Below the pieces are notes generated by a model. The model was not told the DNA's origin, ran no database searches, and worked only from the letters and a program-made list of their open reading frames with translations. Positions 1 to 64,000 of a DNA stretch of 64,000 bases are shown here, piece by piece. This DNA is from Methylocystis echinoides (GTDB lineage Bacteria; Pseudomonadota; Alphaproteobacteria; Rhizobiales; Beijerinckiaceae), in the NCBI RefSeq assembly GCF_040687965.1, contig NZ_CP156084.1, positions 1,440,501 to 1,504,500 on the forward strand, written 5' to 3'. Within the stretch, counting starts at the first letter, position 1; each line of letters starts with the position of its first letter. The translations under genes and the position numbers were made by a program.

Positions 1-524
1 GCGAAGGCCGTGACGCGGTCGCCGGCGAGCGTCATCGCGCCGAATCGCATTTCCGGTCGCACGGCGGCGACCGTCGCCATCTTCCCATGCGCGCGATGGA
101 AGGCGAGTTGCGCGGTCAGGTCGATGTCGGAGACGCCGTCGCCATAGGTGAGCGCAAAGACGTCGTCGTCCTTCACATAGTCGATGATTCGCTTGATGCG
201 GCCGCCCGTCATGGTGGCGTCGCCGGTGTCGACCAGCGTCACGCGCCAGGGCTCCGCCGCGCGACGATGAACCTCCATCTCCTGCGTGCGCATGTCGAAG
301 GTGACATCCGACATGTGCAGGAAATAGTTGGAGAAGAACTCCTTGATGCAATAACCCTTGTAGCCCAGGCACAGCACGAATTCGTTGAAGCCGTGCGCCG
401 AATAGATTTTCATGATGTGCCAGAGGATCGGGCGGCCGCCGATCTCCACCATCGGTTTCGGGCGCACCGAGGTCTCTTCCGCGAGACGCGTGCCCAGACC
501 GCCCGTCAGCACCACTACTTTCAT
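1..524 (-). CDS. rfbF: Glucose-1-phosphate cytidylyltransferase, C-terminus cut by window edge
   Basis: The enzyme makes CDP-glucose from CTP and glucose-1-phosphate, the entry step to CDP-3,6-dideoxyhexoses of O-antigen and capsule. The 174 visible codons open with a nucleotidyltransferase signature (VVVLTGGLGTRLAEET) followed by RPKPMVEIGGRPILWHI, and later a TYGDGVSDID segment that matches the metal-binding Asp region of this family. The start at 524 puts the GG-GTR loop at residues 8-12, as usual. The stop lies beyond the left edge, so downstream partners (rfbG/rfbH type) cannot be seen. The general nucleotidyltransferase class is certain; the cytidylyl specificity rests on the overall resemblance to RfbF. 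Confidence 0.85.
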   Translation of the reverse strand, partial: MKVVVLTGGLGTRLAEETSVRPKPMVEIGGRPILWHIMKIYSAHGFNEFVLCLGYKGYCIKEFFSNYFLHMSDVTFDMRTQEMEVHRRAAEPWRVTLVDTGDATMTGGRIKRIIDYVKDDDVFALTYGDGVSDIDLTAQLAFHRAHGKMATVAAVRPEMRFGAMTLAGDRVTAF

Positions 525-1242
525 GTCTCGTCCGTCCGCGGGCGCCGGAAACGCCCCGGCCGCCGCCGCCTGCTCCCAACGCAGGCTTGGCTGTGTCGAC
601 TATGGCTCCGAAATGGTTAATGCTTAGCTTAAGCGCCGGATCGGAACGCCGCGCCTCGGCCTCCCGGCGCGCCGTTAACGATTTTCTTCCGACGCGCCTG
701 CTCGTCTCGACGGCGCCGCGGGACTCGAAGAGACGCGCGAATTTCGCGCCCTGCGCCAGAACGGAATGCGCGTTAAGGATCGACCCGCAAAAACGCTTGG
801 GCGCCACGCTGCGCTGGCGCGCCGCCGATCCAGATCTGGGGCCAGAGGATCGCGCCGGCCACAACATCGCGGCGAACGCGAGGCCAACAGCCGGCTGTCA
901 GCGATTCGTGCCGCCTCCGTTCCCGGTCGGCCCCAAGGGTTAACGCCGGGCCCGGGGGGCGGCGTGTTTGGGCGATTGACAAAGCCTCTCGCTCCCGTCT
1001 CGGCGGCGGAGTGCGCCCGTCGCGCCGCGCATCTGCCGGGGCCAACAATTTGGGCCAGGAGTCCGAGCAGCCCCTATATTCTGTCGGAACAGAGCGTGAC
1101 TCGCGGCGGGTGAGCGATTCGGCCGCGATTCGTTCGCAGGCTGTTCAAAAGGTAAAGTCGCGCGGCGCCGAAAGTTCCGATATGAGACGGCGCGGGCGCA
1201 AAAGACCGCTGCGAGAGAAAAAAGAAGAAGCGACAAAAAATC
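525..1242. other. 718-bp gap between divergent genes
   Basis: This stretch separates the minus-strand cytidylyltransferase from the plus-strand helicase. Short open frames exist on both strands, but none has a recognisable domain or a good ribosome binding site; they look like GC-rich chance frames. A TTGACA hexamer occurs at 976-981 without a fitting -10, and a TATATT occurs at 1075-1080. The last 60 bases before the helicase are A-rich. No tRNA or hairpin terminator was found. Confidence 0.5.
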
Positions 1243-4200
1243 ATGGCGCCGCTCCCGCCGGGCGCCCGCGCCGCCGCCCATGGGGTGACGGCGGTGCTCG
1301 GCCCCACCAACACCGGAAAAACCCATCACGCCATCGAGCGCATGCTCTCCTTTCCGAGCGGCGCCATCGGGTTGCCGCTGCGGCTTCTGGCGCGCGAGGT
1401 CTACAATCGCGTCGTCGCCAAGGCCGGCGCCGCCAATGTCGCGCTGGTCACCGGCGAAGAGAAGATCAAGCCGCGGGCGCCGGCCTACTGGATCTCGACG
1501 GTCGAGGCGATGCCGCGCGACATCGACGTGGATTTTGTCGCGATCGACGAGATTCAGCTCGCCGCCGATCTCGATCGCGGCCATATTTTCACCGACCGGC
1601 TCTTGCGCTGGCGCGGGCGGCAGGAGACGCTGCTGATCGGCGCCGGCACCATGGCGCCGATGATTGGCGAGCTTTTTCCGGGCGCGCCCATCTTCACGCG
1701 CCCGCGCCTGTCTCGCTTGAGTTTCGCCGGCGACAAGAAAATCTCCCGCCTGCCCCCGCGCAGCGCCATCGTCGCCTTCTCCGCCGAGGAAGTCTACGCC
1801 ATCGCCGAATGGATCAAGCGCGCGCGCGGCGGGGCCGCCGTCGTGCTCGGCGCGCTCAGCCCCCGCACCCGCAACGCCCAGGTGGAGCTCTTCCAATCCG
1901 GCGACGTCGACTATATCGTCGCGACCGACGCCATCGGCATGGGCCTCAATCTCGACGTCGACCATGTGGCCTTCGCTTCGGACCGGAAGTTCGACGGCTG
2001 GCGCTACCGCCGCCTCACCCCGGCGGAATTCGGCCAGATCGCCGGGCGCGCGGGACGCCATATGAGCGACGGCGCCTTTGGCGCGACCGCGCGCTGCCCG
2101 CCTTTCGAGGAAGAGCTGATCGAGGCCCTGGAGGATCACCGCTTCGATCCGGTCCAGCTTCTGCAGTGGCGCAACAGCGACCTCGATTTTTCGTCGCCGC
2201 GCGCCCTGCTCAATTCGCTCGAAAAGACGCCCGACCACCCCCGCTTTACCCGCGCCCCCATCGCCGTCGATCAGCTGGCGCTGGAGGCGGCGAGCCGCGA
2301 CGAGGTCGCGCAGAAAAACGCCAAGGCGCCAGCCGACGTCGCAAGGCTATGGGAAGCCTGCCAAATTCCCGACTATCGGAAAACCTCGCCGCAGGCCCAC
2401 GCCGAGCTCGCGCTGTCAGTGTTTAGCTTCATTGCGCGAAAAGGCAGGATTCCCGCCGACTGGATGGCGCGCCAGATCGCCGCCGTCGACCGGGTCGACG
2501 GCGACATCGACACGCTCTCCTACCGGCTCGCGCAGGTGCGCACGGTGAGCTTCATCGCCAACCGATCCGGCTGGCTCGACGACGCCGAGCATTGGCAGAG
2601 CGTCGCGCGTCGGGTAGAGGACAGCCTGTCCGACGCGCTGCATCACCGCTTGACGCAGCGTTTCGTCGATCGCCGCACCAGCGTGCTGATGCGCCGCCTA
2701 AGAGAGAACGCAATGCTCGAAGCCGAAATTAACGCCGCCGGCGACGTCCTGGTCGAAGGCCAGCATGTCGGGAGCCTCCAGGGTTTTCGCTTCACGCCGG
2801 ACCCGGGCGCGGCGGGCGAGGCCGCCAAGGCCTTGAACGCCGCCGCCCAAAAGGCCCTCGCCGGGGAGTTCGAGGCGCGGGCGACGCGCGTCTTCGACGC
2901 GGTGGACGACGCATTCGTGCTCGGCAATGACGGGGTCATCCGCTGGCTCGGGGAGCCTGTCGCCAAGATCGCCGCCGGCGCGAGCGTGCTGGCGCCCACG
3001 ACGCGCGTTCTGGCCGACGAGCAATTGACCGGGGCGGCGCTGGAAAAGGTCCAGACGCGCCTCAATCTCTGGCTGGCGCAGCATGTGAAGAAACTGCTGG
3101 GGCCGCTCGAGCAGCTCGAAAAGGGCGAGGGTCTCGAGGGCGTGACGCGCGGCGTCGCCTTCCAGCTCGCCGAGGAGCTCGGCGTCCTCGACCGCGCCCG
3201 CGTCGCCAAGGAGGTCAAGAGTTTCTCCCAGGAGGACCGCGGCGCGCTGCGCAAGCTCGGCGTGCGCTTCGGCGCCTATCACATCTATCTGCCGCTGCTG
3301 CTGAAGCCCGCGCCGCGCACGCTCGCGTCGCTGCTCTGGGCGCTCCAGCACGGCGGGCTCGACAATGTGAAGGGGCTCGACGAAGTCCCGCATCTCGCCG
3401 CCTCGGGACGCACCTCATTCGCCGCGGACGCCACGATCCACAAGGGTTTCTACCGCGCCGCCGGATTCCGAGTCTGCGGCGACCGCGTCGTGCGCGTCGA
3501 TATTCTGGAGCGCCTCGCCGATCTCATTCGCCCGGCGATCGCCTATAAGCCGGGGGTCACCGCCGGCGACCCGCCGCCCGGCGCGGCCGACGGCGAGGGC
3601 TTCGTCGTCACCGTGGCGATGACCTCGCTCACCGGCTGCTCGGGCGAGGCCTTTTCCTCCATCCTGAAATCGCTCGGCTACGGCGCGACCCAGCGTCCCG
3701 GTCCGGCGATCACCGCGCCGCTGATCCCGGCCGCCCCGACCGAGCCGATCGCCCCGAAACCCGCCGAGGGCGACGCGACTGCCGAAACAGCGCCTGAAGC
3801 GCCCGAAGCGCCCGAAGCGCCCGCCGAGGCCGTCGAGCCAATGGCGACGGAGGCCAACGCGCCGGAAGCGCCGATCGCCGCCGAAGCCGCGCCCGAGGCG
3901 CCGCAAACGGAGGGCGAGGTCGAAGCCGCGGCCGCCACCGCCGAGGCGTCCCCCGAAGCGCCCGTGGAAGCTGTGGCGGAAGAAGCCCCGGCGACGATCG
4001 AGGTTTGGGCGCCCCAGCGCCACGCCCATACGGGCGGACCCCGCCGCCATGGCGCGCCGCAACGCCGGGAAGGCGGCGCCGAAGGCGAGCGCCGGCCGCC
4101 GCGGCGCGACCGGCCGCGTCCGGCCGAAGCGGGCGCGGCGCCGGAGGGCGCTCCGCGCAACGCCAGCAAGCCGCGTTTCGACAAGAACCGCCCCGACCGT

Positions 4201-4341
4201 GGCGGCCCCCGTGACGAGCGCCGGCCCAGGCCGGCAGGCGGCCCCCCGGCTGAAAAGCGCGCGCGCCAGCCCGACCCGGACTCGCCCTTCGCGAAGCTCG
4301 CCGCGCTCAAGGCGGAGCTCGAGAAGAAGGGCAAGGGCTGA
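1243..4341 (+). CDS. SUV3-like ATP-dependent RNA helicase with long low-complexity tail
   Basis: This is a 1032-residue superfamily 2 helicase of the mitochondrial SUV3 type, expected to unwind RNA during decay. Visible motifs are Walker A GPTNTGKT (about residues 20-27), the SUV3-type Walker B DEIQ (102-105) and motif VI QIAGRAGRH (265-273). A long alpha-helical region follows to about residue 830. The last 200 residues are first Ala/Glu/Pro-rich, then Arg/Gly/Pro-rich and basic, typical of disordered RNA-binding tails. Alphaproteobacterial homologues often sit beside an S4-domain protein and a ferredoxin gene; neither is here. The ATG at 1243 lies after an A/G-rich leader and only weak Shine-Dalgarno matches. 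Confidence 0.88.
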   Translation: MAPLPPGARAAAHGVTAVLGPTNTGKTHHAIERMLSFPSGAIGLPLRLLAREVYNRVVAKAGAANVALVTGEEKIKPRAPAYWISTVEAMPRDIDVDFVAIDEIQLAADLDRGHIFTDRLLRWRGRQETLLIGAGTMAPMIGELFPGAPIFTRPRLSRLSFAGDKKISRLPPRSAIVAFSAEEVYAIAEWIKRARGGAAVVLGALSPRTRNAQVELFQSGDVDYIVATDAIGMGLNLDVDHVAFASDRKFDGWRYRRLTPAEFGQIAGRAGRHMSDGAFGATARCPPFEEELIEALEDHRFDPVQLLQWRNSDLDFSSPRALLNSLEKTPDHPRFTRAPIAVDQLALEAASRDEVAQKNAKAPADVARLWEACQIPDYRKTSPQAHAELALSVFSFIARKGRIPADWMARQIAAVDRVDGDIDTLSYRLAQVRTVSFIANRSGWLDDAEHWQSVARRVEDSLSDALHHRLTQRFVDRRTSVLMRRLRENAMLEAEINAAGDVLVEGQHVGSLQGFRFTPDPGAAGEAAKALNAAAQKALAGEFEARATRVFDAVDDAFVLGNDGVIRWLGEPVAKIAAGASVLAPTTRVLADEQLTGAALEKVQTRLNLWLAQHVKKLLGPLEQLEKGEGLEGVTRGVAFQLAEELGVLDRARVAKEVKSFSQEDRGALRKLGVRFGAYHIYLPLLLKPAPRTLASLLWALQHGGLDNVKGLDEVPHLAASGRTSFAADATIHKGFYRAAGFRVCGDRVVRVDILERLADLIRPAIAYKPGVTAGDPPPGAADGEGFVVTVAMTSLTGCSGEAFSSILKSLGYGATQRPGPAITAPLIPAAPTEPIAPKPAEGDATAETAPEAPEAPEAPAEAVEPMATEANAPEAPIAAEAAPEAPQTEGEVEAAAATAEASPEAPVEAVAEEAPATIEVWAPQRHAHTGGPRRHGAPQRREGGAEGERRPPRRDRPRPAEAGAAPEGAPRNASKPRFDKNRPDRGGPRDERRPRPAGGPPAEKRARQPDPDSPFAKLAALKAELEKKGKG

Positions 4342-4551
4342 CCTTGCGCCGGCTTTGGTCAAATTGTCGCCAAGAAACGGGCTGATTGACGTTGTTCGGG
4401 CTGAAGCCGGGCGCGCCAGCGCGCCTTCATTTCAGGCGAAGCCGACGGTCTGGCTTTTCGGAAATTTCGAGAAACCAATCATCCGGCGTGATTCATGAGC
4501 CGCTGGCGCGCCGCGGAAGCGAATCGCTCGAAGGGCTGAAAAGGGATTGAG

Positions 4552-5964
4552 ATGCAAAAAATCTTGCCGGTCATCATGTGCGGCGGTTCGGGCACGCGGG
4601 TGTGGCCCGAGTCGCGCGAGACCCTGCCCAAGCAGTTCATCCCGCTCGTCGGCGAGCGCTCCACCTTCCAGACCACCATCGCCATGCTGGCGGATCCGGC
4701 CTTCGAGACGCCGATCGTCATCTCCAATAAGGACTATCGCTTCCTCATCGCCGACCAGCTGCGCCAGATCGGCGCCGAGGCCGACATCGTCCTCGAACCC
4801 TCGCGCCGCGATTCCGGTCCGGCCGTCGCCGTGGCCGCCGGCCTCGCCGCGCGCCGCGCGCCGGAGACGGTCGTCGTCGTGCTCGCCGCCGACCATGTCG
4901 TGCGCGACCGCGCCGGCCTCGCCGAATTGTGCAAGAAGGCCGGAGAGGCCGCCGCCGAGGGCTTTATCGTCACGCTCGGCGTCAAGCCGGACCACCCGGC
5001 CACGGGTTACGGCTATCTGCAGCCCGGCGCGCCGATCCATCCGGGCGGGGAAGTGCTCAAGCTCGACGCCTTCGTCGAAAAGCCAGACCGCGAGACGGCG
5101 CAGCGCTACATCGACGCCGGCTATTACTGGAACAGCGGCAATTTCATTTTCCGCGCCGATGTGATGCAGGCCGAGATCGCGCGTTTCGAGCCCGCCATCG
5201 CCGAAGCCGCCGAGGCGGCGATCGACGGCGCGAGCAAGGATCTCGGCGCCTGCGTGCTCAACGCCGAGGCCTTCGCCCGCGCGCCGAAAAAGTCCATCGA
5301 CTACGCGGTGATGGAGAAGACCGACAAAGCGGCGCTGATCCCCGCCGACATCGGCTGGTCGGACGTCGGCACCTGGCGCGCGGTCTGGGAGCTTTCCGAG
5401 CGCGACGAATTCGGCAATTCGGTGCGCGGCCAGGGCGTCGTGATGGACGCCTCGAACGTCCATGTCCGCTCGGAAGACACGCTGACCACCGTCGTCGGCG
5501 TCAATGACGTCATCGTGGTGACGACGCAGGACGCCGTGCTCGTGCTCAACCACGAACATGGCGACCGGGTGAAGCAGCTCGTGGACCAGCTCAAGACGCA
5601 GAACCGCCGCGAAGCCGGCGAGCACAAGCGCATCTTCCGGCCCTGGGGCTATTATCAGGCGATCGACGAAGGCCAGCGCTATCAGGTCAAGCGCATCGTC
5701 GTGAAGCCGGGGGAGCGCCTCTCGCTGCAGAAACACTTCCATCGCGCCGAGCACTGGATCGTGGTGCGCGGCACCGCCGAGGTCGGCCGCGACGAGGAGC
5801 TGCATCTCGTGCACGAAAACGAGTCGATCTATCTGCCGATCGGCTGCAAGCATCGGCTCACCAACCCCGGCAAGATCGATCTGGAGCTGATCGAAGTGCA
5901 GACCGGCTCTTATTTGGGCGAAGACGATATCGTTCGTTTCGAGGACGTCTATAATCGGGGATAG
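4552..5964 (+). CDS. manC: Mannose-1-phosphate guanylyltransferase / mannose-6-phosphate isomerase
   Basis: This 470-residue type II bifunctional enzyme (also named cpsB, xanB or algA) interconverts fructose-6-P and mannose-6-P and makes GDP-mannose from mannose-1-P and GTP. The N-terminal nucleotidyltransferase has CGGSGTRVWP at residues 10-19 and a VEKPD motif; the C-terminal cupin (about 355-465) carries FRPWG, the metal-site region LQKHFHRAEHW and PIGCKHRL. Length matches the family. It supplies GDP-mannose for envelope polysaccharide and fits the nucleotide-sugar gene at the left edge. It is separated by about 210 bp from the helicase and probably has its own promoter. Confidence 0.95.
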   Translation: MQKILPVIMCGGSGTRVWPESRETLPKQFIPLVGERSTFQTTIAMLADPAFETPIVISNKDYRFLIADQLRQIGAEADIVLEPSRRDSGPAVAVAAGLAARRAPETVVVVLAADHVVRDRAGLAELCKKAGEAAAEGFIVTLGVKPDHPATGYGYLQPGAPIHPGGEVLKLDAFVEKPDRETAQRYIDAGYYWNSGNFIFRADVMQAEIARFEPAIAEAAEAAIDGASKDLGACVLNAEAFARAPKKSIDYAVMEKTDKAALIPADIGWSDVGTWRAVWELSERDEFGNSVRGQGVVMDASNVHVRSEDTLTTVVGVNDVIVVTTQDAVLVLNHEHGDRVKQLVDQLKTQNRREAGEHKRIFRPWGYYQAIDEGQRYQVKRIVVKPGERLSLQKHFHRAEHWIVVRGTAEVGRDEELHLVHENESIYLPIGCKHRLTNPGKIDLELIEVQTGSYLGEDDIVRFEDVYNRG

Positions 5965-6001
5965 CCGGCGCCTTTGTCCCGGCCTGGCCGGCCTCGAGCC
6001 C

Positions 6002-6074
6002 GCCATCCACGTTGCGAACGTCACCATGTTGCTTGAGGCGGCCCGACGTGGATGGCCGCGGCAAGCGCGGCCAT
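6002..6074. repeat. REP-like palindromic element abutting trpF
   Basis: An 11-bp perfect inverted repeat (GCCATCCACGT at 6002-6012, ACGTGGATGGC at 6046-6056) is followed by a nested stem ATGGCCGCG / CGCGGCCAT at 6052-6060 and 6066-6074. A second small palindrome ACGTTGCGAACGT sits in the loop at 6009-6021. Such ATGGCCGGG-type palindromes are common intergenic REP elements in Rhizobiales. The element contains two ATG triplets in frame with trpF, which produce an artificial N-terminal extension of the open frame. Confidence 0.65.
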
Positions 6075-6084
6075 GACCCCGGAC

Positions 6085-6726
6085 ATGCCTGAGACGATCG
6101 TCAAAATCTGCGGCCTCTCGTCCCCCGAGACGCTGCTCGCCGCCATCGGGGCCGGCGCCGACATGGCGGGCTTCGTGTTCTTCGAGAAGAGCCCGCGCCA
6201 TATCGATCTCGAAACCGCGCGCACGCTGGGCCTGATGGCGCAGGGGCGCATCGCCAAAGTGGCGCTGACCGTCGACGCCGGCGACTCTGCGCTGCAAGAG
6301 ATCGTCGACGCGCTCGCGCCCGACATGCTGCAGCTCCATGGCAAGGAAAGCCCCGCGCGCGTCGCGGCGGCGAAGGCGCGCTTCGGGCTTCCGGTCATCA
6401 AGGCGGTCGGCGTCGCGGCGGCTGGAGACGTCGCTGCGGCGCAGGCTTATCAGGGCGTCGCCGACGTGCTGCTGTTCGACGCCAAGCCTGCCCCCGGCGC
6501 CGCTGTCCCGGGCGGCGCGGGCGTCGCCTTCGATTGGGATCTGTTGCGGGGGATCAGCGATAAGAAGTGGATGCTCTCCGGCGGCCTCGACGCCGGCAAC
6601 GTCGCCGAGGCGCTGCGCCGCACCGGCGCGCCCGCCGTCGACGTGTCGTCCGGCGTCGAGCGCGAGAGGGGCGTGAAAGACTCCGCCCTGATCGAGAAAT
6701 TTGTGTCCGCCGTCCGGTCGCTTTGA
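6085..6726 (+). CDS. trpF: Phosphoribosylanthranilate isomerase
   Basis: TrpF converts phosphoribosylanthranilate to CdRP, the third committed step of tryptophan synthesis. The protein begins MPETIVKICGL, the usual KICG catalytic-Cys start of this TIM-barrel family, and ends with the phosphate-binding LSGGLDAGNV and DVSSGVER segments. I chose 6085 (213 residues) rather than in-frame ATGs at 6052 and 6073, because those lie within a palindromic repeat and the family normally has only a few residues before KICG. No clear Shine-Dalgarno precedes any of the three. trpB follows after 192 bp. Confidence 0.92.
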   Translation: MPETIVKICGLSSPETLLAAIGAGADMAGFVFFEKSPRHIDLETARTLGLMAQGRIAKVALTVDAGDSALQEIVDALAPDMLQLHGKESPARVAAAKARFGLPVIKAVGVAAAGDVAAAQAYQGVADVLLFDAKPAPGAAVPGGAGVAFDWDLLRGISDKKWMLSGGLDAGNVAEALRRTGAPAVDVSSGVERERGVKDSALIEKFVSAVRSL

Positions 6727-6790
6727 AATAGCGCCTGGAGGCTCTAAAGGTTCTCGCTAGAAAGAGTCGCGTCTTTCGCCCCCTCCCCAG

Positions 6791-6879
6791 CCCTCCCCCG
6801 CTTTGCGGGAGAGGGGGTCGGGTGTGACCTTCATGGACGCCGCGGATCGCGAGCGTTCCCGCTCCCGCGGAGCGGGGAA
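6791..6879. repeat. Two short palindromes in the trpF-trpB gap
   Basis: The first is an imperfect 11-bp stem, CCCTCCCCCGC at 6791-6801 against GCGGGAGAGGG at 6805-6815. The second is TTCCCGCTCC at 6856-6865 against GGAGCGGGGAA at 6869-6879. Both have the pattern of short dispersed C/G-rich palindromes. A related imperfect copy is visible near 63885-63908. They may act as RNA stems between trpF and trpB, but there is no T tract. Confidence 0.5.
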
Positions 6880-6918
6880 GGGACAGGAGGGGGCGATTCG
6901 CCAGAGAGGAACGCCCAG

Positions 6919-8157
6919 GTGACCAAGCCGCTTCCCAATTCCTTCCGCGCCGGCCCGGACGAGAACGGCCGCTTCGGCATTTTCGGCGGCCGTTTCGTCG
7001 CCGAGACCTTGATGCCGCTCGTGCTCGACCTCGAACAGGCCTATGCGGACGCCAAGGACGATCCGGCCTTCCACGAGGAGCTCAAGGGACTCCACAAGCA
7101 TTACGTGGGACGCCCCTCGCCGCTCTATTTCGCCGAGCGCATCACCGACTATGTGCGGGAGAAGGCCGAGCCCGGCAAAGGCGCCAAGGTCTATTTCAAG
7201 CGCGACGAGCTCAATCACACCGGCGCGCACAAGATCAACAATGTGCTGGGGCAGATTCTGCTCGCGCGGCGCATGGGCAAGAAGCGCATCATCGCCGAGA
7301 CGGGCGCGGGCCAGCATGGCGTCGCCACAGCGACCGCCTGCGCGCGCTTCGGCCTGCAATGCGTCGTCTATATGGGCGCAGTCGACGTCGAGCGTCAGAA
7401 GCCGAACGTCTTCCGCATGAAAATGCTCGGGGCCGAAGTCATTCCCGTGCAGTCGGGCGCGCGCACCCTGAAGGATGCGATGAACGAGGCGCTGCGCGAT
7501 TGGGTGACCAATGTCGCCGACACCTTCTACTGCATCGGCACGGCCGCCGGCCCGCATCCCTATCCGGCGATGGTGCGCGACTTCCAGTCGATCATCGGCA
7601 ATGAAACGCGCGTCCAGATGCAGGAGATGGAGGGGCGTCTGCCCGATTCGCTCGTCGCCTGCATCGGCGGCGGCTCCAACGCCATCGGCCTCTTCCACCC
7701 CTTCCTCGACGACCCTTCCGTCGAGATCTACGGCGTCGAGGCGGCCGGCCACGGCATTAGCGTGCCCAACGGCCACGCCGCCTCGCTCACCGGCGGCAAG
7801 CCGGGCGTGCTGCACGGCAACCGCACCTATCTCTTGATGGACGATGACGGCCAGATTCTCGAGGGCCATTCGATCTCGGCGGGCCTCGATTATCCCGGCA
7901 TCGGGCCGGAGCACAGCTGGCTGCACGAGACGGGCCGCGTCACCTACATCAGCGCGACCGACAAGGAGGCGCTCGCCGCCTTCCAGCTCTGCTCCAAGCT
8001 CGAAGGCATCATACCGGCGCTCGAACCCTCGCACGCGCTCGCCAAGGTGCTCGACCTCGCGCCGCAGAAGCCCATGGATCACCTCATGGTGATGAACATG
8101 TGCGGCCGCGGCGACAAAGACATTTTCACCGTCGCCGAGCATCTCGGCGGGATGTGA
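6919..8157 (+). CDS. trpB: Tryptophan synthase beta chain
   Basis: TrpB condenses indole with serine to tryptophan using PLP. The 412-residue protein has the PLP-lysine motif [10 protein letters not shown] (Lys near residue 105), the [11 protein letters not shown] loop, and the glycine-rich phosphate-binding [10 protein letters not shown]. Translation starts with GTG at 6919, preceded by GAGAGGA at 6903-6909, a well-placed ribosome binding site. The alpha subunit gene trpA, which usually follows trpB, is not next: the downstream gene is convergent and unrelated. Confidence 0.97.
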
Positions 8158-8172
8158 TCCCTGGCGGGCGTC

Positions 8173-8195
8173 ATGGCCGGGCTTGTCCCGGCCAT
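8173..8195. repeat. REP-type hairpin between convergent genes
   Basis: A perfect 9-bp stem, ATGGCCGGG at 8173-8181 and CCCGGCCAT at 8187-8195, encloses a 5-base loop CTTGT. It lies between trpB and the convergent acyltransferase gene. The sequence is the core of a palindrome often dispersed in rhizobial genomes and resembles the stem next to trpF. It could serve as a bidirectional transcription stop, although it lacks a T run. Confidence 0.55.
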
Positions 8196-8232
8196 CAAGC
8201 CCAAGGCCAAGCGCGGCGCTGACAGGCGCCGG

Positions 8233-9144
8233 CTATCTGGCCATGCACCGACGCGCCATTTCCTGTAGTCGCCGCCCGCGTTCGGCGTCGTCTCGCGCCC
8301 CGTCGAGCGCCTTGCCGCTTATCGCCTCCTTTGCCGTGCAGACGCAGAAGCTGTGACAATAGGCCTGCGTCGAACCCTCATCGACGCAGCTTCTCTCGCA
8401 TGCGGCGATGAAGTCGCGCGTATCCTCCGCCGGCGGCGCGACGATCAGCAGCGCCGTGAACAGGCCGAAGAGCAGCGGCTGATGCAGGAGATAGATCAGC
8501 AGGCTGTGACGGCCGAGAAAGGGCAGCGCGCTTTTCCTTCCGCGCGCGACGGGCTGGACCTTGAACGTCAACAAAGGAACGAACGCCCGCGCCGCCGCCA
8601 CGCCCAGCAGCATGGCCCCCGCCCAGGGAAAGAGCGGCCGCCAATCCTGCGTCAGCGGCTCGACCGTCCCGAGGCCCAGCCATTGCAGCCAATGTGAATT
8701 GAACGCGGACGACGCGACGATGTAAGGCGCGGCGAAGAAGGCCGCGCCGGCCGCGAGCGCCGCCGACCAGGGCAGGAGCAGGAAGGGAAGCGACAGCAGA
8801 CTCGCCGCCGCGATGCAATGCAGAATGCCAAAGAACACGAAGGCGCTCGGGAAAACGACGTAGGTCCCGACGCTCACCAGCGCCGCCGCCCCGGCGACGA
8901 CGGCGAAGCGGCGCCAGAAGGCGTCCCAGCAAATCCCGTTGCGGTGGGCGAGAACGAGCGAGGCGCCGGCGATGAACAGAAACGCGAAGGCGATGGAATG
9001 GCCGAAGGCCTTCACCGGCGCGGACCACGGGATCGTGCGCTCGATATAGCCGAAATGCCCCAGGTCCCAGATCAGATGAAAGACGACCATCGCCAGAACG
9101 GCGAGCCCGCGCGCCGCATCGAGAGCGCCCCAGCGCGCCGTCAT
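8233..9144 (-). CDS. DUF1624 membrane acyltransferase (heparan-alpha-glucosaminide N-acetyltransferase-like)
   Basis: This 303-residue polytopic membrane protein begins MTARWGALDAARGLAVLAM, with the R-x-DAARGLA-type opening typical of DUF1624 and related membrane acyltransferases that acylate sugars. About seven hydrophobic helices follow, including LGRHSLLIYLLHQPLLFGL near the C-terminus, another family hallmark. A Cys-containing tail (CERSCVDEG, CHSFCVCTAKE) follows the last helix, probably exposed and unusual. The start at 9144 overlaps the stop of the preceding gene by 4 bp (ATGA), so it is the last gene of the six-gene minus-strand operon. It probably adds an acyl group to the glycan made by that operon. 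Confidence 0.75.
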   Translation of the reverse strand: MTARWGALDAARGLAVLAMVVFHLIWDLGHFGYIERTIPWSAPVKAFGHSIAFAFLFIAGASLVLAHRNGICWDAFWRRFAVVAGAAALVSVGTYVVFPSAFVFFGILHCIAAASLLSLPFLLLPWSAALAAGAAFFAAPYIVASSAFNSHWLQWLGLGTVEPLTQDWRPLFPWAGAMLLGVAAARAFVPLLTFKVQPVARGRKSALPFLGRHSLLIYLLHQPLLFGLFTALLIVAPPAEDTRDFIAACERSCVDEGSTQAYCHSFCVCTAKEAISGKALDGARDDAERGRRLQEMARRCMAR

Positions 9145-10112
9145 TTCGCCGGCGCGCCCTGGAATTTCGAGAACACCATGTCCGGCGCCGAAAGATTGTG
9201 GCGCGACGGCAGATGGCGGCCGACCCAGACTTCCGTGGCGCTGGCGCCGGGAAAGTCGATGACCGGCGCCTCCTCCCAGCCCTTGCCGCGCTTGGAGCGC
9301 CACGCGACGATGGCGGCGTCGCTCATCGTCTCCATGGCGTACATGGAGCGCAGCGCCGCGAAGGGCCGCCCGCCCGGCATGGCGTCGCTGAAGGAGATAT
9401 CGAGCGTCAGCCGCTCCTGATCGATGCTTTTCAACGCCAGCCGCGCCTCGCCGCCGCGCTTGAACTTCAGGGAGAAGCTGCGTGACGCCGGATCGAAGGC
9501 GATCTCCTCGAGAGCGACCATCGGGCGTTCCTGCGTCTCCACGGGACCGACGAGGAAGGAAGAGCCATAGGCCGTCCAGCGCATATCCTCGAAGGGCAGC
9601 GGCCGCGCGCGCCAGTAGCCGTCGGGAGGATAGAAGACCATGATCTCCTCGGCGCGCTCGCGATACCACATCCAGAACTGCACCAGATGGAACCCCTGCT
9701 CGACCGTGTCGCCGACGCGGATCGGCACGTCGTTCTGCCGCCAGAAGGAGGGGAACGTATAGCCGGTCATCCAGAATTCCGGCGTCTCCCAGAAGGTGCG
9801 CCGGCGCGCCTGAGCGAAGAATTTCGGATCATGCGAGAGATCGCAGCTCGACCAGTCCGGGGCCCAGCGGTCGGAGACGATGGTGTTGATATAGGAAGGG
9901 TGCACCGCCTGGATTTGCAGGCTGCGAATCCGCGCCGAGACGAAGTCGAGTTCGATATTGTCCTTTTCGGCGCAAAGCTCGGGCACGGACCTGTTGTCGA
10001 CGCGGACCTGAAGCTCGTCGAGAAGCTCCTGCGTGGAGGGTTGCGCGAGGGCGGGCGAGGCGGCGAGCGCGCCGGCGCCCATGAGAAAGCGGCGGCGATC
10101 GAATGCGGTCAA
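9141..10112 (-). CDS. Tat-exported protein of unknown function
   Basis: The protein opens TAFDRRRFLMGAGALAASPALAQ, a classic twin-arginine signal with an A-x-A cleavage site, followed by about 300 mostly soluble residues rich in Trp and aromatic residues (for example FWMTGYTFPSFW, VQFWMWYRERAEE). I do not recognise a catalytic family; it is not a periplasmic glucan synthase by length or motifs. I set the start at a TTG (10110-10112) just before the Tat motif; an ATG at 10081-10083 would remove the twin arginines. Much longer open-frame extensions overlap the upstream gene and look non-coding. Its operon position suggests a periplasmic role in glycan handling. Confidence 0.6.
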   Translation of the reverse strand: MTAFDRRRFLMGAGALAASPALAQPSTQELLDELQVRVDNRSVPELCAEKDNIELDFVSARIRSLQIQAVHPSYINTIVSDRWAPDWSSCDLSHDPKFFAQARRRTFWETPEFWMTGYTFPSFWRQNDVPIRVGDTVEQGFHLVQFWMWYRERAEEIMVFYPPDGYWRARPLPFEDMRWTAYGSSFLVGPVETQERPMVALEEIAFDPASRSFSLKFKRGGEARLALKSIDQERLTLDISFSDAMPGGRPFAALRSMYAMETMSDAAIVAWRSKRGKGWEEAPVIDFPGASATEVWVGRHLPSRHNLSAPDMVFSKFQGAPAK

Positions 10113-10155
10113 GGTTTTCGTCCCGTTTCCAAAGGTGACCGGAAAGTCGCCGTCT

Positions 10156-11967
10156 CTATTCCACGGGTCTGAGGGCGAAAACAAGGAGCGGCGCGCCATC
10201 CGGCGAAAGTCGCTCCAGCCAGAGGGGAGCCTCGCCGCGCTCGAGCATGGCGGCAAGCCCCGCGGGCGCGGCCGTCGCGAGCGGCGAGGGCTCGCCCGTC
10301 GCCGCGCACCACAAGACGAGCCCCGCCCCCGCCCTGCGCGCGAGACCCTCGGCCTTCTCCGGCGGGGCGAGGAAAATATCCGCGGCGATCCGGTTGCCGT
10401 GGTTGTTGCGGTGATAGGGCGCGGCGAAAACGCTGTGCGCCGTATGCGCGAGGACATGGCTGCCGAGGCTGAACGACGCAAGCACGCGGGACGGCGGCAA
10501 TGTGGCGAGAAAGTCGAAGGCGTGCGGCTTCAGGCAGGCGCGCTCGCCCCCCGGCCCGGCCGCCTCGCTCGAGGACAGGGCGAGGGCGAGGCCAATGGGG
10601 GAGACGAGGGCGCAGACGACGCCGACGAGCGCGGCGCGCAGGGCGGACGCGACCTCCAAGGGCGCAAGGACGCGGACGATCGCCGCGGCCAGCGGCGCCA
10701 TGGCCAGCGGGGTCGCCGAGGAGAAGACGCGTATCTGCCACATCCCGGCGGCGAGGCCGACGCCGATGGCGCCGGCGACGAGGAGCCAGCGCCGGCGCGC
10801 CAGCCCGTGGGCGAACCCGGCAAAGGCGAGGGCGCAGCAAAGCCCCAGGGCGACAGGCAGGGCGACGGCGACAGAGGCGCCCGGGCTCTTTGCGAAGATG
10901 GAGGAGAGCGACAGCGCCTCGGTCACATGGGCGAGCCAAAGCTGCCGCAGCAAAGGATCGAGGCCGCCGAGCGGATCGCCCAGACAGTGCGGCGCGACGA
11001 GGAGCGGTCCGGCGAGACTGGCCGCGCCCGCGACGAGGAGGACGCCCGCGCGGGCGCGGGCGGTCGCGAGCTGCGGCGCAAGCGCCGCCAGGACGAGGAG
11101 GGCGAGGCCGCCGGCGAGGATCGCCGCGAGATGCACGATCGAAAATGCGTCGCAGGCCAGCTGCAGATAGGCGGCGCGCGGGACGGTCGCGACGTAAAGC
11201 GCCGGGAAGGCGACGAGCGCGCCGGCGGCGAAGCAAAGGAGCTGGGCGCGCGCCGCCGCGCCGTCGCGGACGAACAGCAGCGCCGGCGCAGACGCCATCA
11301 CAATGAAAAAGGGCAAGTTCTCCAGGCTGATCGCCAGGGACAGCGCCATCAACGCGGCGCAGACGGCGAGGCGCGGCGCCTGGCGCGGGTCGAGGCCCTG
11401 CAGCAGGAAACACAGCGCCGCCAGGAGCGTTACGATCTGGGGCGCGTGATGGTCGATACGGCCGGGCGCAAACTGGAGGAACATGGGGCCGGAGAGCGCC
11501 GTCAGCCAGATCGCCGCATGACGCGTCGCCGCGCCTGACAGGAGCGCGGCGAGCCAACCCGCAAGCGCGAGAAGCGCGGCGAGAAGCGCGAAGGGAAAAA
11601 CGAGGCGCGTCGCGCGCTCGGCGAATTCGGGGGAGAGGAAGGCGCGGAAAGCGAGAGTCAAACCGGCGAGCGGAACGTCGACGACGCGCGACCAGTGCGT
11701 GATCTGGCCCGATGGCGGATCGAGCCGATAGGCGGTGAGATCGAACCAGCCCTGGCCGGCGAGAAAGTCGCGCAGCTGAACGGCGCGCATGGCGTCGTCG
11801 GAGTCGAAAAAAGCGCCGGCGCCCCAGACCGCCTCGATCTGTGGAAAGACGAGCAGCGCCGCGCAGGAAAGCAGGGCTGCAATCATAAGGACGGAGAGGG
11901 AGCGGTCCCCGCCAGATGACACGCGGGGGGATTCGCTCGGATTGCCGGTCGGCGCGGATGCAAGCAT
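10156..11967 (-). CDS. STT3/GT-C-like polytopic membrane glycosyltransferase
   Basis: This 603-residue protein has about a dozen hydrophobic helices. After the first helix is a DSDDAMR motif (residues 55-61), then RDFLAGQGWFD and HWSR (91-94), and later GRIDHHAPQ with DHH at 172-174. An acidic first external loop followed by a DHH motif resembles the STT3/PglB/AglB branch of GT-C enzymes, which use polyprenyl-linked sugars and transfer them outside the membrane. The start at 11967 has AGAAGG seven bases upstream; longer extensions run into the upstream gene. The substrate is unknown. STT3-like is my inference; a generic GT-C fold is the safer call. Confidence 0.65.
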   Translation of the reverse strand: MLASAPTGNPSESPRVSSGGDRSLSVLMIAALLSCAALLVFPQIEAVWGAGAFFDSDDAMRAVQLRDFLAGQGWFDLTAYRLDPPSGQITHWSRVVDVPLAGLTLAFRAFLSPEFAERATRLVFPFALLAALLALAGWLAALLSGAATRHAAIWLTALSGPMFLQFAPGRIDHHAPQIVTLLAALCFLLQGLDPRQAPRLAVCAALMALSLAISLENLPFFIVMASAPALLFVRDGAAARAQLLCFAAGALVAFPALYVATVPRAAYLQLACDAFSIVHLAAILAGGLALLVLAALAPQLATARARAGVLLVAGAASLAGPLLVAPHCLGDPLGGLDPLLRQLWLAHVTEALSLSSIFAKSPGASVAVALPVALGLCCALAFAGFAHGLARRRWLLVAGAIGVGLAAGMWQIRVFSSATPLAMAPLAAAIVRVLAPLEVASALRAALVGVVCALVSPIGLALALSSSEAAGPGGERACLKPHAFDFLATLPPSRVLASFSLGSHVLAHTAHSVFAAPYHRNNHGNRIAADIFLAPPEKAEGLARRAGAGLVLWCAATGEPSPLATAAPAGLAAMLERGEAPLWLERLSPDGAPLLVFALRPVE

Positions 11968-11983
11968 GATCGACCTTCTTCGC

Positions 11984-13537
11984 CTATTTCCCCTCCATGA
12001 GCGCAAAGCCCGGCCAACATTGGCGCTGCTCGATCTCCAACCGGCGCCCCTGCGTGCTGACGAGCCAGGCCGGCGCTTTCTCGACATGCGCGAGATAATT
12101 GGAGGGCAGCGGATAGGAAAGAATTTTGCCGGTCGCCGTCAGCAGATTGCAGTCGTTGATTTCATACGGCGGATCGGAAAGCGCGCGCCTGATTTCCATC
12201 GTGGCGGTCATCGCGGACGCCATCACGATCGCCAGCGTCGCGACTGCATAGGCGCGGCGACCGTCGATCAGGCGCGGCGCCACCTCCGCAAAGATGACCC
12301 CGAGTAGGAACATCGGCGTCAAAATCCCACGCATCGCCATCTCATTGTCGAGCGACGTCGCGCCGAACCGATAGAGAGGAAAAAGAACGAGGATGACGCC
12401 AACGGCGAAAAAGGTCGGTTTGAGCCGATCGGGGATTTCCTTTCGCGCCAGCAGCAACAGCCATAACTGAGGAAGGCCGAAGACAAGCGCCAGCGGATAC
12501 CAGAGGAAGAAGCTCTGTTTCTCGAAAAGCCAGCCCCTACTGAGCGTCGCCGCGTCGAGAGAGAAATAGGCGAGAAGCGGCAGCATGAAAGCGCCCCCCA
12601 GCGCTGCGACCGCCGTGCGTGGTCGCAAGAGCGCCGGAGAGAGACTTTTCCAGCCGGCGGCCAGAAGCAGGGGCGCCGCGCCGATCAACGAAAGCGGCGA
12701 CCAGAACAACAGGATAATCGAACTGATCGCCAAGATTGCAATATCGATTTCCCGTCCCATGCGGAGGAGGCATAACGTCCCGATCATCCAGCCGGAGAAA
12801 GCGTGGTTGGGGGCCCAAAAGAGTTGAGGCAGCTGCGCCCAAAACGAAGCCAACGGGTTCCAGAACATGAAGTGCGGGTGAACGACCTCACCCTTCAACA
12901 GACATTGGACCAGCTGCGGGACGGCGTCCATCGGACCGGACATGAGGAAGAGCGCCAGGAAACGCAGCTTCAATCCACTGGTGAGAGAGGCGAGCAGATA
13001 AAAAATCGCGCCGAACAGGAACGCATTCTGCAAGAGCAGGGCGAGATGCGCGGCCCTGAGCCCATAGGCCCAGCCGATCGCCGCCGGCGCCATATACATG
13101 GCAAGCGGCGCGCGCAAGACGAAATCCGCGCCCTGATAGCGATAAAGCACCGGGAACTTGTTGTTGACGAGATCGGCGAGCACCGCGTCGCGCGTGTACC
13201 AATCCCATGTGGCGTAGAAGAGATGGTCTTCGCCGCCCAGCAGGCAAAGCGCAAGGCTTATCGCCAGACAGCCTGCGTAAAGCGAGAAATCGAGCGGCGC
13301 GGAAAGGCGTTCGCCGGGCGCCCAACCCCAGAGGATCAGGGCGGCGATGAGAGCCCCGCCCGTCAACAGGCTCGCGGCGGCGAGTGGTTGCAGGAAAATC
13401 GCGAAGATGGCGATCGGCGCCAAAGCGCAAAGCAGGGTCGCCTTGACGAGGCCGGCGTTGCTTACGCGTAGCCGCCGCAGCGTCGCCGGGCGCTCGAGGT
13501 CCGGCCAGGGACGTTCCCGTGAGACAATATCGCTCAT
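11984..13537 (-). CDS. Polytopic membrane protein of unknown function, GT-C-like
   Basis: The 517-residue protein has about eleven hydrophobic segments and a soluble C-terminal end. A loop after the third helix contains DWYTRDAVLADLVNNKFP followed by RYQGADFVLRAP, reminiscent of the acidic external loop of GT-C sugar transferases, but I cannot place it in a named family. It lies 17 bp upstream of the STT3-like gene and 44 bp downstream of gtrA-like, on the same strand. I start at ATG 13537; a TTG three codons upstream is possible. Codon use and composition resemble its neighbours. Confidence 0.6.
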   Translation of the reverse strand: MSDIVSRERPWPDLERPATLRRLRVSNAGLVKATLLCALAPIAIFAIFLQPLAAASLLTGGALIAALILWGWAPGERLSAPLDFSLYAGCLAISLALCLLGGEDHLFYATWDWYTRDAVLADLVNNKFPVLYRYQGADFVLRAPLAMYMAPAAIGWAYGLRAAHLALLLQNAFLFGAIFYLLASLTSGLKLRFLALFLMSGPMDAVPQLVQCLLKGEVVHPHFMFWNPLASFWAQLPQLFWAPNHAFSGWMIGTLCLLRMGREIDIAILAISSIILLFWSPLSLIGAAPLLLAAGWKSLSPALLRPRTAVAALGGAFMLPLLAYFSLDAATLSRGWLFEKQSFFLWYPLALVFGLPQLWLLLLARKEIPDRLKPTFFAVGVILVLFPLYRFGATSLDNEMAMRGILTPMFLLGVIFAEVAPRLIDGRRAYAVATLAIVMASAMTATMEIRRALSDPPYEINDCNLLTATGKILSYPLPSNYLAHVEKAPAWLVSTQGRRLEIEQRQCWPGFALMEGK

Positions 13538-13580
13538 CGCAAGCACTCGTCGAAAAGGGTCGCGTCCCAGCCAGAGCGTT

Positions 13581-14030
13581 TCAAGGCGCCGTCTTGAACA
13601 GCAGGCTGCGGCGCGAGACGAAATTGAACAGGAACACCACGCCGGCCGTCGCCGCCTTCGCGATTGTCAGCGGGAAGGCGAGGCGCGCCACGAAAAGATG
13701 CATGAGGCCCTCGGTCAGCAGCAGGCCGACGACGCCGGTCGTGAAGAAACCGACGACTTCGACGTGCGGCGCGCGCCGGCGCCTTCCCTCGAAGACGTAG
13801 CGGACACTGAGCGAATAGATCAGCGCGAGTCCGGCGAGAAAGCCCGCCGCGGCGGCGTGCAGATAATCGACGCCGAAGCTTTTCGTCAGGATCATGAGGA
13901 CGCCGTAATCCAGCGCGAGCGCCCCCAGGCTCGCCGCCCCGTAACGAAACATGTCGCGCAGGAACCGCAGGAGTCGCGCCGGCGCGAAGCGTGTGGAAAG
14001 CGCCCCTTGGGCGTCGGCGAAAGGCGACAT
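13581..14030 (-). CDS. GtrA family membrane protein
   Basis: GtrA proteins are four-helix membrane proteins thought to move or assist polyprenyl-phosphate-linked sugars in glycan modification. This 149-residue protein has four hydrophobic segments, the first with RYGAASLGALALDYGVL and the last ending FLFNFVSRRSLLF, both typical of the family. The ATG at 14030 sits 2 bases after the stop of the upstream oxidoreductase; a GTG at 14036 overlaps that stop as GTGA and could be used instead. A partner GtrB-type sugar transferase is not in this operon. Confidence 0.85.
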   Translation of the reverse strand: MSPFADAQGALSTRFAPARLLRFLRDMFRYGAASLGALALDYGVLMILTKSFGVDYLHAAAAGFLAGLALIYSLSVRYVFEGRRRRAPHVEVVGFFTTGVVGLLLTEGLMHLFVARLAFPLTIAKAATAGVVFLFNFVSRRSLLFKTAP

Positions 14031-14032
14031 GG

Positions 14033-15526
14033 TCACGCCACCCTGCGCGGAACCAGGCGCTCGCTCGACAGCGCTTCCTCCGCCCCCGAGACGCCGGCCT
14101 CGGAATATTCGGCGTCCTCGTTGACCTGCCAGACGTCGAAAAGCTCTTCGTCGCGGACGACGTTGAGCGCGGCGAGCATGCCGGTCATCATCGCGTGGTC
14201 CTGATTATTGTATTTGTGCATCCCGTTGCGGCCGATCGGATGCAGCGTGGGAAAGCGCGTCGCGATCTCGCGGCGAATGGCCTCGACGTTTTGCGCGTAA
14301 GCCTCGTCATAAACGGGATAGGCCTTCGCCTGACGCACGACGCAGGCGTCGGTCACGTCGTCGGGCGCCATCAAGCCGATCTGCCCGATCTCGCGCTTGG
14401 CGAGGTCAATCAGGTCTTCGTCGCGCGCCGACCAGAGGCCGTCGCCCTCGAAGCAAAAATATTCGAGGCCGAGGCAGGTGGAGACCCCGTCGGGGATCAT
14501 CTCCGGCGACCAGCTGCGAAAATTCTGCACGCGCCCAACCTTCACCGAAGGATCGTGAATGTAGATCCAGTTGTCGGGCAACTCCTGCTGCGGCCGGCCG
14601 ATCAGCACCACAGTGAGAAAGTCGCGATAGGCGAGCGCGCGCGCGTTGAAGAGGCTCAAGGGCGTCGGCGTGATCGCGTTCACGAGATCGCGCAGCGGCG
14701 CCGAAGACATCACATGGCGGGCGTGGAAAACCTCGATCGCGCCAGTGCTGTCCGTCGCGCTCACCGTCCAGAGCTTCGCGCTCTCGTCATAGGCGAGCGA
14801 CTCGACGCGGCGCCCCATCAACAACCGGCCGCCCATGTCCTGCATCTTGCGGGCGCAGGCGTCCCACATCATGCCGGGACCGCGGCGCGGATATCGGAAG
14901 GATTCGATCAGGGTCTTCGCGCCTGGCTCCCCGCCCCGGCGCAGGCCGAGCGAGCGGCGCAGGCCGTCGGCGATCGCCGCGCCGAGCGAGAGGCCCTTGA
15001 TGCGCTGCGCCGCCCAATCGGCGGAAATCTCGTCGCAGCCCATGCCCCACACTTTTTCCGTGTAGGTCTTGAAGAAAATGCCGAAGAGCCGCTCGCCGAA
15101 CTGATTGCGCACCCACGCGTGGAAGGTGCGCGGCGATTTGACGGGAAAGGCTTTCGCATAGGCGAAGGAGGCCATGCAGAGGGCGCTCTCGACGAGGCCG
15201 AGATTTTTGAGCGCCTCGAAGGCTTTCAGCGGATAGGCGTAAAACTTGCCCCGGTAGTAGATGCGCGAGAGACGCGGCCTTTCGAGAAAATCATCCGGCA
15301 GGATTTCGTTCCAGAGATCGACGATCTCCTTCGACTTCGAAAAGAAGCGATGGCCGCCGATGTCGAACAGAAAGCCCTTGTAGCTCGCCGTGCGGGAGAT
15401 GCCGCCGACATAGACCGGGTCCTGCTCCAGCACGAGCGCGCCGCGCCCCTGCTTCGCCAAAGTGTAGGCCGCGGTGAGGCCCGCCGGGCCCGCGCCGATG
15501 ATGATCGTCTCGATGATGTCGCCCAT
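14033..15526 (-). CDS. FAD-dependent oxidoreductase, UDP-galactopyranose mutase/amine oxidase-like
   Basis: The 497-residue protein begins with a dinucleotide-binding motif, IIIGAGPAGLTAAYTLA (about residues 8-24), followed by VGGISRT and FDIGGHRFFSKS, which are shared by UDP-galactopyranose mutases and protoporphyrinogen-oxidase-like flavoenzymes. A KVWGMGCDEISADWAAQRI segment is typical of the versions found in polysaccharide clusters. It is the first gene of the minus-strand six-gene operon, directly coupled to gtrA. It may isomerise or oxidise a nucleotide- or lipid-linked sugar. The exact substrate cannot be read from the sequence. Confidence 0.75.
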   Translation of the reverse strand: MGDIIETIIIGAGPAGLTAAYTLAKQGRGALVLEQDPVYVGGISRTASYKGFLFDIGGHRFFSKSKEIVDLWNEILPDDFLERPRLSRIYYRGKFYAYPLKAFEALKNLGLVESALCMASFAYAKAFPVKSPRTFHAWVRNQFGERLFGIFFKTYTEKVWGMGCDEISADWAAQRIKGLSLGAAIADGLRRSLGLRRGGEPGAKTLIESFRYPRRGPGMMWDACARKMQDMGGRLLMGRRVESLAYDESAKLWTVSATDSTGAIEVFHARHVMSSAPLRDLVNAITPTPLSLFNARALAYRDFLTVVLIGRPQQELPDNWIYIHDPSVKVGRVQNFRSWSPEMIPDGVSTCLGLEYFCFEGDGLWSARDEDLIDLAKREIGQIGLMAPDDVTDACVVRQAKAYPVYDEAYAQNVEAIRREIATRFPTLHPIGRNGMHKYNNQDHAMMTGMLAALNVVRDEELFDVWQVNEDAEYSEAGVSGAEEALSSERLVPRRVA

Positions 15527-15648
15527 GCTGGCCCTGAGGGCCTCGCGATTGACGCCGAGGCCGCTGTTCCCCGCGGAGCCACAATGGCTACGCTCCAGCC
15601 TTACTCTGGGCAGTCAAGGTTAAGACAAGCTTACGCTTCGGGCCGCTT

Positions 15649-16227
15649 TCAGTAGAACGGCAGCATGGGATGCGCCTGCCAGCCGCGCACGGTCCCGCGC
15701 GGGAGATGGCGAAGCGGCGCATAGGCGAGGGCATGGCCATGGCCGTGACGCAGGCTGGCGTAGCGGGCGGCGTTGGGACGCTGCGTCTTGGCGTAGCGGG
15801 TGGCGCGCGCCGGCGGCGCGCCGGTGATCGAAATGCTGCCGCCCTCGGCCTGCACGATCTCATAGAGGCGTTTCGCGTTCCCCGGCGAAAGGCGGACGCA
15901 GCCATGCGACGCCGGCCGGCCGAGAGCGCCCGTGGCATAGGTGCCGTGGATGGCGTAGCCGCCTCGGAAAAAGATCGAGTAAGGCATTGGCGACATGTGG
16001 TATTTTCGTGAATAATGCATGAGCTGCATGCCGGTCGGGGCATAGGAGCCGCGCGGCGTGTAATAGCCGGCGCGGGCGGTCGAGACCGGCCAGACATAGC
16101 TGCCCGCGCCGGACTCGACGCGCATGGTCTGGGTCGAAAGATCGATGTGAATATTGGCGGTGGCGTGGGCGGCGCCGAGCGAGGCGAAGAGCGCGGCCAG
16201 CACGAAAAAGACAAGTTTGAAACGCAT
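15649..16227 (-). CDS. L,D-transpeptidase (YkuD domain)
   Basis: This exported 192-residue enzyme forms or edits 3-3 crosslinks in peptidoglycan or anchors proteins to it. It has a cleavable signal peptide ending near AHATA and the YkuD catalytic region: IHGTYATGALGRPASHGCVRL, in two parts (HGTYATG and SHGCVRLS, the Cys being the nucleophile). The domain starts directly after the signal peptide with a short beta strand NIHIDLSTQTM. A His- and Arg-rich C-terminal stretch (RHGHGHALAYAPLRH) is unusual. It is transcribed divergently from mepA, another murein hydrolase. Confidence 0.9.
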   Translation of the reverse strand: MRFKLVFFVLAALFASLGAAHATANIHIDLSTQTMRVESGAGSYVWPVSTARAGYYTPRGSYAPTGMQLMHYSRKYHMSPMPYSIFFRGGYAIHGTYATGALGRPASHGCVRLSPGNAKRLYEIVQAEGGSISITGAPPARATRYAKTQRPNAARYASLRHGHGHALAYAPLRHLPRGTVRGWQAHPMLPFY

Positions 16228-16370
16228 GAGAGACGCTCCGACACAATACTTATTGCCGAGATTGTGGCGCCCCCGCGCGCAGCCGGCAATATAAATGAAA
16301 CGTTAGGGTTGACGCTGGACGATGGCGTCGCCTGCGGACGTCTAGCAACAGGCTCAACGGCACGATCACC

Positions 16371-17282
16371 ATGCGCGCATCGACACTCGCGATCTTTCTA
16401 GCGGCGATGGGGATTTTCGCCGCTGCGGCGCTCGCCCAGGAAAAAGGCACGCTCGATCCCAAGCCTTTGCCGCCGCTCGCGCATCCCTCCGACCCCGGGA
16501 CGCCGGCCAAGGAGCTGTTCGGACGCGCGCAGGACGGCGCGCCGCTCGACCCCAATCCCATCGGCTTCTATTCGCGCGGATGTCTCGCGGGCGGCGAGCA
16601 GCTGCCGTTCAACGGACCGCACTGGCAGGTCATGCGCTTGTCGCGCAACCGCAACTGGGGTCATCCGGTCCTCGTCAATTTTCTCGAGCGTTTCTCGGCC
16701 AAGGCGGCGCAGGCCTCCGGCTGGCCGGGCCTCTTGATCGGCGACATGTCGCAGCCGCGCGGCGGCCCCATGCTCACGGGCCACGCCTCGCATCAGATCG
16801 GGCTGGACGCGGACATCTGGCTCACGCCCATGCCGCAACGCGAGCTGACGCGCGCCGAGCGCGAGGAAATGTCGGCGACGGACGTCGTGCGCGAGGACCT
16901 GCTCGACATCCGGCCGGACGTGTGGAGCGAAGGGCATTTCGCCGTGATCCGCGCCGCCGCCCTGGAGCCCAGGGTGCAGCGGATCTTCGTCAATCCGGCG
17001 ATCAAGCGGGCCTTGTGCCGCGCCGCCGAGGGCGAATCCTGGATGCGCAAGGTGCGACCCATGTGGGGGCACAATTACCATTTCCACGTGCGACTGTTTT
17101 GCCCCGACGGGTCGAGCTGCAAGGACCAGGACGCGACGCCCACCGGCGACGGCTGCGACCAGTCGCTCGCCTGGTGGTTCACCGACGAGGCGTTGCACCC
17201 CAAGAAGTCGGGCAAGTCCTGGCCGCCGATGACCATGGCCGCGCTGCCGGACGCCTGTCGGGCGGTGCTGAAGGCGCAGTGA
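16371..17282 (+). CDS. mepA: Penicillin-insensitive murein endopeptidase
   Basis: MepA is a periplasmic zinc metallopeptidase that cuts D,D and L,D crosslinks of peptidoglycan. The 303-residue protein has a signal peptide ending at ALAQ and the family motifs [14 protein letters not shown] and [16 protein letters not shown], which hold the zinc-binding His and Asp residues. Paired cysteines late in the mature part agree with disulfides known in the family. It stands opposite the L,D-transpeptidase across a 143-bp gap, a sensible pairing for crosslink turnover. It converges with msrA with only 7 bp between the stops. Confidence 0.95.
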
Positions 17283-17289
17283 CTCCGCG

Positions 17290-17940
17290 TCAGGCTCCGC
17301 CGGCGCCGACCGGGCAGGACACGCCGGTGCCGCCGAGCCCGCAATAGCCGCCGGGATTTTTGGCGAGATATTGCTGATGGTAGGCTTCGGCGTAATAGAA
17401 GGGCGGCGCCTGTTTGATCTCGGTTGTGATCGCGCCGTAGCCGGCCCCCGTCAATACGCGTTGGTACTCCGCCCGTGAGGCCTCGGCGGCCGCCAGCTGC
17501 TCGGGGTTCGAGACGTAAATCGCCGAGCGGTATTGCGTCCCGACGTCATTGCCCTGCCGCATCCCCTGGGTCGGATCGTGACTTTCCCAAAAAAGCTTCA
17601 GAAGCTGCTCGAACGAGATCGCCGTTGGGAAATAGACGACGCGCACGACCTCGGCGTGACCGGTGCGTCCGGAACAGACGTCCTCATAGGTGGGGTTTTT
17701 CGTCGTCCCGCCGGCATAGCCGACCGCCGTGACATAGACGGCCTCCCCCGCCTGCCAGAATTTGCGCTCGGCCCCCCAGAAGCAGCCCAGGCCGAACAAC
17801 GCCTCCTGCGTCCCGACCGGAAACGGCGGGTCGAGCGGATGGCCGTTCACAAAATGCCGGGCGCCATGTGGAACAGGCGTCTCGCGGTCCGGCAGGGGAG
17901 CGAGTCGGCGGGCGAGGTCGAGCTTGTCGAAAAGAGCCAT
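17290..17940 (-). CDS. msrA: Peptide-methionine (S)-S-oxide reductase
   Basis: MsrA reduces methionine-S-sulfoxide in proteins. From the ATG at 17940 the protein is 216 residues, with the catalytic motif GLGCFWGAE (Cys at residue 53), an EVVRV segment, and a C-terminal tail [10 protein letters not shown] that holds recycling cysteines. An in-frame extension of 24 codons lacks a ribosome binding site and overlaps the neighbouring gene. The N-terminal 40 residues before the catalytic domain match the longer type of MsrA seen in Proteobacteria. Confidence 0.94.
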
Positions 17941-17962
17941 GCCAGAAGAGATAAGCGCGGTT

Positions 17963-18280
17963 TCAGCGGCGCCAATAGCGATTGGCGGCTTCCTGCTTGT
18001 GGCTGAAGACAATGAGCAGCGCGCCGACGCCGCCGAGGGTGACGCTGACCGGCAGCAGCATCGCCGTCGACATGACCGAATCCCACAGGAAAGCGGATTT
18101 CCCGGCGAGACTCGTTTCGACCGAGCGATAAAGCGCGGGCACGGCCTCGGCGAGCCCCTTGCGCAGCGTGGTGACCAGCAACTGGCCGCCGGCGATCGAG
18201 CGGGTGCCGTCGACGATGAGGGCGATGAACCCCCCCGCCAGCAGCAGCAGACCGAGAAAACGGGTCAGAAGGCGCAGCAT
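17963..18280 (-). CDS. Small two-helix inner-membrane protein, unknown function
   Basis: The predicted 105-residue protein starts [20 protein letters not shown], a first hydrophobic helix, has a soluble middle of about 40 residues ([14 protein letters not shown] and [16 protein letters not shown]), then a second hydrophobic helix and a short basic tail ending NRYWRR. I do not know its function. It lies 22 bp upstream of msrA on the same strand and may be cotranscribed with it. A start ten codons further upstream (18310) is possible. Confidence 0.6.
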
Positions 18281-18480
18281 ATCTTCAAAACCATTGGCTC
18301 CAGAAACCATAAGCGCCAGGCCCGCGACTGTCTACGCCTTGCACACGCCTTGAGCAGAAGCTCGGCTTTTTGTCGAAGCATTAACCCTAATGGTTTTCTT
18401 ATTGCGCTTGGAGTGAGGGGCGATCGAGCGGCGCGAACGTCCCGTCGGACTGAGGGAGCCAGGGCTCCGCGGGTAGGATC

Positions 18481-19932
18481 ATGGGTTATCGCGAGCAGCA
18501 CCGTTTCGTCGACGCGTCGGGCGACATTATTCTCGAAGTCTCGCGCGGCCATCGCCGCCGCCGCTATCGTCTCTCGCGGGGGCTCTGCGCCGCCGGCGGC
18601 GGACTCGTCCTTCTGTTCGCCGCGGCGGTGCTCGGCGCCGCCGGCTATCTGATGTTTCACGACAGGCTTCTCGCCGGCCTGATCGAGCGTCAGACGCGCA
18701 TGCAATATGCTTACGAAGACCGCATCGCCGCGTTGCGCCTGCGCCTCGATCAGCTGGCGAGCCGGCAAATCATCGATCAGGACGGAGTCGAGGGGAAGGT
18801 GCAGAGCCTCGTCCTGCGTCAGGCGCAACTCGAAACGCGCGCCGCCGTTGTCGCGCGCCTCGTCGAGGGCGCCCTCGCCCGAGACGCGGGCGTGACCATG
18901 ATCGCCCCGACCGGTCGCGCCGAGGGGCGCGCGGCCAAAGGGCCGGCCGCCCTCGCGGGGACCGTAGACGCCGGTCCCCATGCCGCGCAGGCGCCGGCGA
19001 AAGCCGCCGAGCCGGCCAAGCCAGAGCCGGAGGGGCTCGAACTGAGGCTTGGCGACGAGCCGAAGCCGGTTCCGCTGCCGCCCCCGCCGGCGACGCCGAA
19101 GCGCGAGCGCGTCACGCCCGTCGACGTGTCGTTCGCCGCGCCGGACGCGTCTATGGCCGAGGCGCGCGATCCCGGCGCGCCGTTGCCTGTGCGGCTGGAA
19201 CGCCTCGCCTTGTCGCTCGACCGCGTCGAGCGCGAACAGACGCGCCGGCTGTCCGGCATTCTGCGGCCGGCGATGGAAGAGGCCTCACGGCTGCGCGAAG
19301 CCTTCGACATGGCCGGCGTCCCGGTGGAGCGGCTGATCGGCGGGACGGGCGCGCGGGACGGCGGCAAGCCGCGGCGCAGGGAAGCGACCGCCGTTGGCGG
19401 CCCCTTCGTCGCCGCTCCCGCAGCGGAGGCAGACGGGCTGTTCGAACGCCATCTCGCCGCCGCCCAAACGGCCGTCGCGACGCTCGACGGATTGCGCCGC
19501 GCGCTTCCCCTCGCCCCGCTGCGCAAGCCGCTCGCCGGCCCGTTGCAGCTCACCTCCGCCTTCGGCTATCGCACCGACCCCTTCTTCGGGAGGCTCGCGC
19601 TGCACAGCGGGGTCGATCTGCGCGAGGAGGAAGGCGCGCAGGTCAGAGCCACGGCCGCGGGCGTCGTCACGGTCGCCGGGCCGCAGGGGGGCTATGGCAA
19701 TCTGGTCGAGATCGACCATGGCGGCGGCATGTCGACCCGCTACGGCCATCTCTCGGTCATCAGCGTCACGCCCGGCCAGCAGGTGTCGCCCGGCGCCGGC
19801 GTCGGCAGGGTGGGCTCGACCGGGCGCTCCACCGGGCCGCATCTGCACTATGAGGTGCGCCTGGACGGCGAGGCGGTGGATCCAGCGCGCTTCCTGAGAG
19901 CCGCCTCGGCGCTCGGCGGCGTTCTTCAGTAG
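18481..19932 (+). CDS. Membrane-anchored M23 peptidase
   Basis: This 483-residue protein has a cytoplasmic start, one membrane helix at about residues 36-60, a coiled-coil and Pro/Ala-rich periplasmic linker, and a C-terminal LytM (M23) domain. The domain shows FGYRTDPFFG, LHSGVDL (zinc His and Asp), and HLHYEVRLDG (catalytic and zinc His residues), all intact, so it should be an active zinc endopeptidase on peptidoglycan peptides rather than an activator like NlpD. The long linker suggests reach across the periplasm. Upstream is a 200-bp gap with an AT-rich stretch near 18380-18400 that may hold the promoter. Confidence 0.88.
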   Translation: MGYREQHRFVDASGDIILEVSRGHRRRRYRLSRGLCAAGGGLVLLFAAAVLGAAGYLMFHDRLLAGLIERQTRMQYAYEDRIAALRLRLDQLASRQIIDQDGVEGKVQSLVLRQAQLETRAAVVARLVEGALARDAGVTMIAPTGRAEGRAAKGPAALAGTVDAGPHAAQAPAKAAEPAKPEPEGLELRLGDEPKPVPLPPPPATPKRERVTPVDVSFAAPDASMAEARDPGAPLPVRLERLALSLDRVEREQTRRLSGILRPAMEEASRLREAFDMAGVPVERLIGGTGARDGGKPRRREATAVGGPFVAAPAAEADGLFERHLAAAQTAVATLDGLRRALPLAPLRKPLAGPLQLTSAFGYRTDPFFGRLALHSGVDLREEEGAQVRATAAGVVTVAGPQGGYGNLVEIDHGGGMSTRYGHLSVISVTPGQQVSPGAGVGRVGSTGRSTGPHLHYEVRLDGEAVDPARFLRAASALGGVLQ

Positions 19933-19976
19933 ATACGAGTATTGACAAGCCAAGCGGCGGGTGGGACTCTCCCGCC

Positions 19977-20216
19977 ATGGCGACGACAAAGGTCTTTCGA
20001 TCCGGCAACAGTCTCGCGGTGCGCCTGCCGCGGGACATCGCGCCGCCCGAGGGCGCCGAGGTCGTGGTGACGCGCCAGGGCGAGAGCCTTCTCGTCTCCC
20101 CTGCCCGCCTCGACATGTCGACGCTGGTCGCGCGGCTGGGACGGGGGCCCGCGCCGGGACCGCTGGACCGGCCGGCGTTCAAGCCGCCGAAGCGGAACTG
20201 GCCGGAGGCCGACTGA
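19977..20216 (+). CDS. vapB: AbrB-fold antitoxin (VapB/MazE type)
   Basis: The 79-residue protein begins MATTKVFRSGNSLAVRLPRD, the swapped-hairpin AbrB fold of VapB and MazE antitoxins, followed by a tail rich in Pro and basic residues that should wrap the toxin. Its stop overlaps the toxin start as ATGA-type coupling (20214-20218, TGATG). A TTGACA at 19942-19947 lies 30 bases upstream and could be the -35 of an autoregulated promoter. It would neutralise the downstream PIN nuclease and repress its own operon. Confidence 0.85.
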   Translation: MATTKVFRSGNSLAVRLPRDIAPPEGAEVVVTRQGESLLVSPARLDMSTLVARLGRGPAPGPLDRPAFKPPKRNWPEAD

Positions 20217-20611
20217 TGGCGCGCTACCTGCTCGACGCCACGACGCTCTTCGCGGCGGCGAGCGGCGAGGCGGCGACGCTGGCGCGGCTCGCGCGGCTTC
20301 CGATCGGCGAGGTGGCGATCCCCGCCCTCGTCTACGCCGAGTTACTCGGCGCCGCGGCGGCGGCCGGCAAAAATGCGCGTCTTGCGGAAAATCTCAACCT
20401 GATCGCCCAGAACCTCGACATCTTGCCGTTCGATCGCAGGGCGGCGGAGGCCTATGGCGCGCTGCTGCGGGAGATCGAGCCCAAACGGCGGCGCATGCTC
20501 GACCGCCTGACCGCCGCGCAAGCCATCGCCGAGGACCGCACGCTCGCGACCCTCGCGCCGGAGGATTTCGCCGATCTTCCCGGCCTCTCGCTCGAAAGCT
20601 GGACGCCCTGA
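20216..20611 (+). CDS. vapC: PIN-domain toxin (VapC type) with divergent active-site end
   Basis: This 131-residue PIN-domain protein is the probable RNA-cutting partner of the AbrB antitoxin. Acidic residues at D7 (LLDATTL), E42 (YAELL) and D96 (MLDRLTAAQ) match three positions of the VapC metal site. The usual fourth position in a TNN-x-x-DF motif is replaced by ATLAPEDF, so that site is altered, though APEDF still offers Glu and Asp. It ends nine bases before the convergent prfB. It is active in principle, but a weakened or different cleavage activity is possible. Confidence 0.82.
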   Translation: MARYLLDATTLFAAASGEAATLARLARLPIGEVAIPALVYAELLGAAAAAGKNARLAENLNLIAQNLDILPFDRRAAEAYGALLREIEPKRRRMLDRLTAAQAIAEDRTLATLAPEDFADLPGLSLESWTP

Positions 20612-20620
20612 CGGGGGCCC

Positions 20621-21752
20621 TTACTCCACGTCTTCGACCGACTCCGGACCGCCGCCGTAGATGCGCTGGGCGAGCGAGGCCTGCATGAAGTCGTCGAGAT
20701 CGCCGTCGAGCACCTCCGCGGGCGTGCCGGAGGTCACGCCGGTGCGCAGATCCTTCACCAGCTGATAGGGCTGCAGCACATAGGAGCGGATCTGGTGGCC
20801 CCAGCCGATGTCGGTCTTGCTGGCGGCGACCTTGTTGGCCTCCGCCTCGCGCTTTTCGATCTCCAGCTCGTAGAGCCGCGCGCGCAGCATGTTCCAGGCC
20901 GTGGCGCGGTTCTTGTGCTGCGAACGCTCGGCCTGACAGGCGACGACAATGCCGGTCGGGAGATGCGTGATACGGATCGCCGAGTCCGTCGTATTGACGT
21001 GCTGACCGCCCGCGCCGGATGATCTATACGTGTCTATACGGCAATCGGATTCATTGACGTTGATTTCGATGCGATCGTCGACCACCGGAAAGACCCAGAC
21101 CGACGCAAAGCTCGTATGCCGCCTGGCGTTTGAGTCGAACGGCGAGATGCGCACGAGCCGGTGCACGCCCGATTCGGTCTTCGCCCAGCCATGGGCGTTG
21201 TGGCCCTTGACCAGCAGCGTGCCCGACTTGATGCCAGCCTCTTCGCCCGCCGTCTCCTCGATCACCTCGACCTTGAATTTCTTGCGCTCGGCCCAGCGGG
21301 CGTACATGCGAAACAGCATGCGCGCCCAGTCCTGGCTTTCGGTGCCGCCGGCGCCGGAGTGGATTTCGATGAAGGTGTCGTTCCCGTCGGCCTCGCCCGA
21401 GAACAGCGCCTCGACCTGGCGAAGCTGCGCCTCCTTGAGCACGGCCTTGAGGGCGTCGACGCCCTCCTTTTCGGTGGCGGCGTCGCCCGCCTCCTCGCCC
21501 AGTTCGACGAGGGTGAGCGCGTCCTCGAGATCGCGCGTGAGCTTGTCGAGCGCCCCCATCTGCTCCTCGAGCTGGGTGCGTTCGCGCATCAGCTTTTGCG
21601 CTTCTTCGGGATCGTTCCAGAAATTCGGGTCTTCGGCCTTGACGTTCAGTTCGGCGAGACGGCGGGTTGCGGTCTCGACGTCAAAGATGCCTCCTCAGCA
21701 GTCCCATGGACTGCTCGATCTGTTCTTTGAGCGCAAGCGGCTCGGCGCGCAT
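20621..21752 (-). CDS. prfB: Peptide chain release factor 2, with programmed +1 frameshift
   Basis: RF2 ends translation at UGA and UAA. The gene is complement(join(20621..21682,21684..21752)), giving 376 residues. The first 23 codons end CTT TGA C (CTT at 21684-21686, TGA at 21681-21683), preceded by AGGAGG at about 21690-21695, the internal Shine-Dalgarno that drives the +1 shift. After the shift the frame reads [13 protein letters not shown] and continues to the stop. The body has the SPF stop-codon tripeptide ([11 protein letters not shown]) and the GGQ peptidyl-hydrolysis motif ([12 protein letters not shown]). UGA thus autoregulates RF2 levels. A single-frame call from 21589 would miss 53 N-terminal residues. 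Confidence 0.96.
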
Positions 21753-21909
21753 GGGACTTGTTCTTTCAATTGAAACCGGAAGCGGGCGCCCCCGTTGAAG
21801 TGCGCGGAAATTAGGCTGCGCGCGGCGCTCTGTAAAGCGCAGGGTCCGACCTTATGCGTCGGAAACCCCGACTTTCTGCTCCAGCCGCCGCACGCGGCCT
21901 TCGAGATCG

Positions 21910-22188
21910 CTAAATCAGCGCGCCGTGGCCGAGCACGGCCGAGCGATATTCCACCACCGCGCGCCGCAACCCGGCGACCTGTTCGCGCGTCGCCTTGTGC
22001 TCCGCCTCGTTCTTCGCCTGCATGGCCAGAAGGTCCGAGGCGACGTCGGCGCGCAGCGAATGCATGTCGCTTTTCATCTCGTCGCGCAGAGCGTTCATCT
22101 CGCTTCTGAGTTGCGCGTGCGAATCGGCGATTTCCGCGCGCATCACGCGCAGTTGCTGCAGCACGAGGTTTTCTGGTCCGTCCGCCAT
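21910..22188 (-). CDS. Small coiled-coil protein of unknown function
   Basis: The 92-residue frame is dominated by heptad-like charged helix (for example LRSEMNALRDEMKSDMHSLR), typical of a coiled coil. No domain is recognised. It lies downstream of cobS on the same strand. ATGs at 22200 and 22188 are both possible: GGAG lies ten bases before the first, and AGGG directly before the second. It occupies the place where cobT is often found after cobS in Alphaproteobacteria, but has no resemblance to CobT. Confidence 0.6.
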   Translation of the reverse strand: MADGPENLVLQQLRVMRAEIADSHAQLRSEMNALRDEMKSDMHSLRADVASDLLAMQAKNEAEHKATREQVAGLRRAVVEYRSAVLGHGALI

Positions 22189-22215
22189 GCCCTGCAGCAT
22201 ATAGACAAGGCTCCG

Positions 22216-23211
22216 CTATGTCATCACCACATTCACCGCGCTCTCCGGCAACTCCTTGCCGAAGCAGCGCTGGTAGAATTCCGCCACCAGCGGCCGCTCC
22301 AGCTCGTCGCATTTGTTGAGGAAGGTGAGGCGGAAGGCGAAGCCGACGTCGTTGAAGATTTCCGCGTTCTCGGCCCAGGTGATGACCGTGCGCGGGCTCA
22401 TGACGGTGGAGAGGTCTCCGGCCATGAAGGCGTTGCGGGTCAGATCGGCGACGCGGACCATCTTGTTGGCCACGTCGCGCCCCTCCTTGGTGGCGCCATA
22501 GGACTTGACCTTCGAGGTAACGATGTTGGTCTCGGCGTCATGCGGCAGATAATTGAGCGTCGTCACGATCGACCAGCGGTCCATCTGCGCCTGATTGATC
22601 TGCTGCACGCCGTGATAAAGGCCGGAGGTGTCGCCGAGCCCCACCGTATTGGCGGTGGCGAAGAGGCGGAAGGCCGGATGCGGACGGATGACCCGATTCT
22701 GGTCGAGCAACGTCAGACGCCCCGAGACTTCCAGCACGCGCTGAATCACGAACATCACGTCGGGCCGGCCGGCGTCATATTCGTCGAAGCAGAGGGCCAC
22801 ATTATGCTGCACGGCCCAGGGCAGGATGCCGTCGCGGAACTCCGTGACCTGCTTGCCGTCCTTGAGCACGATCGCATCCTTGCCGACGAGGTCGATGCGG
22901 GAGATGTGGCTGTCGAGGTTGACGCGCACGAACGGCCAGTTGAGCCGCGCGGCCACCTGCTCGATGTGCGTCGATTTGCCGGTGCCGTGATAGCCCGTCA
23001 CCATGACGCGGCGGTTCTTGGCGAAGCCGGCGAGAATGGCGAGCGTCGTCTGCCGGTCGAAGAGATAATCCGGGTCGACGTCGGGGGCATGTTCGTTTCG
23101 CTCGGAGAAGGCCGGGACCACGAGATCCGTGTCGATCCCGAAAACCTGACGCGCCGAAACCTTGATGTCCGGCGTGCTCTCGAGCCCCGAGCCATTGACT
23201 GTATCGACCAA
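22216..23211 (-). CDS. cobS: Cobaltochelatase subunit CobS
   Basis: CobS is the AAA+ ATPase subunit of the aerobic cobalt-insertion complex (CobNST) of vitamin B12 synthesis. The 331-residue protein has Walker [10 protein letters not shown], Walker [13 protein letters not shown], and the sensor-like ATANTVG, all family features. It starts with TTG at 23209-23211, six bases after a strong GGAGG. It follows the J-domain gene by about 50 bp, the arrangement typical of Rhizobiales. cobT is not adjacent. Confidence 0.95.
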
Positions 23212-23260
23212 AATCTTCCTCCGTCTGGCGGCGCTCCGAGCGTTCCGCGACGCCCGGACG

Positions 23261-23857
23261 CTACGCGAGTCGCGCGGCCCTCAGCGTCTTATAGGCATGA
23301 ATGATTTCCCGCAATTTTTCCTCGCGGGAGCGGTCCCCGCCATTGGCGTCCGGGTGGAGCCTTTTGACCAGTTCCTTGTAACGCGCCCGGACGATCTCGG
23401 GGCCGGCGGCGTCGTCGAGGCCGAGCGCCGAAAAGGCGCGCATGGTCACCGGCGAATAGCGCGGCTCCCGCTTCTCCGGCGCGCGTCGGTGGTGGCGGGC
23501 GCGATACATCCCGAGCGGATCGCCGGTCGGCCCGCCGTCCTCGCGGAAGCCCGCCGCGCCGCGGCGCGTGCCCATCGTCCAGGTCGGGCGATGGCCTACG
23601 GTCGCGTCCTTCATGTAGCGGGCGACGTCCGCGTCGTTCATCCCGTTGAAATAATTGTAGTTCGAATTGTACTCGCGCACGTGGTCGAGGCAGAAGCAGA
23701 AATATTGCCCCTCGCGCAGCCGGCCCATGGGGGCGCGATAGGTTCCCTCGGCCGCACAGCCGGGCGAATCGCATTTGATGGTCGCCTCGCGCTTCTCCTC
23801 GCGGCGCGGCTCACGCTGCGTCCGGATGCGGTCGAAGAGGGGCGAATTGAGGTTCAT
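23261..23857 (-). CDS. J-domain molecular chaperone (DnaJ-like)
   Basis: The 198-residue protein ends in a J domain (about residues 130-195) with the HPD motif in [15 protein letters not shown], which would stimulate a DnaK ATPase. The N-terminal part has CDSPGC and a later FCLDH, a small Cys/His module that may bind zinc, and RPTWTMGTR. It lacks the Gly/Phe and CXXCXGXG regions of full DnaJ, so it is a specialised co-chaperone. It lies between bolA (divergent, 125 bp) and cobS, an arrangement often seen in Rhizobiales. Confidence 0.88.
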
Positions 23858-23982
23858 TTCATTCCATTATGATGGCGACGGGCCCGGCCGCAAGCGCGGA
23901 CCGCGCCAATTTTTAGGCCTGCGCCCGATCTTGCAAGAGAGGCGCCCGGGACTTAGCTGGGCCGGGAGACGAGGAAGCGACG

Positions 23983-24294
23983 ATGACAGACAAGAGTAAG
24001 AGCGCGGTCAAGGGCCCGGTGGCGACAAGCATAGAGCAAAAACTCACCGAGGCGCTCGCGCCAATTTCACTCAAGGTGATCGACGAATCGCACCATCACG
24101 CGGGTCACGGACACCCCGGCGACAAGCGCCATGGCAATGAGAGCCACTTCCGCGTCGAGGTGGTGAGCGCGGCTTTCGAGGGCAAGAGTCGCGTGGACCG
24201 CCACCGAATGGTCAACGCCCTGCTCGCCCAGGAGCTGAAAGAGGGCCTGCACGCGCTGGCCGTCACCGCCAAGGCGCCCGGCGAGGCGCTCTGA
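23983..24294 (+). CDS. bolA: BolA family protein
   Basis: BolA proteins pair with monothiol glutaredoxins in iron-sulfur cluster handling and stress control. The 103-residue protein has the family core VIDESHHHAGHGH and ESHFRVEVVSAAF, followed by RVDRHRMVNALLAQEL, with the conserved His in the RHR segment. The N-terminal 15 residues are a polar extension. The start has an upstream GAGGAAG seven bases away. It is transcribed divergently from the J-domain gene. Confidence 0.93.
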   Translation: MTDKSKSAVKGPVATSIEQKLTEALAPISLKVIDESHHHAGHGHPGDKRHGNESHFRVEVVSAAFEGKSRVDRHRMVNALLAQELKEGLHALAVTAKAPGEAL

Positions 24295-24307
24295 CGCGCC
24301 GGGCGGC

Positions 24308-24544
24308 CTACCCTAAAATCTCCACCTCCTCGCCCTTCTCCAGCCGTTCGATGATCTCCCGGCACGCGGGCGCGAGGCGCGCCTTGTTGCGGGACAGGCA
24401 GGCCTGCATCGGCGCGCCATAGCCGACGCCCTCGCAATAGGCCTTGCCGTCCGCGCCGCAGTCGCTGATCACCTTGCGGAGCGGCACGGCCGCGGCCGGC
24501 CCCGCCGCGAGCAGCGTGAGCAATATGGCGAGGGCAGGTTTCAT
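24308..24544 (-). CDS. Small secreted Cys-rich repeat protein
   Basis: From ATG 24544 the protein has 78 residues: a signal peptide MKPALAILLTLLAAGPAAA and a mature part with cysteines in DCGADGKAYCEGVGYG and ACLSRNKARLAPACREI. The spacing matches the cysteine-rich repeat first described in the Golgi/FGF-receptor-like protein GLG1, which occurs in small bacterial exported proteins of unknown role. It follows the DUF6156 gene by 20 bp on the same strand. An in-frame 18-codon extension would hide the signal peptide and overlap that gene. Confidence 0.7.
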   Translation of the reverse strand: MKPALAILLTLLAAGPAAAVPLRKVISDCGADGKAYCEGVGYGAPMQACLSRNKARLAPACREIIERLEKGEEVEILG

Positions 24545-24564
24545 GAGCAGCTCCCGAACCGCGA

Positions 24565-24861
24565 TCAGCAGCGTATCGGGGCGCCGCGCGCGTCGCAATC
24601 GACATCGGTGACCTCGTCGCCCAGTTCGATGCGCGCGTGACTGAGCGTGCCATCGTCACGATAGGCGTAGACGTGGGAGAGCTCCACCTCGCCATAAACG
24701 AGTTTCTCGCAGGTCGCGACCCGGCCGTCGGCGTCATAGGTGGCGCGAAAATAGGTGTTTCGGTTTCCCAGTTCGTCGGGTCCCAGCGGCTCGACGAGCT
24801 TCAGCGGCATGCGCACGCCGCTGTAGGTCAAAAAATATTTGTAGTCCTTCGGCCCGGACAT
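24565..24861 (-). CDS. DUF6156 family protein
   Basis: This 98-residue cytoplasmic protein begins MSGPKDYKYFLTYSGVRMPL and contains RNTYFRATYDADGRV, EKLVYGEVELSH and YAYRDDGTL, matching what I recall of DUF6156 proteins of Proteobacteria. They are predicted beta-strand proteins without known function. The start has no strong competitor. It forms a small two-gene unit with the Cys-rich exported protein. Confidence 0.65.
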   Translation of the reverse strand: MSGPKDYKYFLTYSGVRMPLKLVEPLGPDELGNRNTYFRATYDADGRVATCEKLVYGEVELSHVYAYRDDGTLSHARIELGDEVTDVDCDARGAPIRC

Positions 24862-25016
24862 GGCGCTTCTCCCTTTTTCTTAGCCCGGCGCCAGAAGAAA
24901 AAATCGCGCCAGCGGCGGAGGCGGCACGGCGCTTGCGGAAAGCGGCCTCGGACGGCCCCAAGTGGGCCTGATTTGTCGCAACCCCGACAAAACGAGCAAA
25001 AAAAGGAGCGCCAGTA

Positions 25017-25481
25017 ATGAGACTAGCCGAAGCCTACGCCAGCGTCGCCGAAGAAGAGATCGCCGCCGCGCTCTCCGGGGGCAAGCTTGTGCTCTACTCG
25101 GTCGGCCGACCGCCGTCGCCGGACCATCCGGTGACCCGCAGTTCGGTTCTCGCCGAGTATGTGTTTGCGAGCCCCGCCTTCGACGCCGCCAAAGCGCCCG
25201 CCTTCGCCGAAAACCCGACCCCGGCGAAATCCGTCGGAACGCCCGGCTGGGCGCGCGCTTTTTCGGCCGACGGCGCCGTCGTCGCCGATTTCTCGGTTGG
25301 CGCCGGCGCGACGGACATCAAGCTCGACAGCATTTCGGCGACGCCGGGCTTTCCGCTCAAGGTCGTATCGGTCGCGATCGCCCTGCCGGCGGAGACGGTG
25401 ACATTCGAAAAAACGGAATTCGGGCATATCTTCTTGACCGGCCTGGAAAACCCCTACCGCAAGCTTTCAGTCCGCGGTTAA
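25017..25481 (+). CDS. Hypothetical protein, beta-rich, unknown function
   Basis: The 154-residue protein starts MRLAEAYASVAEEEIAAALS after a good ribosome binding site (AAAAAAGGAGC, nine bases upstream). It has an Ala-rich middle and several predicted beta strands (VVSVAIALPAETVTF, HIFLTGLENPYRK). There is no signal peptide or membrane helix. I do not recognise it. The strong ribosome binding site and normal composition support a real gene. It lies alone between the DUF6156 pair and serC. Confidence 0.6.
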   Translation: MRLAEAYASVAEEEIAAALSGGKLVLYSVGRPPSPDHPVTRSSVLAEYVFASPAFDAAKAPAFAENPTPAKSVGTPGWARAFSADGAVVADFSVGAGATDIKLDSISATPGFPLKVVSVAIALPAETVTFEKTEFGHIFLTGLENPYRKLSVRG

Positions 25482-25564
25482 GCCGGACGGCGCGGCCGTC
25501 TTGACGGCGCCATGGCGAGAGCGTAGCGCGGGAGGGTGTTCCCGCTCCCGCGCGCGAGACAGAC

Positions 25565-26716
25565 ATGGCGACGCCCCGACCCGGCTCCCGGCCGGCCAAT
25601 CCCTGCTTTTCCTCCGGCCCCTGCGCCAAGCGGCCGGGGTGGTCGCTCGAGGCCCTCGCGGGGGCGACGCTCGGCCGCTCGCATCGCTCCAAACCGGGCA
25701 AGGAAAAGCTCAGATCAGCGATCGACCTCACGCGAGAGTTGTTGCGCGTTCCGCCCGATCATCGCATCGGCGTCGTTCCCGCCTCCGACACCGGGGCGGT
25801 GGAAATGGCGCTGTGGTCGCTGCTCGGCCCCCGCGGAGTCGACGTCGTCGCCTGGGAGAGCTTTTCGAGCGGGTGGGCGACCGACGTCGTCAAGCAGCTC
25901 AGGCTGCCGGACGCCCGCATTTTCACGGCGCCCTATGGCGCCTTGCCGGACCTCTCGCACATCGATTTCGACCATGACGTCGTTTTTGCCTGGAACGGCA
26001 CGACGTCGGGGGTGCGCGTCCCCGACGCCGATTTCATCCCCGCCGACCGCAAAGGGCTGACGATCTGCGACGCGACGTCGGCGGCGTTCGCGCAGGATCT
26101 CGATTTTTCGAAGCTCGATGTCGCGACGTTCAGCTGGCAGAAGGTCATGGGCGGCGAGGCGGCGCATGGCGTGCTGATCCTTTCGCCGCGCGCCGTCGAG
26201 CGGCTGGAAAGCCATACCCCCGCCTGGCCGCTGCCGAAGATCTTCCGGCTCACGAAAAACGGGCGCCTCATCGAGGGGATTTTCAGCGGCGAGACCATCA
26301 ACACGCCCTCGCTCCTGGCGGTCGAGGATTATCTCGACGCGCTGAGGTGGGGAGCGTCGATCGGCGGTCTCGACGCGCTGCGGGCCCGCTGCGACGCCAA
26401 CGCCGGCGTCGTCGACCAATGGGTTGCCCGTACGCCCTGGATCGACCACCTCGCCAAAGACCCGGCGACCCGCTCCAACACCAGCGTCTGCCTCGCCTTC
26501 TCGCCCTTGGCCGGCGTCGCGACGGAGGAAGAAAAGGCCGCGCTCGCCAAGCAAATGGTCGCGATGATCGAAAGGGAAGGCGCCGGCTATGATTTTGGCG
26601 CCTATCGCGACGCGCCGCCGGGTTTTCGCATCTGGTGCGGCGCGACTGTCGAGGCCGCCGACGTGGCGCTGCTGACGCAATGGCTCGACTGGGCCTATAT
26701 GGAAGCGACCGGCTGA
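25565..26716 (+). CDS. serC: Phosphoserine aminotransferase
   Basis: SerC transfers an amino group from glutamate to 3-phosphohydroxypyruvate in serine synthesis, and can act in pyridoxal synthesis. The 383-residue protein has [13 protein letters not shown] at the N-terminus, and the PLP lysine in [26 protein letters not shown] and RIWCGATVE follow. This is the longer SerC group typical of Alphaproteobacteria and archaea. It precedes serA by 11 bp, so the two steps of the pathway are cotranscribed. Confidence 0.95.
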
Positions 26717-26727
26717 AGGAGCCATTC

Positions 26728-28314
26728 ATGCCGCCCCGCGTCCTCATCTCCGATTCCCTCTCGCCCGCCGCCGTCGAGATCTTTCGCCTGCGCGGGATCG
26801 AGGCCGATTTCGAACCCTCGCTCGGCAAAGACAAGGACCGGCTCGCCGCCGCCATCGCCGCCTATGACGGCCTCGCCATCCGCTCGGCCACAAGGGTCAC
26901 GGCGGACGTATTGGCGCGCGCCGACCGGCTGAAGGTCGTGGGCCGCGCCGGCATTGGCGTCGACAATGTCGACATTCCCGCCGCGACCGCCAAGGGCGTG
27001 ATCGTGATGAACACGCCCTCGGGCAATTCCGTCACCACGGCGGAACACGCGATCGCGCTCATGTTCGCGCTCGCCCGCGACATTCCCGCCGCCGACGCCT
27101 CGACCAAAAGAGGCAGATGGGAGAAGAATCGCTTCCTCGGCGTCGAAATCGCCGGCAAGACGCTCGGCGTCATTGGCTGCGGCAATATTGGCGCAATCGT
27201 CGCCGACCGGGCGCTCGGGCTGAAAATGCGCGTTCTCGCTTTTGATCCTTTCCTGACGGAAGAGCGTGCGCAGGCGATAGGCGTCGAAAAGGTCGACCTC
27301 GACGATCTGCTGGCCCGCGCGGACGTCATCTCCCTGCACACGCCGCTCAACGCCCAGACGCGCAACATCCTGTCTGCCGAGGCCTTGGCCAAGACGCGCC
27401 GCGGCGTGCGCATCATCAATTGCGCGCGCGGCGGGCTCGTCGACGAGGCGGCGCTGCGCCGCGCGCTCGAAGACGGCCATGTCGGTGGGGCGGCGCTCGA
27501 CGTTTTCGCCGTGGAGCCGGCGATCGACAACCCGCTTTTCGCGCTGGAGAACGTTGTCTGCACGCCGCATCTCGGCGCCTCCACCGCAGAGGCGCAGGAG
27601 AAGGTCGCGCTGCAGATCGCCGAGCAAATGTCCGACTATCTGACGCGCGGGGCCGTCTCCAACGCGGTGAATTTTCCGTCGATCTCGGCCGAGGAGGCGC
27701 CGCGGCTCGCCCCCTTCGTCGCGCTTGCCGAAAAGCTCGGCCTGCTCGTCGGGCAGATCGCGCGCTGCGGCGTCGACACGCTCTCCGTCACCTTCGAAGG
27801 CGCGATCGCGCGCGAGAAGACCAAGGCGCTGACGGCCGCGGCGCTCGCGGGCATGCTGCGGCCCATTCTCGACTCGGTCAATCCGGTCTCCGCGCCGGCG
27901 ATCGCCAAGGAGCGCGGGCTCTCCGTGGACGAGGTGAGCCGGGCGGCGCAGAGCGACTATGAATCGCTCGTGACGCTGGTCGCGAAGACGCGCGACGGCG
28001 ACATCAAGGTCGCCGGAACCGTGTTCCACGACGGCAAGCCGCGCCTGCTGCGAATCGGCGAAATCAACGTCGACGCCGAATTCGCGCCCTCGATGATCTA
28101 CACGGAGAATGAGGACCGTCCCGGCTACATCGGTCGTTTCGCGGGAGCGCTGGGCGAATCGCAGGTCAATATCGCGACTTTCGCGCTCGGCCGCGACCGG
28201 CCTGGCGGGCGGGCCGTCGCGCTTGTCGCGATCGACGGCCCCCTGCCCGAGGCGACGCTTGCCGAGCTCCGCGCGCTGCCCGGCGTTAAACAGGCGATCA
28301 CATTGAAGTTTTAG
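26728..28314 (+). CDS. serA: D-3-phosphoglycerate dehydrogenase
   Basis: SerA oxidises 3-phosphoglycerate, the first step of serine synthesis. The 528-residue protein has the NAD-binding motif LGVIGCGNIGAIVA, the catalytic region NCARGGLVDEAAL and the His-bearing TPHLGAST, followed by the intervening (ASB) domain and a C-terminal ACT domain (about residues 455-528, beginning near YTENEDRPGYIG). The ACT domain binds serine in this family, so feedback inhibition is likely. The start ATG at 26728 has AAGGAG ten bases upstream; a longer frame overlapping serC is a shadow. Confidence 0.96.
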   Translation: MPPRVLISDSLSPAAVEIFRLRGIEADFEPSLGKDKDRLAAAIAAYDGLAIRSATRVTADVLARADRLKVVGRAGIGVDNVDIPAATAKGVIVMNTPSGNSVTTAEHAIALMFALARDIPAADASTKRGRWEKNRFLGVEIAGKTLGVIGCGNIGAIVADRALGLKMRVLAFDPFLTEERAQAIGVEKVDLDDLLARADVISLHTPLNAQTRNILSAEALAKTRRGVRIINCARGGLVDEAALRRALEDGHVGGAALDVFAVEPAIDNPLFALENVVCTPHLGASTAEAQEKVALQIAEQMSDYLTRGAVSNAVNFPSISAEEAPRLAPFVALAEKLGLLVGQIARCGVDTLSVTFEGAIAREKTKALTAAALAGMLRPILDSVNPVSAPAIAKERGLSVDEVSRAAQSDYESLVTLVAKTRDGDIKVAGTVFHDGKPRLLRIGEINVDAEFAPSMIYTENEDRPGYIGRFAGALGESQVNIATFALGRDRPGGRAVALVAIDGPLPEATLAELRALPGVKQAITLKF

Positions 28315-28476
28315 CCGCTCGACTGTTGCAGGAGAGCCACGCCGCGAGGGAAACGCGCGCCAGGCGCGCTTCACGCTTGCGAAGGGCGCCTGCCTGTGAG
28401 TCTAATCGACGCAGTCACCGTCCGCGCCGCTCCCCTCGGCGCGGACTTTTTCGCCTTCGGAAATACGGGATTTATT

Positions 28477-29094
28477 ATGCGACGGCTTGTCCTTGCATCG
28501 CTCTGTTCTCTCGTCGCCACTGCCGCGCTCGTCTCGCAAGGCCATGCGCGCGGCGCCTTCGCGCAGGAAGCCGACGACCCGTTGAGCCTGCTCTTCGGCG
28601 GCGCGCCGACCCCGGTCGCGCCCAATGGTCCCGACGGCCGCCCGCAGGCTGTCGCCATTCCGCGCGAGATCGTCGCCTTCGACGCCAGCTACGCGCCGGG
28701 CACGGTCATCATCAACACCAGCGAGCGCCGGCTCTATTACGTGCTCGGCAACGGCCAGGCCATTCGCTACGGCGTCGGCGTCGGCCGCCCGGGCTTCGAA
28801 TGGTCGGGCGTGCGCTTCATCTCTTCGAAGCGCGAATGGCCGGACTGGACGCCGCCCGCCCAGATGCTGCGCCGCCGCCCCGATCTGCCGCGCCACATGG
28901 AGGGCGGGGTCAACAATCCGCTCGGCGCCCGCGCCATGTATCTCTCGGGCACGCTTTACCGCATCCACGGCTCCAACGAGCCCGAGACGATCGGTCAGGC
29001 CGTGTCCTCGGGCTGCATCCGCATGACCAATGACGATGTGGTCGACCTCTACAGCCGCGTGAAAGTCGGCACCAAAGTGGTGGTCACGCGGTAA
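28477..29094 (+). CDS. L,D-transpeptidase (YkuD domain), second copy
   Basis: This 205-residue exported enzyme has a signal peptide MRRLVLASLCSLVATAALV and a YkuD domain with YRIHGSNEPETIGQAVSSGC (HG and the Cys nucleophile) then IRMTNDDVVDLYSRV. It is of a different subgroup from the copy at 15649-16227: here the domain begins TVIINTSERRLYYVLGNGQ and contains WPDWTPPAQM, the ErfK/YbiS/YnhG type common in Rhizobiales. I start at 28477 because the signal peptide begins there; an in-frame start 27 codons upstream would bury it. Confidence 0.9.
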   Translation: MRRLVLASLCSLVATAALVSQGHARGAFAQEADDPLSLLFGGAPTPVAPNGPDGRPQAVAIPREIVAFDASYAPGTVIINTSERRLYYVLGNGQAIRYGVGVGRPGFEWSGVRFISSKREWPDWTPPAQMLRRRPDLPRHMEGGVNNPLGARAMYLSGTLYRIHGSNEPETIGQAVSSGCIRMTNDDVVDLYSRVKVGTKVVVTR

Positions 29095-29127
29095 GCGGGG
29101 TCATCCCGAAGGATCATCCATTGGACC

Positions 29128-29174
29128 CCCTCATGCTTCGAGACGCCGCCTTCGGCGGCTCCTCAGCATGAGGG
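29128..29174. repeat. Nested palindromic repeat
   Basis: An outer stem CCCTCATGCT (29128-29137) pairs with AGCATGAGGG (29165-29174) and an inner stem GCCGCC / GGCGGC with loop TTC sits at 29145-29159. CTCATGCTGAGGAG-type palindromes are dispersed intergenic repeats in Rhizobiales. It lies between the L,D-transpeptidase and the convergent DUF971 gene, where it could act as a bidirectional stop. Confidence 0.6.
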
Positions 29175-29234
29175 TCTTATCTGACGAGCGTGCTCGGCGT
29201 CTCGACGGACGAGGCCGCCTCGCAGCTTGCCCGC

Positions 29235-29609
29235 TCACGCTTCGCCCGGCCGGTCGCGATCCAGCCCCTTGGCGGCGAGCTCTTCGAGATAAGCGGAAAA
29301 GCTCGTCTCGGCGGTCTCGCCGAGCGCGCGCAGATAGCGCCACGTGTAAATGCCGGTGCGGTGCAGATCGTCGAAGTCGAGGCGAACCGCGTAATTGCCG
29401 ACCGGGGCCACGGCGATGATCGCGACATTGCGCTTGCCGCCCACCGTTTTCTGGTCGGCGGGCGAATGGCCCTGCACCTCGGCGCTGGGGCTCCGCACCC
29501 GCAGAAGCTCGGCGCTCAGCGTGAAGCTGGCGCCGTCGTCGAAAGCGACGCGCAACCGACGGCCGTCGTCGAGAAGGCGAATTTCGGTGGGCCAGGGGTC
29601 GGCGGTCAC
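29235..29609 (-). CDS. DUF971 (GBBH-like N-terminal domain) protein
   Basis: The 124-residue protein is a single DUF971 domain: [20 protein letters not shown] at the start, [18 protein letters not shown], then [20 protein letters not shown] and WRYLRALGE. The same domain is the N-terminal part of gamma-butyrobetaine hydroxylases; stand-alone forms are linked in the literature to iron-sulfur cluster or MoCo-related genes, but the role is uncertain. It is divergent from moaA, which agrees with that linkage. It lacks the usual zinc-type cysteines of the eukaryotic domain. Confidence 0.82.
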
Positions 29610-29978
29610 GGGCGCTCCTGCATTTTTGCGCGGGTTGAGGCGGCTTGCGCTGCGGGCGGTCCAGCCTCTTACCGACTGGCGGCCGAAAGCGTCAATGCAG
29701 GAATTCGCGCCCAGCCAAAAGCTGCGGGCGGCCCGGTTACGAGAGACAGTTCGGGCCGCCCGACCTTGGCGTCATGGCGCGCCGACCCTAAGCGCAGCGG
29801 ACCTCGATCGGAATTGGGGAGATTACGGACTCCCGCAGGAAAGCTTCTGTGGCGCCACGATCGGAATTCCCGATCGGCGCACGGAAACGCTCGGGCTTCC
29901 CCGCAGCCGGCGCGGGCAATATATGGATGTCGGCTCCGGCAAGATTGCCCCAAGATTGGCCCGTTGAAAGCGCCAGAC
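29610..29978. other. Structured 369-bp gap upstream of moaA
   Basis: This region separates the divergent DUF971 gene and moaA. It holds a perfect 10-bp stem GGGCGGCCCG / CGGGCCGCCC at 29726-29735 and 29752-29761 with a 16-base loop, an 11-bp direct repeat CGATCGGAATT at 29804-29814 and 29858-29868, and at 29858-29875 a small palindrome CGATCGG-AATT-CCCGATCG. No gene is convincing in it, although an open frame in phase with moaA runs through it. It may carry the promoters and an RNA control element for moaA. Confidence 0.5.
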
Positions 29979-31016
29979 ATGAACGCCCATTCGCAAACGC
30001 CCGCCGCTTCGGCCCCCGCGCCGCTCATCGATCCCTTTGGGCGGGCGGTCTCCTATGTGCGCGTCTCGGTGACCGACCGCTGCGATTTTCGCTGCGTTTA
30101 CTGCATGTCGGAGCATATGACCTTCCTGCCCCGCAAGGACCTGCTGACGCTCGAGGAGCTCGACAGGCTCTGCGCCGCTTTCATCGCGCGCGGCACGAAG
30201 AAGCTGCGCATCACCGGCGGCGAGCCGCTGGTGCGTCATGACGTGATGAAGCTGTTTCGCGCTTTGTCGCGCCATCTCGTTTCCGGCGCGCTTGAAGAGC
30301 TCACCGTCACCACCAATGGCTCGCAGCTCGCGCGTTTCGCGCAAGAGCTCGCCGATTGCGGCGTGAAACGAATCAACGTCTCGCTCGACACGCTCGACCC
30401 CGCCCGCTTCCGGACGTTGACCCGCACCGGCGACCTTGCCCGCGTGATGGCGGGAATCGACGCCGCGCGCGCCGCCGGTTTGAAGGTGAAACTGAACGCC
30501 GTGGCGCTGAAGGGCGTCAATGAAGATGAGTTCGTTTCTCTGGTCCGCTTCGCCCACGACCGGGGCATGGACATGACCTTCATCGAAGTCATGCCGCTCG
30601 GCGAACTCGACGGGCCGGCGCGGGTCGACCAATATCTGCCGATGTCGTCGGTGCGCGACAGGCTCGCCGAGGCGTTCACGCTGACCGAGATCGACTATCG
30701 CACCGGCGGCCCGGCCCGCTACATGCGGACTGAGGAGACCGGCGGGCGCGTCGGCTTCATCACGCCGCTCACCCATAATTTCTGCGAGAGCTGCAACCGG
30801 GTTCGCGTCACCTGCACCGGCACGCTGTTCATGTGCCTTGGACAGGAAGACGCCGCCGATCTGCGCGCCCCCTTGCGCGAAAGCGCCGACGACGCGCTGC
30901 TGCACGCCGCGATCGAAGCCGCGATCCGCCGCAAGCCCAAGGGCCACGACTTTGTGATCGACCGGGCGACGCAAGCGCCGTCGGTTGCGCGCCACATGAG
31001 CACGACGGGCGGCTGA
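29979..31016 (+). CDS. moaA: GTP 3',8-cyclase (molybdenum cofactor synthesis)
   Basis: MoaA is a radical SAM enzyme that, with MoaC, turns GTP into cyclic pyranopterin monophosphate, the first step of molybdenum cofactor synthesis. The 345-residue protein has the SAM cluster motif CDFRCVYC (C35, C39, C42), the SAM-binding GGEP, the second cluster motif CESC-x13-C, and the C-terminal Gly-Gly (STTGG) required for activity. ATG 29979 fits the family length; the open frame extends 263 codons upstream without support. The next gene starts 3 bp after its stop. Confidence 0.96.
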
Positions 31017-31019
31017 GCC

Positions 31020-31901
31020 ATGACGACATCGCACAACGTCGCGTTTCTTGGGCTCGGCGTCATGGGCTACCCCATGGCCGGGCACCTCGCGCGGGCCGGA
31101 CATAGGGTCACCGTCTATAATCGCACCACCGCCAGGGCCGAAAAATTTGTCGCGCAGCACGCGGGCGCCAAATGGGCCCCGACTCCCGGCGCGGCGGCGG
31201 AGGGCGCCGATTTCGTCTTCTCCTGCGTCGGCAATGACGATGATCTGCGCTCGGTGACGCTCGGCCCGGACGGCGCCTTCGAGGCGATGTCGCCCAGGGC
31301 GATCTTCATCGACCATACGACCGCCTCCGCCGAACTCGCCCGCGAACTCTCCGCAGAGGCCCGGCGAATGGACCTCGGCGCGATCGACGCGCCCATCTCC
31401 GGCGGTCAGGCGGGGGCCGAAAATGGCGCGCTGACGATCATGTGCGGAGCGGAGCCGGAGGTCTACGCCAAAGCCGAGCCCGTCATGGCGTCCTACGCGC
31501 GCGCCTGCAGGCTGATGGGACCGCCCGGCGCCGGCCAGCTGACCAAGATGGTCAATCAGATCGCCATCGCCGGGCTGATCCAGAGCCTCTCCGAGGCGCT
31601 GCATTTTGCGAGAAGCTCAGGGCTCGACGCCGAGGCCGTGATCGACCTCATCAAGAACGGCGCCGCGCAATCCTGGCAGATGGAGAACCGCACGACGACC
31701 ATGCTGGCGGGCGCGTTCGACCACGGCTTCGCGGTCGAATGGATGCGCAAGGACCTCGCCATCTGCCTCGCCGAGGCGCGCCGGAATGGCGCCAAGCTTC
31801 CCGTCGCGGCGCTCGTCGATCAGTTCTACGCCGAGGTAGAGGCCATGGGCGGGAAACGCTGGGACACGTCGAGCCTCTTCGCCCGGCTGGAGCGGAAGTA
31901 A
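31020..31901 (+). CDS. NAD(P)-dependent beta-hydroxyacid dehydrogenase family protein
   Basis: The 293-residue protein has the N-terminal Rossmann motif FLGLGVMGYPMAGHLA, the substrate-binding segment DAPISGGQAGAENG, and the catalytic lysine region GQLTKMVNQ of the 3-hydroxyisobutyrate dehydrogenase family (which includes tartronate semialdehyde and succinic semialdehyde reductases). The exact substrate cannot be told from motifs. It starts 3 bp after moaA and is almost certainly cotranscribed, an uncommon pairing. Alternative names are GarR-, GlxR- or MmsB-like reductase. Confidence 0.88.
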   Translation: MTTSHNVAFLGLGVMGYPMAGHLARAGHRVTVYNRTTARAEKFVAQHAGAKWAPTPGAAAEGADFVFSCVGNDDDLRSVTLGPDGAFEAMSPRAIFIDHTTASAELARELSAEARRMDLGAIDAPISGGQAGAENGALTIMCGAEPEVYAKAEPVMASYARACRLMGPPGAGQLTKMVNQIAIAGLIQSLSEALHFARSSGLDAEAVIDLIKNGAAQSWQMENRTTTMLAGAFDHGFAVEWMRKDLAICLAEARRNGAKLPVAALVDQFYAEVEAMGGKRWDTSSLFARLERK

Positions 31902-32187
31902 TCATCCGCTGACGAGCGGGTCCGGCGCGGAAGGATTCCCCGTCGGCTTACACATTGTTTCGCCACATGATTCGCCTGCTTGCCCGTCTGTCGGCCAGCG
32001 AGACGAGAAGGCGCAATTGTGGCAGGGCGTCAAAAAAGAAATTTTTTTTGTGGCGCCAATGCAACCATTTCCTGAGCTGAAGCGTTCCCCTCCCAACAAA
32101 AAGAGGAACACCCAAGTCCGCGTAGAGTGTTTCGAGTTTCGCGTTCTAGGGACAAGACCTTTCGTCACCTGAGTGGGAGGGGCCCTT

Positions 32188-32499
32188 ATGGCCGTTACGC
32201 GCGAAAGCCCGTTTGCAAGCCGCACGTCGCGGATTGTCCTTGGATTTACGGTCGCTGTTGGTCTGTGCGCCGCTGTTGCGGCTGCGCCGTCCGTTCCGAC
32301 CGCCAAGCAGTCCTCCGCAGCCGTCCAGGCCGCGGTCAGCCTCAACGACGACGGCATGCGTCCGCTGGCGCGCGGACCGGCGATCAGGGTGGGACGCGCC
32401 TTTGGCGCAGAGGACGAAGATTGCACGCTCGTTCTGAAACCAAGCACAGACGAGCGCGGCCGCGTCCGCTACATGCGCAGCGTGACCTGCGCCAATTGA
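32188..32499 (+). CDS. Small exported protein, unknown function
   Basis: The 103-residue protein begins MAVTRESPFASRTSRIVLGF and has a signal-peptide-like helix ending VAAAPSVPTAK. The mature part is about 70 residues with two cysteines (EDCTLVLKP and SVTCAN) that could form a disulfide. A strong Shine-Dalgarno GGGAGGGG precedes the ATG at 32188, and a perfect intrinsic terminator follows at 32536, so it is a monocistronic, probably well-expressed gene. I do not recognise the family. Confidence 0.7.
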   Translation: MAVTRESPFASRTSRIVLGFTVAVGLCAAVAAAPSVPTAKQSSAAVQAAVSLNDDGMRPLARGPAIRVGRAFGAEDEDCTLVLKPSTDERGRVRYMRSVTCAN

Positions 32500-32535
32500 C
32501 GCTTGCGTCCCCCGATCGTTAGGTAGATGGCCTAC

Positions 32536-32580
32536 TGAAGGCGACGGCGGCTCGAAAGAGCCCCTCGCCTTCATTTTTTT
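32536..32580 (+). terminator. Intrinsic terminator after the small exported gene
   Basis: A perfect 9-bp stem TGAAGGCGA (32536-32544) / TCGCCTTCA (32565-32573) encloses an inner stem-loop GGCTC-GAAA-GAGCC (32549-32562), and is followed by seven T residues at 32574-32580. This is the clearest rho-independent terminator in the window. Confidence 0.92.
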
Positions 32581-32754
32581 GCACATGCCGCCGCGCCGGC
32601 CGCGCCGCTTTGTCCCGAGCGCGCGAGAGAGAGGGAAGCGGGCCCGACGCTCCATTTCCCGCGCGCCTTTAAGTCCTGTTCTGCGTTGACGCCCTCCGCG
32701 TCGCTACCTACTGTGCCGGGCTTCCCGCCTCTTTCGATGGTCACCGCCGCGCAC

Positions 32755-34440
32755 ATGTCCGCCTCCCTCGTTCTCACGCCCGAACTTCTCGACGCCGCCC
32801 GCGTGTCTCCCGCCTGGCCCTTCGAGGAGGCGAAGAAGCTCGTCAAAAGGATCGAGGCGAGCGGGCAGAAATCCGTGCTGTTCGAAACCGGCTACGGCCC
32901 GTCGGGCCTGCCGCATATCGGCACTTTCGGCGAGGTTGCCCGCACCAGCATGGTGCGCCGCGCCTTCGAGACGCTCACCGAAGGCAAGATCGCCACGCGG
33001 CTCATCGCCTTCTCCGACGACATGGACGGGCTGCGCAAGGTCCCCGACAACATCCCCAACAAGGAGCTTGTCGCCGCGCATCTCGGCAAGCCGCTGACGC
33101 AGGTGCCGGACCCGTTCGGCACGCACGACAGTTTCGGCGCCCATAACAATGCGCGGCTGCGCGCCTTCCTCGACGCCTTCGGCTTCGAATACGAATTCGC
33201 CTCCTCGACCGAATATTACAAAGGCGGGCGCTTCGACGCAGCTTTGAAACATATGCTCGCCCGCTACGACGCGGTCATGAAGATCATGTTGCCGAGCTTC
33301 CGCGAGGAGCGCGCGGCGACCTACTCGCCCTTCCTGCCGATCCACCCGCGCACCGGCATTGTCATGCAGGTCGCCCTGACCGGCATGGACGCCGAGGCCG
33401 GAACGATCGACTGGGCCGATCCGGAGACCGGTGAAAAATTCACGACGCCCGTCACCGGCGGCCATTGCAAGCTGCAGTGGAAGCCCGACTGGGCGATGCG
33501 CTGGTATGCGCTCGGCGTCGATTACGAGATGGCCGGCAAGGATCTGATCGATTCGGTCAAGCTTTCGGGCGCGATCGTGCGCGCGCTCGGCGGCCGCCCG
33601 CCGGAGGGTTTCAATTACGAGCTCTTCCTCGACGAGAAGGGCCAGAAGATTTCGAAGTCCAAGGGCAACGGACTCACGATCGAGGAATGGCTGACCTACG
33701 CGAGCCCCGAGAGCCTCGCGCAGTTCATGTATCAAAAGCCGACGGCGGCGAAGCGGCTTTACTTCGACGTGATCCCGCGCGCCGTCGACGATTATCTGAC
33801 CTTTCTCGACGCCTATCCGCGCCAGGACTGGCGCCAGCGCCTCGGCAATCCGGTCTGGCACATCCACGCCGGCAACCCGCCGCCGCCCGAGACGCTCGAA
33901 CATGCCGGCGAAGCGAAGGGAACGAGCGTCTCCTTCTCCATGCTGCTCAATCTCGCCGCCGTCGCCAACGCCGAGGACCCCGCCGTGCTGTGGGGCTTTC
34001 TCAAGCGCTACGCGCCGAGCGCCTCGCCCGAAAACCACCCGCATCTCGACAAGCTCGTGGGCTATGCGGTCGCTTACTTTCGCGATTTCGTAAAGCCTGC
34101 GAAATCCTATCGGGCGGCGGACGAGGTGGAGCGCGGGGTGCTGGACAGGATCGACGCGACGCTCGCCGCTTTGCCTGCGGGCGCGACGGCCGAAGAGATA
34201 CAGGCGGCGCTGTACGACGTCGGCCGGGCCGTGCCGCGCTATCAGGATTTCGCCGCCAAGGGCGCAACGCCGGAGCGTCCGGGCGTCTCCAACGATTTCT
34301 TCAACATGCTCTATGAGGTGCTGCTCGGCGAGAAGAAGGGGCCGCGGTTCGGCTCTTTCATCGCGCTCTATGGCGTCGCCGAAACGCGCAAGCTCATCGC
34401 CGACGCGCTCGCCGGCGCCTTCGTGAACGCGCCCGCCTGA
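32755..34440 (+). CDS. lysK: Lysyl-tRNA synthetase, class I
   Basis: This enzyme charges tRNA-Lys. It is the class I, archaeal-type form used by many Alphaproteobacteria instead of class II LysS. Class I signatures are [10 protein letters not shown] (HIGH-like) and KISKSKGN (KMSKS-like). From ATG 32755 it has 561 residues; an in-frame ATG at 32737 is an alternative. Neither has a good ribosome binding site. Conserved segments such as [14 protein letters not shown] and [16 protein letters not shown] agree with the family. Its stop overlaps the following hydrolase start (TGATG). Confidence 0.95.
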
Positions 34441-34988
34441 TGCGCGCCGCCGAGGCCACTATTCTCATCGTTCCGGGCTATCTCGATTCCGGTCCGGAAC
34501 ATTGGCAGAGCCGCTGGGAGAAAAAGCTCTCGACGGCCCGCCGCGTCGTCCAGCGCGATTTCGCGCATCCCGATTGCGCCGAATGGGTCGAGGCGATCCG
34601 TCGCGAGGTTCTGGCCTCGAGCCGGCCCGTCGTGCTCGTCGCCCATTCCTTGGGCGTGATCGCCGCGCTTCATGCTGCGCAGCAATTGCGCAGCAAATTC
34701 GCCGGCGCCTTTCTCGTCGCGCCGCCCTCGGAGGCGGTGATCCGCGAAATGCCGGACGTGGATTCGGCGTTTCTGCCCGTGCCCCGGGCGCGCCTCCCCT
34801 TTCCCGCGCTCCTGGTTGGCGGCAGCAATGATCCCTACGCGGACGCGTCTTTCGCGCGCATCCTCGCCGAGGAGATCGGCGCGCGCTTCATCGACGCCGG
34901 GCCGGCGGGCCATCTCAACGCGGAGAGCGGCCACGGCCCCTGGCCGGAAGGCTCGCTCGCCTTCGCCCATTTTATCGCGGGGCTTTGA
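34440..34988 (+). CDS. RBBP9/YdeN-family serine hydrolase
   Basis: The 182-residue alpha/beta hydrolase starts ATILIVPGYLDSGPEHWQSRW and has the nucleophile elbow VLVAHSLGVIAA, an Asp in GGSNDPYAD and a His in GPAGHLNAESGHGPW, the expected triad of the RBBP9/YdeN group. The substrate is unknown. It overlaps the stop of lysK by one base, so the two are translated together; the functional link is not obvious. Confidence 0.87.
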   Translation: MRAAEATILIVPGYLDSGPEHWQSRWEKKLSTARRVVQRDFAHPDCAEWVEAIRREVLASSRPVVLVAHSLGVIAALHAAQQLRSKFAGAFLVAPPSEAVIREMPDVDSAFLPVPRARLPFPALLVGGSNDPYADASFARILAEEIGARFIDAGPAGHLNAESGHGPWPEGSLAFAHFIAGL

Positions 34989-34997
34989 GCCCCTCCT

Positions 34998-35942
34998 TTA
35001 GAAGGCGCGATAGGCGTCGAGATCGGCCGGCGCGCCGACGGAGATCGCGGTCGCGCCCGGCGCAATGCGCTTCAACAGCCCGGCCAGCACCTTGCCCGAT
35101 CCACATTCGACGAATTGTGTGACGCCCTGGTCGGCGATGTAGGCGACGCATTCGCGCCAGCGCACCGCGCCCGTGACCTGCTCGACCAGCAGCCGGCGGA
35201 TCGTCTCGGGGTCGGCGACCGGCGCCGCCGTGACATTGGCGACGACGGGGACGCAGGGCGCGGCAATCGTCGCGCCGGCCAGCGCCTGCGCCATGGCGTC
35301 GGCGGCGGGCTGCATCAGCGCGCAATGGAAGGGGGCGGACACGGGGAGCAGCACGGCGCGCTTGATTCCCTTCTCCTTGGCGATCTCCATCGCCTTTTCG
35401 ACGGCGGCCTTGGCGCCGGAAATGACCACCTGCCCGCCGCCATTGTCATTTGCGACCTGGCAGACGGCCGAAAGCGCCGCGGCGGCCGCGCCGGCGATGT
35501 CGCGGGCCTGCTCGAGGTCGGCGCCGAGCAGCGCCGCCATCGCGCCCTCGCCCACCGGCACGGCCTTTTGCATGGCGTCGCCGCGGATGCGCAAGAGCTT
35601 CGCCGTGTCGGAAATCGAGAGCGCGCCAGCGGCGGCGAGCGCGGAATATTCGCCGAGCGAATGGCCGGCGACGAAGGCGGCGTCTTTCCGAAGATCGAGC
35701 CCGCATTCGGCCTCGAGCACGCGGATTGCGGCGAGGGAGGCCGCCATGAGCGCCGGCTGGGCGTTGGCGGTGAGCGTCAGCTCGGTCTCTGGTCCTTCGA
35801 ACATGAGTTTCGAGAGCGGCTGCGACAGCGCGTCGTCGACCTCCTCGAAAACCGCGCGCGCCGGCGCGAAGGCGTCCGCCAACGCCTTGCCCATGCCGAC
35901 CGCCTGCGAGCCCTGTCCGGGGAAAATAAACGCCTTCGCCAT
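34998..35942 (-). CDS. fabD: Malonyl-CoA:ACP S-malonyltransferase
   Basis: FabD loads malonyl groups on acyl carrier protein for fatty-acid synthesis. The 314-residue protein has FPGQGSQAVGMG at the start, the catalytic GHSLGEYSALAAAG (Ser95), and the His in SAPFHCALMQP. Start ATG at 35942 is supported by family length; 22 extra in-frame codons upstream lack a signal. In many relatives fabD directly precedes fabG-acpP-fabF; here those genes lie 19 kb away and fabD stands alone. Confidence 0.95.
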   Translation of the reverse strand: MAKAFIFPGQGSQAVGMGKALADAFAPARAVFEEVDDALSQPLSKLMFEGPETELTLTANAQPALMAASLAAIRVLEAECGLDLRKDAAFVAGHSLGEYSALAAAGALSISDTAKLLRIRGDAMQKAVPVGEGAMAALLGADLEQARDIAGAAAAALSAVCQVANDNGGGQVVISGAKAAVEKAMEIAKEKGIKRAVLLPVSAPFHCALMQPAADAMAQALAGATIAAPCVPVVANVTAAPVADPETIRRLLVEQVTGAVRWRECVAYIADQGVTQFVECGSGKVLAGLLKRIAPGATAISVGAPADLDAYRAF

Positions 35943-36097
35943 CGCCTCCGCCCTTTCGGTTTTTTCCGTGTTTCGCGCCGAGTGGCATTGGCGGGCGTTG
36001 CATGTCAAGCTCGAGAGACAGACGGCCGGGCGACGAGCGGGCTGGGGAGGAGCGGCCTGGCGGCGCCGGCGGCGGCCTGAGAACCTATGAGGGCGAG

Positions 36098-36664
36098 ATG
36101 GAAGCGAATTCGTGCGCCTGCGGATGCCGGCGACGTTGGGACAGGCGCGACGCCCTCGCGGCTTTGGCCTGCGTCGGGATCGGGGCCGCCCTGCCCTCGG
36201 CCGCCGACGCCGACGCCATTGTCGCCCCGGTTCAGGCGCGGGACGAGGCCTTCATGCGCCTTGCTCTCGACGAGGCGGCAAAGGGAGATTTTCCCTTCGG
36301 CGCGGTGATCGTGCGCGAAGGCAAGGTCGTCGCCAGGGGGCGCAACATGGGGATCAGGACCAACGATCCGACCGCCCATGGCGAGATGGTCGCGATCCGC
36401 CGTTTCGTCGCCCGCCGCCCGGCGGCGGAGCTCCACGGCGCGACGCTCTATACGACCGGCGAGCCCTGTCCGATGTGCATGGGCGCCATTTTGTGGTGCG
36501 GCTTCGGTCGGCTGGTCTACGCCGCCTCGATCGCCGAACTCGCGACGCGCATCGGCCAGATCATGGCGACGAGCGAATCGCTCGCCCGCGCCGCGCCTTT
36601 CGTCTCGATCGAGATCACCGGCGGCGTTTTGGCGAAAGAAGCGCTCGCGTTGTTTCGCAAGTAA
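36098..36664 (+). CDS. Exported cytidine/deoxycytidylate deaminase-family protein
   Basis: The 188-residue protein has the full zinc site of the nucleoside deaminase family: TAHGEMVAI (His and catalytic Glu) and PCPMCMGAILW (two Cys), plus FPFGAVIVREGKVVARG, close to guanine deaminase and TadA. Unusually, it begins with RRRWDRRDALAALACVGIGA, which looks like a Tat-type signal peptide ending near SAADA, so it may act in the periplasm. A start at 36002 is in frame, but the ATG at 36098 is preceded by GAGGGCGAG and leaves the signal near the N-terminus. The substrate is unknown. Confidence 0.8.
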   Translation: MEANSCACGCRRRWDRRDALAALACVGIGAALPSAADADAIVAPVQARDEAFMRLALDEAAKGDFPFGAVIVREGKVVARGRNMGIRTNDPTAHGEMVAIRRFVARRPAAELHGATLYTTGEPCPMCMGAILWCGFGRLVYAASIAELATRIGQIMATSESLARAAPFVSIEITGGVLAKEALALFRK

Positions 36665-37209
36665 GACTACGCCCGTCCCCGCGTTACGCTCTTGACGGCT
36701 TTTGCGGCGAGGACGGGCGCGCCTGGGTCGTCAGTCGTAGCTGCGGCCGACCTCGACCAGGACGTGAAGAGGCCAGAACAGTGTCGTGCGAGCGCAGTGG
36801 GGACGAAACCGGCGAGGCGGCTGACGCCGCGCCTCATGGCCGCGCCGCGCTCGCCGGCGACCGTCGTCTCGGCGACGATCTGCGGCGCGTCGTCGCTTAT
36901 CTCGACGTCGCGTTTGGCCGCGACGACCAAGAAAGCGACCCTGTTCCCCGTCGAGGTCCGCGCTTGCGGGGGCTGCTGCGAGTAGCCCGGCGAGGACGGA
37001 ACGCCGCATTCACCCACTCCTCTCTCTGCTTGGACGAAAGGTGAGGCGGCGGCGCGCTGTGGAACAGGCGCGTGGGCGCCAATGGCGGCTCATTTTTCGC
37101 CACCGCCCTGTGTCAATGAGCGGCGCCGGCGCACGGTTCCGGTTCCCGGTTCGTGGGCCTGCGATTCTGCTCAAAGCCGCGTCGCCAGATTTAGTTTTTT
37201 CGCAATTCA
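36665..37209. other. 545-bp gap with possible gene remnant
   Basis: No complete gene is convincing here. On the minus strand a signal-peptide-like start MRRSVLAGLLAAAPASADLD at 37009 breaks into an Arg-rich frame, while the adjacent frame reads AFLVVAAKRDVEISDDAPQI and continues to 36667. A single frameshift near 36950 would join the two into an exported protein of about 110 residues, so this may be a decayed gene. From about 37100 the DNA is more AT-rich than its surroundings. Confidence 0.35.
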
Positions 37210-37524
37210 TCAATTCTGCAAGGTGGCGCAATTCACTCGCTTGGCATCCGAGCGCAGAGCCAGAATGTGCCGCGCCGTCGACTCCCGCTCGTGAACGGCT
37301 TGCGCCGCTAAAACGATCCGGCACAAAACCCAGGAGCTCTCGACGGCAAGGTCAAGGAGATTGGCGCTGACATGTGCGGTGAGATCGCACACAAGTCGTT
37401 CCAGGTGGGTCTCGAACACCCCCCAGACGATAACAAGGGCCCCGAGGCGTTGCTGCGCTTCGGGCGGCGCTCCCCATGTTTTTAAGGCAGACGTTACTGC
37501 CAAAAAGCCCTTCGGCTCCGTCAT
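37210..37524 (-). CDS. Hypothetical protein downstream of acs, possibly truncated
   Basis: This 104-residue frame starts 17 bp after the acs stop on the same strand. The N-terminal half (LKTWGAPPEAQQRLG, then LVIVWGVFETHLERLV) looks like a genuine folded helical protein. The second half (ARHILALRSDAKRVNCATLQN) is less convincing, and it ends in an AT-rich region, so the gene may have lost its natural 3' end. No family is recognised. Confidence 0.4.
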   Translation of the reverse strand: MTEPKGFLAVTSALKTWGAPPEAQQRLGALVIVWGVFETHLERLVCDLTAHVSANLLDLAVESSWVLCRIVLAAQAVHERESTARHILALRSDAKRVNCATLQN

Positions 37525-37540
37525 TGTCCGAATCGAGCTT

Positions 37541-39478
<1,938 letters not shown>

Positions 39479-39512
39479 CTTGACGTCTCTCCAGTCGTTT
39501 CCCGACGTGATC

Positions 39513-40202
39513 TCATACGTTCGGCGTCGCGCCCGCGTGGGACGGCGCAGCTTTGCCCGCCGGCGTCGCCTGCAGCGCGCCCGAGCGCGCCAGCTCGACA
39601 TTCTGCTGCATGCGCCGCATCATCAGCTTCATGAGATAGAAACCGAACTGCGGGTTCTGCGCGCAGAGCTCGAGAAGTTCGTCGTAGCGCACGCAGAGCA
39701 GGTCGACGTCGGTTGTGGCGACGGCGGTCGCGGTGCGGCGGTTTTCTTCGGTAAAAAGACCCATCTCGCCGAAGAAGGCGCCGGCCTTGAGCGTCACCCC
39801 CGGCTCGAGCAGCAGAATTTCGCCGCGCACGAGGATGAAGGCGTCTTCGGAAAGATCGCCGATGTGGTAAAGGGTGAAGCCCTCGGAAAGCTTCATCTGC
39901 TTCATGTAAGGGCGAAGCCACCCGTAATCGAATTCGCCGTCGCTCGCCGCCTGAGTCGCCTGGCGCACGTCGGAAATGAGCCGGCGCATCTGCCGCAGGC
40001 GGAACACATTGATCGGCGCCATGAAGGCGTTGAGCGCGAAAAGCGGCAGATAGCCCTTCAAGTAAAAATAAGCGGCGAAGAGCGCGTTGGCGGCGATGGC
40101 GGCGATGCGCAGCGGGATCATCGTATTCGACACGAAGACGAAGACATTCGCCGCAGCGGCCATATAGCCGATCGCTTCGATAAGCCAGTTGTGCGGAATC
40201 AT
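39513..40202 (-). CDS. Membrane protein with cyclic nucleotide-binding domain
   Basis: The 229-residue protein has two or three hydrophobic helices in the first 65 residues, a linker, and a C-terminal cNMP-binding (CRP/Popeye-like) domain at about residues 90-200 with [17 protein letters not shown], then [21 protein letters not shown]. The FGEMGL and RRTATA segments match the phosphate-binding cassette region. No effector domain follows, except a short polar tail. It lies immediately upstream of acs and probably senses a cyclic nucleotide at the membrane; its output is unknown. Confidence 0.8.
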
Positions 40203-40370
40203 GAATGGCCTGGAATTCGCCCGTTGCCTCGCCTTTTTAGCGCGCTTTGCAGGCGCATGGAATGCGCCGGCCGAGAAAAGCGCGCATGGCCGCCACGTCG
40301 CAGCTCAGCCCCTCGAAAACTGGAACATCGGGCCCGCCCCCGCGTTGGCGCCCAAACGATGGAGGCGGCG

Positions 40371-40859
40371 ATGAACGGACGCGACAATGGCGTGACGGCG
40401 GCGGGCGTGGTCCTTGGCGTCGGGCTCGGCGGATTCGTAGACGGCATCGTGCTGCATCAGCTCTTGCAGTGGCACCACATGCTCAGCAACTGGAGCCTGC
40501 CGCGGACGCTCGAGAATATGGAGCTCAACACGCTCTGGGACGGGCTCTTCCATCTCTTCACCCTCGCCTGCGTGGCGGCGGGGCTCGTCATGCTGTGGCG
40601 CGCGGCGCGTCGGCCGCATTTCGAGTGGTCAGGTTCGCGCTTCGCCGGGGCGCTGCTGATGGGCTGGGGCGGGTTCAACATCGTCGAGGGTCTGATTAAC
40701 CACGTCTGGCTCGGCGTCCATCACGTCAACGAGCAGGTTCCCTCCTGGCAATGGGCCTATTGGGACTGGGGCTTTATCGTGGCGTCGGCGGCGATCTTCC
40801 TCATCGGCCTGGCGCTCAACGCCCGCGCGAGCCGGGGTCTCGCCCGAGGCGCCGCCTAG
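40371..40859 (+). CDS. DUF2243 membrane protein
   Basis: The 162-residue protein is a four-helix membrane protein that begins [20 protein letters not shown] and contains [50 protein letters not shown] and [16 protein letters not shown]. The conserved His and Asp residues within helices are the DUF2243 pattern and suggest metal or heme binding, but no function is known. ATG 40371 follows GGAGG five bases upstream. It is divergent from the cNMP-binding protein. Confidence 0.85.
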
Positions 40860-40974
40860 GCTCCCGACGCCGAAAGCGCCCGTTCGCCCCAGGATCCGGC
40901 TTGCCCCTTTGCCTGGCCCGGGCAATTTGCTAAAGGGCGCGTTAAACTCTCGAACGCGCCAGAGCCATCGAATA

Positions 40975-41580
40975 ATGGAAAAGTTCACCACCCTGACCGG
41001 GGTCGCCGCGCCGCTGCCGATCATGAATGTCGACACGGACATGATCATCCCCAAGCAATATCTGAAGACGATCCAGCGCACCGGCCTCGGCAAGGGCCTG
41101 TTTTCAGAAATGCGCTACCGCGAGGACGGGACCGAAAACCCCGATTTCGTGCTGAACCAGCCCGCCTATCGCAAGGCGACGATCCTCATCGCCGGCGACA
41201 ATTTCGGCTGCGGCTCGTCCCGCGAGCACGCGCCCTGGGCGCTGCTCGATTTCGGCGTGCGCTGCATCGTCTCCACAAGTTTCGCCGACATTTTTTATAA
41301 TAATTGCTTCAAGAACGGCATCCTGCCGATCAAGGTGACCCAGGCGGAGCTCGACAAGCTCATGGACGACGCTTCCCGCGGCGCCAACGCGACGCTGACG
41401 GTCGATCTGAAGGCCCAGGAAATCCGCGGGCCTGACGGCGGCGTCGTCAAATTCGACGTCGACCCCTTCCGCAAGCACTGCCTGCTCAACGGCCTCGACG
41501 ACATCGGCCTGACGCTGCAAAAAGCCGACAAGATCGACGCTTTTGAAAAGACCGCCGCGCAGTCGCGTCCCTGGGCGTGA
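40975..41580 (+). CDS. leuD: 3-isopropylmalate dehydratase small subunit
   Basis: LeuD pairs with LeuC to isomerise 2- to 3-isopropylmalate in leucine synthesis. The 201-residue protein has [15 protein letters not shown], the hallmark [16 protein letters not shown] and [16 protein letters not shown], all typical. The start at 40975 gives the family-standard [15 protein letters not shown]. leuC and leuB are not within the window. It stands 115 bp after the DUF2243 gene and before lptB, with gaps on both sides. Confidence 0.96.
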
Positions 41581-41726
41581 GCGCGACCTGGGGAGAGGCC
41601 GCGACGCCGCCGCCTCTGGCGGGCGGGCGGCCCCTGCGTTAGGAACCGTTTGAACGCCGCCCGGCGGAAGAGCGGGCGGCCGGGATTTGACGCCTCTGCT
41701 CTCTTCCTCTTGCGACGGACGCCCTT

Positions 41727-42731
41727 TTGAGCAGTTTCGCAGCCCTTTCGACGCGCCTGCGCGCCGCCGCCCAATCCCTCGGCGAGGCGTGGGACGGCGT
41801 TCGGGCGCGTGTCAAGGGGACGGCGCCGTCCCACAAGAGGGATGATCTGACGGAGGCGGATTGGCGCGGCGACAACGGCGCCGAAATTTTAGGCGCCCCT
41901 CCCGAGGATGCGCCGGCCTGGGCGCAGGCCAGGAAAGCCGCCGCCGATGCGCAGGACAGCGATGGTTTTTTTGCCGGAGACTATCTCGAAAGCCCCGGTT
42001 ACGACGGGCAGGGGCTGCTCTCGGTCCACAATCTTGCGAAGTCCTACAAGTCTCGGCGCGTCGTCGAGGATGTGAGCCTGCATGTGCGGCGCGGCGAAGC
42101 GGTCGGTCTCCTCGGCCCCAATGGCGCCGGCAAGACCACTGTTTTTTATATGATTACCGGGCTCGTGAAGCCGGATCGGGGCGTCATCTCCCTCGACGGC
42201 TACGACGTGACCCCGCTGCCCATGTATCGCCGGGCCCGGCTCGGCATCGGCTATCTGCCACAGGAAGCCTCGGTTTTCAGGGGGCTTTCGGTTGAGGACA
42301 ATATCCGCGCCGTGCTCGAAATCACCCAGCCGGACGAGAGGAAGCGCGCCGACGAGCTCGAGGGGCTGCTCGACGAATTTCGTTTGACCCGCATGCGTCA
42401 TACGCCCGCCGTGGCGCTTTCGGGCGGCGAGCGCCGGCGCTGCGAGATCGCCCGCGCCCTGGCGGGCCATCCGTCCTTCATGCTGCTCGACGAGCCCTTC
42501 GCCGGCATCGACCCCATCGCCGTCGGCGGCATCCAGGATCTGGTGCGCCATCTCAAGGCGCGCGGGATTGGCGTCCTCATCACCGACCACAGCGTGCGCG
42601 AGACGCTGGGCCTCACCGATCGCGCTTACATCATCTACGACGGGCACGTTCTGACCGAAGGGCCGCCGGAGGCCATCGTCGCCAATCCGGACGTGCGCCG
42701 GATCTATCTCGGTGAAGATTTCCGTATGTAG
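41727..42731 (+). CDS. lptB: LPS export ABC transporter ATPase LptB, with N-terminal extension
   Basis: LptB drives lipopolysaccharide extraction from the inner membrane with LptFGC. The ABC domain (about residues 96-334) has Walker A GPNGAGKTT, signature ALSGGERRRCEIARAL, Walker B FMLLDEPFAGIDP and the H-loop ITDHSV; the SGGERRR and AGIDPIAV segments are LptB-specific. About 95 charged residues precede the domain, compared with almost none in enteric LptB. The frame opens with TTG at 41727; internal starts could shorten the extension. Here it leads rpoN, hpf and ptsN, the conserved order, but lptC and lptA are absent upstream. Confidence 0.93.
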   Translation: MSSFAALSTRLRAAAQSLGEAWDGVRARVKGTAPSHKRDDLTEADWRGDNGAEILGAPPEDAPAWAQARKAAADAQDSDGFFAGDYLESPGYDGQGLLSVHNLAKSYKSRRVVEDVSLHVRRGEAVGLLGPNGAGKTTVFYMITGLVKPDRGVISLDGYDVTPLPMYRRARLGIGYLPQEASVFRGLSVEDNIRAVLEITQPDERKRADELEGLLDEFRLTRMRHTPAVALSGGERRRCEIARALAGHPSFMLLDEPFAGIDPIAVGGIQDLVRHLKARGIGVLITDHSVRETLGLTDRAYIIYDGHVLTEGPPEAIVANPDVRRIYLGEDFRM

Positions 42732-42898
42732 GACAAGAGGATCGGGGATTGTCGGCGGATTCGGCGCACCCTGATTAACCCTTGGGCGATTTGCAAAGGA
42801 GGGCGCCGACTATTTCACCCTGCCCAGCCCCGGGCAGCATGCTATAAGCAAGAAACAGGCCGTCGAGCCTGACGTGACTAGCGTGCGAGCATGCGCAA

Positions 42899-44497
42899 AT
42901 GGCGATGTCGACTAAGCTGATGATGCGCCAGGGCCAGTCCCTGGTCATGACCCCGCAGCTTCTGCAGGCGATCAAGCTGCTTCAGTTCTCCAATCTCGAG
43001 CTCTCGGCCTTCCTGCACGACGAATTGGAACGCAATCCGCTGCTCGAGACGCAAGACGGCGACGCCCCCGACGCGGCGGCGCGCGACGGCCGGACGGCCG
43101 AGGATTTCGCCGCCGAATTCGACAGCGGCGCGCCCGATGCTTTCGCCGGCGAGCCGCATGAGGGCGACTGGGCGCGGGAATCGCTTGCGGTGGACGCCGG
43201 CGCGCTGGCCGCCGACCTCGGCGCCGACATGAGCAACGCCTTTCAGCCCGATGGCCCGGCGGTGAACCCGCTGACGCCGCGCGAGGCGCAGGAGGGCGCC
43301 GGTCTTTCGGCGACCTCCTGGAGCGGCGCGGTCGGCGGGGGAGGCGGCGACGATGGCGAGGCGCCCAATCTCGAAGCCTATGTCGCCGCGCGGCCGAGCC
43401 TGCATGAACATCTCGCGGAGCAGCTCGCGCTGGCCTGCGCCGAACCGCGCAAGCGACTGATCGGCCAGGCGATCATCGACGGGATCGACGAGACCGGCTA
43501 TCTGCGCGAAAGCCTCTCCGAGATCGCCGCGCGCCTCGACGCCGACCCGGCCGAGACGGACGCAATCCTCGCCTTGATCCAGACTTTCGAGCCCTCAGGC
43601 GTCGGCGCGCGCGATCTCGCCGAGTGTCTGGCGATCCAGCTCAAGGAGCGCGACCGCTACGATCCGGCGATGCAGATTTTCGTCGCCAATCTCCCGCTCG
43701 TGGCGCGCCGCGACGTCGCCCAGCTCGCGCGGCTCTGCGGCGTCGACGCCGAAGACATCGCCGATATGGCGGCCGAGCTGCGCAAACTCGATCCGAAGCC
43801 CGGCCGCGCCTTCGGCGACGCGCCCATCCAGCCGCTGGTCGCGGACGTCATCGTTCGCCCCGCCGCCGACGGCTCCTGGCATGTCGAGCTCAATTCGGAC
43901 GCGCTGCCGCGCGTGCTGGTGAACCACAGCTATGCGGCGCGAATCAGCGCCGCCGCCCGCGACGGCGACAAGACCTTCATCTCCACCTGCCTGCAGAACG
44001 CCAACTGGCTCACCAAGAGCCTGGAGCAGCGCAGCCGGACCATTCTCAAGGTCGCCTCGGAGATCGTTCGGCTCCAGGACGCCTTCCTCGCCAAGGGCGT
44101 CGAGCATCTGCGCCCGCTCAATCTGCGCACCATCGCCGACGCCATCGGGATGCACGAATCAACCGTCTCCCGCGTCACCTCGAACAAATACATGATGACG
44201 CCGCGCGGCATCTTCGAACTGAAATATTTCTTCTCCGCCTCCATCGCCACGACCAGCGGGGGCGAGGCCCATTCGGCCGAATCGGTGCGTTTCCGCATCA
44301 AGCAGATGATCGACCGCGAGACGGCGGACGACGTGCTGTCCGACGACGCGATCGTCGCGAAGCTCAAGGCGATCGACATCGACATCGCGCGGCGCACGGT
44401 CGCCAAATATCGGGACAGTCTGAAAATTCCGTCCTCGGTGGATCGCCGCCGCGCCAAGCTCGCGCTGGCGAGGGAGCAGGCGCGGCAGGCCCATTGA
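42899..44497 (+). CDS. rpoN: RNA polymerase sigma-54 factor
   Basis: Sigma-54 directs transcription at -24/-12 promoters and depends on AAA+ activators. The 532-residue protein has the Gln/Leu-rich region I (MTPQLLQAIKLLQFSNLEL), an acidic region II, the core-binding region, the helix-turn-helix IADAIGMHESTVSRVTSNK, and the RpoN box ARRTVAKYRDSLKIPSS at the C-terminus. It follows lptB by 168 bp, a gap that contains a possible -10 (TATAAG near 42842), so it may have its own promoter. Confidence 0.97.
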   Translation: MAMSTKLMMRQGQSLVMTPQLLQAIKLLQFSNLELSAFLHDELERNPLLETQDGDAPDAAARDGRTAEDFAAEFDSGAPDAFAGEPHEGDWARESLAVDAGALAADLGADMSNAFQPDGPAVNPLTPREAQEGAGLSATSWSGAVGGGGGDDGEAPNLEAYVAARPSLHEHLAEQLALACAEPRKRLIGQAIIDGIDETGYLRESLSEIAARLDADPAETDAILALIQTFEPSGVGARDLAECLAIQLKERDRYDPAMQIFVANLPLVARRDVAQLARLCGVDAEDIADMAAELRKLDPKPGRAFGDAPIQPLVADVIVRPAADGSWHVELNSDALPRVLVNHSYAARISAAARDGDKTFISTCLQNANWLTKSLEQRSRTILKVASEIVRLQDAFLAKGVEHLRPLNLRTIADAIGMHESTVSRVTSNKYMMTPRGIFELKYFFSASIATTSGGEAHSAESVRFRIKQMIDRETADDVLSDDAIVAKLKAIDIDIARRTVAKYRDSLKIPSSVDRRRAKLALAREQARQAH

Positions 44498-44757
44498 GGC
44501 GCAGGCGGCGCGCCGCCCGCCTGTCGACCCCCGGGGAGGGCCATTGACTTCGCGCGCCCGGCCTTCTAACGCTGCGCGAAAAAGCGCGGCGCGGTTTCGA
44601 GGGGAAACCGTAAGGGCCGCGATTCGCGCATGCGTGGATCATGCGTGGATCCTGGCGGACCCGAGTTGAAGAAAATCCGTAATCGGCGAGTAAGCGCGAA
44701 AGAGGCTTAATTGTCTCGGCCGCGACGATCGGCCGCTTACCGGAAAGGCGGAGCGAC
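44498..44757. other. 260-bp rpoN-hpf gap with an 11-bp tandem duplication
   Basis: The gap carries two perfect adjacent copies of CATGCGTGGAT (44629-44639 and 44640-44650). No gene or terminator is visible. The second half, with TTGAAGAAAATC and following bases, could hold an hpf promoter, which would fit stationary-phase induction of that gene in related bacteria. Confidence 0.45.
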
Positions 44758-45324
44758 ATGTCCCTGAGAGTGTCAGGCAAGAATATCAATATCGGCGACG
44801 CCCTGCGCGCCCATATCACGCAGCGTCTGGAGCAGGCGGCGTCCAAATATTTCGACGGCGGCGTGAGCGGCCATGTCACGATCACGCCCGAGGGCTCGGG
44901 CTACCGCGCCGACTGCAGCCTGCATCTGACCTCGGGCATCGTGCTGCAGGCCGACGGCCGGGCTCAGGAGCCCTATGCGACCTTCGACCAAGCCGCGGAT
45001 CGTCTGGAGAAGCGCCTGCGGCGCTACAAGGAGCGCTTGAAGAGCCATCACGACGGCCACGGACAGGAGTCCGAACTGGTGCCCTATCAGGTGCTCGCAG
45101 CCCCTGATGAGGAAAGCGAAGCTCCGGCCGAATTCAGTCCCGCGGTCGTCGCCGAATCGACCACGACGCTGCGCCGCTTGTCGGTGTCCTCGGCGGTGCT
45201 CCACCTCGACCTCACTGGCGCCCCAGTTTTGGTGTTCCGTCACGCAAATACGGGGCGCGTGAATATTGTCTATCGTCGAAACGACAACAATATCGGTTGG
45301 ATCGATACGCCCGCCGGCGAATAG
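44758..45324 (+). CDS. hpf: Ribosome hibernation promoting factor, long form
   Basis: Hpf dimerises 70S ribosomes into inactive 100S particles in stationary phase. The 188-residue protein has the N-terminal ribosome-binding domain (MSLRVSGKNINIGDALRAHI through RLRRYKERLK) and a C-terminal dimerisation domain (LFRHANTGRVNIVYRRND type: VLVFRHANTGRVNIVYRR), with a linker rich in Glu and Pro. This is the long form found outside gammaproteobacteria. It lies between rpoN and ptsN in the conserved order. Confidence 0.94.
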   Translation: MSLRVSGKNINIGDALRAHITQRLEQAASKYFDGGVSGHVTITPEGSGYRADCSLHLTSGIVLQADGRAQEPYATFDQAADRLEKRLRRYKERLKSHHDGHGQESELVPYQVLAAPDEESEAPAEFSPAVVAESTTTLRRLSVSSAVLHLDLTGAPVLVFRHANTGRVNIVYRRNDNNIGWIDTPAGE

Positions 45325-45473
45325 CCGCCGCCCCGGGGAGGGGCCTCGCGGGAGAGGAAGTCCGCCGGAAGTCGTCTCTCGGGGACCAACCCGGCATGTA
45401 TCTTGCGATTTCCTTCACCGGCGCGGCCGCGCAGCTTGAAGGGTTCTCCAACGCTTGAGAGATAGGGCGTCGC

Positions 45474-45938
45474 ATGCGGCTCACGGATCTTGTCACGCCG
45501 GAAGCAGTCATCGCCAATTTGAGGGCGACATCAAAAAAGCAGCTGCTTCAGGAGTTGAGCGACCGCGCGGCGCGGCTTTCCGGCCTGCCGTCGCGGGAAA
45601 TTTTCGACGCCTTGCTGCACCGCGAGCGCCTGGGCTCGACCGGCATTGGCGAAGGCATCGCCATTCCGCACGGCAAGCTTGCCAAGATCAAGTCGATTTT
45701 CGGGATTTTCGCCCGGCTTGAGCGGCCGGTGGACTTCGAGGCGCTCGACGGCGGGCCTGTCGATCTCGTTTTCCTGCTGATCGCGCCCGAATCGTCCGGG
45801 GCAGATCATCTGAAGGCGCTTGCCTGCGCGGCGCGGATGCTTCGCGACCCTGGCCTTGTCGCAACCATCCGCGCCACGCGAGACCATGACGCGCTTTACT
45901 CACTTATTTCGCAGCGTTCCAAGCCCCACGCTGCGTAA
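45474..45938 (+). CDS. ptsN: Nitrogen PTS EIIA component
   Basis: PtsN is the terminal phosphocarrier of the nitrogen PTS, a regulatory system linked to nitrogen, potassium and stress control. The 154-residue protein is one EIIA domain with the phosphorylated His in GEGIAIPHGKL (H66) and FARLERPVDFEALDGGPVDL. Length is standard. It closes the lptB-rpoN-hpf-ptsN block. Its partners (ptsP, npr) are not in the window. Confidence 0.95.
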   Translation: MRLTDLVTPEAVIANLRATSKKQLLQELSDRAARLSGLPSREIFDALLHRERLGSTGIGEGIAIPHGKLAKIKSIFGIFARLERPVDFEALDGGPVDLVFLLIAPESSGADHLKALACAARMLRDPGLVATIRATRDHDALYSLISQRSKPHAA

Positions 45939-45958
45939 CGCTTTAAAAGGCGGGGGTC

Positions 45959-46234
45959 CTAGACGGACGCCCGCTTCTGACCGCCGCCGTGCGAGGCGTG
46001 CCCGCCCTTACGGCCCGCTTCGGACGCGAGGGTATGATCGCGCGAGAAGCTGCGTTTCGCCGGATTGACGCTCTGACCGCCCTTGCGTCCGGCGCGAGCC
46101 GCGAGTTCGGGATTTTGCGAGAAGCTGCGCTTTTCGTCGGGGACGCTCTGGCCGCCCTTACGCGCGATGGCGCGCTGCTTCTCCGGATCCATCGAAGCAA
46201 AGCCTCGATTGGACTTCTTCACTACTTCCTGCAT
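45959..46234 (-). CDS. KGG-repeat general stress protein
   Basis: The 91-residue protein contains three or four copies of a short motif (AIARKGGQSVPDEKRSFSQ, RAGRKGGQSVNPAKRSFS, EAGRKGGHAS) of the stress-induced KGG family. The repeats are Lys/Gly/Ser-rich and probably disordered. Such genes are commonly under general stress control in Alphaproteobacteria and Bacillus. It lies just before the phyR/nepR/ecfG locus, although I did not find a convincing EcfG promoter in its own upstream region. Confidence 0.88.
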   Translation of the reverse strand: MQEVVKKSNRGFASMDPEKQRAIARKGGQSVPDEKRSFSQNPELAARAGRKGGQSVNPAKRSFSRDHTLASEAGRKGGHASHGGGQKRASV

Positions 46235-46376
46235 GGTCGCCTCCTGCCCCCTGCGCCACGCGTATAACTTGCCGAATCGGCCAAGGTTTCCGCAATCGTG
46301 GAATATACTTAGCTAAGCTTGCGGAGGACGAAAATCCCATAGGGGCCTAAACTTATCAACAAGTTGGCCGCGCCCC

Positions 46377-47171
46377 TCAGAGGCTTTTTCTTTGCGACCG
46401 GCGATTGAAAAACAGCGCCTGGCTGATGACGGCCTTGAGACTCTCGACGCTGAAGGGCTTGGTGACGAGAAAGGCGGGCTCCGGCGGCGCGCCGGTCAGG
46501 AACCGCTCGGGATAGGCCGTCACGAAGATGACCGGCGTCGAAAAGGACCCGAGGATCTCGTTCACCGCATCGAGGCCGGAGCTGCCGTCGGCTAGCTGAA
46601 TATCGGCGAGGATCAGGCCGGGTTTGGCGGTTTCCATCGCCAGCACCGCCTCCCGGTGCGTGCGCGCCATGCCGGCGACGCTATGCCCAAGTTCTTCCAC
46701 AATGCTGCGCAGATCATGGGCGATCAACGGCTCGTCCTCAATGATGAGCACATCGGTCGCAATCTGGTCGGCGATTTCGGCGTTGGCGGCGTCGATGAGA
46801 TCGGCGGCGACCTCTTCGGAGACGCCGAGCGTGTCGCCGACCTGTTCGAGATCGAAGCCTTCGAGGGCGTGCAACAGAAAGGCGACGCGCGGCCTCAAGG
46901 AAATGGCGTCGAGGCGCCCGCGGGCGCCGTCGTCGCCGAGAGCGGCCGCCGGATCGGGCTGGGCGATCGCCCCGGCGGCCCAGGTCGCCAGAAACAAGCG
47001 ATAAAGGGAGATCCTGAGATCGTCGTTTTGATCGAGCTTTCGCGGATCCGAGACGATAATTTCGAGCGTCGCCAGCACATGGGCGTCGCCGCCCTCGCGG
47101 GTCCCGACCAGCGCCCTCGCAAAGCGCCGCAGATAGGGAAGATGACCGTAAATCTCTCGTGAAACCGACAT
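46377..47171 (-). CDS. phyR: PhyR general stress response regulator
   Basis: PhyR frees the sigma factor EcfG by sequestering NepR when phosphorylated. The 264-residue protein has an N-terminal ECF-sigma-like domain (about 1-130, beginning MSVSREIYGHLPYLRRFARA) and a C-terminal receiver domain with IIEDEPLI acidic residues, the phosphoryl Asp190 in ILADIQLADG, and the Lys in VTKPFS. It is divergent from nepR-ecfG, the typical arrangement. No associated sensor histidine kinase gene is in the window. Confidence 0.96.
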   Translation of the reverse strand: MSVSREIYGHLPYLRRFARALVGTREGGDAHVLATLEIIVSDPRKLDQNDDLRISLYRLFLATWAAGAIAQPDPAAALGDDGARGRLDAISLRPRVAFLLHALEGFDLEQVGDTLGVSEEVAADLIDAANAEIADQIATDVLIIEDEPLIAHDLRSIVEELGHSVAGMARTHREAVLAMETAKPGLILADIQLADGSSGLDAVNEILGSFSTPVIFVTAYPERFLTGAPPEPAFLVTKPFSVESLKAVISQALFFNRRSQRKSL

Positions 47172-47254
47172 ATTACGCCACTCCGGAGGCGGCCGCTCTT
47201 ACGGAAAGGTAGCTAGATCATGACTGCTGCGTCAAAACGACCTGCACAAACGAA

Positions 47255-47279
47255 GGAACCAATCCATGAGCGCGGCGTT
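47255..47279 (+). promoter_or_regulatory. EcfG-type promoter of nepR-ecfG
   Basis: GGAAC at 47255-47259 and CGTT at 47276-47279 are 16 bases apart, which matches the known EcfG/SigT consensus (GGAAC-N16/17-CGTT). It lies between phyR and nepR and points toward nepR. Autoregulation of nepR-ecfG by EcfG is established in related bacteria. It also implies that the transcribed nepR cannot start at the 47220 end of the open frame. Confidence 0.85.
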
Positions 47280-47570
47280 TTCCCTTCCGTGCGGTGCACT
47301 ATATCGCGCGGCGAAACAAATCCGCCACAGAAAATCATGACTTTGATTGGGGGCTCCATGGTAAAAAACAGTCCGGAGAATGCCGTTGTGCGCGTGAAAC
47401 CCGACGGGGATCAGCTGTGCGCCGACGCGCGTCGTTTTCCGGGAACGCTCCCCAGGAGCCTGGCGGCGGTGGCGGCCGGGCTCGGCGTCGGCGCGCCGCG
47501 CCCGGCCAATGCGGAGCAGACAGCGGGCTCGGGCCAGCTCACGCTTTGCAAGACGGAAAGGAACAGTCGA

Positions 47571-47738
47571 AAAATGCGAAGCCTCGATTTTGGCGACGCG
47601 ATCGGCAAGGAGCTTCAAAATCTCTACGATGACGTCGTGGCTCAGCCGGTTCCCGACCGCTTTTTGAATCTCTTGAACCAGCTCGAACAAAATATGGTAT
47701 CCTCAGGCCCGGGTGGCGCGCCTGGGGAGAGAGAGTGA
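47571..47738 (+). CDS. nepR: NepR anti-sigma factor
   Basis: NepR holds EcfG inactive until PhyR-P binds it. The core GKELQNLYDDVVAQPVPDRF-LNLLNQLEQ is diagnostic of the family. The open frame continues far upstream (to 47220), but the EcfG promoter at 47255-47279 rules that out. I choose ATG 47571 (55 residues, AAGGA upstream), near the usual 60-residue size; ATG 47358 (126 residues) is possible. Its stop overlaps the ecfG GTG by 4 bp (47735-47738), showing translational coupling of the anti-sigma and sigma factors. Confidence 0.85.
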   Translation, partial: KMRSLDFGDAIGKELQNLYDDVVAQPVPDRFLNLLNQLEQNMVSSGPGGAPGERE

Positions 47739-48304
47739 GCGACGAGGAGGCAGGTCTCAGCGACGGACAGAATCTCAAAAGGGACCTCATCGCGGCGATC
47801 CCTAATCTTCGCGCTTTCGCCGTCTCCATCTGCGGCAATCCCGACCGCGCCGATGACCTCGTCCAGGAGACGCTGGTCAAGGCGTGGGGGAGCCTCGGCT
47901 CCTTCGCCGAAGGCACTAATCTGACCGCATGGCTCTTCACCATCCTCCGCAACATCTACTACAGCGAATTCCGCAAGCGGCGGCGCGAGGCGCCCGATCC
48001 CGACGGGGCCATCGCCTCGGCGCGGCTGATCGCGCCCGAATCCCAGAACGCGCATATGGATTTCCTGGATTTCCGCGAGGCGCTGCAGAAACTTCCGCTC
48101 GACCAGCGCGAGGCGCTGATCCTCGTCGCGGCCTCCGGCCTGTCGTATGAAGAGGCGGCGGAAATCTGCGGCTGCGCGCCGGGCACGATGAAAAGCCGCG
48201 TCAATCGCGCGCGCAATCGGCTGACCGAAATCATGTCGCTGCCGAGACGCGAGTCGGGCGAGACGCGCGCCGCCGCCGAACTCACCCCCCTCAGCCGAGA
48301 TTGA
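47735..48304 (+). CDS. ecfG: General stress ECF sigma factor EcfG
   Basis: EcfG is the ECF15-type sigma factor of the alphaproteobacterial general stress response. The 189-residue protein has region 2 (NPDRADDLVQETLVKAWG, then NLTAWLFTILRNIYYSEFRK) and region 4 (LPLDQREALILVAASGLSYE and APGTMKSRVNRARNRL). It starts with GTG at 47735, overlapping nepR. It likely controls its own promoter at 47255 and many stress genes elsewhere. Confidence 0.95.
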   Translation: MSDEEAGLSDGQNLKRDLIAAIPNLRAFAVSICGNPDRADDLVQETLVKAWGSLGSFAEGTNLTAWLFTILRNIYYSEFRKRRREAPDPDGAIASARLIAPESQNAHMDFLDFREALQKLPLDQREALILVAASGLSYEEAAEICGCAPGTMKSRVNRARNRLTEIMSLPRRESGETRAAAELTPLSRD

Positions 48305-48415
48305 ACCGGGCCGAGAAATGCCGCATAGGGAGCGCGCGATCAGCCGCTCCGGCGTTTTCATTACCCGTGAGCGCGGACCTTCAAGCGACGTCCGCCTCTC
48401 TTTCCGAGCGAGACC

Positions 48416-49813
48416 ATGACAGAAAATAGCCGCATCGAACGCGATTCCTTCGGCGACATCGCCGTCCCGTCCTGGGCCTATTGGGGCGCGCAGACCCAGC
48501 GTTCGCGCGAGAATTTCCCCATCGGCGGCCAGCGCATGCCGATCGAAGTGGTGCACGCCCTCGCCCGCGTGAAGCTCGCCGCTGCGCAAGTGAACGCGGC
48601 GAAGGGGCTGATCAAGCCCGAGGTCGCGCAGGCGATCGTCTCCGCCGCGCAGGAAGTGATCGACGGCAAGTTCGACGATCATTTCCCGCTCGTCGTCTGG
48701 CAGACGGGGTCGGGCACTCAGACGAACATGAACGTCAATGAAGTGATCGCCAATCGCGCCAATGAGCGGCTCGGCGCCGGGAAGGGGGCCAAGGCGCCCG
48801 TGCATCCCAACGATCACGTCAATTGCGGCCAGTCTTCGAACGACAGTTTCCCGACCGCCATTCACATCGCCGGCGCGCTGGCGATCTCGGGCAAACTGCT
48901 GCCGGCGATCATGCGGCTGCAGGCCGCGCTGGAGCGCAAAGCCTCACAGTTCGCGCATGTCGTGAAGATCGGCCGCACCCATCTGCAAGACGCGACGCCG
49001 GTGACGCTCGGCCAGGAATTTTCCGGCTATGCGGCCCAGGCTAAATATGGCGCGGCCCGCATTCACGCGACCCTCCCCGATCTCTTTGCGCTGGCGCAGG
49101 GCGGCACGGCGGTGGGCACGGGCGTCAACACGTCGAAAGGCTTCGCCGAGGAGGTCGCCGCCAATATTGCGCAGCAAACCGGCCTGCCCTTCGTCACGGC
49201 GCCCAATAAATTCGAGGCCCTCGCCGCGCATGACGCCATCGCCTTCGCGCATGGCGCGATCAATGCGCTCGCCGCCGGCCTCTACAAGATCGCCTGCGAC
49301 ATTCGCCTGCTCGGCGCCGGCCCGCGCGCCGGCCTCGCGGAATTGAAGCTCCCGGAGAACGAGCCGGGGTCGTCGATCATGCCGGGCAAGGTCAATCCGA
49401 CCCAGGTCGAGGCGATCACCATGGTCTGCGCCCGCATCTTCGGCAATCAGCAGACGATCACCTTCGCCGCCTCGCAGGGCCATCTCGAACTCAATGTGAT
49501 GAAGCCGGTGATCGCCTTCGCGCTGCTCGAGTCGATCGATCTGATGGCGACGGGCGTCGACAGCTTCATCACGCGCTGCATCGACGGGATCGAAGCGGAC
49601 GAGGCGAATATTCACCGCTTTCTCGAGCGCTCGCTGATGCTCGTCACCGCGCTCGCGCCGAAGATCGGCTATGACGCAGCCTCGAAAATCGCCCGCGCGG
49701 CGCATAAGAACGGCACCAGCCTCAAGGAAGAGGCGCTCGCCTCCGGCAAGGTGACGGAAGCCGAATTCGACGCGATCGTGCGGCCGGAGAAAATGCTGTC
49801 GCCGAACGACTAA
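48416..49813 (+). CDS. fumC: Fumarate hydratase, class II
   Basis: FumC interconverts fumarate and malate in the TCA cycle. The 465-residue protein carries [15 protein letters not shown], the [16 protein letters not shown] active-site region and the signature [13 protein letters not shown]. Length and organisation match the oxygen-stable, iron-free class II enzyme. It is a stand-alone gene with a hairpin-rich 210-bp gap downstream. Confidence 0.97.
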
Positions 49814-49822
49814 ATCGATTTA

Positions 49823-49879
49823 GGGGGTGGGAGGGGCCCCGCTCCCGCCCCCGTTGGAAGCCTTGGAGAGCTTCCAACG
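49823..49879. repeat. Two hairpins after fumC
   Basis: A GC-rich imperfect stem (GGGGGTGGGAGGG near 49823-49836 with CTCCCGCCCCC to about 49852) is followed by a perfect 10-bp stem CGTTGGAAGC (49852-49861) / GCTTCCAACG (49870-49879) with an 8-base loop. Neither has a T tract, so they may be repeats or rho-independent-like stops without a U run. The rest of the gap up to 50023 shows nothing recognised. Confidence 0.5.
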
Positions 49880-50023
49880 CCGTCTGCCCACGGCTCCATC
49901 AATTTGCGACAAGGCGTCCCGACCAGCTGTGCGGGACCACACAACTCGAATCGTCGCCGAAGATAGGGTAGAAGTTTTGCGCCAGAGTCGAAGCTGGCGT
50001 CTGTTTCAATCGAGGCGACGATT

Positions 50024-51250
50024 ATGAATTTCATCCGGGGCGCCCTTCTCGCCGCGCTTTGCTGGGGGCTCGCCGCCTGCGCCGAACGTCCGCACGGCTT
50101 CCTCCTCCCCTCGCATCAGGCGCCGGCGGGAACGAATGTTGTGGACATGCTGGTCGCGACGACGCGCGCGCCGAACGACGCGGAGCCGGGAGAGATGTTC
50201 TCCGGCGAGCGCGGCGTCGGAATGTCTTTCGCCGACATCGCCATCTCTCTGCCCCCCGACGCCTATCGCCAGATCGGCGAAGTGCAGTGGCCGACGACGC
50301 AGCCGCCGGACCCCATGCTCCAATTCACCACTGTCCGCGCTTCAGTTCTGACCAAGGAGCAGGCGCTCGCCACTTTCGACCGGCGCATCAAGCAGACGCC
50401 GCGCCGGCAGGTTCTGGTGTTCGTGCACGGCTATAACACGCGCTTCGGCGAGGCCGTCTACCGCTTCGCGCAGATCGTCCACGATTCGCAGGCCGACGTC
50501 ACGCCGGTGCTCTTCACCTGGCCGTCGCGCGGCAAGCTCCTACAATATGGCTATGACCACGAAAGCGCGAGCTACTCCAGGGACGCGCTCGAGGCGCTGT
50601 TGCAGGCGTTGGCCCGCGACCCCAATGTCGGCGAGATTTCCATTCTGGCCCATTCCATGGGCAATTGGGTGACGCTCGAGGCCCTGCGGCAGATGGCCAT
50701 TCGCGACCGCGGCCTGCCAAAGAAGATCAACAACGTCATGCTGGCCGCGCCCGACGTCGATTTCGACGTGTTCCGCCGACAAGCCATTGCGCTGAACGTG
50801 CGGCCGTCGCTGTTCACGATCTTCGTCTCGCGCAACGACGAGGCGCTGGCCGCCTCCCGCCGGGTCTGGGGCGACAAGCCGCGCCTCGGCGCCGTCGACC
50901 CGAACGCCAATCCCTATCAGGAGGTCTTCGAACGGGACAAGCTGCAGGTCGTCGATCTGACCGACGTCGCCTCGGGCGATCGGCTGGGACATACGAAATT
51001 CGCCGAGGCGCCCCAGGTCGTGCGGTCGATCGGGGCGCGGCTCGCGGCCGGGCAGGCCTTGAACGAGGGGGCGGCCGGGATCGGCGATCGGCTCCATCAG
51101 GCCGCGACGGGGGCCGGATCGGCGGTCGGCGCGGCGGCGGGCGTCGCGGTCGCGGCGCCCTTCGCCATTGTCGATCCGCGCAGCCGCGAGAACCTCGGCG
51201 ACCGGCTCGAGTCGATCGGCGACCACCTCGGCCATGCGGTGGCGCAATGA
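50024..51250 (+). CDS. Lipoprotein alpha/beta hydrolase (DUF900 type)
   Basis: The 408-residue protein has a lipoprotein-like signal (MNFIRGALLAALCWGLAACA, lipobox LAAC). The body is a DUF900 hydrolase: VLVFVHGYNTRFGEAVYRFA, LFTWPSRG, the nucleophile LAHSMGN, an Asp in AAPDVDFDVFRRQ and ISRNDEAL-like IFVSRNDEALA, then HTKFAEAPQV. Homologues are surface-exposed enzymes of unknown substrate. The C-terminal 70 residues are a Gly/Ala-rich helix. It overlaps the TspO gene by 4 bp. Confidence 0.85.
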   Translation: MNFIRGALLAALCWGLAACAERPHGFLLPSHQAPAGTNVVDMLVATTRAPNDAEPGEMFSGERGVGMSFADIAISLPPDAYRQIGEVQWPTTQPPDPMLQFTTVRASVLTKEQALATFDRRIKQTPRRQVLVFVHGYNTRFGEAVYRFAQIVHDSQADVTPVLFTWPSRGKLLQYGYDHESASYSRDALEALLQALARDPNVGEISILAHSMGNWVTLEALRQMAIRDRGLPKKINNVMLAAPDVDFDVFRRQAIALNVRPSLFTIFVSRNDEALAASRRVWGDKPRLGAVDPNANPYQEVFERDKLQVVDLTDVASGDRLGHTKFAEAPQVVRSIGARLAAGQALNEGAAGIGDRLHQAATGAGSAVGAAAGVAVAAPFAIVDPRSRENLGDRLESIGDHLGHAVAQ

Positions 51251-51747
51251 GCGCCGCTTCGGGAGAACGCAGGCTCGGGGCTCTTGCGGCGGCGGCCTGG
51301 TCGGCGGGGCCCATATTCGCGGCGGCGATGCTCGGCAACGCCGCGACGCTCCCCAATATCGCCCCTTGGTACGACCGCCTCGCCAAGCCGCCGCTCACGC
51401 CGCCGAACTGGCTCTTCGGCCCGGCGTGGACGATCCTCTATGTGCTGATGGGCGTCGCCTTTTACCGCATTCTGCGCGGCGACCCGGCCGGCCCCGGCCG
51501 CCGCGCGGCCATTTGGCTATTTGCCGCGCAGCTGGTCCTGAACGCCGGCTGGTCCGTCGCCTTTTTCGGGGCGCGCAGCCCGACGCTCGGCCTTGCCGTC
51601 ATTTTGCCGATGGAGGCCTTGATCCTGGCGACCATCGCCGCCTTCTGGCGCCTCGACCGGATGGCGGCTTTCTGCCTGATCCCCTATGCGCTCTGGGTCG
51701 CCTTCGCGACCTATCTCAATGCGGGCGTCCTGACGCTCAATTCCTAG
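51247..51747 (+). CDS. tspO: TspO/MBR family tryptophan-rich sensory protein
   Basis: TspO proteins are five-helix membrane proteins that bind porphyrins and respond to oxygen or stress. The 166-residue protein has PWYDRLAKPPLTPPNWLFGP and WTILYVLMGVAFYRI, QLVLNAGWSVAFF, and ends YALWVAFATYLNAGVLTLN, all hallmarks. The ATG at 51247 overlaps the hydrolase stop (ATGA), so they are translated together. The first 20 residues are more polar than in the photosynthetic-bacterium TspO. Confidence 0.95.
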   Translation: MSAASGERRLGALAAAAWSAGPIFAAAMLGNAATLPNIAPWYDRLAKPPLTPPNWLFGPAWTILYVLMGVAFYRILRGDPAGPGRRAAIWLFAAQLVLNAGWSVAFFGARSPTLGLAVILPMEALILATIAAFWRLDRMAAFCLIPYALWVAFATYLNAGVLTLNS

Positions 51748-51752
51748 CCGCC

Positions 51753-52862
51753 TCAGAAAGGCGCCTGTTTCGCCGCCGCGACATAAGCGTCGGCGTCTTC
51801 CTTCAACAGCAGCCGCTCCCTGACGAGCTTGTCGGCTACGACGCGCATCGTCGCGACGAAATAGGCGCGGGAGCCATAGCGTTCGACGAGCGAAGCGCGC
51901 GGGTCGCCGGTCTTTTCGCGCTCGGCTTTCGTCGCCGGGAAGGGGAGCGCCGCGCCGGCGGCGCAGGCCGGGCCCTTGGGGTCCTTTCGCGCGTTGAAGC
52001 CGGTGAAGGTTGCGATCGGCAAGGCCTGATCCGGCAGGCGCAGGCCGGATAGTTCGTTCCCGTCGGCGTCTATTTTCGGCGCCCGACGCGACGGGCCGGG
52101 CGGCGCCGACAGGCCCGGGATTTTCGGCCAGGCGAGCGCGGCGGCCTGAACGAGATCGGATTCGGCGGGCGCGCGCGAACCCGGGGGCTTCGCGCCTTTC
52201 GTCCAGTCGTCGAGCGCCGCCAGCAGGGCGCGCAGCGCGGGGGCCGGCGAAAGGCCGTTGACGGGCGCTGCGCAATTGGCGCCGGCGCGCGTCGGCGCCA
52301 CGCCCGTCAGGAAGAAGCTGCGGCGGTTCTCTGGCTCGGCGCCGAGCGGGGGGCGCTCGCCGCCCGCGCCCCAATAGGCGTCGGCGCCCCAGGTCTCGAT
52401 GATGCGCGGGCTCCCGGCGGCGCGGCGCGCCGTCGGCGGCGCGTCCTGCAACAGCACGCCGTCGAAGAGCGCGCCCGCCTCGGCGAGCGCCGCTCCCGTC
52501 TCGCCCTGCCCGTTGGCCACGAGGCGCTTGGCCCCGAGGCCGCGAAGGCGCGGCGCGAGGTCGCGCAGAGCCCCCGTCCGCGCCGCGCCAGGAAGCTTCG
52601 TCAGATCGAGGCGCAGGACGGCGAAGCCGCGCGACAGCGCGAGCGGCGCAAGATCGTCGCCCGGCGCCGTCTCCACGAAAAGCGGCGCTCCCGGCGCGGG
52701 CCGCGCGGGGCGCAGAAGCGCAAGGTCGAGGTCGTAGGCGTTCCCGTCGATCCTGACCGTCGCCCGCAGGACGCCGCCCGCCTCCTTAAAGGAAACGAGC
52801 TCCGCCCGCGCGGGAAAGACCATCACGAACGCTGCGCAAGAAAACCAGAAAGCCCTAAACAT
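51753..52862 (-). CDS. Exported alpha/beta hydrolase-domain protein
   Basis: The 369-residue protein begins MFRAFWFSCAAFVMVFPARA, a signal peptide, and ends with a region (LPIATFTGFNARKD, FPATKAEREKTGDPRASLVE, and YGSRAYFVATMRVVADKLVR) that matches the C-terminal part of the 'alpha/beta hydrolase domain' family of about 500-600 residue exported proteins. This copy is shorter, and the classic G-x-S-x-G elbow is not clearly present; GNGQGE-like NGQGETGAAL (about residues 117-126) is the nearest. It may be a degenerate or non-hydrolytic member. It overlaps udgX by 8 bp. Confidence 0.6.
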   Translation of the reverse strand: MFRAFWFSCAAFVMVFPARAELVSFKEAGGVLRATVRIDGNAYDLDLALLRPARPAPGAPLFVETAPGDDLAPLALSRGFAVLRLDLTKLPGAARTGALRDLAPRLRGLGAKRLVANGQGETGAALAEAGALFDGVLLQDAPPTARRAAGSPRIIETWGADAYWGAGGERPPLGAEPENRRSFFLTGVAPTRAGANCAAPVNGLSPAPALRALLAALDDWTKGAKPPGSRAPAESDLVQAAALAWPKIPGLSAPPGPSRRAPKIDADGNELSGLRLPDQALPIATFTGFNARKDPKGPACAAGAALPFPATKAEREKTGDPRASLVERYGSRAYFVATMRVVADKLVRERLLLKEDADAYVAAAKQAPF

Positions 52863-53475
52863 TCGCCGGCATGTCCCCCGCCCGCGCCCATTCCGCGGCG
52901 ATCTCCAGATCGCTGAGAAAGCGCGTCCATTCCCTCCGCTTATCTTCTTCCTCCTGCAGGCGCAGCAGGAAAGACGGATGGATGGTGGCGAGGAATTTCG
53001 CGCCCTGGTCGAGGTCGATCAAGCGGCCGCGCGATTGAGAGACCGACGCGGGGCGCCCGAGCACGCCGCGGATCGCCGTGGCGCCGAGGGCGACGATCAG
53101 CCCGGGCGCGACAAGGGCGCGCTCCTGTTCGAGCCACCAGCGGCAGGCGTCGATTTCGCCGGCGTCGGGCTTCTTGTGCAGGCGCCGCTTGCCGCGCGGC
53201 TCGAATTTGAAATGCTTGACGGCGTTGGTGACGAAACATTGCTCGCGCGGCAGATGGACTTTGGCCAGCGCCTTGTCGAGAATCCGGCCGGCGGGCCCGA
53301 CGAAGGGGCGCCCCGAGAGGTCTTCGACGTCGCCCGGCTGCTCGCCGACGAACATTACCCGCGCGCCGCGCGGCCCTTCCCCCGGAACGGCTTGCGTGGC
53401 GTTCTGATACAGCGGACAGCGGGTGCAGATTTCTTCCTCGCCGGCGAGCGCGGCCAGGGTCATGAACTCGGACAT
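52855..53475 (-). CDS. udgX: UdgX-type uracil-DNA glycosylase
   Basis: The 206-residue protein is a family 4-like uracil-DNA glycosylase with motif GEQPGDVED (residues 44-52), GRPFVGPAGR, and motif ATIHPSFLLR. Between them is a GKRRLHKKP loop (residues 95-103) that corresponds to the KRRIH R-loop defining UdgX, whose His (here H100) bonds covalently to the abasic site after uracil release. Cysteines at 17, 20, 80 and 111 could take part in an iron-sulfur cluster. It is distinct from ordinary Ung. It is cotranscribed with, and overlaps, the exported hydrolase gene. Confidence 0.88.
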   Translation of the reverse strand: MSEFMTLAALAGEEEICTRCPLYQNATQAVPGEGPRGARVMFVGEQPGDVEDLSGRPFVGPAGRILDKALAKVHLPREQCFVTNAVKHFKFEPRGKRRLHKKPDAGEIDACRWWLEQERALVAPGLIVALGATAIRGVLGRPASVSQSRGRLIDLDQGAKFLATIHPSFLLRLQEEEDKRREWTRFLSDLEIAAEWARAGDMPANV

Positions 53476-53514
53476 GCCGGTTAAACGTGCGGACGCTGGG
53501 CCGGTTCATTCGTT

Positions 53515-53550
53515 GCAGAAAATGAAAACCCCCGCCTCGAAAGGCGGGGG
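53515..53550 (-). terminator. Intrinsic terminator of the outer-membrane protein gene
   Basis: A perfect 9-bp stem CCCCCGCCT (53529-53537) / AGGCGGGGG (53542-53550) with a 4-base loop lies downstream of the minus-strand beta-barrel gene. On the minus strand it is followed by TTTTCATTTT. It is a strong rho-independent terminator that fits a highly expressed porin-like gene. Confidence 0.9.
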
Positions 53551-53601
53551 TGGGAGACGCGCCACGCCCGGCGAGAAGGCCGGGCGGGTTCGATCGTTCC
53601 T

Positions 53602-54420
53602 TTAGTAGCGCGCCAACACGGGGGCCGGCGAGCCGAAGTTGAAGTGATAGTTGACGCCGGCGCGCACCGTGTGGAAGCGCGTGCGGTTGTTGATGTTGTT
53701 GAGCGAGAAGCCGGGGTTCCACAGCCAGTTCTGCTGATTGCCGCTGATCTCGGTATAGAGATACTCCGCCTTGACCGACCAGTTCGGCAGGAACAGCCAT
53801 TCGGCGCCGCCGCCGGCAGTCCAGCCCGTCTGCACGACGCTGTTGTTCGACCACCAGAAGTTGCGCTGAACGTCGCCATAGGCGAAGCCGCCGGTGCCGT
53901 AGATCAGGAGCTGCGACAAACCGGGGAAGGTGACGCCGAGGCGGCCGCGCACCGTGCCGAACCAGTTGATGCGCGCCGTGTCGACGCCGCCGCCCCAACC
54001 CTGCCAGCCGCCGCCGCCGCTGCTGCCGATGCTCGTGCCCTGGAAGTCGGTCTCGACGCCGACGACCAGCCAGGGCGAGAACTGGAAATTATAGCCGATC
54101 TGGCCGCCGCCGACGACGCCGCCCGTGCCGCCGGAGTTGCCGCCGCCCCAGCCCCAACCCGGACCGCCCCAACCCGGACCGCCCCAACCCGGACCGCCCC
54201 ATCCCGGGCCGGCCCAGGCCGGATTCCAGACGTTCGAAGAGTTGGGGTCCTGCCAGCCGCCGCCGAGGTTGAGACCGGCGTAGACGCCGTTCCAGGTCAG
54301 GACCGGCGGCGGCGGGACATAGGGTGGCGGCGGGGCCGTGTGGGGGGGAAGATCCGCGGCTTGCGCCGCACTTGCCGCGAGGATGGCGGCAAGAACGGAG
54401 ATGGCGAGAGTTGTTCTCAT
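53602..54420 (-). CDS. Omp25/Omp31-like outer-membrane beta-barrel protein with tandem repeat
   Basis: The 272-residue protein has a signal peptide MRTTLAISVLAAILAASAAQ, a Pro-rich start (HTAPPPPYVPPPP), and an eight-stranded barrel pattern: WNGVYAGLNLGGGW near the start, GFAYGDVQRNFW in the middle and VRAGVNYHFNF near the C-terminus, ending in Tyr. This matches the surface antigen family of Rhizobiales and Brucella. A loop of GPGWGGPGWGG units (coded by four tandem 15-bp copies at 54151-54210) sits between the first strand and the barrel. It ends with a strong terminator and probably is well expressed. Confidence 0.92.
   Translation of the reverse strand: MRTTLAISVLAAILAASAAQAADLPPHTAPPPPYVPPPPVLTWNGVYAGLNLGGGWQDPNSSNVWNPAWAGPGWGGPGWGGPGWGGPGWGWGGGNSGGTGGVVGGGQIGYNFQFSPWLVVGVETDFQGTSIGSSGGGGWQGWGGGVDTARINWFGTVRGRLGVTFPGLSQLLIYGTGGFAYGDVQRNFWWSNNSVVQTGWTAGGGAEWLFLPNWSVKAEYLYTEISGNQQNWLWNPGFSLNNINNRTRFHTVRAGVNYHFNFGSPAPVLARY
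54151..54210. repeat. 15-bp tandem repeat inside the outer-membrane protein gene
   Basis: Three perfect copies of GCCCCAACCCGGACC (54151-54165, 54166-54180, 54181-54195) and a fourth with two changes (54196-54210) are arranged head to tail. On the coding strand they give the five-residue unit GPGWG. A change in copy number would change the surface loop by five residues without breaking the frame. Confidence 0.9.
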
Positions 54421-54807
54421 GTCTGAAACCCTTTTTCTTGTCAGCCCGACCTCGGCGTCTGCCCGAACTTGGCTTTAAAAACCATGCAGATATGGGCCCC
54501 GAGAGCCTTTCAGGTTGTCCAAGAAAAAAGAGATTCGAGCAACAAAGTAAAAGTACAAAACGGGAAGTATTGGCCCCAATTTCTTGCGTTGTTGCATTTT
54601 TGACACGCAGGAAAGCTTTGCGTTTCTGGCCGAACTTGACAATTGATTGCTAGAGCGTGTCTACGATCTTGTCTTTATTTCGGCGCATCAGACAGTCGGT
54701 GATTGGCGCGCGGGCGGTTCGGCCTCGCATTTTTTGAATTTCGCGCTAAGGGGGAACGCGGCCGGAAGGGGCGGCGCATCCGCTCCACGCGGCAAGGGAG
54801 GAAACAT
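54421..54807. other. 387-bp AT-richer promoter region between omp and fabG
   Basis: This gap between the divergent outer-membrane gene and fabG is much more AT-rich than its neighbours. It holds TTGACA at 54600-54605 and 54636-54641, either of which may be a -35 for fabG, but no good -10 at the standard distance. The promoter of the minus-strand porin-like gene should also lie here. No gene was recognised. Confidence 0.5.
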
Positions 54808-55545
54808 ATGTTCGATTTGACAGGCAGGACGGCGCTGGTCACCGGCGCGAGCGGCGGCATCGGCAAGGACATCGCCCGCGCCCTCGTTGCGGCGGGCGCG
54901 ACCGTGGCGCTCTCCGGCACGCGTCGCGAGGCGCTCGAGGCGCTCGCCGCCGAGATCGGCGGAGCCACGCATGTCCTCCCGTGCAATCTGGCCGATCGCG
55001 ACGAGACTGAAAAGCTGGCGCCGGCCGCGGAGGCGGCGATGGGCGGCGTCGACATTCTGGTCAATAACGCCGGGATCACCCGCGACGGCCTCTTCATGCG
55101 CCTGAAGGACGAAGACTGGGAGACGGTCTTGAACGTCAATCTCACCTCCGCCTTCCGCCTCTCGCGCGCGGTGCTGCGCGGCATGATGAAGAAGCGCTTC
55201 GGCCGAATCATCGGCATCACCTCGGTGGTCGGCGTCACCGGCAATCCCGGACAGGGCAATTACGCCGCCGCCAAGGCGGGCATGATCGGCATGTCGAAGT
55301 CGCTCGCCGCCGAAGTCGCCTCCCGCGGCGTCACGGTCAATTGCATCGCCCCGGGGTTCATCGAAAGCCCGATGACCGACGCGCTGAACGCGGCCCAGAA
55401 GGAGCGCATTCTCGCCGCCGTTCCCGCCGGCCGGTTGGGAACCGGCGCGGACATCGGCGCCGCCGTGGTCTATCTCGCCAGTCTCGAGGCCGGCTATGTG
55501 ACGGGGCAGACCCTGCATGTGAACGGCGGCATGGCGATGATCTGA
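54808..55545 (+). CDS. fabG: 3-oxoacyl-ACP reductase
   Basis: FabG reduces 3-ketoacyl-ACP with NADPH in fatty-acid elongation. The 245-residue protein has TGASGGIGKDIARAL, NNAGITRDGLFMR, the Ser (ITSVVGVTGN), the YAAAKAG catalytic Tyr/Lys, and ends VTGQTLHVNGGMAM. ATG 54808 follows a strong GGGAGGAAAC ribosome binding site; the upstream in-frame extension is not coding. It begins the fabG-acpP-fabF-mltG-yicC-gmk block. Confidence 0.97.
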   Translation: MFDLTGRTALVTGASGGIGKDIARALVAAGATVALSGTRREALEALAAEIGGATHVLPCNLADRDETEKLAPAAEAAMGGVDILVNNAGITRDGLFMRLKDEDWETVLNVNLTSAFRLSRAVLRGMMKKRFGRIIGITSVVGVTGNPGQGNYAAAKAGMIGMSKSLAAEVASRGVTVNCIAPGFIESPMTDALNAAQKERILAAVPAGRLGTGADIGAAVVYLASLEAGYVTGQTLHVNGGMAMI

Positions 55546-55853
55546 AGCGGCCGCGCGCGCCGCCGCCAGGCTGCGGCTTTTTGCCGTGCCGAAAAGGGCG
55601 TCGCGCCGGCCCTTTTCGCCCCGCGCCGCCGATTCGGCCCTCTCGCCAACCTGTTTGAAGTATGTTACCAGACCGACGCCGCGAGAGGGGCGGCGCCGCC
55701 CTTAGTCCTCAAAATCAGGCCCGAGCGCCGTTCTGGCCGCGCCGCCTTGGGGATGGGCTGGCGCATCTGAATCGTTTAGGAGGAAACGGCGAGCGGGCTT
55801 AATCCTGCGGCGCCGTCATCGGTGCGAGCACCATAGCAACAGGGACGAAATCA
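55546..55853. other. 308-bp gap between fabG and acpP
   Basis: A 9-bp perfect stem CGAAAAGGG (55590-55598) / CCCTTTTCG (55610-55618) with an 11-base loop lies just after fabG, without a T run. Downstream, TTGAAG near 55654 and AT-rich bases before 55680 may be the acpP promoter. A TTTAGGAGGAAAC near 55779 has a Shine-Dalgarno-like sequence but no gene follows it. No coding frame is convincing. Confidence 0.5.
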
Positions 55854-56093
55854 ATGAGCGATGTCGCCGAGCGCGTGAAGAAGATCGTTGTGGAACACCT
55901 CGGCGTCGAGCCTGAGAAGGTCGTCGACAAGGCGAATTTCATCGACGATCTGGGCGCCGACTCGCTCGACACGGTCGAGCTGGTCATGGCGTTCGAGGAA
56001 GAATTCGGCGTCGAGATTCCCGACGATGCGGCCGAGACGATCGTCACGGTCGGCGACGCGGTGAAGTTCCTCGAGAAGGCGAAAGCCGCCTGA
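55854..56093 (+). CDS. acpP: Acyl carrier protein
   Basis: AcpP carries growing acyl chains on a phosphopantetheine arm. The 79-residue acidic protein has the attachment Ser37 in [20 protein letters not shown], the universal DSL motif. It is the standard fatty-acid synthesis ACP by length and by its position between fabG and fabF. The ATG at 55854 follows AACAGGGAC nine bases upstream. Confidence 0.98.
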
Positions 56094-56215
56094 TTTCGAG
56101 ACGCTCGACTTGGAAAAGCGCGCCGGCGGATCGCCGCGCGCTTTTTGCTTCCGATCCGGCCGCGCTGCGGGCGGATGTTCAACCGATCCAGTAAAATCAA
56201 AGTAGAGAGCAAGCC

Positions 56216-57478
56216 ATGCGCAGGGTGGTCGTCACCGGGCTTGGCGTCGTGTCGCCTCTGGGCTGCGGCGTCGAAACGAATTGGCGGCGGTTGATTGCCG
56301 GCGAGCACGGATTCCGCCGCATCGACATGTTCGAGGTCGACGATCTTGCCTGCCAGATCGCGGCCATCATCCCGCGCGGCGACGGCTCCAACGGCTCCTT
56401 CAATGCGGACGACTGGTTCGATCCCAAGGAGCAGCGCAAGGTCGACGACTTCATCATCTACGGAGCCGCTGCGGCGACGCAGGCGCTGGCCGACGCGGGC
56501 TGGAAGGCCGATACGCCGGAAAAGCAGGAAACGACCGGCGTGCTGATCGGCTCGGGGATCGGCGGGCTCGGCGGCATCTATGAAACGTCTCTGACGTTGA
56601 AGGAAAAAGGCCCGCGCCGCGTGTCGCCCTTCTTCGTGTCGGGCCGCATCATCAATCTCGTGGCCGGCTATGTCTCGATCATGCACGATCTCAAAGGCCC
56701 GAACCATGCGGTGGTGACGGCCTGCGCCACCGGCACCCACGCCATCGGCGACGCCGCGCGCATCATCGCGATGGGCGACGCCGACGTCATGGTCGCGGGC
56801 GGGGCCGAATCGCCGGTCAACCGCATCGGCGTCGCCGGCTTCGCCGCGTGCCGCGCGCTTTCAACCGGATTCAACGACCGCCCGGCCGAGGCCTCGCGTC
56901 CCTATGACAAAGACCGCGACGGTTTCGTGCTCGGCGAGGGCGCCGGCTGCGTCGTGCTCGAGGAATATGAGCACGCCAAGGCGCGCGGCGCGCGCATCTA
57001 TTGCGAGCTCATCGGCTATGGCATGTCGGGCGACGCCTTCCATATCACGGCGCCCTCTCCGGACGGCGACGGCGCCTATCGCTGCATGAAGATGGCGCTG
57101 AAGCGCTCGGAGATTTCCGTCGCCGACATCGACTATGTGAACGCCCATGGCACCTCGACGCCGCTCGGCGACGAGATCGAATTGAAGGCCGTCGAGCGGC
57201 TGATCGGCAATGTCGAACCGCGGCTCTCCATGTCCTCGACGAAATCGGCGGTCGGCCATCTTCTCGGCGGCGCCGGCGCGGTGGAGGCGGTGTTCACGAT
57301 TCTCGCCATGACCAACAACGCCGCGCCGCCAACCCGCAATCTCGACAATCCTTCCGTCGAGACCGCGATCGACCTCGTGCCGAAGACGGCCCGCGAGAGA
57401 GAAATCAACGTGGCGCTGTCGAATTCCTTCGGCTTCGGCGGCACCAACGCCTCGCTTCTCTTCCGCAAGCTTCAGTAA
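56216..57478 (+). CDS. fabF: Beta-ketoacyl-ACP synthase II
   Basis: FabF condenses malonyl-ACP with acyl-ACP and elongates palmitoleate to cis-vaccenate. The 420-residue protein has the catalytic Cys in VVTACATGTHAIGD, the two His motifs NAHGTSTPLGD and KSAVGHLLGGAGAVE, and NSFGFGGTNAS. It lies 122 bp after acpP. A strong hairpin follows at 57510-57536. Confidence 0.97.
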   Translation: MRRVVVTGLGVVSPLGCGVETNWRRLIAGEHGFRRIDMFEVDDLACQIAAIIPRGDGSNGSFNADDWFDPKEQRKVDDFIIYGAAAATQALADAGWKADTPEKQETTGVLIGSGIGGLGGIYETSLTLKEKGPRRVSPFFVSGRIINLVAGYVSIMHDLKGPNHAVVTACATGTHAIGDAARIIAMGDADVMVAGGAESPVNRIGVAGFAACRALSTGFNDRPAEASRPYDKDRDGFVLGEGAGCVVLEEYEHAKARGARIYCELIGYGMSGDAFHITAPSPDGDGAYRCMKMALKRSEISVADIDYVNAHGTSTPLGDEIELKAVERLIGNVEPRLSMSSTKSAVGHLLGGAGAVEAVFTILAMTNNAAPPTRNLDNPSVETAIDLVPKTAREREINVALSNSFGFGGTNASLLFRKLQ

Positions 57479-57509
57479 AAATTCACAGGCGGGACGTTTG
57501 ATGCGAATA

Positions 57510-57536
57510 TTCCGGGCGAAAGGGCTTCGCCCGGAA
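57510..57536. repeat. Perfect hairpin between fabF and mltG
   Basis: TTCCGGGCGAA (57510-57520) pairs perfectly over 11 bp with TTCGCCCGGAA (57526-57536) around a 5-base loop. No T tract follows, so it may be an RNA stability or attenuator stem that separates fabF and mltG mRNA levels rather than a true terminator. Confidence 0.6.
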
Positions 57537-57669
57537 GGGGGAGGCGTTGCGTTCCTGAATTCGCCACAATGACCCCTAGTGTGGATACTCCCTCCTGCGG
57601 CTACCGCCCCCAGGGGTTCCGACCTGCGGATTCCCGGCGCCGCGTCGAGCTTTGATTGGCGTGATCACG

Positions 57670-59853
57670 ATGATGAGCGACGAGACGGGCGACAAGCCGA
57701 CGACCCCCGACGAGGCGGCCAAGCAGCAATCCTCGCAAACGGCAGGCTCGTCCGCGCCGGCGGAAAGCGCAAAGGTCGAGGCCGCCGCGTCCGAGCCGAA
57801 GGCGTCGGCGCCCGCGCCCGCCGACGCGCCTCATCCCGTTTCCGAGAAGCCGGAGGCGGCCGCGACGGCGGCGCCGGACGCCGAAACCTCCGACAAGCCG
57901 GCGCCCGTGGCGGCTGCGCCCATCCCCGCGCCGGCCATTCCCGCGCCCGTGACGCCTCGGCCCGCGCCGCAGCAGCCGGCGCCTGAGGAGCCGAAGCGGT
58001 CCGCCGCGGAAAGTGTCGCGCAATCTGCAAGCGAAAAGGCAGGCGGGATCTTCCGCCGGCGCGCCACCCTTCAGGCCGCGCAGCAGGCGCTTCAGCCGGA
58101 AGCGCCGCCGGCGCCCCCGAAGAAACGCAAGAAGCGCCGGGACGGCACGCTCTCCGTCATGAGCGGCTTTCTGAGCTTCACGCTCGTGGCGCTGGTCGCG
58201 AGCGTCTTCGGCGTCATCGCCGTCTTGCACAAGCTCAAAGAGCCGGGCCCGCTCGCCGCCGACAAGATCGTCTATCTGCCGCCGCGCAGCGACGTGCCGG
58301 AAATGCTGGCGCAATTGCAGCGCGAGGGCGTCATCGACAGTCCGACGCTGATGAATTTCGCCGTGCTCGTCGAAGGCGCGCGCGGCAAGCTCAAGCAGGG
58401 CGAATATCTCTTCCGCAAGCATGCGAGCCTGCGCGACGTCATCGACGCGCTCGTGGCCGGCCGTCAGATCCTGCACAGCGTCACCATACCGGAAGGCCTG
58501 ACCAGCGAGCAGATTTTGCAGCGCCTACGCGACTCCGATCTCCTCGCCGGCGACGTTCTGGAGGCGCCGAAAGAAGGCGCGCTGCTGCCCGAGACTTATA
58601 AATTTCCGCGCGGCTTTCCGCGCGCCAAGCTGATCTCCAAGATGCAGGAGGACCAGCGCAAGCTCGTCGACCAGATCTGGGCGAAGCGCGCCAAGGACCT
58701 GCCGCTGAAATCGCCTTACGAGCTCGTCACGCTGGCCTCCATCGTCGAGAAGGAGACGGGCAAGGCGGACGAGCGTCCGCGCGTGGCGGCCGTGTTCCTG
58801 AACCGGCTGCGCAAGAACATGCGCCTGCAGTCGGACCCGACGATCGTCTATGGCCTCGTCGGCGGCAAGGCGACGCTCGGACGCGGCATCCTGCGCTCGG
58901 AGATCGAGAAGTGGACGCCCTATAACACCTACGCCATCGACGGCCTGCCGCCGAGCCCCATCGCCAATCCGGGCAAGGCGGCGCTCGAGGCGACCGCCAA
59001 TCCCGCCAACACCAAGGACCTCTATTTCGTCGCCGACGGCACGGGCGGGCATGTCTTCGCCGATTCGCTCGAGCAGCATTCGCGCAACGTCCAGAATTGG
59101 CGGCGCATCGAGCTGGAGCAGAAGACCAAGGCGGGCGAGGGGGTCGACCAGAGCGTTCCCGCGGCGGCGCCGCCGCAAGCGCCGCCCAAGACCGACAAGC
59201 GCACCCAGGCGCCGATCGGCCGGCTCGTCGCCCTCGGCGCCCGGCACGAAGATTACCCCGTCGCCCGCGACATGGCGGCGGATGACGGGGCGACGCACCG
59301 GCTCGGCAAGTTCGGCCCCGCCGGAGCCGCCTTTTTCCTTGGCGGATTCGACGACCCGACCGCCGGGGCCGCGCGGCATCTGGCGCGGCTGCGCGTCGCC
59401 CGGCCTTATTTCACCGAGCCCGCCGCCCAGCCCAAGGGGCCGGCCGATAGTTTCGATCCCACCCTTCTCGCGGCGCGCGCGGCGCCCGACACGGAGGCCG
59501 AGGAGGAGGGCGTACTCGGTCCGGACATGGTGGCGCGCGAGAGCGCCGACGGCAAAGCGCTGCCCGACACTGACGTTGCGGTCTATCCCGTCTCCCCGGC
59601 GCGACGCGCGGAGCTGAAGGCGCGCGCCGCCAGGCTCGGCCTCGCCACCGGCTCCGACGAAGCGCCGACCGAGGCGTTGGGCGACAAGGTTTCCCCGGAC
59701 GACGCCGGCCCGCTGGCTCTGGCCGCCGCGCCGCAACGGACGCGGCCGCGCGCCTTCGACGCCTCGGAGGGCACGCCGCTCGATCCCTTGCGCGACAAGA
59801 GCTGGGACCTCACCTCGGCGAAATCCGTTCCGTCGGCGGCGAGCATGCGTTGA
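57670..59853 (+). CDS. mltG: Endolytic murein transglycosylase MltG, with long N- and C-terminal extensions
   Basis: MltG cuts nascent glycan strands and sets their length. The core (about residues 170-470) has one membrane helix near 162-183, a LysM-like part, and the YceG domain with the catalytic Glu in LASIVEKETGKADERPRVAA-type sequence and SDPTIVYG. The N-terminal 150 residues are a Pro/Ala-rich cytoplasmic linker and the C-terminal 230 residues are a disordered-looking periplasmic tail, making the 727-residue protein about twice the usual size. ATG 57670 or 57673 is likely; a TTG at 57652 is also in frame. Confidence 0.9.
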   Translation: MMSDETGDKPTTPDEAAKQQSSQTAGSSAPAESAKVEAAASEPKASAPAPADAPHPVSEKPEAAATAAPDAETSDKPAPVAAAPIPAPAIPAPVTPRPAPQQPAPEEPKRSAAESVAQSASEKAGGIFRRRATLQAAQQALQPEAPPAPPKKRKKRRDGTLSVMSGFLSFTLVALVASVFGVIAVLHKLKEPGPLAADKIVYLPPRSDVPEMLAQLQREGVIDSPTLMNFAVLVEGARGKLKQGEYLFRKHASLRDVIDALVAGRQILHSVTIPEGLTSEQILQRLRDSDLLAGDVLEAPKEGALLPETYKFPRGFPRAKLISKMQEDQRKLVDQIWAKRAKDLPLKSPYELVTLASIVEKETGKADERPRVAAVFLNRLRKNMRLQSDPTIVYGLVGGKATLGRGILRSEIEKWTPYNTYAIDGLPPSPIANPGKAALEATANPANTKDLYFVADGTGGHVFADSLEQHSRNVQNWRRIELEQKTKAGEGVDQSVPAAAPPQAPPKTDKRTQAPIGRLVALGARHEDYPVARDMAADDGATHRLGKFGPAGAAFFLGGFDDPTAGAARHLARLRVARPYFTEPAAQPKGPADSFDPTLLAARAAPDTEAEEEGVLGPDMVARESADGKALPDTDVAVYPVSPARRAELKARAARLGLATGSDEAPTEALGDKVSPDDAGPLALAAAPQRTRPRAFDASEGTPLDPLRDKSWDLTSAKSVPSAASMR

Positions 59854-59875
59854 CGCCGCAAACCGGAGCGCGCCG

Positions 59876-60763
59876 ATGACTGTCGCCAGCATGACCGGAT
59901 TCGCCCGCGCGCGCGGCAGCCTCGGACCGTGGAGCTACGCCTGGGAAGTCAAGAGCGTCAACGCCAAGGGGCTGGATCTCCGGGTCAGGGTTCCCGCCAA
60001 TTTCGACGCGGTCGAAGTCAAGGCGCGCGCCGGCCTTTCGGCGCGCCTGGCGCGCGGCTCGGTCTTCGCCAGTCTTTCGGCGCAGCGCTTGGAGGCGCAG
60101 GGCGTCGCGCGCATCAACCGCGCCGCGCTCGACAAGCTGCTCGCTGCGCTCGACGACGTGCCGCTGCATGCGAGCCTGCGTCCGGCCTCGCTCGACGGCC
60201 TGCTGAGCGTCAAAGGCGTCGTCGAGATCATCGAGCCCGAAGAGGACGAGACCCAGCGGGCCGCGCTGGAGAAAAGCATTCTCGCGGCGCTGGAGGCCGC
60301 CCTCGACTCGCTCGTCGCCGCGCGCGAGGCCGAGGGATTTGCGCTCGCCGCCGTGCTCAGGGCGCGGCTCGACCGCATCGGCGCCCTCGCCGCTCAAGCC
60401 GACGCCTTGCCCGGCCGCCAGCCCGAGGCCGTGCGCCAGCGTCTGGCGCAGCAGCTTGCGCGGCTCCTCGACAGCGCCGAAGGGCTCGACCCGGTCCGTC
60501 TCCATCAGGAGGCGGTGCTGCTTGCGGTCAAGGCGGATATTCGCGAAGAGCTCGACAGGCTCGCGGCGCATGTGGGCGCCGGCCAGAAACTGCTGCTGGA
60601 CGGCGGCCCCATCGGGCGACGGCTGGATTTCCTCGCCCAGGAACTCTCGCGGGAGACCAACACGCTCTGCGCCAAATCCAACGATCCCGCCCTCACCGCC
60701 CTCGGGCTCGAGCTCAAGATCGAGGTCGAGCAGCTGCGCGAACAGGTGCAAAACATCGAATAG
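59876..60763 (+). CDS. yicC: YicC family endoribonuclease
   Basis: YicC is a toroidal RNA-binding endonuclease that affects small-RNA decay. The 295-residue protein begins MTVASMTGFARARGSLGPWS, has WEVKSVNAKGLDLRVRVP, and ends DFLAQELSRETNTLCAKSND with EVEQLREQVQNIE, all family hallmarks. It lies between mltG and gmk, the order conserved in Alphaproteobacteria. It starts 22 bp after the mltG stop. Confidence 0.95.
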   Translation: MTVASMTGFARARGSLGPWSYAWEVKSVNAKGLDLRVRVPANFDAVEVKARAGLSARLARGSVFASLSAQRLEAQGVARINRAALDKLLAALDDVPLHASLRPASLDGLLSVKGVVEIIEPEEDETQRAALEKSILAALEAALDSLVAAREAEGFALAAVLRARLDRIGALAAQADALPGRQPEAVRQRLAQQLARLLDSAEGLDPVRLHQEAVLLAVKADIREELDRLAAHVGAGQKLLLDGGPIGRRLDFLAQELSRETNTLCAKSNDPALTALGLELKIEVEQLREQVQNIE

Positions 60764-60834
60764 GTCAGGGCGACGGTTGAAACCAACGCCCTAATTTCCT
60801 ATTGGCGGTAACCCGCCCTTCAACAACCGCCGTC

Positions 60835-61476
60835 ATGGATCACACACTCCCGCTGCGCCGCGGCGTCGTTCTCATCCTTTCCTCGCCTTCCGGCGCCGGC
60901 AAGACCACGCTGACGCGGATGCTGCTGCAGGACCGCGACCTCGATCTGACGTTATCGATCTCGGTGACGACGCGGGCGCGCCGGTCGAGCGAGGTCGACG
61001 GCATTCATTACCGCTTCATCAACGAGCGCCAATTCGCCGCCATGCGCGACGCCGGCGAGTTGCTCGAATGGGCGGAAGTGCACGGCAATTTCTACGGCAC
61101 CCCGCGCGCGCCGGTCGAGGCGACGCTGGCGCAGGGGCGCGACTGTCTCTTCGACATCGACTATCAGGGCACGCGGCAGGTGCGCGAGAAGATGGCCGCC
61201 GACTCGGTCACGGTTTTCATTCTGCCGCCGTCGATGAAGGAATTGCGCGCCCGGCTCGAGCGCCGCGCCGAGGATTCGGCGGAGGTCATCGAACGCCGGC
61301 TCGAGAACGCCCGCAAGGAAATTCAGCGGTGGAAGGATTACGATTATGTGATCGTCAATGACGATCTGCAGCGCTCCTTCGACGATCTGATCGCCATCCT
61401 GCGCGCCGAGCGCCAGCGCCGCCCCCGACGCATGCGCGGCATCGAGCAATTCGTCGACAAGCTCTTGAGCGAGTAG
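60835..61476 (+). CDS. gmk: Guanylate kinase
   Basis: Gmk phosphorylates GMP to GDP. The 213-residue protein has the P-loop [15 protein letters not shown], the GMP-binding [17 protein letters not shown] and [12 protein letters not shown], and [15 protein letters not shown] 60835 gives the family length; a TTG eleven codons earlier is open but unneeded. It closes the block that begins with fabG. Confidence 0.97.
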
Positions 61477-61507
61477 AAGCGGCGCGCTAGCGCGCTATCT
61501 GCGCCAG

Positions 61508-61867
61508 ATGCACGCCCTTCGCCTCAAGCGCGTCTATGAGCCGCCGGAACAAGACGACGGCCTGCGCGTGCTCGTCGACCGGCTGTGGCCGCGTGGCCTC
61601 GCCAAGGAAAAAGCCGCCGTCGACCATTGGGCGAAGGAGGCGGCCCCCAGCAATGAGCTGCGCCGCTGGTTCGGCCATCTGCCCGAGCGGTGGGAAGAAT
61701 TCGCCGCGCGTTATCGCGAGGAGCTGGAACGCCCCGAGTCGCAGGCGGAGGTCGCAGCGATTCGCCGGCTTCTGCGAGAAAGCCGGGTCACGCTGCTTTT
61801 CGCCGCGCATGACGAAGAGCGGAACAACGCCGTCGTGCTGCGCGATGTTTTGCGCGCGCCTCACTGA
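61508..61867 (+). CDS. DUF488 (YeaO-like) protein
   Basis: The 119-residue protein is a DUF488 domain: [39 protein letters not shown] and [20 protein letters not shown] are diagnostic of the YeaO branch. The role is unknown. It overlaps the 3' end of the convergent rsmA by 7 bp. It follows gmk after 31 bp and may be in its operon. Confidence 0.9.
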
Positions 61868-62709
61868 GCCGCGAAAGCGTTGGCGAGCGCCACGAAGCCG
61901 GCGACGTCGATCTCCTCGGCGCGCTTCGTCTCTTCAATTCCGGCCCGCGCGAGGAGGCCGCCGGCGTCGACGCCAAGAGACTTCAGGCTTTGTCGTAACA
62001 TTTTGCGGCGTTGGCCGAAGGCCGCCTGCGTGACGCGCGACAGCGCGCGCGCGTCGCAGGGCAGGGGGGTCGGGTTGGGAATGAGCTCGACCACCGAGGA
62101 CGTCACTTTTGGCGGCGGCGTGAAGGCCGCGGGCGAGACGTCGAACAAGATGCGCGCCTTCGTGCGCCAGCCACAGAGCACCGCCAGTCGTCCATAATCG
62201 GCGCGCTGGGCGGGCGTCGCGACGATGCGCAGCGCCACCTCCTTTTGAAACATCAGCACGTAACGGTCGAAGACCGACGGCCAGGGCTCGACCTCGATCC
62301 AGCGCGCGAGCAGAGCGGTCGCGACATTATAGGGAAGATTGGCGCAGATGCGGGCGCCGTGCGGAGCGCCCTGCGCCCGCGCCAGCGCCGCGACGTCGAT
62401 CTCGAGCGCGTCGCCCTCGACGATGGCGAGGCGCCCAGGATAATGCGCGGCGATTTCGGCGAGCGCGGGCAGGCAACGCGCGTCGCGCTCGATTGCGACG
62501 ACGCGGGCCCCCTGCGCGAGCAGCGCGCGGGTGAGGCCGCCGGGGCCGGGGCCGATCTCCACGACGACCGTGTCGTCGAACGGCCCGGCGGCGCGGGCGA
62601 TTCGGCCCGTAAGATTGAGATCGAACAGGAAATTCTGGCCGAGCGCCTTCCTCGCGTCGAGCCCATGACGCAGGACGACCTCGCGCAGCGGCGGAAGCGC
62701 GTTGGTCAT
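61861..62709 (-). CDS. rsmA: 16S rRNA A1518/A1519 dimethyltransferase
   Basis: RsmA (KsgA) dimethylates two adjacent adenines in helix 45 of 16S rRNA during late 30S assembly. The 282-residue protein has [12 protein letters not shown], the SAM-binding [15 protein letters not shown] and the [11 protein letters not shown] catalytic motif, then [11 protein letters not shown]. Its ATG overlaps the pdxA stop by 4 bp (62706-62709), so the two are coupled, the same pair seen in many Proteobacteria. Confidence 0.97.
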
Positions 62710-63701
62710 GAAGTCATCCGTCCTGCGAGCCTGATCGCCTCGATGAGGCTCGTGGGGTCCGCGACGCCTTTGCCGGCGATGTCGAAGGCCGTGCCATGGT
62801 CGGGCGAGGTGCGCACAAAGGGCAGGCCCAGCGTGACATTGACCCCGCGATCGAAGGCCAGCGTCTTGATCGGAATGAGCGCCTGATCATGCGTCGGACA
62901 AAGCGCGACGTCGTATGTGGCGCGCGCCGCCGCATGGAACATGGTGTCGGCGGGGAAGGGGCCGCGCGCGTCGATCCCCTTGGCCCGCAACGCGTCGATC
63001 GCCGGCGCGATCGTGTCGATCTCCTCGCGGCCGAGGGCGCCGTCCTCGCCCGCATGCGGGTTCAGCCCCGAGAAAGCGAGGCGCGGCTTCGAAAGGCCGA
63101 AGCGGTCGCGCAAGTCGCGCGCGACGATCTCTCCCGTCTCGACGATGAGCTCGCGCGTCAAGCGGCGGGGCGCCTCGCTCAAGGGGATATGAATGGTGAT
63201 CGGCACGACGGCGAGCTCCTGCGACCACAGCATCATCACCGCTCGCCACGCGCCGCCATAATGGCGCGAGGCCAATTCGCCGAGGAACTCGGTATGGCCG
63301 GGATGCGCGAAGCCGGCGGCGTAAAGGACCGATTTTGCGATCGGATTGGTCACGACCGCGCGCGCCGCGCCGGCGACGACGCTCTCCACGGCGCGTTCGA
63401 TCGACGCCACGGTCGCCGCCGCATCCTCCGCAAGCGGCGCGCCGAAGGCGCCCCGCACCGGCCGCCCTACCGGAACCACCGGAAGCGCGCGGGCGAAAAC
63501 CGCCGTGGCCTCTCCTGCGCCGGTCTCTTCGATGGGCGCGTCGATCCCGAGCGCCTGCGCCGCGCGCGCCAGCTGCGCGGGATCGGCGACAACGAAAAAG
63601 GGGGGCAAAGCGGCGGCGGCGCGCGCCATATAGGCCTTGAGCGTCAGCTCGGGGCCGATGCCGGAGGGATCGCCTTGCGTGACGGCGAGGGGGAGTATCA
63701 C
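62706..63701 (-). CDS. pdxA: 4-hydroxythreonine-4-phosphate dehydrogenase
   Basis: PdxA oxidises 4-phosphohydroxy-L-threonine in pyridoxal 5'-phosphate synthesis. The 331-residue protein begins [20 protein letters not shown], has metal-site His residues in [11 protein letters not shown] and [13 protein letters not shown], and ends [18 protein letters not shown]. The start is GTG at 63699-63701; the only in-frame codon before the TGA upstream is not a start. It is upstream of rsmA with a 4-bp overlap. surA and lptD, its usual neighbours, are not visible. Confidence 0.95.
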
Positions 63702-63939
63702 GGCGCGGCCGATTGCTCATGAGTGGACATGCGGGACACTTGCCCATATGGGCCCGGAAATCAAACGCCGGCTGGCCCTCCGATGACATCGCTTTTTTGG
63801 ATGGCGGAGCGCCGCTCGCGGCGATGTGGAACCTTCCGAACCATGCCGCGCGGCCGAATTTGTTGCAGCGCAGTAAAAATTTTCTTCCCTCGCGCAGCGG
63901 GGAGGGGCGGGCCTGGCGCCATGGATAGCTGAAATGCAA

Positions 63940-63970
63940 AACCCCGGCGGACCGCCGGGGTTCTTTTCTT
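63940..63970. terminator. Bidirectional intrinsic terminator near right edge
   Basis: A perfect 11-bp stem AACCCCGGCGG (63940-63950) / CCGCCGGGGTT (63952-63962) with a 1-base centre is flanked by CTTTTCTT on the plus strand, and by TTTTGCATTT on the minus strand. A minus-strand gene probably ends just beyond it: a TTA at 63992-63994 would be its stop, but too little is visible to name it. Confidence 0.8.
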
Positions 63971-64000
63971 CAATCGCCGTCAAAGAGCGGCTTAACGCGC

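Follow-up and report, generated by a model that had tools for sequence, protein, structure and literature searches.

A probably composite six-gene locus in Methylocystis echinoides combining a UGM-like flavoenzyme, a GtrA protein and a predicted AglB/STT3-fold transferase

The window considered here, a stretch of 64,000 nucleotides from Methylocystis echinoides, contains six neighbouring minus-strand genes, designated A to F (Table 1), at a variable site bordered by a YkuD L,D-transpeptidase gene and by a plus-strand gene that we take to be trpB. According to the ORF calls, A/B and E/F each overlap by 4 bp, and gaps of 34, 16 and 43 bp separate B/C, C/D and D/E, respectively. The six neighbouring genes with short overlaps or gaps, described earlier in a reading of the sequence only, are real, but the exact sizes of the reported 2-44 bp gaps shift with the start chosen. 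The ORF caller used here misplaces some starts. A simple promoter scan of positions 8100-15700 returned no site. Three of the genes had been said to belong to no known family, and C, D and E indeed match nothing in Pfam or NCBIfam (E<=1), nor in PHROGs.

Table 1. Genes of the locus and of its two borders (positions in the window).
Feature	Position	Strand	Support or remark
A: UGM-like FAD oxidoreductase, PRK07208 family, 497 aa	14033..15526	-	NF005545, 905 bits
B: small membrane protein of the GtrA family, probably a polyprenyl-P-sugar flippase, 151 aa	13581..14036	-	PF04138, 64.9 bits
C: GT-C fold protein, 520 aa	11984..13546	-	predicted fold
D: AglB/STT3-fold membrane glycosyltransferase, family without Pfam model, 603 aa	10156..11967	-	predicted fold
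E: exported protein, Tat-type signal, function-unknown family, 323 aa	9141..10112	-	TTG start
F: HGSNAT_cat (DUF1624) membrane acyltransferase, 303 aa	8233..9144	-	PF07786, 231.8 bits
YkuD L,D-transpeptidase, left border of variable site	15649..16227	-	PF03734
trpB (presumed), right border of variable site, convergent to F	6919..8157	+	F-trpB adjacency

The earlier description of A as an FAD oxidoreductase of the UGM/amine-oxidase type agrees with its NCBIfam match (NF005545/PRK07208.1-1), which lies well above the cut-off of 451 bits. The top sequence match of A in the PDB is the UDP-galactopyranose mutase 4u8l (E 1.6e-22), and through this alignment the UGM residues R182, R327 and H63 correspond to R175, R332 and H59 of A, kept in 40/40 aligned sequences (that of the window counted in). 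A is thus like UDP-galactopyranose mutases (Glf/UgmA) in its redox histidine, diphosphate arginines and tyrosines (the mapping of Y453/N457 depending on a weak second stretch of the PDB alignment), but unlike them in the uracil contacts F106 and Q107, which are altered. It reaches 35.4 bits against the UGM equivalog TIGR00031, far under the cut-off of 303.75, and 13.6 bits against PF03275 (Glf), under the gathering score of 26.3. A role as the ordinary Glf of the cell was ruled out, since two PF03275 genes occur elsewhere in the same genome. Could A then be another redox flavoenzyme, for example a lipid or sugar desaturase or dehydratase, and not a mutase? Its position below the UGM cut-offs and a weak similarity to phytoene desaturase and HpnE models would point that way, but the invariance of both diphosphate arginines and of the redox histidine makes such a reading rather doubtful, as does the importance of R182 and R327 for the activity of the fungal enzyme, reported in PMC3893270. 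A frequently has a different polytopic protein, F3, as its partner: the two lie within 8 kb of each other in 24 of the 37 genomes having both, a count that leaves out the last two F3 rows, whose genomes were already counted.

The assignment of B to GtrA likewise holds, its score exceeding the PF04138 gathering score of 26.1. By Pfam and NCBIfam, the A-B-D set of the window encodes no GT2, and a search of the own genome with a rhizobial GT2, run without a positive control, gave no match at E<=0.001; there are 13 PF00535 matches elsewhere in this genome. GT2 and GtrA are both present at 28/54 other D loci and at 13 of the 31 C loci; the latter include the window, whose own GtrA is not a member of the cluster taken for that count. 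C relatives often lie beside another GT2 and GtrA. In an order-wide sample, C was found in 1/150 genomes, its own only, and a scan of the genome contigs with C gave nothing useful. A confident structure model gives C a GT-C fold; with Foldseek alone, no match was found at E<=0.001 and many rows were transporters, neither the sequence nor the profile of C had an informative match in the PDB, and Pfam searches of 29 C members yielded two chance-like matches only.

The confident model of D also has a GT-C fold, specifically that of STT3/AglB, with both the STT3-type membrane part and a C-terminal globular domain. In structure comparison it aligns best with AglB, across almost the whole chain and with the C-terminal domain covered. 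Both membrane proteins are thus modelled with GT-C transferase folds and not with those of non-transferase families, in keeping with the GT-C-like C and STT3-like D of the sequence-only reading. The DSDD, HWSR and DHH motifs highlighted in D are well kept across 44 aligned sequences (window included): D57, D58, H91-W92-R94 and H173 occur in 44/44 and D172 in 39/44. E216 is likewise found in 44/44 and E350 in 42/44; together with D57 and D58, they are candidates for the acidic DxD-type residues of the external loops and the SVSE/TIXE glutamate. At the site of the WWDYG motif, placed by a weak alignment, positions 498-500 hold no tryptophan in any of the 44 sequences; the stretch reads xPIDxG or SFSLG, position 500 being Asp in 31/44 and Ser in the window gene. 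The window protein does not match the Pfam STT3 model (PF02516), which rings in 1/44 members (E 0.071), as does PMT_2 (1/44, E 0.01), and the copy in genome G147 scores 19.4 bits against it, under 24.5. An hhalign comparison of the D profile with five bacterial PF02516-type proteins was not significant (probability 2.4%), that of D with C gave no useful match, and the D sequence alone had no informative match in the PDB. The kinship of D to AglB/STT3 therefore rests mainly on the predicted fold, and a fold alone shows no function. D occurs in many Hyphomicrobiales genomes (the best 80 of 546 D loci were taken), apparently as an unclassified family, for which two annotated records give the product names "AcrB/AcrD/AcrF family protein" and "hypothetical protein"; the RND/AcrB pump suggested by the former was ruled out, as the model is GT-C.

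The PF07786 score of F exceeds the gathering score of 22 and upholds its description as an acyltransferase of DUF1624, the older name of HGSNAT_cat. Tat export had also been proposed for E; its N-terminus here reads RRRFLMG by eye, a start that fits, but the twin arginine is missing from some relatives in the alignment. The E profile had no informative match in the PDB, and E none among plasmid records. Among the 199 family genomes, E occurs in 112 and F in 161 (the rows for co-occurrence counts cover 111 of these 161, mainly genomes with E and available coordinates, which makes an E-F Fisher test on them void, and the row sample for E comprises 22 of 23 planned, L123 missing), and F lies directly downstream of E in 46 of the 98 genomes in which both coordinates were used.

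Do the six genes then form one pathway, in which C and D transfer a sugar that has been made and flipped, before F, helped by E, acylates it? The single strand, the overlaps and the short gaps speak for such a pathway, and A, D and E are contiguous, with F staying with them, in 12/199 genomes. However, just one of these 12, the present genome, has C placed between B and D. E is not associated with A (36/67 A genomes, 76/132 others), nor with D, these Fisher values being uncorrected for phylogeny, and in 12 genomes E and F stand side by side without A or D. In four genomes of the same genus (L275-L278) the order is trpB-F-E-YkuD, with A-D absent and nothing between E and YkuD; the F-trpB adjacency is common to these four and absent in G280/G309 (L279, which has no gene calls, was excluded from the site comparison). 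A-B-D recurs in Novosphingobium, a genus of another order. Since A-B-D, E-F and C occur apart, the single-system idea proposed from the sequence, ending in acylation, fails, and we regard one six-gene pathway as very improbable. The locus is probably a composite of an A-B-D cassette, an E-F pair and an extra GT-C gene, C, inserted between B and D, E-F being best read as a separate exported-protein/acyltransferase pair that occupies the same site in genomes devoid of A-B-D.

The analysis established how the genes are arranged and can be separated, which folds they are predicted to have, which residues are conserved and what lies beside them; the catalytic steps, donor and acceptor of the A-B-D cassette are inferred as follows. 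A would make or rearrange an activated sugar, possibly turning a pyranose into a furanose; a GT2 whose gene lies elsewhere would load a sugar onto polyprenyl phosphate; B would carry this lipid-linked sugar over the inner membrane; and D would transfer it to a periplasmic acceptor, which may be an envelope glycan, a lipid or a protein. Several observations weigh against this reading: D occurs without A in 24/80 D genomes and A without D in 11/67 A genomes, A is found at only 9 of the best 80 of 546 D loci, and A often has F3 as its partner. The absence of a GT2 from the window set, the lack of a significant sequence-profile match of D to STT3-type proteins, the low UGM scores and altered uracil contacts of A, and the two PF03275 genes elsewhere in the genome count against it too. 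The polyprenyl-linked sugar and envelope-glycan role suggested earlier are consistent with the GtrA and GT2 found beside D in other genera.

What kind of transferase might D be? A true oligosaccharyltransferase, which like AglB and PglB would glycosylate exported proteins on asparagine, would account for the extent of the AglB match, and in rhizobia D stands opposite a GtrA and a GT2 that is related to AglJ of haloarchaea; in Haloferax, AglJ and AglB use a dolichol-phosphate carrier, according to PMC3871713. However, the missing tryptophans speak against an ordinary N-sequon oligosaccharyltransferase, nearly all members escape the STT3 model, and the gene set of the window itself has no oligosaccharide-assembly cluster; the classical N-linked enzyme was rejected on the WWDYG site and is kept as a rival only, which we judge unlikely. 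There is about an even chance that D is instead a monosaccharide transferase that works in the manner of ArnT, GtrC or DPY19 and modifies lipid A, core or O-chain, but the AglB match is better and includes the C-terminal domain, and no acceptor gene was identified at loci that were not screened for lipid A genes.

Compared with AglB/STT3/PglB systems (GT66, PF02516), D differs by its replaced WWDYG, its lack of a significant sequence-profile match and its neighbours, which are GtrA, a GT2 or a flavoenzyme. D and C loci resemble the three-component GtrABC and CsbB-GtcA-YfhO systems (the GtrA/GT2/GT-C scheme as outlined in PMC7389260), with GtrA beside a GT-C enzyme and a GT2 at many of them, but the A-B-D of the window departs from these by a UGM-like flavoenzyme and the absence of GT2. 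A similar logic of flavoenzyme, GtrA and GT-C is found in the mycobacterial arabinan route (DprE1, Rv3789, Emb/Aft), where DprE1 is the flavoenzyme and Emb/Aft are the GT-C enzymes. In the present locus, A is of the UGM and not of the DprE1 type, and D is nearer to AglB than to Emb/Aft; the role of Rv3789 as flippase or anchor is itself disputed, according to PMC7389260. F resembles HGSNAT/DUF1624 acyltransferases by its Pfam match, but is bacterial and paired with the exported protein E.

A keyword search found no literature on an STT3-type oligosaccharyltransferase in alphaproteobacteria, and a search for a GtrA family protein with an FAD-dependent oxidoreductase gave, by title, only an antibiotics-related match. 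As a more speculative extension, D may found a new AglB/STT3-type family across Hyphomicrobiales and Sphingomonadales, masked by annotations that are wrong or empty, in which the rhizobial D, AglJ-like GT2 and GtrA would be the equivalent in bacteria of the polyprenyl-monophosphate route of haloarchaea. Methylocystis, Methylosinus and Novosphingobium would have the UGM-like flavoenzyme in addition, and the sugar passed to proteins or another acceptor, at the site replacing WWDYG, may then be a furanose.

The locus is a warning that overlapping co-directional genes need not belong to one pathway. With the A-B-D cassette and an empty site in one genus, the product could be compared between natural strains. 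The D family would be a large group of enzymes of surface glycans, apparently unclassified and missed by the STT3 Pfam model, carried by nitrogen-fixing and methane-oxidising bacteria.

The six minus-strand genes described by the sequence-only reading (A to F, see the table) are present in the window, and its proposal that two of the membrane proteins (C and D) are transferases, one of them STT3-like, is supported by predicted structure. A falls into the NCBIfam family PRK07208.1-1 (FAD oxidoreductase), B is a GtrA protein and F an HGSNAT_cat (DUF1624) acyltransferase. Searches of Pfam, NCBIfam and PHROG returned nothing for C, D or E. The twin-arginine signal of E is kept in part of its relatives, others starting with a plain hydrophobic stretch.

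Coordinates of the genes and loci discussed
Feature	Location	Strand	Description
A	window:14033-15526	-	UGM-like FAD oxidoreductase
B	window:13581-14036	-	GtrA protein
C	window:11984-13546	-	GT-C fold protein (predicted)
D	window:10156-11967	-	AglB/STT3-fold transferase (predicted)
E	window:9141-10112	-	exported protein
F	window:8233-9144	-	HGSNAT_cat acyltransferase
YkuD	window:15649-16227		border of the variable site
trpB	window:6919-8157		border of the variable site
Small genes	window:19977-20611		in a block common to G164, G280 and G309
F3 example	L142:7450-9405		650-aa polytopic protein, frequent partner of A and GtrA
C paralogue cluster	L008:7250-15524 (G000:C1:1432750-1441024)		overlaps the window start
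GtrA locus	L011 (G000:C1:417000-430000)		own genome
D relative	L288:7962-9731		Sphingomonas parapaucimobilis
Protein preceding D	L245:6391-7893		Bradyrhizobium, 500 aa, no Pfam match

Among 199 genomes of the family, A (counted at E<=1e-60) occurs in 67, C in 27, D in 80, E in 112 and F in 161. A and D are found together in 56 genomes, at most 8 kb apart in 28, and E is associated neither with A (36/67 genomes with A, 76/132 without) nor with D (46/80 with, 66/119 without). The latter argues against the single six-gene operon proposed earlier, as does the contiguity of A, D and E in only 12 of the 199 genomes. F follows in all 12. Of the 98 genomes whose coordinates were used, 46 have F immediately downstream of E, and 12 of these 46 lack both A and D. 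Gene calling places B between A and D in the eight contiguous sets inspected (the window, G164, G188, G223, G234, G280, G291 and G309), and an A-D gap of about 480-590 bp leaves no room for C in the other four, so that, among these 12 genomes, C stands inside the set only in the window. The nearest C gene of the relative G164, 48% identical, is not part of the set but stands between what we take to be VapC-like and RF2-like genes. A second unclassified polytopic partner of A, F3 (~650 aa, no Pfam match), is present in 40/199 genomes and within 8 kb of A in 24 of the 37 having both, often with GtrA in between. On a single contig (L145/L228, G184:C283), an A-GtrA pair is surrounded by three copies of D.

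The corresponding site in relatives also speaks against a single operon. In G202, G259, G322 and G335, of the same genus, the order trpF-trpB, F-E, YkuD of the window is retained, but no gene is called in the E-YkuD interval, which holds A-B-C-D in the window. G280 (also of this genus) and G309 carry A-B-D between YkuD and E, the genes beyond F differing from trpB, and G164 likewise has A-B-D after YkuD, then E and F. In the E tree, cassette-bearing and cassette-free genomes are intermixed, and well-supported branches force at least two changes (gain or loss). E-F is a function separate from A-B-D. The small genes of the block shared with G164, G280 and G309 are presumably AbrB-like and VapC-like.

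A PDB sequence search with A gave UDP-galactopyranose mutase (UGM) 4u8l as top match (E 1.6e-22), which we take, from residue numbering, to be the A. fumigatus enzyme. Two PF03275 genes lie elsewhere in the same genome, outside the window set. When compared with the contact table of PMC3624792, equivalents of H63, Y104, W167, R182, Y317, R327, Y453 and N457 are conserved in 40/40 A sequences, the window's included, the placement of Y453/N457 depending on a weak second alignment stretch. In contrast, Q107 is replaced by K, R, N or S in the 40 sequences, F106 by L in the window protein, and N163 by T, which that table also lists at this place in DrUGM. Judged by its sequence, A is UGM-like, yet no curated UGM.

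A genome scan with a D profile found at least 546 places; going by record titles, most of the best 80 belong to Hyphomicrobiales. At these 80, A was found at 9, B at 7, E and F at 5 each, and C at 2. Among the 54 of these 80 loci spanning at least 15 kb, 34 have GtrA (by a model partly seeded from the same loci, one GtrA, in L203, adjoining a C gene), 33 a GT2 of one family and 28 both, where about one locus with GtrA would be expected by chance (4 GtrA genes per 4.35 Mb in the own genome). This GT2 family (n=36) matches TIGR04182 (AglJ) in 20/20 members tested, one of them with 198 bits, short of the 325-bit cut-off. In Haloferax, PMC3871713 describes a glycan built on dolichol phosphate with the help of AglJ and transferred by AglB. 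A Novosphingobium sp. MBES04 plasmid carries A-GtrA-D (60, 29 and 30% identical), with E, F and C absent from the 11.9 kb examined, and on plasmid pTHN (strain THN1) A is followed by a GtrA-like ORF and then by a partial D match. The Sphingomonas D relative lies beside GtrA and a methyltransferase, and is annotated 'AcrB/AcrD/AcrF family protein', a name that does not fit the predicted fold of the window's D.

C loci (n=31, window included) have a GT2 within 4 kb in 18 cases and both GT2 and GtrA in 13, a single member of each family being verified by Pfam. At the window locus, C may have been co-opted, or merely inserted. A C paralogue (38-41% identical), accompanied by GT2, GtrA, epimerase, DegT aminotransferase and nucleotidyltransferase genes, and by an ORF we presume methyltransferase-like, forms a second glycan cluster adjoining the window. 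Near the L011 GtrA gene, an ORF presumably resembles a UbiA/DPPR-synthase type protein, and a decaprenyl-P-arabinose-like route may exist in this genome as well. On the Methylomagnum plasmid pRS11DPr1 (L289), a relative of A (50%) shares a 4-bp overlap with a GT2 gene, in a cluster also holding polyprenyl synthetase and DXS-like genes.

In three-component systems as described in PMC7389260, the C55-P-sugar produced by a glycosyltransferase is probably flipped by a GtrA-family protein, and the transfer step falls to a GT-C enzyme. In the simplest reading, B would carry a polyprenyl-phosphate-linked sugar across the membrane and D would use it, A supplying or converting the sugar; the 13 PF00535 matches of the genome are candidates for the GT2 of the set. 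What makes the locus interesting is the D family, together with its partners A and B.
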